NCBI GenBank assembly: GCA_013214485.1
Contig: JABSSF010000006.1
Coordinates: 1-35,360 of the forward strand
From: Rickettsiaceae bacterium
GTDB lineage: Bacteria > Pseudomonadota > Alphaproteobacteria > Rickettsiales > Rickettsiaceae
Direction of reading: 5' to 3'
DNA: 35,360 nucleotides
Below are positions 1 to 35,360 of this stretch, piece after piece. The notes under the pieces were generated by a model. It was not told where the DNA came from, did not search any database, and was given only the letters and a program-made list of their open reading frames with translations. The translations under genes and the position numbers were made by a program. Position 1 is the stretch's first letter, and every line of letters begins with the position of its first letter.

Positions 1-43
1 TTTTCTTAAATGTGCCATTACATCAGATCATAGCACTATACTT

Positions 44-868
44 TTAAATATTAAAGTTATTTTTGCTAGTTTCCTTACAAATAATTTGTACAATATGGCC
101 ATCCTTAAATGCTATTTCTATGTCTTCCCAAGTAGCTCCTATTGGAGTTGCAAAAAACGATAATTTATTTTTACTAGCAAATTTATCTAATAGTTTTTGC
201 TTAAAATTTTCTAATAATTCTATAGCAAAATTGTTAGCGATTAATTCTCTAGATTTAGAAATAATAATAGTTTCTTCTAGAGAAAAAATTATCGAATCCT
301 TATTTCTGATTTTATTTATTACGTTATCACTAATCATCTGATATGTAGGTACTATAACTATAAAATTATTTTGCTCCTGTTCGTATAGTAATTTAAATAA
401 TGTTTCTTCAATTTTCTCTACAAAACTAGGTATTATCAGATATACGGGAAATTTTTTGTTAGCTATAGGAATAAAATTACCTATCTTATGAGTGTTATTA
501 AAATATTTTAATTTATCATAAGCATAATTAATGTTATATATTTCAGCTAATTTAATAGATAATTTTTGCCAATCTACTTCAAAAGCAATTATATCCTGAA
601 TTGATAATTTAACGTTAGCACAATCAGCGATATTTTTTTGATTATTACAAATAGCTATAATTTCATTTTTTTGTTTAATTATTTCTCTAGGACATCCAGG
701 ACTGGTAGGGTTTGGACAATTATATGAATTAACAATTATATTTGTTGGCCTTAAAAAAGGTTTCAAAATGTCAAATTCCTCTTTAGCCAATTCCTGCCAA
801 TGATAATATGGAACAAAACCACCAGTATTTTCTATAATATTATAAATATTTAGTAATTTATTTTGCAT
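44..868 (-). CDS. hypothetical protein with four-cysteine motif (CPNPTSPGCPRE...CNNQKNIADC)
   Basis: 274-aa ORF; Cys pairs suggest a possible zinc-binding segment; no family recognised with confidence. Confidence 0.6.
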   Translation of the reverse strand: MQNKLLNIYNIIENTGGFVPYYHWQELAKEEFDILKPFLRPTNIIVNSYNCPNPTSPGCPREIIKQKNEIIAICNNQKNIADCANVKLSIQDIIAFEVDWQKLSIKLAEIYNINYAYDKLKYFNNTHKIGNFIPIANKKFPVYLIIPSFVEKIEETLFKLLYEQEQNNFIVIVPTYQMISDNVINKIRNKDSIIFSLEETIIISKSRELIANNFAIELLENFKQKLLDKFASKNKLSFFATPIGATWEDIEIAFKDGHIVQIICKETSKNNFNI

Positions 869-900
869 ATGTTTATTGTTTAAGTTTAATTGATATTAAT

Positions 901-2013
901 TTAAAGATAAAAGCCTCTAGCTTTTAGCCATGTTTCAACCAAGATATTATCTTGATCAAAAGTAAGACCAATTATATCTGGGGGAATGATTTTTATTATT
1001 TTTGCTCTAATGGAATCAGTGAATTTAATAGAAAACTCAACAGCTAGGATATCTGCTCCAGATTTGCCAAGCAGTTCGTGAAAAGGAAGATTTTGTAAAT
1101 TGAAATAGTTTTCACTTTCTAAAAATATGTTAGTAGTTAAAGCCTGCCATCTGAGTTGTAACTTGGTAAGTCTGATTTCATCAATTCCTTCTATATCAGA
1201 ACATTGGATACTTGCTTTGCCCTCCCTTTTTATTGGTTCTAAAGTAAATTTTTTACTTGGGATAAAATAATTCTTGGATTTAAATAAATATTTACTAATC
1301 AAAGTTAAATACAAATCTTTTTGATTTTGTGGCATACTACTATCAATAGCTATTTCTTGTTGTTTTTTATCATAAATTACAAAGTCATGAATTTCTGGTC
1401 TATAAGAGATGAGTTTTTGTTTTGCAGATAAATTTCGTCTATATAATAAATACCTGGAAAATAAAATAATAATTTTATTTTCTTGCTGACTAAACGATAT
1501 TTTGCAACTAGTTTGGGAAAACCAATTATTCAATTCAGATTCTATTGCTAGTAATTGCTTGCTAGTCGGTATATGATAGTAAATGTTACTGTTTTTAAGC
1601 TTTAAATACTGGTAAGAGGTGCTTTCTTTAGTTGAAGTTTTTGTATATAGTGATTTTAATAACTTTGGAGATTTAAACCATAATAAACCAGCTAAATCGT
1701 TTCTTGTGTATTTGTTTATAATATCTAAATCATATTTTTTGGCTATAGCAGATAAAATATGTTGCTTGTTTGTTTTAGCCATTTCGTAAATAAAATATAA
1801 TGCTTCTATTAGCTTAGCTGGAGCAGAAGTTAATAGCGTTAAGGATAATTTTGTATAATCCAACTGATCTATATTGTTTTTATTAAAATTAATTCCGTTT
1901 TTAATGAAAAAATAACGATGTTCTTTTAAAAGCATAAATAATAACTCAGGACTTAATTGTTTGATATTAATAGGGTTAATAAAATTGATAGTTTTTACAA
2001 GTGACATTACCAT
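901..2013 (-). CDS. hypothetical protein
   Basis: 370-aa ORF, same strand and 32 bp from the 274-aa ORF; no recognised domain. Confidence 0.6.
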   Translation of the reverse strand: MVMSLVKTINFINPINIKQLSPELLFMLLKEHRYFFIKNGINFNKNNIDQLDYTKLSLTLLTSAPAKLIEALYFIYEMAKTNKQHILSAIAKKYDLDIINKYTRNDLAGLLWFKSPKLLKSLYTKTSTKESTSYQYLKLKNSNIYYHIPTSKQLLAIESELNNWFSQTSCKISFSQQENKIIILFSRYLLYRRNLSAKQKLISYRPEIHDFVIYDKKQQEIAIDSSMPQNQKDLYLTLISKYLFKSKNYFIPSKKFTLEPIKREGKASIQCSDIEGIDEIRLTKLQLRWQALTTNIFLESENYFNLQNLPFHELLGKSGADILAVEFSIKFTDSIRAKIIKIIPPDIIGLTFDQDNILVETWLKARGFYL

Positions 2014-2333
2014 CTATTATTAAAAGAACGATAATTAGAGCAGTATTTCAATTATTAGTCAAACTAAAACTTTTTGTTATATTTTATTTTTTTTTAAATA
2101 AATAAAAGTTTAGAGAAAATATTTATTTTATATTATTTATTTTCAGTAAATTGATTAATAAGTTGTTTAACTATTACAAGAATTTCTTTGTTGTAATTAA
2201 AAAAAAATTACTTTGAAAAGGGCTTTATACAAGCTGATCCACAATTATTATATTTCAGAAAAGAATTTCACGGAAAATTAAATATACAGGTCGTATAAAT
2301 CTAAGTGCCTGTCAATTTAATAATGAGGAAATA

Positions 2334-2828
2334 ATGCAATCAAATAATAGTTATAAAGGAATTGATAAAATATTAATTTTAATTGTTCGTAAAAAGGCTA
2401 AACAACTATCTTATTCTAAATATTTTTTAAATAGTGATTTAGAAGATTTAGAACAAGAATTAATGGCAGATTTATTAGTACAAATTTCAATATATAACCC
2501 CCCTGAATGTACAATATATCGTTTTGCCAAAGTTGTTGTAGAAAATAAGTCTTGTAGGCTTGTACGCTTGATGTTAAGACAACAATTTGACAATTTATCT
2601 TTGTTAGAGGAACAAGAAATATTAGACCCAATCAAATATTTGGAACAGGACATGGCTGTTAAATCTGCAATAGGTGAGGATAATGACAAGTTTGTAGAAC
2701 TCTATTCTTTGTTACAATTCTTTAGTCTCCAAGAAATTGCGGAACAAAAAAACATTTCTTATTTTAAATTATATCGTAATTTACAGAAATTACGGCAGAT
2801 TTTAAAAGATGCAGGTTTGTATAAGTAG
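2334..2828 (+). CDS. sigma-70/ECF-like regulatory protein (tentative)
   Basis: 164 aa; DLEDLEQELMADLL resembles sigma region 2, C-terminal 'FFSLQEIAEQKNISYFKLYRNLQKLRQIL' resembles a region-4-like HTH. Confidence 0.45.
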   Translation: MQSNNSYKGIDKILILIVRKKAKQLSYSKYFLNSDLEDLEQELMADLLVQISIYNPPECTIYRFAKVVVENKSCRLVRLMLRQQFDNLSLLEEQEILDPIKYLEQDMAVKSAIGEDNDKFVELYSLLQFFSLQEIAEQKNISYFKLYRNLQKLRQILKDAGLYK

Positions 2829-3051
2829 GCATTTAAAGCTTTATTACAAAACTGTATTCTTTTTCAAATTACAGTTCTTGCCTGGGTTAGGTTAAGAATT
2901 GTAAAAATGTATTGTTAGTAATTTATATAAATATAAGTGACTATAAGGTATATATAGTCACTTATTTATTAAAAAAAATTGCAAAATAATTTTGCTAAAT
3001 GACCCTTAATATAATGCAATAGCAATTATATATTAAAAATGAGGGAAGTTT

Positions 3052-3549
3052 ATGAGTAATAGGTTAACTAGTAAAGGAGATATTAACAATAAAAATGTGT
3101 TTAAAATACCAATAGGGATGGTTGCAAAATATCCGTCAAAAAAATTATTTGAGTTATTAACAGTAGCAAACAAAGAATTAGATCGAGCAAAGAAAGCGAG
3201 TCAATGGATAGAGGCAGCAATTTCGTTGAGATTTCAAGAAAGAGTACAAGCAAAACGGATGCGTTTAAGTAAAAATACGGGAGTAGTACATGTTGAAGAA
3301 GATGATTTTCGTTTTAGTTCAGATATTCCAAAGAAGGTGGTATGGCATCAGTCCTATCTTGCTAGAGTAGTTAATGATTTAAAAGCTAGCGGTCATAATT
3401 CTAGCGATTATGTTGATATAATATATAAAATCTCTGAAAATAAATATAGTAGTTGGCCAAATTCTCTGCAGGAAATATTCAAACCAGCCAGAACAGTAAA
3501 AGTAGGAAATCCTACATGTAAATTAATTTGTTTAAAAAAAGATGTCTAA
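3052..3549 (+). CDS. phage-like hypothetical protein
   Basis: 165-aa ORF preceded by gagggaag RBS-like sequence; overlaps the next ORF by 8 bp. Confidence 0.6.
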   Translation: MSNRLTSKGDINNKNVFKIPIGMVAKYPSKKLFELLTVANKELDRAKKASQWIEAAISLRFQERVQAKRMRLSKNTGVVHVEEDDFRFSSDIPKKVVWHQSYLARVVNDLKASGHNSSDYVDIIYKISENKYSSWPNSLQEIFKPARTVKVGNPTCKLICLKKDV

Positions 3550-4021
3550 GGGGTCGTTAGTAGAAAGATTTGGTCGTTATGCCTATTTTGACGGTAGTTG
3601 TTGGTATTGGCAAGGAGCAAGAAATAGTCAAGGTTATGGGGTTATTAGCAAGGGAACAAGAAAACAAGGGAATGTTAAGGCACATAGAGCCTCATATGAG
3701 ATTTTTAATTTTCAGCAAATTTCTAACAAACAATGTGTTTGTCATCATTGCGATAATCCAGCTTGTGTTAATCCGCATCACCTATTTTTAGGGTCGCAGC
3801 AAGATAATGTACTTGATATGGTGAAAAAAGGAAGGCATAAATTGCCACCTATTAAGCAAGGTGAGGATTCTAGTAAGGCTAAGCTTAAAGAAATAGAAGT
3901 AAGAAAAATAAGAAAAATGTCTGATTTAGGATTTTCATCAAGGGTTCTTGCTAGGGATTTTAAAGTATCTAAAACTACTATATTACAAATTATAAATCGC
4001 AAAAGTTGGAAACATATATGA
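3542..4021 (+). CDS. HNH endonuclease (phage/homing type) with C-terminal HTH
   Basis: CWYWQGARNSQGYGVI...AHRASYE...CVCHHCDNPACVNPHHLFLGSQQDNVLDMVKKGR is a typical HNH core; C-terminal HTH-like VRKIRKMSDLGFSSRVLARDFKVSKTTILQIINRKSW. Confidence 0.85.
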   Translation: MSKGSLVERFGRYAYFDGSCWYWQGARNSQGYGVISKGTRKQGNVKAHRASYEIFNFQQISNKQCVCHHCDNPACVNPHHLFLGSQQDNVLDMVKKGRHKLPPIKQGEDSSKAKLKEIEVRKIRKMSDLGFSSRVLARDFKVSKTTILQIINRKSWKHI

Positions 4022-6129
4022 TAAAACCTTCAGAAGAATTTTTACAAATATATTTGCATGTATTATATAGCTATTCAAGTGGTTATATAGCTTTTCGTAG
4101 TTTTAATGAAAAAGGAGCTAGGTATAAAAACAAATCATATAATATATGGCTTCCATCAGATGATGAGCTTAATAATAAGGCAATGGAATTTGTCAGGAAA
4201 GTAAATAGAGATGGGCTTGCTTGTTATACTATACCAGGTACTGTGGCAAAAATAGGAGAAGCCAAAGCAGAACATATTTTGCAAATGCAAACCATGTTAG
4301 TTGATATAGATCAAGGAGATATAGCAGGAAAATTGACTAAATTAGAAAGAGAATTTTTAGCCCCAACATTAATTGTTGAATCAGGAGGGATTACTAAAGA
4401 TAAGCAAAAAAAGTTACATCTTTATTGGCAATTAACAAAGGCAGTTACTGGAGATGAATTACAGCAGTTGTTGGATGTACGTTATAGGTTAGCATTATTT
4501 ATAGAAGGAGATTTGCATTTTAAGTCGGCGCATCAGCCAATTAGGGTAGTAGGTTCTATTTATCATAAAGAAAATCAGCATAAATTAGTCACTATACGTT
4601 CTTATAATAGGATAGAATATGATTTCTCTGAAATAATAGCTAAAGTAAGTAATTTACCTCGAATTTTAATAGATAATAAAACATCACTTCAAAAGTTATT
4701 AATTAATAAAACATATAGTGGTGGCAGTGGCCAGAATACTAGATTTAATGTTATTAGCAGAGTAATAGGTTATTGGATACGGAAATATCATCAAGGTCTA
4801 ATTGACGAAAAGCAATTATGGCAGGAAATTAGTGATTATAATATGGTAAATATTGTTCCGAGTTGGCCTGAGGATAAATTAAGGCAAGCAGTAAGTGGGT
4901 TATGGAAAAAACATATAAAGCAATATGGGGTAGCAAAAATAACAAAACAATATCAAAGTTTTTCATTAAATAAGTTAATTACGGATGAAGCTAGAGTTCC
5001 AGAAGATATTATTGCTCCTAGATTGTTAACTCCAGGAGGGTTATTAGTTTTTGGTGGTGCGCCAAAGGTTGGGAAAAGTGATTTTCTATTATCAATGCTT
5101 ACACATATGGCAGCTGGTTATGAATTTTTGGGTTTTAAACCATCAAGACCATTGCGGGTATTTTACTTGCAAACTGAGATTAGTTATCACTATTTACGAG
5201 AAAGGTTACAAAATATGCAATTAGCAGCAGAATTAATTAGCAAGGCCAAAGATAATTTATATGTTAGTTGTGATAATAATATTGTTTTGAATAAAGAAGG
5301 CAGTGAAGCCATTATTAAACATATTCAGGAAGCTTTACCTGAGAAACCAGATATTATTGCTATTGATCCTTTACGTAATATTTTTGATGGTGGTAGAAAT
5401 GGAGCTGGTGAAAATGATAATGAAGCAATGTTGTTTTTTCTCCAGCAGAGAATTGAATTATTGCGGCAAAGAATTAATCCTGAGTGTGGGATAATAATTG
5501 TACATCACACTAAAAAAATTACTAGAAAACAATTTGACCTTGAGCCGTTTCAAGCATTTTGTGGTGCTAGTAGCCTGCGTAGCTTTTATTCAACAGGAAT
5601 GTTGTTGTATCAAATGGATAATAACAATAATTATTGTAAGATAACATTTGAATTACGTCATGGTAGAAGCTTAGCTAATAAGATAGTACAAAAGCAGCTA
5701 AATGGCTGGCAGGAAATCATTGATAAAAACAAGAATGTTACTAATAATAATGTAAAGGATATTATTATAGAATTACTTGAACAAGAAGCATTGCAAGGTA
5801 AATTTTATTTAATGAAGCAATTTGCTGAACGGTTTCAATATCATCTAAAGCTTGGTAATAGTCGTAATATTTATAATGAATGTTCTAAAGCAGCTAGTAA
5901 TGGTGATTTAAAATTCTTTGATAATCCTAAGGAATATGGAGTTAATTTAAAAAATGCAGGTTTTGGTTTTTTATGTAGTGAAAATATGAAAATAGCAATG
6001 ATACGTTCTGGGGCAGGTAGTAAATATCAAGCAATATTACCAACTCATTATAAATGTAAATATAGCGGTAGAAAGAAAAAAATGCGTAATATAAATATTT
6101 GGCAAATTAATTATGAAGAAGTAGTATGA
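4018..6129 (+). CDS. RepA/AAA_25-type primase-helicase (phage/plasmid replication)
   Basis: Walker A GGAPKVGKSD, Walker B-like DIIAIDPLRNIF, N-terminal primase-like 'MLVDIDQGD...LIVESGG...HLYWQLT'. The listed ORF starts at TTG 4006; ATG 4018 gives ATGA coupling with the HNH stop. Confidence 0.8.
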   Translation: MIKPSEEFLQIYLHVLYSYSSGYIAFRSFNEKGARYKNKSYNIWLPSDDELNNKAMEFVRKVNRDGLACYTIPGTVAKIGEAKAEHILQMQTMLVDIDQGDIAGKLTKLEREFLAPTLIVESGGITKDKQKKLHLYWQLTKAVTGDELQQLLDVRYRLALFIEGDLHFKSAHQPIRVVGSIYHKENQHKLVTIRSYNRIEYDFSEIIAKVSNLPRILIDNKTSLQKLLINKTYSGGSGQNTRFNVISRVIGYWIRKYHQGLIDEKQLWQEISDYNMVNIVPSWPEDKLRQAVSGLWKKHIKQYGVAKITKQYQSFSLNKLITDEARVPEDIIAPRLLTPGGLLVFGGAPKVGKSDFLLSMLTHMAAGYEFLGFKPSRPLRVFYLQTEISYHYLRERLQNMQLAAELISKAKDNLYVSCDNNIVLNKEGSEAIIKHIQEALPEKPDIIAIDPLRNIFDGGRNGAGENDNEAMLFFLQQRIELLRQRINPECGIIIVHHTKKITRKQFDLEPFQAFCGASSLRSFYSTGMLLYQMDNNNNYCKITFELRHGRSLANKIVQKQLNGWQEIIDKNKNVTNNNVKDIIIELLEQEALQGKFYLMKQFAERFQYHLKLGNSRNIYNECSKAASNGDLKFFDNPKEYGVNLKNAGFGFLCSENMKIAMIRSGAGSKYQAILPTHYKCKYSGRKKKMRNINIWQINYEEVV

Positions 6130-6428
6130 ACAATCAGCAAGGTGATTTTATTCATTATAACGATTTTGCAAAAGTTATTACCAAAGGAGAAATATATCAT
6201 TTTGGTAAAATGCAATCACAGGTAATAAAACAATTATATGAAGTTGCCAATAGTAATTCTCCTTGGTTATTTGGCAAAGAATTACTATATAAAGCGGGGG
6301 CAACAACTATGCGTTTAAGTGATCTTTTTAAATCGCAGCCGAAATGGCGTAATTTGATCGAATCTGATCGAAGAGGTAATTATCGTTTAAAATTATCCTC
6401 TACTTATCCTGGAATAAACCAACATTGA
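6126..6428 (+). CDS. hypothetical protein
   Basis: 100-aa ORF overlapping the helicase stop (ATGA). Confidence 0.55.
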   Translation: MNNQQGDFIHYNDFAKVITKGEIYHFGKMQSQVIKQLYEVANSNSPWLFGKELLYKAGATTMRLSDLFKSQPKWRNLIESDRRGNYRLKLSSTYPGINQH

Positions 6429-6492
6429 TCCTGAAGACAAACTATCTTTTTGTTAGTAAAATAGTTTTATTGTTTAATGAGGACATATTGCT

Positions 6493-6831
6493 ATGGGAAA
6501 AAAAATAACAGTAAATGGTAATATGGTACCAAAGAGTTGGTATCATAAAATTATCCGTGAGAATAAAAAACCAGATCAAGTCGCAGCAACTATTCTTGCT
6601 GATTTACTTACAAAATATAACGCAGGAGAAGGTACGGAATTTCAACTTGGTTATAAATATTTTATTCAAGAATATAATTTTACTAGAACGCAAGTAAGAG
6701 ATGCTTTAGTTAGACTAGAAAAGTCTTATTTATTACGACGAGAATATAGAACTATAAAAGTAAGTGATCGTAAATTTAATAACGAAGTTTTTCTTATTTT
6801 AAATAGTAAAAATTTACGTAATACTTTTTAA
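6493..6831 (+). CDS. small winged-helix-like protein
   Basis: 112 aa; GTEFQLGYKYFIQEYNFTRTQVRDALVRLEKSYLLRREYRTIKV resembles a wHTH; immediately upstream of the pilin gene. Confidence 0.5.
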   Translation: MGKKITVNGNMVPKSWYHKIIRENKKPDQVAATILADLLTKYNAGEGTEFQLGYKYFIQEYNFTRTQVRDALVRLEKSYLLRREYRTIKVSDRKFNNEVFLILNSKNLRNTF

Positions 6832-6839
6832 AAAATATC

Positions 6840-7139
6840 ATGGAAAAAATGTATCAAACTAGAAGAATATATTTACTATTAATATATAGTGCTTTGATTA
6901 TTTTCTTATCACTTATTGTGACAGATGCTTTAGCGTTTAATATAGACCAGGGAGTAAAGGCTGCGACGGATCCTTTACTTAAAGGAATAAAGGATCATTG
7001 GGGTAAGGCTGTAGCTATATCTGGAGTTACAACAGCCATAGTTTCAGATGGAGATATGCGAACAAGAGCCGTAAGAGCTGGTATTGGTTGTGGTGCTTCG
7101 GGAGCTGTGGTAATGGCGGTTTTAGGTTTTTTTACATAA
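6840..7139 (+). CDS. TraA/VirB2-like pilin
   Basis: 99 aa, signal peptide ending TDALA-F, two hydrophobic segments, immediately before traL. Confidence 0.65.
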   Translation: MEKMYQTRRIYLLLIYSALIIFLSLIVTDALAFNIDQGVKAATDPLLKGIKDHWGKAVAISGVTTAIVSDGDMRTRAVRAGIGCGASGAVVMAVLGFFT

Positions 7140-7148
7140 GGTTGAAAT

Positions 7149-7433
7149 TTGCGAAATATACGTTTTAATAATTGTCTAAATCAACCAACAAAACTTTATA
7201 ATGTACCAATTGGTGGATTAATAGTTGGTGGCTTTTCATTGTTATTATTTTCAATAATATATGGTGTGGTAACTGGGGTTGTGGTAATGACATTAGGATT
7301 TTTTCTTGGTAATTGGTTTGGTAAAAACTGGTATTTAGGGCGGATTCAAAGTTATATTTACTGGCATTTACCAATCGCAAAAATATTAATTGATAAGAAA
7401 TTGCCAGAATCATATCAACGTAAATTAATGTAA
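7149..7433 (+). CDS. traL: type IV conjugative transfer protein TraL
   Basis: 94 aa; 'IRFNNCLNQPTKLYNVPIGGLIVGG', two TM segments; position in the F-type operon. Confidence 0.85.
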   Translation: MRNIRFNNCLNQPTKLYNVPIGGLIVGGFSLLLFSIIYGVVTGVVVMTLGFFLGNWFGKNWYLGRIQSYIYWHLPIAKILIDKKLPESYQRKLM

Positions 7434-7444
7434 GGGTTATCTTT

Positions 7445-8014
7445 GTGGATAGTATAGTTGCAGGTAGGAATATAGAGCAAATTGCTCGGCAACGTAATCT
7501 GTTTATAGTGTTAACAATGTTATTACTTTTAATATTGTTAATAGTCAGTATTAAATTAATTACTTTAAAAGAGAAAATAGTATTAGTACCAGGTTTGAAT
7601 AAGAAAGTGTGGACAAGTAATGCAGGAGTTTCTACTGGTTATTTAGAAGAAATGACAATTATGTTTTTACCATTATTACTTAATTTAAATAGTGAAACAA
7701 TAGATTGGAATCGTGATAAATTATTTAATTACATTTCGCAATCAGAAGCAAAATATTTACGAAAAATGACTGAGTATTTTGCTGCTGAAAAAGAAAAATT
7801 ACAGCAATTTGATATGTCTACCTACTTTGAGCCTAAAAAGCTAGAGGTAGATAATAAAAATTTAAAAGTAATTGTTCATGGGGTGTTAACTAGTAGGTAT
7901 GGACAGCAAGGGATTAAAACAATTGCAACAAGTTATGTATTACAGTTTGAATGGATATCTGGGTCTTTAAAATTACAAGAATTTGTTAGATTAGTTACAA
8001 GTGAAAAAAATTAA
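7445..8014 (+). CDS. traE: type IV conjugative transfer protein TraE
   Basis: 189 aa, N-terminal TM then TraE-like periplasmic domain; synteny L-E-K-B. The + strand start is GTG at 7445. Confidence 0.8.
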   Translation: MDSIVAGRNIEQIARQRNLFIVLTMLLLLILLIVSIKLITLKEKIVLVPGLNKKVWTSNAGVSTGYLEEMTIMFLPLLLNLNSETIDWNRDKLFNYISQSEAKYLRKMTEYFAAEKEKLQQFDMSTYFEPKKLEVDNKNLKVIVHGVLTSRYGQQGIKTIATSYVLQFEWISGSLKLQEFVRLVTSEKN

Positions 8015-8699
8015 TAAATCGCTATTTCTTCTATCATTGCTCGTTATAACGATAAGTAATTGTTATGCAAATTTTAAATATTATCATAAAACTACCTTGC
8101 CGCTTAAGTTAGTTATTAGTAATTACGGGGTAAACAGGATAGAATTTGTTAAGCATCAAATATCACAAATTATTGTTGCTGATAATTTGCTAGATATTAA
8201 GTTGTCAGAACAAAAGAATCATTTATTTATTCAACCTAAAGTAGACGATGGAATAATAAAATTATCAGTGCTTGATGTTGTAGGAACAGCGATTGATATT
8301 GAACTAACTATAGCAGCTATAAAACCGCAAGCAATTATTATTAAAGATAAGATTGTAGATGGTGATTTACAAAATAAAAAGATGGGGCTTGAGGCAAGTT
8401 TAATGTTAAGAGCTATGATGGCTGGCAAGAAAGATAAATATTTTGTTTGTAATAATAGCAAGAAGATTAATTGGCGATCTGAGCCACAACTTAGAATAAA
8501 ACAAGAACAAATATACCGCTTTGGTAATTTGGTTGGAGCAAAGTTATTTATTAGAAATATTGCTAGGCGTAAAAATTTTTTCTTAACGAGAGATCATTTA
8601 GAAAAATTATTTCAAGATGTTGTTACTGTAAATATCAGTAGTAATATTATTTTGCCGCAAAGAGGCGTTTATGTATGGATAGTTAATAATGCTGAATAA
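8001..8699 (+). CDS. traK: TraK secretin-like protein
   Basis: 232 aa, signal peptide, 'SNYGVNRIEFVKHQISQIIV...IQPKVDDGIIKLSVLDVVG'; between traE and traB. Confidence 0.8.
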   Translation: MKKINKSLFLLSLLVITISNCYANFKYYHKTTLPLKLVISNYGVNRIEFVKHQISQIIVADNLLDIKLSEQKNHLFIQPKVDDGIIKLSVLDVVGTAIDIELTIAAIKPQAIIIKDKIVDGDLQNKKMGLEASLMLRAMMAGKKDKYFVCNNSKKINWRSEPQLRIKQEQIYRFGNLVGAKLFIRNIARRKNFFLTRDHLEKLFQDVVTVNISSNIILPQRGVYVWIVNNAE

Positions 8700-9879
8700 T
8701 AACAGAATAAAAATAAAGCAAATAATATTATTGTTAGGTGTAACAGTTGGCTTAATATTTGTTGGGTTGTTAGTTATTGGTGTAATACGTAAAACAGCAA
8801 AAGTTGATAAGGATGGTAATGATTTGACTAAGCTTAAAATAGAAATGGCTTCAGCAAGTATGGATCCTGAAAAAATGTGGCGTAATTACTTTGAAACTAG
8901 TTTAAAAAAATTAGCAGCTAAATTTGAAGATCGATTAAAGCTTGCTGAAGATAATTTTTTACAACAAAAAAATGATTGGCAAGAACAAAATAAACAGCAA
9001 TTGCTTAAATATAATGAAGCATTAATGGTAGCTAAGGAAGAATTAAGCCAAGCAAAATTACAAATTGATCAGTTGAGACTAGGACAAAATAATATCGAAA
9101 TTCCAGAAGATATTGAACAGATGCCAGATTTTACAATATATAATTTTGTTAATAAATATAAATTTGATCGGCCGAAATCTAGTGAAAATTATATACCAGA
9201 AGGAGCTTATATCTCTGGTTATTTAATTTCAGGAATAGCTACTTCTACAGCTTTAAATGCTCCAGAAGAAGGGGCTGTTCCCGTAGTTATTAGAATTACT
9301 AATACAGGAAATATTGCTAAAAATTTTACCGCAGATGTAAAACAATGTCGCATAATGGGTAGTGCTTATGGTGACTTATCGTCAGAGCGGGCAATAATTA
9401 GAGCAGAGAAAATGGTTTGCACAGTAGATGATAGTTACATTACTAGTAATATAGCAGGAATAGTTCATGGCCCTGATGGAATGAATGGTATTAAGGGTCA
9501 GATAGTATCAACTAGTATTAAACATATAAAAAATGCCATGCTTGGTGGTATTATTAGTGGTTTAAGTAATAGTGCTCGGAAAGGTGATAATATGCAATTA
9601 ATCGGTGGTAATATATTAACGCCTAAGAAACAAACCTTTACTGATATTGCAAGTGATGGTGCTTTAGCTGGGACTAGTAGTGCGGCTGATAAGATAGCCG
9701 ATTATTATTTGAAAAGAGCGGAAAAGTTATCGCCAATATTAACAGTGCCTGGAGGGGTTAAAGTTGATGTTATTTTTACTAAGGGATTTTATTTTGGTGA
9801 ACTTGGGGTGCAGGAGAGAATAAAGCAAGAAAGAGTAAAAGAATCTACAGGAGATGATAAATGGTCAGAAGATTATTAA
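8689..9879 (+). CDS. traB: TraB (VirB10-like)
   Basis: 396 aa; N-terminal TM, coiled coil, 'IPEGAYISGYLISGIATSTAL', C-terminal VirB10-like 'VKVDVIFTKGFYFGE'. Confidence 0.9.
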   Translation: MLNNNRIKIKQIILLLGVTVGLIFVGLLVIGVIRKTAKVDKDGNDLTKLKIEMASASMDPEKMWRNYFETSLKKLAAKFEDRLKLAEDNFLQQKNDWQEQNKQQLLKYNEALMVAKEELSQAKLQIDQLRLGQNNIEIPEDIEQMPDFTIYNFVNKYKFDRPKSSENYIPEGAYISGYLISGIATSTALNAPEEGAVPVVIRITNTGNIAKNFTADVKQCRIMGSAYGDLSSERAIIRAEKMVCTVDDSYITSNIAGIVHGPDGMNGIKGQIVSTSIKHIKNAMLGGIISGLSNSARKGDNMQLIGGNILTPKKQTFTDIASDGALAGTSSAADKIADYYLKRAEKLSPILTVPGGVKVDVIFTKGFYFGELGVQERIKQERVKESTGDDKWSEDY

Positions 9880-10259
9880 TGTTATTATACTCGAAACGAA
9901 TGAAAAATCAGATTTTTAAGTTTGAAAATGAAGCCATTATCTTCATTAAAAAACTCTTCCGTATCACTGAATATGCAAGACTTTTTAAACTTGATACTAT
10001 CTCAATTTTCTGTTTTAAAAAAACAGGTTTTTCATTCGTTTCGGGTATATTATTGTTATCATTACCATTATCAGGATGTAGTACTTATAGTAGCAGTTTT
10101 GGTTGTGGTGATGCAAAAGGTGCTAGTTGCAGACCGATTAGTGTTGTTGATCAAATGATAGATAATGGTGAAATTCTAGAGCTACATCATACTAAATGCC
10201 GATATAAAAAATGTAGCACTTTATTAACACCAAAATTAAATGATAAAGAATCAAAATGA
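9861..10259 (+). CDS. traV: TraV-like lipoprotein carrying an in-frame palindromic element in its signal region
   Basis: Lipobox LPLSGC followed by STYSSSFGCGDAKGASCRPISVVDQMID; between traB and traC. Confidence 0.8.
   Translation: MVRRLLMLLYSKRMKNQIFKFENEAIIFIKKLFRITEYARLFKLDTISIFCFKKTGFSFVSGILLLSLPLSGCSTYSSSFGCGDAKGASCRPISVVDQMIDNGEILELHHTKCRYKKCSTLLTPKLNDKESK
9886..10049 (+). repeat. Rickettsia-type palindromic element (copy 1, in traV)
   Basis: Terminal inverted sequence TATACTCGAAACGAATGAAAAA / TTTTTCATTCGTTTCGGGTATA; internal sequence shared with copies 3 and 4. Confidence 0.9.
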
Positions 10260-12919
10260 ATTATCCAAAATTTTTAAATCATATTGCTAAAATTACTGTC
10301 TATAAGAGTTCTACTGAACGGGGCTTTGCTCCTAAAGATAAGTTAAAGCAATATGTAGCTGAGGCAACTTGCGGAGCTGGTTCTTTTAGTGATTTCTTAA
10401 TTTATGATTATTTTGATGACACAAGCAAATTATTTTTTAACAATGATGGTAGTTGTGGTTTTGTATTAGAAATTTCAGCAATAGTTGGCAGCAATCCTGA
10501 TATTGAAAAAAATTTATATTTATTTTTTAATGAGGAATTACCAAGTAAATCTTATTTACAATTTTTAATAGTGGCTTCACATAATATTGAAGATAAATTG
10601 GCAATATGGCGATCAGGTAGGAAAACTAATTCTAAAGTATTACAACGTTTAACTTCTTATCGTGAAACTTTTATTTATGATAGGTCAATTCAGTTTGGCA
10701 ATAATGATGGTAGGATAACAAGAAATTTTAAAATCTATCTTGCATTTAGCACTAATGCTAATAAAGATTTACAAGGTTTATTACGTTTCCAACAGAAATT
10801 ATATAAGAAGTTAGCTACTGAAAATTTAAATCCTTATATATGCAATGCTAGTGATTTGATCTTTGTGGTTCAAGATTTATTACAAATGCAACTTCAAGCA
10901 AAAAGTAAAGAGCAATATGATCCATTAAATATTTTGTCTAATCAAATGACTAAGCCAACAGAAACAATAAATATTACGAATGATAGAATAGAAAATCAAG
11001 AGACAGAAATCATTACCAGATTATTTTATTTGAGTAAATTACCAAAAGAATGGTCATTATCAGCAATGATTAATCTTCTTGGTAGTGAGACAAAATCTAT
11101 TCCTGCGAGATTTGCAATTAGTTATATTGTGGCTAATAATATAGCTGATGCTGAGGCAATGAAAATAGTTAGTAAAGGTAAACGAGTAATCCATGCAGCT
11201 GAGCAATGGTATGCTAGAAATGATTATAATTTAAAACGGGAAGCAAGTAGTTGGCAATCAATTATTAGTAGATTTAAAAATGGCGAAAAATTTTTGACTG
11301 ATACAATGTCAGTACTAGTCAGTAGTCCAAAGAAAGATTTTGATAGTGCCGAAGAAATAGTAAAAAGTTTATATAATAGTCATGATTGGGAACTGAAGAT
11401 TTGTAAAAATTTACAGTTGCCTGGGTTAATAGCAATGTTACCAATGACTCAAGCAAGCTATTTTCATATTTTACAATATTTTAAATTAACAAAAATTGTT
11501 CAATCGGCGGAAACTGTAGCCAAATTACCGATACATGCTGAATGGTATGGTGTTCCTATGAGTGGTGTATTGATGATTGGAAGAAGAGGAGAGTTGTTTA
11601 ATTGGAATCCATTTTATCGTGTTGGTGGTGGTGGTAATTATAATTTATGTCTGATGGCACCACCTGGTAGTGGTAAATCATTCTTTTTACAAGAGCTTGC
11701 TACCTCATTACTGAGTACTAATGTTGCGGTATTTATTCTTGATATTGGCGGAAGTTATAAAAATATTTGTTCCTTAGTTGGTGGTGAAATGATTCGCTTT
11801 GATAAGGACAATGAAATGTCATTAAGCCCATTTGCTTCGCTTGCTAGTAGTGGAGCAATTTATGCTAAGGCAATGGAGTTATTAAATAAAAACTATGCTA
11901 TAGAAAAAATTAGCGAAATAACTGGCTTATCTGAAGATGAAATAAATTCCTTAAAAGCCAGTAATAATCAGAGTGATCATCAAGAGAAAGAAGAACAAGC
12001 AATAGAAGTGCTAAAAATTGGCCAGTATTTCGTCACTAAAGATAGCATTATTTATGCAAAAACTATTATCGGAGCTATGTGCGGGATTAATGGTGATAGT
12101 TATCGTGAAGCAATATTGGAACAAGGTATTACTATGGGTATCAAAACATATAGTAATAAACTTGATTTAACAAAATTATGTCAGTTATTAAAAACTCTGC
12201 GTAATCAAGATGATGAACTAATAGAATGTGCATCAGAAATAGCAGAAACACTTTATGCTTATAGTGAAAATGGGGTACATGGTAGGTTCTTTAAAGCAGG
12301 CAAGGAGGCAAGTTTTAAAGAGATGATGACAGTATTTGAATTTGAAGAAATAAAGGAAGATAAGTCATTGCTTTCAGTTGTTTTACAAATTATTCTAATG
12401 CAGATAAGTATGCAATTTTTATGCGGTGATCGTAGTAAAAGATTTGTGCTTATAGTTGATGAGGCTTGGATGATACTTGATTTTGCTGCTACTTTTTTAG
12501 AAAGATTTGCCAGAACGGTACGTAAATATGGTGGTAGTCTTATTACATGTGTTCAAGATTTAGGTAGTTTTAAAAAAAGTTCTGCAGCAAAGGCAGTGTT
12601 TGAATGTAGTACTTGGACAGCAATGTTGCAACAAATTGATAAAGGGCTTGATGAATTTCGCAAAGATGAAAGTTTTAAAAATTCTATTTCATTAATAGAG
12701 GGAATAAAAAAGGATCCCAATAATAAATATTCAGAAATATTGATTTGGAGCAATGGTTTAAAAATAGTTGGTAGGCTTGCTGTTGATCCTTATTCGATGG
12801 CTCTTTATTCTACTGAAGATAAAGATTATTTTTTCTTAAAAAAGCTTGAGAATCAAGGGGTAAGTAAGCATGAAGCAGTGTTAAAGTTAGCAGAAAAATA
12901 TGGCTTTAAAAATGGTTAA
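10256..12919 (+). CDS. traC: TraC T4SS ATPase (VirB4-like)
   Basis: 887 aa; Walker A APPGSGKSFF, Walker B-like FVLIVDEAWMIL. Confidence 0.95.
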   Translation: MNYPKFLNHIAKITVYKSSTERGFAPKDKLKQYVAEATCGAGSFSDFLIYDYFDDTSKLFFNNDGSCGFVLEISAIVGSNPDIEKNLYLFFNEELPSKSYLQFLIVASHNIEDKLAIWRSGRKTNSKVLQRLTSYRETFIYDRSIQFGNNDGRITRNFKIYLAFSTNANKDLQGLLRFQQKLYKKLATENLNPYICNASDLIFVVQDLLQMQLQAKSKEQYDPLNILSNQMTKPTETINITNDRIENQETEIITRLFYLSKLPKEWSLSAMINLLGSETKSIPARFAISYIVANNIADAEAMKIVSKGKRVIHAAEQWYARNDYNLKREASSWQSIISRFKNGEKFLTDTMSVLVSSPKKDFDSAEEIVKSLYNSHDWELKICKNLQLPGLIAMLPMTQASYFHILQYFKLTKIVQSAETVAKLPIHAEWYGVPMSGVLMIGRRGELFNWNPFYRVGGGGNYNLCLMAPPGSGKSFFLQELATSLLSTNVAVFILDIGGSYKNICSLVGGEMIRFDKDNEMSLSPFASLASSGAIYAKAMELLNKNYAIEKISEITGLSEDEINSLKASNNQSDHQEKEEQAIEVLKIGQYFVTKDSIIYAKTIIGAMCGINGDSYREAILEQGITMGIKTYSNKLDLTKLCQLLKTLRNQDDELIECASEIAETLYAYSENGVHGRFFKAGKEASFKEMMTVFEFEEIKEDKSLLSVVLQIILMQISMQFLCGDRSKRFVLIVDEAWMILDFAATFLERFARTVRKYGGSLITCVQDLGSFKKSSAAKAVFECSTWTAMLQQIDKGLDEFRKDESFKNSISLIEGIKKDPNNKYSEILIWSNGLKIVGRLAVDPYSMALYSTEDKDYFFLKKLENQGVSKHEAVLKLAEKYGFKNG

Positions 12920-13562
12920 ACTATTGACCAAAATAATGTTAATAAATTTGTTATTCATAAATATTGTAAATGCCAAAGATTTTGGTAAAAGACAAACATC
13001 ATTTCCAATAGCAGAAGAGGGATTTACTTTGATGATAAAGCGGAAATTACAGAATTTAGATTTAGCAAGAGAGAAAGAAAAAATGTTACAAAAAATGAAT
13101 GCTAGGATAGCAAGGCCAAGAATTATAAAACAAATACCTATAGCTACTAGAAGCAGACAATATTATTATGATCCAACTTATATTTTAACTAAGGATATTA
13201 GCCTGCCAGATGGTAAATTGTTATATAAAAAAGGTACTAAAATTAATCCACTTGATCATATAGAGTTCAAGCGACGGTTATTTTTTATTGATGGTGATAA
13301 TAAAGAGCAAATTACTTGGTTAAAATCCGAATTAATCAGAAGCAAACGAAATATAGAAAATCGGATTATTTTAGTCATAGGTAATCCTATACAGCTCAAT
13401 AAAGAACTTACTAAAGAGGGGTTAGCGGATAAAGTTTATTTTGATCAAAATAATGAACTAGTAGATAAGTTTATGATTCAAGCAGTCCCTGCAAGATTAG
13501 AACAGGATGGTAATAAACTTAAGATAGAAGAGATTAAATTAGAGCAGAAAAAAACCCTGTAA
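12913..13562 (+). CDS. traW: TraW
   Basis: Signal peptide then AKDFGKRQTSFPIAEEGFTLMIKRKLQ; directly after traC. The ORF track starts at 12900; ATG 12913 seems likelier. Confidence 0.85.
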
Positions 13563-13582
13563 TAATTAAAACTATTACAGGG
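13555..13582 (+). other. perfect 10-bp hairpin overlapping the traW stop codon
   Basis: CCCTGTAATA-ATTAAAAC-TATTACAGGG. Confidence 0.75.
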
Positions 13583-13747
13583 TAAAAAGGAAAAATATGT
13601 CAAAACATAATATAAAAACAATTACAACAACCTGTACTTTATTAAAACCATGCTTGATTCTCTAAAAGCACAAAGCATAATCTAATGGTACTACGGTAAA
13701 AACCTTATGTCAATAGTTTATAACAAAAAAGTAAAAATATAAGTGAT

Positions 13748-14794
13748 TTGTTAAAAAACATGAATATTAATGTGATATTTATAATACAAAAATTATTATT
13801 TTTAGCAATAATAATTATACCAATGACTATTAAGGCAAACATTCAATGTAATGGTAAGTTTATAAATCCGATAACGGACATTTGTTGGAGTTGTATCATG
13901 CCTATAACTATTGGTGGTATGAGTATAGGTTCTGATAAAACAGAACCAAAAAAGCGTGATACTAAAAACCCAGATAGTCCAATTTGTTATTGCAGGCGTA
14001 ATAATATATTAGTACCAGGATTAACTGTTGGTTTTTTTGAGCCAATAAGATTAGTAGATATTACTAGAACACCGTTTTGCATGATTAATCTTGGTGGAGT
14101 AGAGCTTGGTTCTGATAAGAAAAGAATTAGTAGTTTTAATCATTCTTATGATGGACGCCATGTTCATGATAGTTTTTATCATCTCCATTATTATATTTAT
14201 CCATTAATTTATTGGTTAGAGTTGCTAACAGACTTTGCTTGTTTGGAGAAAAGTAAGTTTGATGTTGCTTATATGAGTGAATTTGATGTTAGTTGGAACG
14301 ATGAAAAATTACAAGCATTGTTAAATCCTGAGAGTTTTTTATTTGGTAATCCTTTGGCGCAAGGGATTTGCAGTTTAGATTGCGCTGCAGCAACTTTTTC
14401 TATGCCGTTGGATAATTTATTTTGGTGTGCTGGTTGTCTTGGTAATATGTATCCATTTAGTGGAGCAAATGCTGACCATGTTGGTGGAGTGCAATCAAGT
14501 AGTCTACTTACAATGCGAATTCTTGCTAAAATGCATCGTATAGGTCTTGGTTATGAGACTGCAACAAATAGCTGTAAAATTAACGGCGCTTTATGTCGTA
14601 GCCCTCGTAGATTTACCATTAAGAAAAGTCAATATAAATTACAGATGGTTAATCCAAAGTCTTCAGCATCAACAATAGGTTGTTGGCCGATAGGTCTTAC
14701 AGATATGGCTTATAGTAGTTATAATGAATATCCAAATGATGGACAAGATTGGGGGTACTTGATATGGAGGAAAAGAAATTGCTGCTTATTTTAA
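13748..14794 (+). CDS. traU: TraU
   Basis: 348 aa; 'CNGKFINPITDICWSCIMPITIGG', ends DWGYLIWRKRNCC. Confidence 0.9.
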   Translation: MLKNMNINVIFIIQKLLFLAIIIIPMTIKANIQCNGKFINPITDICWSCIMPITIGGMSIGSDKTEPKKRDTKNPDSPICYCRRNNILVPGLTVGFFEPIRLVDITRTPFCMINLGGVELGSDKKRISSFNHSYDGRHVHDSFYHLHYYIYPLIYWLELLTDFACLEKSKFDVAYMSEFDVSWNDEKLQALLNPESFLFGNPLAQGICSLDCAAATFSMPLDNLFWCAGCLGNMYPFSGANADHVGGVQSSSLLTMRILAKMHRIGLGYETATNSCKINGALCRSPRRFTIKKSQYKLQMVNPKSSASTIGCWPIGLTDMAYSSYNEYPNDGQDWGYLIWRKRNCCLF

Positions 14795-15552
14795 GGAAAT
14801 GTTGGAAGATCATCTTTTTTGACCATTTTTGCGTCGTACCCGTCCTCAAATCCTCACGTACCACACAGTACGCTGCGGTTTTGCAGGTGGATACTTCTAA
14901 AACTGATGCAAAAAATTTTGATCTTACAGCACTCCTTTTAAGGCAAAAGCTTAGGAAATATTTTCTAATTATTTTGTTATTAATATCTTGTATTAATAAT
15001 AGTTTTGCAAAAGAGGCGATGGCAGGAGATAAAATTTGGATAAATGATATAGGTACTAAAGCAAGAAAAGAAATATTTAAATCTTTAGAGCAGAAATATC
15101 AACGACTAAAAGGCTTACAAGTTAGATCAGGTGAAATTAATAAAAGAGATGCTACTTTACAAGAAAATGACTTGTTAAGAGTATTTGTTAGTAGTTCGAT
15201 GAGTAGTGAAAATTTACAAGCTTATTTACAAATGGCAAAAAAATATCAAGCAATATTAGTATTTAATGGTTTGCCAGGTGGGAGTTTTAAAGAGCTTGCT
15301 AAAATAATTATTAAAATTACAGAAAATAAAGATCGAGTAAATATTCAGATAGACGATGTTGCATTTAGAAAATTTAAAGTTAATTCTGTGCCAACAATTA
15401 TTTTAAGTAAGGAAAATTGGCTTGGATTTAAGGAGGATGAAGAATTAATTTTTGATAAAGTTGTAGGTAATATTCCAATTGTAAAAGCTCTCAAGCTATT
15501 TGCAGAAAATGGTGATTTGAAATTATTAGCTGAAAAAAGATTACAAAGATAA
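14749..15552 (+). CDS. trbC: TrbC (F-type pilin assembly), N-terminus formed from repeat-derived sequence
   Basis: LLRVFVSSSMSSENLQAYLQMAKKYQAILVFNGLPGGSF...VNSVPTIIL; signal peptide LRKYFLIILLLISCINNSFA starts only after a repeat. Exact start uncertain. Confidence 0.8.
   Translation: MGVLDMEEKKLLLILRKCWKIIFFDHFCVVPVLKSSRTTQYAAVLQVDTSKTDAKNFDLTALLLRQKLRKYFLIILLLISCINNSFAKEAMAGDKIWINDIGTKARKEIFKSLEQKYQRLKGLQVRSGEINKRDATLQENDLLRVFVSSSMSSENLQAYLQMAKKYQAILVFNGLPGGSFKELAKIIIKITENKDRVNIQIDDVAFRKFKVNSVPTIILSKENWLGFKEDEELIFDKVVGNIPIVKALKLFAENGDLKLLAEKRLQR
14830..14940 (+). repeat. second interspersed repeat type between traU and trbC
   Basis: GCGTCGTACCCGTCCTCAAATCCTCACGTACCACACAGTACGCTGCGGTTTTGC...; internal CGTAC-CACACA-GTACG hairpin; locally GC-richer than surroundings. 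Boundaries approximate. Confidence 0.6.
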
Positions 15553-16728
15553 GTGAGAAGATTATATCTAAAAGGAATTCTAATATACCCAAGACGAATG
15601 AAAAGTTGGGTTTTTAAAGAAAAAGTAATTAGACTAGTATCAAAGCAAAAAAGCTCAGCATATTCAGTATATGGAAAGGTTTTTTTGATGAAGATAATTG
15701 TTCTAATTTTCAAACTTAAAAAATCTAAGTTTTCATTCGTCTTGGGTATATTATTATTATTAGCTACAGAAGTAGTAGCAAAATATCAAGATGTAACTAC
15801 AAAAACTCAGGTAAATAAAGTAACGAATTTGTTTAAAAATAATATTTCTGGCCGTAAGGAGTTAGATAATAATTTAGGGAAAATGCAAAATTCTGCAATT
15901 ATGCAATCAAAAAGAGGGGAACAAAAATTTATCGATTTAATGGCAAATAAATCAGAGATGCAAAACAAGAAAAAACAACTAACAGCGATAAATACGCTTG
16001 ATTTGACTGCTGAAGGTAGAAAAGAAAGTAATAATCATAAATGGGTAAATAAAGGTTTAGTTGATATTAATGATTCGTCTAATTTGCAACGAAAAATATA
16101 TGCTGATCAAGTAGGTAAAAAGGCAAATGCTAGATTAAGTAATATGCTCAATAATTTTAAATCCTATTTACTTGGTTGTAAGAAAACAGAGGGAAACAAA
16201 ATAGCCAAGCCTAAATATGAGGTTCAAGTGAAAGAGGAAATATTAGCTGAGAATCAGACTAAATATCATCCTAAATTTTGTGAATATAGACAAAATAAAT
16301 ATAATTGTCGTAATGTTTTGCATGCTACATGTCAGCAAAGAGCTATGAAATGGGAAGCATGGCAAGGTACCAGGGCAAAAATATTTTCAGGAAGTTATAT
16401 TAGATGGCATCGTTTCCACTGGCTTGAAGAACTGGGAGATCATTGGAAGAAAGATAAAAGAAAACATAGGAAATATAATCTACATTTAAAGGGTGATGGT
16501 GCAACTTGCCAGGAGATTGCTAATTTTATTGCTAGAGAAAAAGGTAAGAGAGCTGGCCATGTAAGGGTGGTAAAAATTAATAGTAGAGGAGAAAATGGTT
16601 TATTTGGAGCAGGGATACGTCATAGATTTATTGCAGGAACATATACGGTAGATTATCAATATCGTGATGGTGAAGAAATTTGTGTTAAGTGGCAGGAGGA
16701 ATGGCAAGAGCAATGTCGTTTAGAGTAA
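15553..16728 (+). CDS. TraN N-terminal-like exported protein with palindromic element in the signal region
   Basis: 391 aa; 'FCEYRQNKYNCRNVLHATCQQRAMKWEAW...CVKWQEEWQEQC' resembles the N-terminal half of F TraN; between trbC and the rest of traN. Confidence 0.55.
   Translation: MRRLYLKGILIYPRRMKSWVFKEKVIRLVSKQKSSAYSVYGKVFLMKIIVLIFKLKKSKFSFVLGILLLLATEVVAKYQDVTTKTQVNKVTNLFKNNISGRKELDNNLGKMQNSAIMQSKRGEQKFIDLMANKSEMQNKKKQLTAINTLDLTAEGRKESNNHKWVNKGLVDINDSSNLQRKIYADQVGKKANARLSNMLNNFKSYLLGCKKTEGNKIAKPKYEVQVKEEILAENQTKYHPKFCEYRQNKYNCRNVLHATCQQRAMKWEAWQGTRAKIFSGSYIRWHRFHWLEELGDHWKKDKRKHRKYNLHLKGDGATCQEIANFIAREKGKRAGHVRVVKINSRGENGLFGAGIRHRFIAGTYTVDYQYRDGEEICVKWQEEWQEQCRLE
15584..15750 (-). repeat. Rickettsia-type palindromic element (copy 2, inverted relative to copies 1, 3 and 4)
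   Basis: Perfect 21-bp TIR TATACCCAAGACGAATGAAAA / TTTTCATTCGTCTTGGGTATA; interior is the reverse complement of the other copies. Confidence 0.9.
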
Positions 16729-17789
16729 GTTGTTTGATATTAATAATGTTAATATTAAGTAGTGATATTTTAGTATTTGCTGATAAAAAATTTAATCCAG
16801 GTTTTCTTTGTAGGGATAGTAGAAAAATTTGTATTAGCAGAGGTACTAGGAAAATTGAAGGGTTAAAGGTTACTAGAGACTGCTGGGAATATGTTTATAA
16901 CAAGATTTGCAAGATACCAAGTGAAAATAATTGCAGCCAGTATGCTCATTGTTATTTTGTTAGAGATCCTAATTGTTTATTACGTGATAGTTACAATAAT
17001 TGTGTTAATTTAAGGCGAGAATATAGTTGTAAATCAAGGAAAGTGATTAGAAAACAAAATCAGTATGTAAAAAATTCTTTTGAACAACAATCAGGTAGAG
17101 AATGATTTAGATGTAGGGCTATTCCATGTATTGATGGTAATTGTTTTGATAAATCCTATCAAACTAATGGTGAGATGATGGATTCAGTAACTAAATTAAA
17201 AACAATGAGTAATATTAAACCAGATAGTAACGGTAATTATAATTTATTTGCTGGTAATGTTGAGAGTTGTAGTAAAAAACCAATGAGTTACAGTAATTGT
17301 TGTCATAGTTCCATCAAAGGATGGGGGGCGGAATTAGGAGCGAAATGTAACACTCGAGAAAAACACCTAGCTAATATGAGAGGTCGTAATCTATGTGTTT
17401 ATGTTGGCAAGAAAGGTAAAGGGAGACATAAATTAATCAAACATTATTATTGTTGTTTTAATAATATGCTAGATAAAGTCATTCAAGTAGAGGGGCGGAA
17501 ACAATTAGGTATGAATTTTGGCACAGCTAAAAGCCCTGATTGTAGCGGTTTTAGTTTAGAGAAAATACAACAACTTGATTTTGAAGCAATGGATTTTAGT
17601 GAATTTATTGAAGAGTTTAAGGTTAAGTTTGCTAAAAATTATCAACCAGCCAATACCCAAGATATAAATAGCCGAGTCGAAAAGCATTTTGAAGAAATTA
17701 ATAGTTATAATGAAAAAGCGAGTAAAGAACAGAATAACAAAGCTGGTTGGCATAAAGGGGCAAATGGTTTTGATACCCAAGATGAATGA
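16689..17789 (+). pseudogene. traN: TraN C-terminal portion interrupted by in-frame TGA (17103-17105)
   Basis: ORFs 16689..17105 and 17175..17789 share a frame; joined reading ...QQSGRE*FRCRAIPCIDGNCFDKSYQTNGEMMDSVTK... matches a continuous Cys-rich TraN. Confidence 0.75.
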
Positions 17790-17938
17790 AAGCTTAGATT
17801 TTTTAAGTTTGAAAATAGAGCCATTATCTTCATTAAAAAAACACTTCCGTATCGCTAAATATGCAAGAGTTTTTAAATTTGATTCTGACTCAATTATTCT
17901 GCCTTTAAAAACCCAACTTTTCATTCGTCTTGGGTATA
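17773..17938 (+). repeat. Rickettsia-type palindromic element (copy 3, spanning the traN/traF junction)
   Basis: ATACCCAAGATGAATGAAAG ... CTTTTCATTCGTCTTGGGTAT; interior nearly identical to copy 4. Confidence 0.92.
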
Positions 17939-18753
17939 GATTAGGTTTATTATTATTTAGTTTATTATTTATGGTAAAAGTAGTTGATGCTAGTAATAAA
18001 AATATTAATAAAAAACGTGATTTTTATCAACAACGATACCGTGGTTGGTTATGGTTTGAAGATAAAGAAAAGAAACTAGCTAAGCAGCAGAAAGAATTAA
18101 TAATAAGCAAAAAGGTTAAAGAAGAATTAGCAGGGGTGCAGGCTAGAAAGGATATAGAACAATTTAAGGAAGAGTTAGCAAGATTGAAATATATGATGTT
18201 GCGTTATCCAAATAATATTAATCATGTACTGCGTTATAAACAAAAAGAGGCAATAATGTTAAATAATGCCTTATTACTTGCTGAGACTACTAGGATGGTA
18301 AATTTTTTAAATCCTAATTTAAATGATGAATTAGCAAACCCATTAAATTTATACGGTCGGCGGATAAAACAAGAAATAGATACTGCAAAGCAAAAGCAAA
18401 TATTAATTAAACTAGCTAAAGAGGTAGAGTTATTTTTATTTTTCTCTAATAGGTGTCCTTATTGCATGACATTAAATAAGCATTTAGCTTTTTTTGCTAA
18501 AAAATATAATTTTAAAGTAGAAGCTATCAGTTTAGATGGAAGTATTAATAAATATTTTAAGACTTATCATGATAAGGCTTTAGCAAAAGCATTAAAATTA
18601 GAAGTAATGCCAACAGTGATTGCTGTGACTAAGGATAGTAAAATCCGTTTTGAGTTAGCAAGAGGTGCGGTATCAATTAGTGATTTAGAGGAAAAATCTT
18701 TATTACTAGCTAAAAAATTAGAACTGGAGAAAATAATTAGTGAAAAAAATTAA
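17782..18753 (+). CDS. traF: TraF (thioredoxin-like pilus assembly protein)
   Basis: FFSNRCPYCMTLNKHL thioredoxin-like motif, VMPTVIAVTKDS; ATG 17782 lies inside the repeat; the open frame begins at 17689. Confidence 0.85.
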   Translation: MNESLDFLSLKIEPLSSLKKHFRIAKYARVFKFDSDSIILPLKTQLFIRLGYRLGLLLFSLLFMVKVVDASNKNINKKRDFYQQRYRGWLWFEDKEKKLAKQQKELIISKKVKEELAGVQARKDIEQFKEELARLKYMMLRYPNNINHVLRYKQKEAIMLNNALLLAETTRMVNFLNPNLNDELANPLNLYGRRIKQEIDTAKQKQILIKLAKEVELFLFFSNRCPYCMTLNKHLAFFAKKYNFKVEAISLDGSINKYFKTYHDKALAKALKLEVMPTVIAVTKDSKIRFELARGAVSISDLEEKSLLLAKKLELEKIISEKN

Positions 18754-20155
18754 CATCTTATTTTTAGCGATAATGTTATTTAATATTGCAATTATAGAAA
18801 TTGCTTTTGCTGATTTAGATACTTTAGTAAAAAACGTATTTCCAGCAGGAGTAACAAGTAATGTAACTAATGCAAGTATAGTAGAAGAACAAACAGCTGG
18901 CCATTTAGTTGGTGGTTCATTAATGATTAAATCAGCAAATGTACCAGATCTGCAGCCATTATATTTTCAAGCACCAACATGTAAATTAGGAGGACTGCCC
19001 TGCGCTGCTCAATTTGATATCAGGGCAGGAGCTTTATCTTTTATTAAAACAGCAGAATTAGAAAGATTCTTAAAACAAATAGTACAGAATGTCGGGGCTT
19101 ATGCTGGAATTATGTTAATTAAATCAGTCTGTCCACAATGCGAAAATATCATGACTTATTTAGAACAAATGCAACGTGATATTAACGGGATGAATTTTAA
19201 TGCTTGTCAGGTTTCAACATTAATTACTAATGGAATGTTTAATAAGCAAACGGTTGCTGCAGAGCAAAATCGTCAAACAGCGATGGTGTTAAATGGTGGC
19301 GGTAGTGACATGAATGATATTCGGCAAAGATCGATTAAGGATTCAGCTGATGTAACGAAAACAACTCCAGAGCTTGAAAGCCAACTTGGTGATAATTTCA
19401 ACTTAGTTTGGCAGGCATTAAGTAAAAAAGGTGGGGTAAGTGGCAATGATGATTTACAATTACGTCAGCTACTTATGAGTATTTCTGGAACAATAATTGT
19501 TACTAAAGATAAAGATCAAGCTAAATGGCAACCATTACATAAGAAATCATTGATAGATAAAGATTTAATTAAAGATTTTATAGGTAAAGGAGCAGATGAC
19601 GAAACAACGATAAAATTATATGTTTGTGATGAGAATAAATATTGTCTACATCCCGAAATAATGGAGCAAAAGATAAAGTCAGGTAATGGTTTATATAAAC
19701 GACTTGAAAAGTTAATCATGACTATTATTGACAAAATATATACAAATCAAGGTAAATTTACTACTGATGAAGAAACTTTAATTGCTTTATCATCGCTTCC
19801 AATAATTAACAAAATAGAGCGAGATTTAGCATTATATGCAAACAAAGCATATATTTCACTTCGTCAGCCAGAATTTATTGAAGCCTTATGTTTTGATGTT
19901 GTCAGCAATTATATGATTACATTACTTAAAGAAGTATCAGAGGTAGTTGACGAATTAGAGTATTTGCAAATTGCAGATAATAAAGTATTTGAGAAATTTG
20001 ATCGTCAGGTGCAACAAAATATTAACAATATAAGTAAGGCAAAATATGAAGCCTTAAAACATTATGACATGATTTCCAGAACTAAAACAATGATGCGTCA
20101 AGAAGATAGTTATTATGAGATGAAGTTCCAAGAGTTTTTTAATAATTATAAGTAG
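18740..20155 (+). CDS. traH: TraH
   Basis: 471 aa; AGHLVGGSLMIKSANVPDLQPLYFQAPTCKLGGLPCAAQFDIRAGALSFIK. Confidence 0.9.
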   Translation: MKKINILFLAIMLFNIAIIEIAFADLDTLVKNVFPAGVTSNVTNASIVEEQTAGHLVGGSLMIKSANVPDLQPLYFQAPTCKLGGLPCAAQFDIRAGALSFIKTAELERFLKQIVQNVGAYAGIMLIKSVCPQCENIMTYLEQMQRDINGMNFNACQVSTLITNGMFNKQTVAAEQNRQTAMVLNGGGSDMNDIRQRSIKDSADVTKTTPELESQLGDNFNLVWQALSKKGGVSGNDDLQLRQLLMSISGTIIVTKDKDQAKWQPLHKKSLIDKDLIKDFIGKGADDETTIKLYVCDENKYCLHPEIMEQKIKSGNGLYKRLEKLIMTIIDKIYTNQGKFTTDEETLIALSSLPIINKIERDLALYANKAYISLRQPEFIEALCFDVVSNYMITLLKEVSEVVDELEYLQIADNKVFEKFDRQVQQNINNISKAKYEALKHYDMISRTKTMMRQEDSYYEMKFQEFFNNYK

Positions 20156-20164
20156 TAATCTAAA

Positions 20165-22831
20165 ATGAATTTAACAATACATACATATGGTTATTTTGAT
20201 GCGCTTTATTATGTGCTACAAGCTTTAGCAATGTTTCGTAATAGTGATTTTTACACCAGTTTGGTAAATAGTGTAGCATTGCTAGTTGGCTGTTATTATG
20301 CAATAAGAATGTCTCATGGTTATTCAAGAGGCATGTGGCAAGCATATTTATTAAAAATTGGTGGTATGCTTTTAGTCATTAATATTTTGTTATTACCAAA
20401 AACTACAATGATTTTAAAAGATCATATTACTAAGAAAATAAATACTGTGGATAATATTCCAGTAGCTTTTGCTTTGCCAGTGGGGATTTTAGAAAGCTTT
20501 GGCCATTTAATTACTGTAGGGTTTGAACAAATATATTCTCCTATAGAGGAGGCATCAAATAATCCTAATCATGCTTTTTCTTATTATAATTATGGAATGG
20601 TTTTTGGTGCAAGGTTAAAACAATCTTTATTACAAACCAGAATACAAAATCCTGAATTTGTTAGTAATATGAGTAATTTTGTTAAAAGATGTGTGGTGCT
20701 ACCTGCAATGATTGGTAAGCAATTTACTAAAGAAGAGCTAGTGCAGACTGATAATATGTGGCAATTAGTAAGCAGCAATGCGGGTAATATTACTCGTATA
20801 GATGTGACTATGGATAATAAAACGCAGACAATGACTTGTAAGCAAGCTGTTAAGTATTTTGAAAATTATTGGCCAAAAGAAGAGAAGCAGATTTTACAAA
20901 AATATCTTAAAGCAAATTTTGCTTTAACTAGCAATTCATCCGTCAATTTAAATAAATATTTTACTAAAAATATTGAATCATTATATGACAATAAATTTAA
21001 AGCAAAGGATATTTTGCGACAACAAATGATGATAAATAGTTTAAATGATTATTATAGTTCAAATTATGCTTTATCCAGAGCAAAAATGTATCAAGAAAGT
21101 AATGGTTTTTTAAGTGGTGATTTAGCAAGTATCTATTTACCGATGATGTTAGTAATATTTAAAGCAATAATATATTCCGCTTTTATTTTCTTAGTACCGA
21201 TGCTTATCATTAGTGGTGGTTGGCAAAAATATGTTGGTTATTTGACTGTGGTTACCTCCTTGCAATTATGGCCAGCATTAAATGCTGTATTAAATATGAT
21301 TATTGGAACTTATAGTAATATATCACAAATTGAAAATTATAGTAGTTATAGCGTTGCTTTAAAAAAGGTTGATACAATTGTCAGTCTAGCATCTGGATTA
21401 CAATTGACAATACCATTTTTGGCTGTATGGATGACGCAACTTGGTATGGGAGGTTTAATGCACCTAGCAGGATCAATTATGGCTGGAGTTAATCAAGGGG
21501 TTTCTGCCGCCAGTTCCGAAGAAGCTACAGGAAATCGTAGTAGTGATAATATCAATGAAGGTAATATGCAGTTAAATATGCGCAGCGCCAATAAGTTGGA
21601 TTATGGGATGCAATATGTTGACGGGCAACGCATTAAACAGCGTATAGATGGAGTAACTGAGCAGCTTAATCCAAATGGTGAGGTAGTGTTTACAGGTGGG
21701 GCACAGCATGATGCTTCGAGTGGTACAGCTAGATATAATATGGATGATAATATATCGAGTCAATATAGTTTAGGCATTCAAGAACAAGAAAGCTTAATGG
21801 AAGGTGACTTGCGGCAATTAGACATGGCGAAAATGGCTAGTTTTAATCATTCAGTAGATAGGTTAGCCAGTATATCTAGACGTCAACATGCTGATAATAA
21901 TTTAAGTTATGAAGTACTTGGTGAACAAGGAAAAGATGTTAGACATGCGGTGAATGCTACTAATACTATCCGGGAGCATTATGGTTATGATTGGCAGAAA
22001 TCAGCAAATATTGCTTTAAAACTTATAGCAAGTAAAGGTTTTGGTACCCCCAGCTGGTCACCGCTAAAATCGGAGATTAGTGCGGCTTTAGAGACTGGAG
22101 CTGGAGTAAACAATACTAAGAGTGAAGGTATAGCTAAAGATGATCAATTTATTAAGGAGCATGGTACTAACAAGCATTATAGTAATGTGACAAGAGCATT
22201 ATCGCATGATTCTTTTGGAGTTAGTGATAATATAGATAAATCGCAATCTGATTCCTTACGTAGCAGTTTGGAAGATCAACAACGTTTAGAAAAGCAAATA
22301 TCCATACGTAAGGAAAAAATGGATAATTATCATAAAGCTAAGACCTATGTTGATTCTCATTCGACAATTAGCGGTAAGGATTATTATCAGGAATTATTAA
22401 ACAAAACAATAGCAACATATGATGTTAGTAGCGGTGAAGCTAGGGAAATGGTAGATAACAAGGATAGTAGAGTGATGGATTTATGGCAAGAGATGAGTAA
22501 TCAGAAAGGAGCAGAAATTTTAGAACATATAAAAGATGGTAAAGAAAAAATATCATCAGCTGATACAAGGCTAGATGATTTTAGTAATAAACATGGGAAT
22601 AATATTAAAGAACCAGAGTTACCTGAAGATAAGGATTTTAATCCACAAGAAATAAAAGATAATGTTGTCAATAAGCAAGCTGAGTTACAGGGAAAATCTG
22701 CTAATATACGAAAAAAAAATAAGAATGAACATGATAATGTAGATTGGTATGTAAATGATCAAAATAAAAATGCTAAAGAAAGACTTAGTAATTCGAATAT
22801 TGCATTTAAAGGTTATAATAACAAGAAATGA
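20165..22831 (+). CDS. traG: TraG (mating-pair stabilization)
   Basis: 888 aa; N-terminal multi-TM TraG region, polar C-terminus; between traH and traD. Confidence 0.9.
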   Translation: MNLTIHTYGYFDALYYVLQALAMFRNSDFYTSLVNSVALLVGCYYAIRMSHGYSRGMWQAYLLKIGGMLLVINILLLPKTTMILKDHITKKINTVDNIPVAFALPVGILESFGHLITVGFEQIYSPIEEASNNPNHAFSYYNYGMVFGARLKQSLLQTRIQNPEFVSNMSNFVKRCVVLPAMIGKQFTKEELVQTDNMWQLVSSNAGNITRIDVTMDNKTQTMTCKQAVKYFENYWPKEEKQILQKYLKANFALTSNSSVNLNKYFTKNIESLYDNKFKAKDILRQQMMINSLNDYYSSNYALSRAKMYQESNGFLSGDLASIYLPMMLVIFKAIIYSAFIFLVPMLIISGGWQKYVGYLTVVTSLQLWPALNAVLNMIIGTYSNISQIENYSSYSVALKKVDTIVSLASGLQLTIPFLAVWMTQLGMGGLMHLAGSIMAGVNQGVSAASSEEATGNRSSDNINEGNMQLNMRSANKLDYGMQYVDGQRIKQRIDGVTEQLNPNGEVVFTGGAQHDASSGTARYNMDDNISSQYSLGIQEQESLMEGDLRQLDMAKMASFNHSVDRLASISRRQHADNNLSYEVLGEQGKDVRHAVNATNTIREHYGYDWQKSANIALKLIASKGFGTPSWSPLKSEISAALETGAGVNNTKSEGIAKDDQFIKEHGTNKHYSNVTRALSHDSFGVSDNIDKSQSDSLRSSLEDQQRLEKQISIRKEKMDNYHKAKTYVDSHSTISGKDYYQELLNKTIATYDVSSGEAREMVDNKDSRVMDLWQEMSNQKGAEILEHIKDGKEKISSADTRLDDFSNKHGNNIKEPELPEDKDFNPQEIKDNVVNKQAELQGKSANIRKKNKNEHDNVDWYVNDQNKNAKERLSNSNIAFKGYNNKK

Positions 22832-24540
22832 TTTTAAATAATTTCATTAGTGGTGGGCAAATATTCTTACATAAGCTAAGAATGTTCAAACAAATAATGT
22901 TTTATATTATCCTAATTTCCTTGTTTTGGGGCTATTTGATTGCTGGTTATCTATATATTTCCAAATTGAGGAAGCAGAATCTTACGATGGGCTTTTCTTA
23001 TGCAAAGGCAATGATGATAGAAGACTTATCAGTATCTTTTGGTAAGAGTAGAAATAAGAGTAAATTAAAAAGCAAAAATATTTTATTTAATATTCAAGGT
23101 CGAAGCTCCTATCAAAAAATTGTAGCTATAATAAATGAGTTTTTAGTTATTGGTGGGTTAATAGCTTTTGGTTTATTACTGTTAATTTTTATTTTTTGGG
23201 TAAAATTTGGTCAGTTGATAAAAAAGGATCGTTTAATAGAAGGAGGGAAGATATTATTTGCTGAAGAGGTTGCTAAATATTTAAAAGAACAGCAGAGAGA
23301 TAGTAAAATTACCATTGGTAAAATGCCATTAGTAAGAGATAGCGAAACCAAACATATTTTAGTAACTGGGGCAACTGGTTCTGGAAAAACTAATTTAATT
23401 CATAATATATTACCGCAAATTGTAGTACAGCAGCATCCTGTTATCGTTATTGATCAAACTGGTGAAATGGTAGCTAAATATTATCAAAAAGAACGTGGTG
23501 ATGTAATTTTTAACCCTTTTGATAAACGAAGTCATAATTGGGATTTTTGGCAAGATTGTTTTGATAATAATGATAACGGGATGATTAATGACAGGTTAGA
23601 GAATTTTGCTAAGATTTTGTTTAGTTTTAATCGTAAGAAGAATGTGATGAATTCCGATCCATTTTGGGAAAATAGTGCTGAAGTAATCTTTACTTGTTTA
23701 GCAAGTTATTTAAAGCAAAAAAATCAGCAATCGATAAAAACACTAAATCATTTGCTGCGTTGTAGTAATGTTTATGACCTGCGGAAAAAATTATCAAAAA
23801 CTCCAGCTGCAAGATATTTAGATAATAGTAATAATAATACTGCCAGTTCAATATTATCGGTAATGGCAACATCAGCAAAACCACTTAGTTATTTAGAGAA
23901 ATTACCAAAAAAAACTGCAAAATTTTCTTTAACCAAGCATTTTTATGATATCAAGCATAACAAAGGTAAAGGGGGATGGTTATTTTTAGCGACAAATCCC
24001 AGTAAACGAGAGCTAACTTTACCACTTATTTCTTGTTTAGTAGAACTTAGTATATCTTTATTGATGGAAATAGGGATTGATCAACAGAGGCGTTGTTGGT
24101 TTGTAGTTGATGAGCTAGCAAATTTAGGTAAGTTACCTGCACTTAATTTGATTATGACTGAAGGGCGTAAATATGGAGCATGTGTTCTTGCTGGGATGCA
24201 GTCAATTAATCAGCTATTTGAAAATTATGGTAATTATAGTGGAAATATTATTTTTGGTCAGTTTGGGACAAAATTTTTTTTCAGAAATAGCGAACCAACA
24301 ATTGCTAAAATTATTTCTGAATTATGTGGAACTACAACTATTTCAAGGCAACAAAAAAACATATCATTTGGGGCTAATGATTTTCGTGATGGAATTAGCT
24401 ATACTAGCTATACTGAACAGGAAAAAAACAAATTGTTAGTGAAGTATCAAGATTTAGCAAAATTAAATGTTGGTCAGTGTTTTGTTTTATTACCTGAAAC
24501 TAAGGTAAGGCTTGCTAAATTGCAAGTGCCTAAAATATAG
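22828..24540 (+). CDS. traD: TraD coupling protein (VirD4-like)
   Basis: 570 aa; Walker A TGATGSGKTN, Walker B-like CWFVVDELANLGKLPALNLIMTEGRKYG. Confidence 0.93.
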   Translation: MILNNFISGGQIFLHKLRMFKQIMFYIILISLFWGYLIAGYLYISKLRKQNLTMGFSYAKAMMIEDLSVSFGKSRNKSKLKSKNILFNIQGRSSYQKIVAIINEFLVIGGLIAFGLLLLIFIFWVKFGQLIKKDRLIEGGKILFAEEVAKYLKEQQRDSKITIGKMPLVRDSETKHILVTGATGSGKTNLIHNILPQIVVQQHPVIVIDQTGEMVAKYYQKERGDVIFNPFDKRSHNWDFWQDCFDNNDNGMINDRLENFAKILFSFNRKKNVMNSDPFWENSAEVIFTCLASYLKQKNQQSIKTLNHLLRCSNVYDLRKKLSKTPAARYLDNSNNNTASSILSVMATSAKPLSYLEKLPKKTAKFSLTKHFYDIKHNKGKGGWLFLATNPSKRELTLPLISCLVELSISLLMEIGIDQQRRCWFVVDELANLGKLPALNLIMTEGRKYGACVLAGMQSINQLFENYGNYSGNIIFGQFGTKFFFRNSEPTIAKIISELCGTTTISRQQKNISFGANDFRDGISYTSYTEQEKNKLLVKYQDLAKLNVGQCFVLLPETKVRLAKLQVPKI

Positions 24541-24644
24541 ACAAAAATATAGACAATAGAAGGAGGTTATACTATTATATCCGTCATTTAGGTTTATTAT
24601 TTAAATAATGTTTATTAATATCTGAATTAGATGGAGTAGTTGAG

Positions 24645-25829
24645 TTGCAAAAAAAAATATATTTTTTGGCTTTTATAATTATAGCAATAGTTAGTTTAAC
24701 AATTTTTGCTAAAATAAAATCAAGTCAGCGTTTAAATTATTGGGAACGTAAATATGTAAAATATTATAATCGTATACAAGAAAAAACTGGTGAGAAATAT
24801 ACTAAATATTTACCTAGTCCAGCCCCTGATCAATTATTGGAAGTTGATTTTGATAAAGTTGATGCTAAGCTAAAATCTCTTCCAAATTGGATGACTCAAG
24901 AAATAGAGCAAAAATTTTCTAAATACGAAAATTTTAGTACTCAGCATGTGTTAAAGTCTTATAACTTAGCTACAAACCAAGATAATTTTACACTTTTTAC
25001 TATTAAAAATGGTGTAGTGACTCATGAAAATAAATTTGAAGTCACCAGGGGGGATTTCTTATTTGTCATTAGTTTTTATGAAAAGATATTTGCTTATTTA
25101 AGTAGAAAGGGGTACATCAAGAATTTATCATTTGTATTATTAATTGATGATGCAATTTCAGGAGATTATTCTCATGTAAGTACTACAAATATTGCTCCTA
25201 TTTTGGTTTTTAGTAGAAATGATAATAAACACTTAGATAAAGATACAGTATTAGTACCTGATTGGTTTAGTCTTATGGGATGGGTATATAATATTGTCAA
25301 AATTGAAAAAGCTAATAAAGAATTTCCTTGGGAAAAAAAGTTAGAAATTGTTTTTTGGCGAGGAGGTAACGCTGATATAAGTGGGTATAGGCATGGATTA
25401 GTGGAGTTAAGTGCTAAATTAAAGCATCAGAAAATTGATGTTCAGTTTTCTCATGGTGCTGAAGCTACTACTGGATATGTGCAAGTTGAGGATCATATAA
25501 AATACAAATATCAGATTAGTATTGATGGTCTTACTTCTACTTGGGATAGGGTTGTATGGCAACTTTATTCTAATTGTGTTATGTTGAAACAAAGATCTGA
25601 TTTGGTGCAATGGTTTTATTCAGCTATCAAGCCTGGCAAGCATTATGTAGATGTAGGTACAAACCCTGATGAATTATTGTCTATTTTATCTAGTTATAGT
25701 GACGATGAATTAAAAGAAATTGCAGAAAATGGCCAGAAATTTGCTAAGGAAAATTTAATGCCTGAAGATATGATGGTCTACTTAATTGCTGTATTACAAA
25801 AATACGAAACTTTACAGAATTCTAAGTAG
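24645..25829 (+). CDS. GT90/CAP10-like glycosyltransferase with N-terminal membrane anchor
   Basis: IVFWRGGNADISGYRHGLVELS...VQVEDHIKYKYQISIDGLTSTWDRVVWQLYSNCVMLKQRSDLVQWFYSAIKPGKHYV...ENGQKFAKENLMPEDM; TTG start. Confidence 0.85.
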   Translation: MQKKIYFLAFIIIAIVSLTIFAKIKSSQRLNYWERKYVKYYNRIQEKTGEKYTKYLPSPAPDQLLEVDFDKVDAKLKSLPNWMTQEIEQKFSKYENFSTQHVLKSYNLATNQDNFTLFTIKNGVVTHENKFEVTRGDFLFVISFYEKIFAYLSRKGYIKNLSFVLLIDDAISGDYSHVSTTNIAPILVFSRNDNKHLDKDTVLVPDWFSLMGWVYNIVKIEKANKEFPWEKKLEIVFWRGGNADISGYRHGLVELSAKLKHQKIDVQFSHGAEATTGYVQVEDHIKYKYQISIDGLTSTWDRVVWQLYSNCVMLKQRSDLVQWFYSAIKPGKHYVDVGTNPDELLSILSSYSDDELKEIAENGQKFAKENLMPEDMMVYLIAVLQKYETLQNSK

Positions 25830-25843
25830 TAATAACTGTTCAA

Positions 25844-25892
25844 GGAAAGCATCCCTGCTTTCCTATGGTGCTGTTAACAGTGCCATACTTTT
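25844..25892 (+). terminator. tandem hairpins downstream of the GT90 gene, probable terminator
   Basis: GGAAAGCA-TCCC-TGCTTTCC, then TATGGTGCTG-TTAA-CAGTGCCATA (two G.U pairs) followed by CTTTT. Confidence 0.65.
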
Positions 25893-26081
25893 CAAACAAA
25901 AAAAGAGCCAGTTTAGAAATAGGTTTACTTAAGTTTGAGTATGATATTAAATTTTTATAGTTGAAAAAAAATCAAAAAAATTGTTGACTCAATAGACAAA
26001 AGTATGATACAACCATTTTATATAAAAACAAGAGAGGAAATAATTTATAGTTGTAATAACATCTAGGATAATTAACAATTG

Positions 26082-26405
26082 GCCGGGAGATTTGTTGTTA
26101 TAAAATAGCGTCATCGTAAAGACAATGAAGAATACACTCATGACATGTTTTTTAGCTCTAAGCGATAAGAAATTACTAAAACTTATTTAAAGTAAAAAAA
26201 TTAAAAAAGTGCTTGCAAATATTTTTTAGTTTGTTATTTTTAGCATGAGGTACTTCAAGAGACACCTTCAGCCGTAGGCGATTTTCATTTAATGAAGATC
26301 GGAACTCCTAGCTATAATAGCCGGGAGTTCCATTGTTATAAAATAACGTTTATCGTGAAAACAATGGAGCATGACTTACGGCATGTCTTTTGAGCTCCCG
26401 GCACT
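26082..26405 (+). ncRNA. candidate structured RNA element, two diverged tandem copies (offset 238 bp)
   Basis: Copies start near CCGGGAG 26083 and 26321, share TTGTTATAAAATA.CGT..ATCGT.AA.ACAATG...CATG.; strong hairpins in and just before copy 2. Confidence 0.5.
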
Positions 26406-26739
26406 TAGTTTAATAAGTATTATTAAAAAATTAATTAAGTGCCATATTTTTTGCATGACGTATCCAATAGTAAAGCTGAAATATAATAGCTTGTTTCTTG
26501 AAAATTTATCTTGTTATTGAGTTTTTGTTTAGTTTTTTATATTTAGTATGATTTGGGTTTGCAAGATATTTTTTAGCTGAAGAAGATACAATCCAGAGCA
26601 AAAAGTATGTAATGAAATCAACTGGATCACCACACTGACAAGCCCACTCGTGATGACGTTTTCCCTTTTTCAAGTTATTTGACTATATATTAATAAATTT
26701 AATAAAATATAAGAATTAGGATTGAAAGAGAATTTAAAA

Positions 26740-27375
26740 TCAAGATAGGAATTGTAAGTTTTTCACCTTGCTAGCTATATTTTTTGTAGCTTTTTCATGA
26801 TTAGTTTCATTATTAATATTAACTAGGACTAATCTACCTTTACCAAAACCAAAATCATTTTTAAAATCATATACAGCTCCCATAACTATCAGTTCATGTC
26901 TAACAATTAAATCTTGATATTTTTGCATGGCAAGTGCTACTTGGTTATTAACATTTTCGATAATTGCATTTTTAATGTTAGTTTCTTGTAGCTGTAAATT
27001 AGCAAGTTCGTGATCTATTGAGTCAATATTAGTTGTTTTTCCTGATAATTTAGCATCAATAGCTCCGCAGCCTGAATGGCCAATAATTAATAGAAAGGGG
27101 GTTTTTAATACTCGAATGCCAAAATCCACAGAACCTTCATTATTTTTGAGCTGATTACCGATATTACGTACAGCAAAAACTGCATTTTGTGGGGTTGTAG
27201 CAAAAGATTTCATTTGTACTCTGGAATCAGAGCATTTTAAAACAGTGACTTTTGGAGTTTGTACATCACGAAAACTATCAAAATAAGATTCATCATGTGC
27301 TTTAGCAAAATCTGTATTTGTATTAAAAAGATCATTCAAGAAAGCAATAAAATTTTTATTAGCTGGTACACTCAT
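26740..27375 (-). CDS. beta-carbonic anhydrase
   Basis: 211 aa; CSDSRV and GHSGCGAI motifs. Confidence 0.92.
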   Translation of the reverse strand: MSVPANKNFIAFLNDLFNTNTDFAKAHDESYFDSFRDVQTPKVTVLKCSDSRVQMKSFATTPQNAVFAVRNIGNQLKNNEGSVDFGIRVLKTPFLLIIGHSGCGAIDAKLSGKTTNIDSIDHELANLQLQETNIKNAIIENVNNQVALAMQKYQDLIVRHELIVMGAVYDFKNDFGFGKGRLVLVNINNETNHEKATKNIASKVKNLQFLS

Positions 27376-27390
27376 AATATTATTTATTAT

Positions 27391-27429
27391 TAAACTTAAA
27401 AATTTGGTTTTTCATTATTTTTGAGTATA
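27391..27429. repeat. truncated palindromic-element remnant
   Basis: taaacttaaaaatttggtttttcattatttttgagtata matches one end of the full elements. Confidence 0.6.
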
Positions 27430-27443
27430 TATCACAAACAGCC

Positions 27444-27519
27444 TGGTGGAGCCAGGCGGAATCGAACCGCCGACCTTTTGAATGCCATTCAAACGCTCTA
27501 CCAACTGAGCTATGACCCC
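27444..27519 (-). tRNA. tRNA-Ala(GGC), CCA encoded
   Basis: Reverse complement GGGGTCATAGCTCAGTTGGTAGAGCGTTTGAATGGCATTCAAAAGGTCGGCGGTTCGATTCCGCCTGGCTCCACCA folds as a cloverleaf, anticodon GGC. Confidence 0.95.
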
Positions 27520-27654
27520 AATTTATTTTGACTTGCTGCAGATTATAAACAAATTCTCTATATTTTTCAAGTAACATAAGAAAACATGCACGGCCAAAAC
27601 ATGGATTCAGGTTTAAGTTGACGGTCTTTAATAAAACGGATAAAGTTAAGCTAA

Positions 27655-28017
27655 TTGAGTTCTGAATTAAATAATGATATAACCATGTATCAAACCCACT
27701 ATAATAAAGCGTTAACTTTAATGAAGTCAGGCAAAAATGAAGAAGCAATTATAGAATTTGATCAAGCTATAAAACTTGCTCCAGAGCGTGTTGGTGCTTA
27801 CTTTAATAAAGGAATGGCTTTAATGGAATTAGACAAAAATGAAAAGGCAATAAAGGTGTTTGATCAAGCTATAAAGATTAATTCAGATTATGCTCCTGCA
27901 TATTATGGTATATCAAAAGCATTAGATAAATTGGGAAAACATGAGAAATCTATGCAATATTATGATAAAGCATTAGAATTAAATCCAAGCCTTTTAAAAA
28001 AGCCATTTATATACTAA
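27655..28017 (+). CDS. TPR-repeat protein
   Basis: YNKALTLMKSGKNEEAIIEFDQAIKLAPERVGAYFNKGMALMELDKNEKAIKVFDQAIKINSDYAPAYYGISKALDKLGKHEKSMQYYDKALELNP; true start may be ATG 27685. Confidence 0.85.
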   Translation: MSSELNNDITMYQTHYNKALTLMKSGKNEEAIIEFDQAIKLAPERVGAYFNKGMALMELDKNEKAIKVFDQAIKINSDYAPAYYGISKALDKLGKHEKSMQYYDKALELNPSLLKKPFIY

Positions 28018-28209
28018 ATTAAAAGAATATTATATTTATATTTTTACCAATACATCTCTTTTGAAACTCAATTTTCCTAATTGCCAGCTACAAGTAGAAT
28101 TATTGAAACTACTCTAATAACAAAAACGCTTAAAAAGTAAATATTGCGATATTAATCTTTTTTCAAGTTGATTGACTATAACCACAAACCTCATGTTATT
28201 ATCTTATGG

Positions 28210-28376
28210 TATACCGAAGGTGAATGAAAACCCAGATTTTTAAGTTTGAAAATTAAACCATTATCTTCATTGAAAAACACTTCCGTATCGCGCAAATATG
28301 CAAGAGTTTTTAAATTTGATTCTGTCTCAATTATTCTTTCTTAAAAAAAACAGGCTTTTTATTCACCTTCGGTATA
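28210..28376 (+). repeat. Rickettsia-type palindromic element (copy 4, intergenic)
   Basis: TATACCGAAGGTGAATGAAAA / TTTTTATTCACCTTCGGTATA; interior matches copy 3. Confidence 0.92.
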
Positions 28377-28453
28377 TTGTTAGTTGACAGAGTAATATAG
28401 CAGGAGTACCATATTATTATAAGGTAATATTTTTATTAAAGAGAGAGGTTATC

Positions 28454-28555
28454 ATGGATGCATCATTATACACATTACAAGGGGCAATGGTGGGAATACT
28501 TGTTACAAGTATAATTATTGAAATTGTTTTGATAACAAAAACACTTAAAAAGTAA
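28454..28555 (+). CDS. 33-aa putative single-TM micro-protein
   Basis: MDASLYTLQGAMVGILVTSIIIEIVLITKTLKK; RBS-like gagagagg upstream; homologous fragment at 28087-28140. Confidence 0.5.
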   Translation: MDASLYTLQGAMVGILVTSIIIEIVLITKTLKK

Positions 28556-28575
28556 ATTTTGTGATATTAATTTTT

Positions 28576-29475
28576 TCAAGTTTTTATTCCACGTAAATAA
28601 TCAGTAGCAAGCATTTCTTTTTTACCACTAGGCTTAACAGATTTAACATGTAAAATTCCCTTGCCGCATGCTATATCAAATTTATCATTAATTATTGTTC
28701 CAGCTATATAATCATGGGTATCGTTACTATAATCTGCTGTAGTAATTTGTAAATTTTTGCCTTGATGTTTAAAAAACACTCCAGGCCAAGGCTGCATCCC
28801 TCGTATCTTGCAATCAATTTTATACGCGTCTTCTTGCCAATCTATTTCGCATTCTTCTTTTGTTAGTTTATGAGCATAGATTGTCTCTACCTTATTATCT
28901 TGTGGTGTTCTTGGTAAATTATCAATATTATCTAAAGTTTTTAGTAATAATTTTGCTCCTATTTTAGCACATTTATCATGTAACTCTAATACTGTCATAT
29001 GTGAACTTATAGAAAGATCTTCTTGCAATATTATGTCTCCAGTATCAAGACCTGCATCCATCTGCATAATACAGACAGCAGTTTCTTTGTCACCATTAAT
29101 AATTGTGCGCTGGAGCGGTGCGGCACCGCGATATTTTGGTAATTTTGAAGGGTGAATATTAAGGCAACCATATTTTTTAGCATCTAGAATATTTTGTGGA
29201 ATGATAAAACCATAAGCAGCTACAACTATTACATCTGCTTCTATTGAGTTAATTAATTCGGCTTGATCTAAGCTTTTTAAGCTAGTAGGAGTATATATGT
29301 CAATACCATATTCGATGGCTTTTTCGTGGATCGGAGATTTAATTACCTGCATCTTCCGTCCTTTCGGCTTTGGTTTTGCAGTAAATATGGCAACTATTTG
29401 ATGATTTTTAGCATTATTTAGTTCTTCTAGTGCTGGCACTGCAAATTCTGGTGTGCCCATGAAAATTATCTTCAT
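28576..29475 (-). CDS. fmt: methionyl-tRNA formyltransferase
   Basis: MKIIFMGTPEFAVPALEEL...NIHPSKLPKYRGAAPLQRTIINGDKETAVCIMQMDAGLDTGDI. Confidence 0.97.
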   Translation of the reverse strand: MKIIFMGTPEFAVPALEELNNAKNHQIVAIFTAKPKPKGRKMQVIKSPIHEKAIEYGIDIYTPTSLKSLDQAELINSIEADVIVVAAYGFIIPQNILDAKKYGCLNIHPSKLPKYRGAAPLQRTIINGDKETAVCIMQMDAGLDTGDIILQEDLSISSHMTVLELHDKCAKIGAKLLLKTLDNIDNLPRTPQDNKVETIYAHKLTKEECEIDWQEDAYKIDCKIRGMQPWPGVFFKHQGKNLQITTADYSNDTHDYIAGTIINDKFDIACGKGILHVKSVKPSGKKEMLATDYLRGIKT

Positions 29476-29490
29476 TATAGTTTTTTATTA

Positions 29491-29535
29491 ATTTTCAAAC
29501 TTAAAAAATCTAAGGTTTCATTTGTTTTGAGTATA
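29491..29535. repeat. truncated palindromic-element remnant between def and fmt
   Basis: attttcaaacttaaaaaatctaaggtttcatttgttttgagtata matches one end of copy 2. Confidence 0.65.
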
Positions 29536-29585
29536 TATCTAAAGCACATGAGAATCCAGCTGAGGTAAAATAAAAATAAACTAAT

Positions 29586-30107
29586 TTAAGCAATCCTTTT
29601 CTTTAACTTTTTTAATTTACGTAATGCGACATCTTTTTTCATAGAAGATAAATAATCGATTGCTAATTTACCGTTTAAATGATCCATTTCATGTTGTACT
29701 ACTCTAGCAAGCCATCCTTTAGCTTCAAGTTCTTGAATTTGCTTATTACAATCCATATACTTTACTTTTACTTCCTTACTACGTTCTACAGAAATTCTTA
29801 TTCCAGGTAATGATAAACATCCTTCATCAGCAGTTACCATTTCCTTTGAACGTTCTATAATTTCAGGATTTATCATCTTAATTGGATAAAACCCTTCTGG
29901 TCTTTCAAAATCATCATTATCATGAAGATTCATAACTAATATTCTTTGGGAAATCCCAATTTGCGGTGCAGCAAGGCCCACATCACTTCCCATAGTTTCT
30001 ACCATATCATCAATTAATTTAAGTAATTGATCATTGATTGTTTCAACTTCCTGAGCTACTTTTCTTAGTATAGGATTTGGTTCTGTCAATATTGTAAGTT
30101 TTGCCAT
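29586..30107 (-). CDS. def: peptide deformylase
   Basis: VGLAAPQIGISQRI, EGCLSLPG, VQHEMDHLNG motifs. Confidence 0.97.
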   Translation of the reverse strand: MAKLTILTEPNPILRKVAQEVETINDQLLKLIDDMVETMGSDVGLAAPQIGISQRILVMNLHDNDDFERPEGFYPIKMINPEIIERSKEMVTADEGCLSLPGIRISVERSKEVKVKYMDCNKQIQELEAKGWLARVVQHEMDHLNGKLAIDYLSSMKKDVALRKLKKLKKRIA

Positions 30108-30221
30108 AATAATAGAATAATTTTAAATCTCTTAATTAATTTATAGTATTATATCATAACTATCTTTGTATTTCTAGTGTTCGGTTGAATTAATATTTAA
30201 TATAAAAAATATAATTGCTAC

Positions 30222-33200
30222 TTAAAAACTTATACCTTTGCTAAATTTGTTTTGATAAACTATTGATTCTGTACGATATCTAGATTGTAGGTAATTTAAA
30301 AAATTACTATTTTTTAAATAGGTTTTGATGAGTTGATTATTTAAACAATGTTTCATATACAATCTACTGTTAGCAAATGTTTTATTATGTCGCTGAATTT
30401 TATGTTGTTTTTTCATTAGTGTTAAATCTGCTCTTATTTGATCTATATAGTGATATTGACATTTATTAAATATTTTTTTAGAAATATCTAAAATATTACG
30501 TTCTTGGCGAAATAAACTAAGTATATCTCTATCTTTCATGATATTTAGTTGTTTTATCATTTTAATATCTCGATATAATTCATTAATGAAATTATTATTT
30601 TTATTGTAAACTCTAACTACTTTGTTAACATGATTAACTCTGCTTAAGGAATTAATATCTCGTACTTTGAGCAATTTTTTATCAGCAACAGTACGACAAA
30701 ATTCAAATTCTTCTTGTAATACCTGTAAATATTCCTCTGTAGTTTTAGCCTTATCTCTTCTATTACCAAAAATTTCTAATTTATTTAGCTTTTCAGCTAC
30801 CTTAAAATCTTGTTGTAGTATGTAGCCGAAATATTTATTATTTTCTAATTGAGAATAAGTTAAATTCTGCCACCATTTTGGATTATTGATATTATTATAT
30901 ATATTGATTGCTAGATTTCTTTTATCTTCTCTATCTACATTATATTCATAACCAGATTCAGTAAATTCAGCGCTTTTGGCAATAATATCAAAACAGCTTT
31001 TAGTAATTTTTCCTTGGTGTGAATGAATTAAATCTTTTTGGTCAATTTGATTTTGTTGCAATATAAAAATATCTCGTACTATTGTTTCGTGTAACTTAGC
31101 TCTGTTTGGATGTTGCGTCATTTTCAAATAAACTCGCTGATTATGATATCTCATATTAAGCTTTTGTTTATTTATATCAAATGCTGTTTGCTTATCTTGG
31201 TAAATATTTTCTACCTCCTTAAATATTTTTTCACTAATACCATTTTTATTTGCAGTGAAAATCCTTTCTTTAAACATCTGTCCGTGTGGCGAGTTATTAA
31301 TATAATCTATAACTGAGCTAACAACTATATCTTGATATAAAGCATCTTTACTATCTAAAAACTCATGCTTAGCTGGGTTTTGCAAATTTTCTTGGCTAAA
31401 AATACTTTCTTTTAATTTTGTTATAAGCCTACTATTACGCCGAATAGTTTGTTTATCATAATGCAGAGCTTGGCTTTTTCCTTGCCAAAATATTGTTTTT
31501 TCTAATGGATCTTTTAACTTAAATTCTTGGAATGATAACATTGAAGGTTTGAAATCGTCTCCAGGGGATTTGTTAATAATTCGTCTGATTTTTTCTATAG
31601 ATACGTGACCTGGTAATTTACTTGCCATATGCTAGTTCTCAGGTAATAATAATTCATCACTATTTACTATAGAAGCAAAACCAATATGGTTGTTGATTTT
31701 GTTAATTTCATGTAATGTTACTTTGGCTGCTTTTTTACTACCAGAATTGTTATCGTACCAAATTGCCACCTTATGTTCTTTAAAGTTTTTCCAATCTACT
31801 TTTTCTGCGTTTTGCACTCCACCACTCCAGGAAATAATATTATATTCAGGTAATACGTTAACAATTTTCTTTGCAACATTATTTTCAGGTACAATTAAAT
31901 TAACCTTATCATTATCAATTAATTGATCTTTATTATAAACTAAAATTTTAGGTTTGTATTCTATGGTTTCAGGGGTAGGGTCGGTTAAGCTATTTTTTAC
32001 TTCTTTAGTTATTATTTCTATAGCTTCTCTAATAGAACAATTTCTTGCTTCTTTTACTAATAAATAAATATTACCTCTTTCTTTATTGTTAAAATCATAC
32101 CATAAGCCGTTGGTTAAGTTCATTATTAGACTACCACATCTAATATGAAATCCTTCTTTTTTGATTTCATTTTTAGGATTAATCTTAGGGGCATACTTAA
32201 GAAATATCTTTTCAAAATCAGTTTCTTTTATCCCTACACTCATATTCATAAAATTATGTTTTGTTTCTGCTTCTTTAATCATAGTTTCCTCCAATTTTAA
32301 ACTTGATTTATTAAAATATTTATTCTTTTTTCCTATATAATTGATAAAATTTTGTTCAGATTTAGCAGGTGACATTTTTTCTAATGTTTCTATTTCAGCT
32401 ATTAAATTACGTTCTAAATTAGAGTCATTAAATTGTTTTAATTTTTGTTGATTATCGGCTAAATTTTCAGTAAATTTTTGATATTGTAATAATTTTTTAC
32501 CTAAGCCCTGATAATTGCTAAGTTGTAAAAATTGATTTTTATTAAAATCAAATAACCTAGAAAAACTATTGCCTTTTAAATTACCAAGTAGATAAGGATT
32601 TTTTGCAACCATTTCAGCAGCCATAAATTTGCCATTATACCGTACTAAATTAGACCAATTATCTAAAATATGTTTAGTAGAATTTTTATAAATTTGTTCT
32701 AAATATACTGGTAATAATTTCTGCTGATAGTCTTTAGTAGCGGTAATTATTTCTGTTAATTTATGCTTTTCTTGTAAGCAATTATCTAAATTTTGTAATA
32801 ATTTTTCTAGATGTAATTCATAGCCAGCTATTTCTTTAAGTAATGATTTATAACTTTGTTGAATTTTGTATTTATCTAATGTTTTTATAGCTTTAACTAA
32901 TTCTTGAAAATTATGGCTGTATTTGGCTAAATAGCTGGTCTTTTCCTGAACTAAATAGTGGCTTTTGCCTGCATGTTTTTCTAATGTTGCATAATTTAAA
33001 GAAAGCCTGATTATCTGTTGTTCATATAAATTATAATTTTTTAATATTTTCCTAGCATTTAATCTACGCTGTTGTTGTTGTTTAAATTCATGCCATAATT
33101 TATTTTCAATTATCTCAGTATCAGAATTACCTAAGTTTTCTATTTGCCATTTACGTTGATTGATTTCTTTGGTTAATTTAATTACTTCATTATTTGCAGT

Positions 33201-35276
33201 AATATATTCTTTAATTACTTTATAATTACATTCTTTGAGATAGTCGGAAGTGAAATTATTATTAATTTTACGTGAAATACTAATATTTAGGGCTATTAAA
33301 TCTAAAGTTTCTTGAGTGGTTTTAGCTTTAATGGAATAATATCTTCTAGCTAAATTATTATTTAAATCTAATCTATTATAGATATTATCATGTAGTTCTT
33401 TAATATTTGCATAGAATTTTACTTTTTCCCGATGCCGAGTCATCATTACGTTAAATGCTTCAAAACCAATTTGCTTTTCGTAGACTACAAAATTTTGATC
33501 TACTGTTACCCCTTGTAATTTATGAGCAGTTAAAGCATAACCATAATCTAATATTTTTCTATCATAATTAGCAGTATTGATATTTACTATTTTTTTGCTA
33601 TGATCTGCTTTAGTAAATAATACTTTGATTGTAGCATTGCCGTAATCATCTTGTGGCTTTATCGATAATATGGTGCCAACTTCGCCATTAAATATACCTA
33701 AGTCATTTAAGTTGCTAGTAACTACTATTTGTTCATTTTCACAAATATTTATATATTTACCGCCAGTATTGATAAGGTATTCAGTATCTTTAATAACACC
33801 TATATTTTTTAGTTTCTCTCTAACAGCTAAGTTAATTTTTCGAGCCATTTTATTAGTAAAAGTACAGATAGTTAGACTTCTTGTTGTTGCTAAATCTTTA
33901 ATGTTTAAGTTTTTGGCTTTCATAATATAACTATTGATGTAATCATTGAGTAATTTGTGATGTAGCTCATTTTGATTTGCTGTTATTTCTATGGAGTTAT
34001 CTTTTTGATATATTTCTAAAGCTTTTTTCACGTGAAAATTCCCTAGAAATATAGTAGCTTTACGATGTTCTTTATTTAATTGTCTTTTACTTTCTGATAA
34101 TTTGACTGCTCCGCATATTTCTAGTGCTTTTTGAAAAGCTCCTGCAAATCCAACGGCTGTAAGTTGATTATTATCACCAACGAGGATAATTTTTGCTTCA
34201 GCTTTAATAGCTTCTGATAGTAAGTAATCCATGTTACTAAGTTCTGTCATTGAAGCTTCGTCAATGATAATGGCGTGCTTGTTAGTTAGTTTTGTAGTGT
34301 TGTTAAGATATTCATTTTTTTGATAATAATCTGCTTGTAATTCTAGAGTGAATTTTTGTTGATTTTCCAGCAGCCATTTCTTACGCCATAAGCTGGCATT
34401 TTTTGTTTCGATATTAGTAGCTTTGAAAAGTTGTAATGCAGCACTACTACTAGGAGCTACGCCAATGATTTTGTAATTTGCTTTCTTGTATTGCTTAACG
34501 ATTTCTTGCATTACGAAAGTTTTTCCTGCTCCTGGGATACCATGTAATATTGCAATATCTTGACCATTGACAATATCTAAAACGGCTTTTTTTTGTGCTA
34601 AAGAAAGTTCGGGTTTTGAGTGATTAACAATTTGCTCTAGTAAATTTTTTTGTTCTAAATCGTTAAGCTTTATTCCTAATTTATGATTACTAGATTGATT
34701 TAATTGTTGTAGGTTCTTGATAAAGCGATTTTCGAGATCTAAGCGTTTAACTTTACCATATAAAGTTTCCCCCTTTAAATCTTGCTTATTAATTAATGTT
34801 AGTTTTGGAGATTTAATTACTTTTTCTAATAAAGAATTAATTAGTTTATCATTTTCTAGCTGCTTAAGCGGTGTATTCTCCTTTAATGTAACATATAAAG
34901 ATTCTTGTAAAGCTTTTTTTATTTCTTTTAAACTATATACAGGCTTATTTATATCTAACTTATCAATTATTCGCTCAGGGTCGTTGATAATTAATTCAGC
35001 ATTTTTTTGTACAATTTGTTTATTTTGTTTTTCCTTTGAAGAGTTTTTTACATAACGGCTAAGACCTTGATGTTTACTAGGAATTATATCAATACCTCTA
35101 TCAGCATAAGATAAGTGTGATACTCTTGTTGTAAAACCATGTTTAGCTAAATGCTTATTAATAATATCAGCAACTCCTTTACGTAAATAAGCGATAAAGG
35201 ATTTCTTTCCCCAATATAAAAATTTTTGTTTACTAAAATCTATATTACCAGCATTGTCCATAACTAATTTTCGCAT
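30222..35276 (-). pseudogene. traA: TraA-type conjugative relaxase/helicase/primase, lacking its relaxase domain and split by in-frame TAG (31632-31634)
   Basis: 1214-aa ORF: Walker A HGIPGAGKT, helicase motifs IIIDEASM, LVGDNNQLTAVG, GYALTAHKLQGVT, C-terminal primase/Toprim-like; the 468-aa ORF continues in the same frame after ENN-proximal LLLPEN*HMASKLPGHVS. Confidence 0.75.
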
Positions 35277-35360
35277 TGTTAGTCAGGGCAATTTAAAAGT
35301 CACAATCAAAGATTACAAATTACTCTTGAATAGAAACTTATAAAAAACCAATTCTTGTAA

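Follow-up and report, generated by a model that had tools for sequence, protein, structure and literature searches.

The question raised by this locus is whether a cluster of GC-rich hairpins, lying between two genes in a Rickettsiaceae genome, is a functional RNA and, if so, what such an RNA might do. A first-pass annotation of the window (the whole stretch of 35,360 nucleotides that was analysed) had read the hairpins as a possible attenuator or RNA switch of no known family. The hairpins do belong to a genuine RNA that evolution has conserved, a structured and pseudoknotted molecule of ~160 nt at 26246-26405 on the forward strand, here called W1. Our main reading, to which we give a probability of roughly two in three, is that W1 is a full-length, divergent relative of sRNA-Xcc1, and that its family consists of same-strand antisense leaders with a masking 5' half, from which the antisense part would be released by RNase P.

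A structured RNA with competing stems

Every segment on which the switch proposal was built is present at its position on the forward strand: GATTTTCATTTAATGAAGATC at 26280-26300, the hairpin arms GGAACTCC (26301-26308) and GGAGTTCC (26324-26331), the pair CATTGTT...AACAATG, which falls within 26330-26367, and the long-range partners GCCGGGAG (26320-26327) and CTCCCGGC (26395-26402). The two GC-rich pairings are indeed mutually exclusive, bases 26324-26327 being common to both. Nor do the structures arise by chance. Positions 26270-26450 (+) fold at -57.8 kcal/mol against -33.5 +/- 3.75 kcal/mol for shuffled sequences (z = -6.47), and none of 200 dinucleotide shuffles folds equally well. The minus strand gives z = -4.9, the plus strand folding better. 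The features of the element are as follows, R1 and R2 being the covariance models described below. The P1 helix, the 5' hairpin with PK1, the terminator-like hairpin and the tandem copy W2 were absent from the first-pass annotation.

26046-26166, forward strand: W2, degenerate tandem copy of the RNA (R2 45 bits, E 2.4e-8, own genome; R1 29 bits)
26213-26240, forward strand: weak promoter-like site directly ahead of the RNA, TTGCAA - 16 nt - TATTTT, matching the consensus at 8 of 12 positions
26246-26405, forward strand: W1, the whole structured RNA (R1 and R2 matches in its own genome; folding z = -6.5 over 26270-26450)
26249-26266, forward strand: P0 hairpin, GGT..ACC, whose loop strand CTTCAAGAGACA (26253-26264) pairs with 26384-26394 (PK1)
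26271-26278, forward strand: 5' strand of P1, GCCGTAGG, pairing with CTTACGGC at 26375-26382 and enclosing the hairpins
26279-26301, forward strand: P2 hairpin, CGATTTTCATTTAATGAAGATCG, from the minimum free energy fold; position conserved in homologues
26301-26331, forward strand: P3 hairpin, GGAACTCC/GGAGTTCC, mutually exclusive with PK2; pairing conserved
26320-26327, forward strand: 5' strand of PK2, GCCGGGAG, an acceptor-like stem; covariation
26320-26410, forward strand: sRNA-Xcc1-like 3' half (RF02221 model positions 1-87; 39.3 bits, E 6.6e-6)
26330-26367, forward strand: P4 hairpin with a conserved internal loop, TATAAAATAAC...GTGAAAAC (TATACAATAG...AAAG in relatives)
26370-26385, forward strand: hairpin 2, CATG(ACTTACGG)CATG, its loop being the hypervariable antisense seed plus the 3' strand of P1
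26384-26394, forward strand: 3' strand of PK1, TGTCTTTTGAG, second antisense block; covariation
26395-26402, forward strand: 3' strand of PK2, CTCCCGGC; covariation
26400-26452, forward strand: terminator-like hairpin GGCACTTA...TTAAGTGCC (26400-26443), then ATATTTTTT (-13.7 kcal/mol, z = -3.8)

The terminator-like hairpin has GGC in common with PK2, and its loop is too long for it to appear in a simple terminator scan. A sigma-70-like site matching at least 9 of 12 positions lies just upstream of the RNA in 52% of 99 homologues, compared with 15% of shuffles.

Homologues and covariation

At the DNA level, a search of relatives first picked out two same-family genomes with homologues, and then several copies in each. 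Covariance model R1 was built from these same-family copies and R2 is a broader model. W1 scores 119 bits with R1 (E 5e-28, whole own genome searched) and 109.4 bits with R2 (E 2e-24, positions 1-160 of 160), both scores being favoured by the presence of the window sequence in the seed. The full-length R2 match takes in P0, P1, P2, the P3 region and the strands of PK1 and PK2. Searches with the two models at E <= 1e-4 detected the RNA in 42 members of a 299-genome sample of the phylum; nine matches (R2) lie in the window's own genome. Plasmids searched directly by BLAST with the window element gave no match. A similar element occurs in 161 of 5,426 complete E. coli genomes, one of which has it in 13 places.

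Covariation was measured on 99 homologues, own-genome matches among them, aligned to a covariance model; the models behind this alignment held neither PK1 nor PK2 as pairs. Across P1, PK1 and PK2 together, 90.2% of cells are paired. There are 449 double-changed cells against 131 in shuffles, a count that no shuffle reaches, and the covariation score is 0.534 against 0.171 for shuffles and at most 0.112 for controls with slid partners. P1 is 96% paired with all seven pairs compensated; in a MAFFT alignment of 13 sequences unfitted to structure it is 91% paired, again with both-side changes at 7/7 pairs. Its sequence differs in nearly every same-family copy, complementarity always being kept. 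PK1 is paired in 79% of cells, with compensatory changes at seven of eight pairs, and PK2 in 94.7%, with such changes at six of eight. For P3, the competing hairpin, pairing is kept in 83.5% of cells and 6/7 pairs are compensated. Because P3 and PK2 are both conserved with compensation, both alternatives of the switch are under selection. The proposal of an RNA switch or riboregulator whose stems exclude each other gains support from covariation in homologues on each side.

The comparison shows a ~160-nt RNA in which an sRNA-Xcc1-like 3' half is docked on a 5' half through P1 and PK1. In the 3' half the acceptor-like PK2 stem encloses P4 together with a small hairpin. Folding of an eight-member alignment with no prior structure (RNAalifold) likewise yields a fold resembling RF02221, the sRNA-Xcc1 family.

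The 3' half is a relative of sRNA-Xcc1

An Rfam scan of the window at the gathering score returns a tRNA alone, and RF02221 surfaced only on scanning the homologues or a short stretch, a filter effect. The view that the element belongs to no known family is partly mistaken: the 3' half matches RF02221 clearly, although at 39.3 bits it falls short of the curated gathering score (53). Scores reach 53.4 in relatives from across the order, and six phage-type relatives exceed the cut-off with 61-86 bits. The long-range pairing of 26320-26327 with 26395-26402 proposed at the outset is the outer stem of RF02221. The Rfam model starts at this PK2 stem and covers the 3' half only, the ~80-nt 5' half (P0, P1, P2 and the 5' strand of P3) being conserved and outside it. 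By RACE, sRNA-Xcc1 is reported as a stable product of 88 nt (PMC2996969), close to the length of the 87-position model. A separate observation is that a 2.2 Mb genome of the same order (G103) contains thirteen RF02221 matches, at least one of which (L058) has an HTH regulator downstream.

Genes downstream of the RNA

An ORF lies downstream of the RNA in 92 of 99 members, at a median distance of 47 nt and usually with a Shine-Dalgarno sequence. Phages, prophages and plasmids have the RNA just upstream of antirepressor-type genes on the same strand. By profile, these antirepressors include Bro-N, AntA, KilA-N, Rha, P22_AR and ORF6N types, and the other downstream products comprise HTH regulators, one ZorA, one HSDR_N protein, a serine recombinase and many unknowns. 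Among named records, a KilA-N gene follows the RNA in Vibrio phage VaK and Acinetobacter phage 4316; ant in Escherichia phage Rac-SA53; Ant in Haemophilus phage Aaphi23, Aggregatibacter phage S1249, Pasteurella phage Pmp2 and Escherichia phage vB_EcoP_phi296; an antirepressor in Bordetella phage vB_BaM-IFTN1; and an AntA/AntB gene in E. coli. Antirepressor-type genes also come after the RNA in Klebsiella, Pantoea and Pasteurella plasmids, the Klebsiella gene being KilA-N by profile.

A different setting is found in two genomes of the same family (G001 and G024), where dispersed copies of the RNA are preceded by a promoter-like site and followed by a Shine-Dalgarno sequence and a peptide ORF. 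The peptides are of 51-62 aa with one hydrophobic segment, multi-copy, and of the pattern MEYNFIADLLAKFAACSD.IKA...IKQTITESIKL. Peptide-linked loci are L036, L010, L011, L028, L038, L039, L040 and L042 in these genomes, together with L070 and L071. Two of the peptides were compared with Pfam and NCBIfam and matched no family there. They are candidates for a type I-like toxin or a regulator.

Other neighbours deserve mention in their own right. At locus L055 (1651-2868) a MotA/ExbB-like protein, whose best PADLOC match is ZorA of Zorya, is encoded 40 nt after a copy of the RNA, and a phage-defence gene may there share the same RNA control. Lipoprotein-like proteins of ~145-151 aa recur downstream of the RNA (L047, L059, L049, L063 and L083); they have a 'Y(L/I)(Q/K)CYAL'-like motif in common and come from several families of the order.

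A probable antisense seed, its decoy and a ribosome-binding site

Within the RNA of phage-type members, the 5' half finds its complement in the loop of hairpin 2 and in the PK1 strand, and a second copy of the 5'-half strand, complementary to the same seed blocks, overlaps the Shine-Dalgarno sequence of the downstream gene. Phage Aaphi23 serves as an example, with TCGAAACCTTACAAACAG in the 5' half and ATCGAAAATAACAAACAGGAG ahead of the start codon. In the phages VaK and VPBES, which are ~90% identical in this stretch, 5' strand, loop and target are all altered jointly (CATAAG to CAAGGAAA). Such joint change of mimic, seed and ribosome-binding site (RBS) is the hallmark of an antisense RNA that carries within it a duplicate of its target.

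Two tests, devised after the pattern had been noticed in nine loci, put figures to it; they replaced single-run and duplex shuffle tests of low power. At 16 phage, plasmid and E. coli loci the longest match between a loop and its own leader averages 7.1 nt, against 5.2 for swapped partners (permutation P <= 1e-5). In the direct-repeat test, the 5' box recurs downstream with 17 of 97 loci in the top 5%, where 4.9 are expected (P = 6e-6). The same two blocks can be seen by eye in eight later loci from phages, plasmids and E. coli, of which L160 has the sequence of L096. A comparison of seed-to-downstream duplex energies with the regions of other loci was GC-biased and uninformative. In the per-locus shuffle test only 12 of 97 loci reach P<=0.05; most being individually non-significant, an antisense target is therefore supported in phage-type members only. 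The peptide-linked copies of the same family have just one match, GGAGYTCA/TGARCTCC, at the Shine-Dalgarno sequence. The phage relatives appear to be same-strand antisense RNAs that close the RBSs of antirepressor genes, and the evidence points to control of this kind rather than to transcription attenuation.

A possible route from leader to antisense RNA

The mechanism that we propose would begin with a leader RNA made from one promoter. While the RNA is intact, its 5' half would serve as a built-in target mimic masking the antisense blocks, with PK2 forming at the expense of P3. RNase P would then recognise the acceptor-like PK2 stem with its ACCA and cut at the 5' base of the stem, freeing the ~88-nt sRNA-Xcc1. 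Parted from the mimic, this could bind the RBS and repress the gene behind it, be it for an antirepressor, a toxin or a defence protein, as C4 does in phages P1/P7.

Release of the 3' half by RNase P is probable and inferred from an acceptor-like stem followed by NCCA, from precedents for the enzyme and from the match to the 88-nt size. (A/N)CC(A) comes after the PK2 stem in the majority of members, and U is the commonest base at -1, as in a tRNA precursor; in the window copy ACTT stands in place of ACCA. RNase P is able to cut pseudoknot RNAs ending in RCCA (PMC12710915), and the precursor of C4 is reported as one of its substrates (Hartmann 1995, listed in PMC11143913).

A more far-reaching version can be offered tentatively, at somewhat less than even odds. 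On this view, a self-masking antisense switch of wide occurrence would carry its own seed and decoy target; sRNA-Xcc1 would be its processed half, and RNase P cleavage, not transcription, would turn repression on. The hypervariable triplet of decoy, seed and RBS would change as a unit between mobile elements, and the switch would have been re-employed to control defence genes, ZorA for instance, as well as antirepressors and small membrane peptides.

The window copy and competing explanations

W1 retains every helix despite strong sequence divergence. It sits between a glycosyltransferase family 90 gene (24645-25829; Pfam Glyco_transf_90, E 3.6e-26), which directly follows the tra cluster, and a carbonic anhydrase gene adjoining tRNA-Ala. 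The degenerate copy W2, without P2 and most of P3, lies 200 bp upstream of it. There is no ORF downstream of W1 on the plus strand. A search of the assembly for a two-block target elsewhere gave the element itself and one unrelated match, and an antisense duplex with its own downstream DNA is no better than shuffles. What comes after the RNA is a terminator-like hairpin and not a gene, and because of this W1 is most likely a stand-alone sRNA, at work or leftover, beside a conjugative gene cluster, or else an orphan that has lost its gene. The term attenuator, in the leader-peptide sense, is not supported: a terminator-like hairpin is present, yet no plus-strand gene follows. As to the wider neighbourhood, 4006-24540 of the window is an F-type conjugative transfer cluster (TraC, TraG, TraD-like) and 31632-35276 encodes a TraA-like relaxase/helicase with fmt and def genes adjoining; the whole resembles the amplified elements of Rickettsiales. 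Taken with the AT-richness of the genome, the tra genes and the fmt/def pair make a Rickettsiales host probable.

That W1 is a decayed, non-functional remnant of a mobile element which once had both RNA and gene seems rather unlikely. The missing ORF, the degenerate copy next to it and the site between a conjugative transfer cluster and tRNA-Ala would all suit such a history, but W1 has kept all its helices through compensatory changes (119 bits, R1) whereas W2 is visibly decayed, and the terminator-like hairpin after W1 also counts against decay. We regard as unlikely a type I-like toxin-antitoxin system in which the RNA represses small peptides with a single membrane span (MEYNFIADLLAKF... 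in same-family relatives), the window copy being an antitoxin that has survived loss of the toxin ORF. Most genes downstream of the family are non-toxins, the peptides lack Pfam and NCBIfam matches, and no small membrane peptide ORF adjoins the window RNA, though relatives have one. What commends it is the presence of several dispersed RNA-peptide units per genome in two relatives, comparable but more distant peptides in L070 and L071, a small hydrophobic ORF after the RNA in L048, complementarity of GGAGCTCA and TGAGCTCC at the Shine-Dalgarno sequence, and the place of sRNA-Xcc1 ahead of symE in Xanthomonas integrons (PMC12444791).

The mutual exclusion of P3 and PK2, both conserved by covariation, could also be that of a cis-acting riboswitch or RNA sensor, in which a ligand or temperature flips P3/PK2 and so controls the Shine-Dalgarno sequence by CTCC/GGAG pairing. 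PK2 has a CTCC able to pair with a downstream GGAG, P4 has a conserved internal loop and the downstream genes are diverse. This is nonetheless improbable: the hairpin-2 loop and P1 are the most variable parts and track the target, as expected of an antisense RNA and unlike an aptamer, nearly identical phages differ in target and loop together, and a stable 88-nt product of the 3' half has been reported (PMC2996969). Least probable by far is that the inverted repeats, which lie close to tra genes and to the gene of a TraA-like relaxase/helicase, form an oriT or act otherwise at the DNA level in the adjoining conjugative element. Homologues have G-U wobble pairs and a strand-specific promoter, Shine-Dalgarno sequence and start codon, they occur in phages and in chromosomes with no conjugation genes nearby, and the plus strand folds better. 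Both oriT and a classical attenuator were set aside, given the RNA-level signals in homologues and the lack of a gene after the window copy. No transposon-end match was seen for the hairpin region.

Significance and comparison with known systems

What is new here is the 5' half absent from the Rfam model, together with the link to antirepressors and the three-way co-variation of mimic, seed and RBS. In the literature searched, mainly openly available papers, a link between sRNA-Xcc1 and antirepressors was not found, and sRNA-Xcc1 was mentioned together with prophages in a single paper. The RF02221 family model leaves out half of the RNA, and a family discussed for more than 10 years as a virulence sRNA gains a testable function, tied to the lysis-lysogeny decision through antirepressors. 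Matches to sRNA-Xcc1 in pathogens have been taken as virulence factors (PMC8780938, PMC12189769), a reading that a role in prophage or mobile-element immunity would, if true, alter. A built-in target mimic, if true, would be an unusual design for antisense RNAs.

With sRNA-Xcc1 the element shares the stem around the AUACAAUA...GAA hairpin and the second hairpin (RF02221 alignment of the window; RNAalifold consensus), and the UUUUGAGC joint, with identical start and end positions. It differs in that RF02221 ends at the PK2 stem, whereas here a conserved 5' half of ~80 nt pairs with the 3' half; and in the literature sRNA-Xcc1 is treated as a trans-acting virulence sRNA, while the relatives found here are antirepressor leaders with an RBS-complementary target. 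In Xanthomonas integron cassettes sRNA-Xcc1 lies upstream of symE (PMC12444791), which recalls SymE/SymR, but SymR of E. coli is an RNA encoded in cis to symE and the RNA described here is on the same strand as, and upstream of, the next gene.

IsrK of Gifsy-1 (RF01394) is a prophage RNA with a short form and a form that leads an antirepressor mRNA (PMC4825925). The family has in common with it the position in prophages as leader of an antirepressor mRNA; the short IsrK, however, activates translation, and the RNA here has no Rfam match to IsrK. A parallel in action is the C4 RNA of P1/P7 (RF01695), with the c4-a1b1 and c4-2 motifs, which is likewise encoded on the same strand ahead of antirepressors and complementary to the RBS region. 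These C4-type traits, a downstream antirepressor and RBS complementarity, are found in the phage-type relatives, the window copy being without an ORF or a detected target. Neither RF01695 nor RF02944 (c4-2) matched the RNA in any Rfam scan, and the present family has another fold, long-range pseudoknots and a 5' target-mimic domain. Our verdict is that the family is homologous to sRNA-Xcc1, and that it works like C4 yet is not C4.
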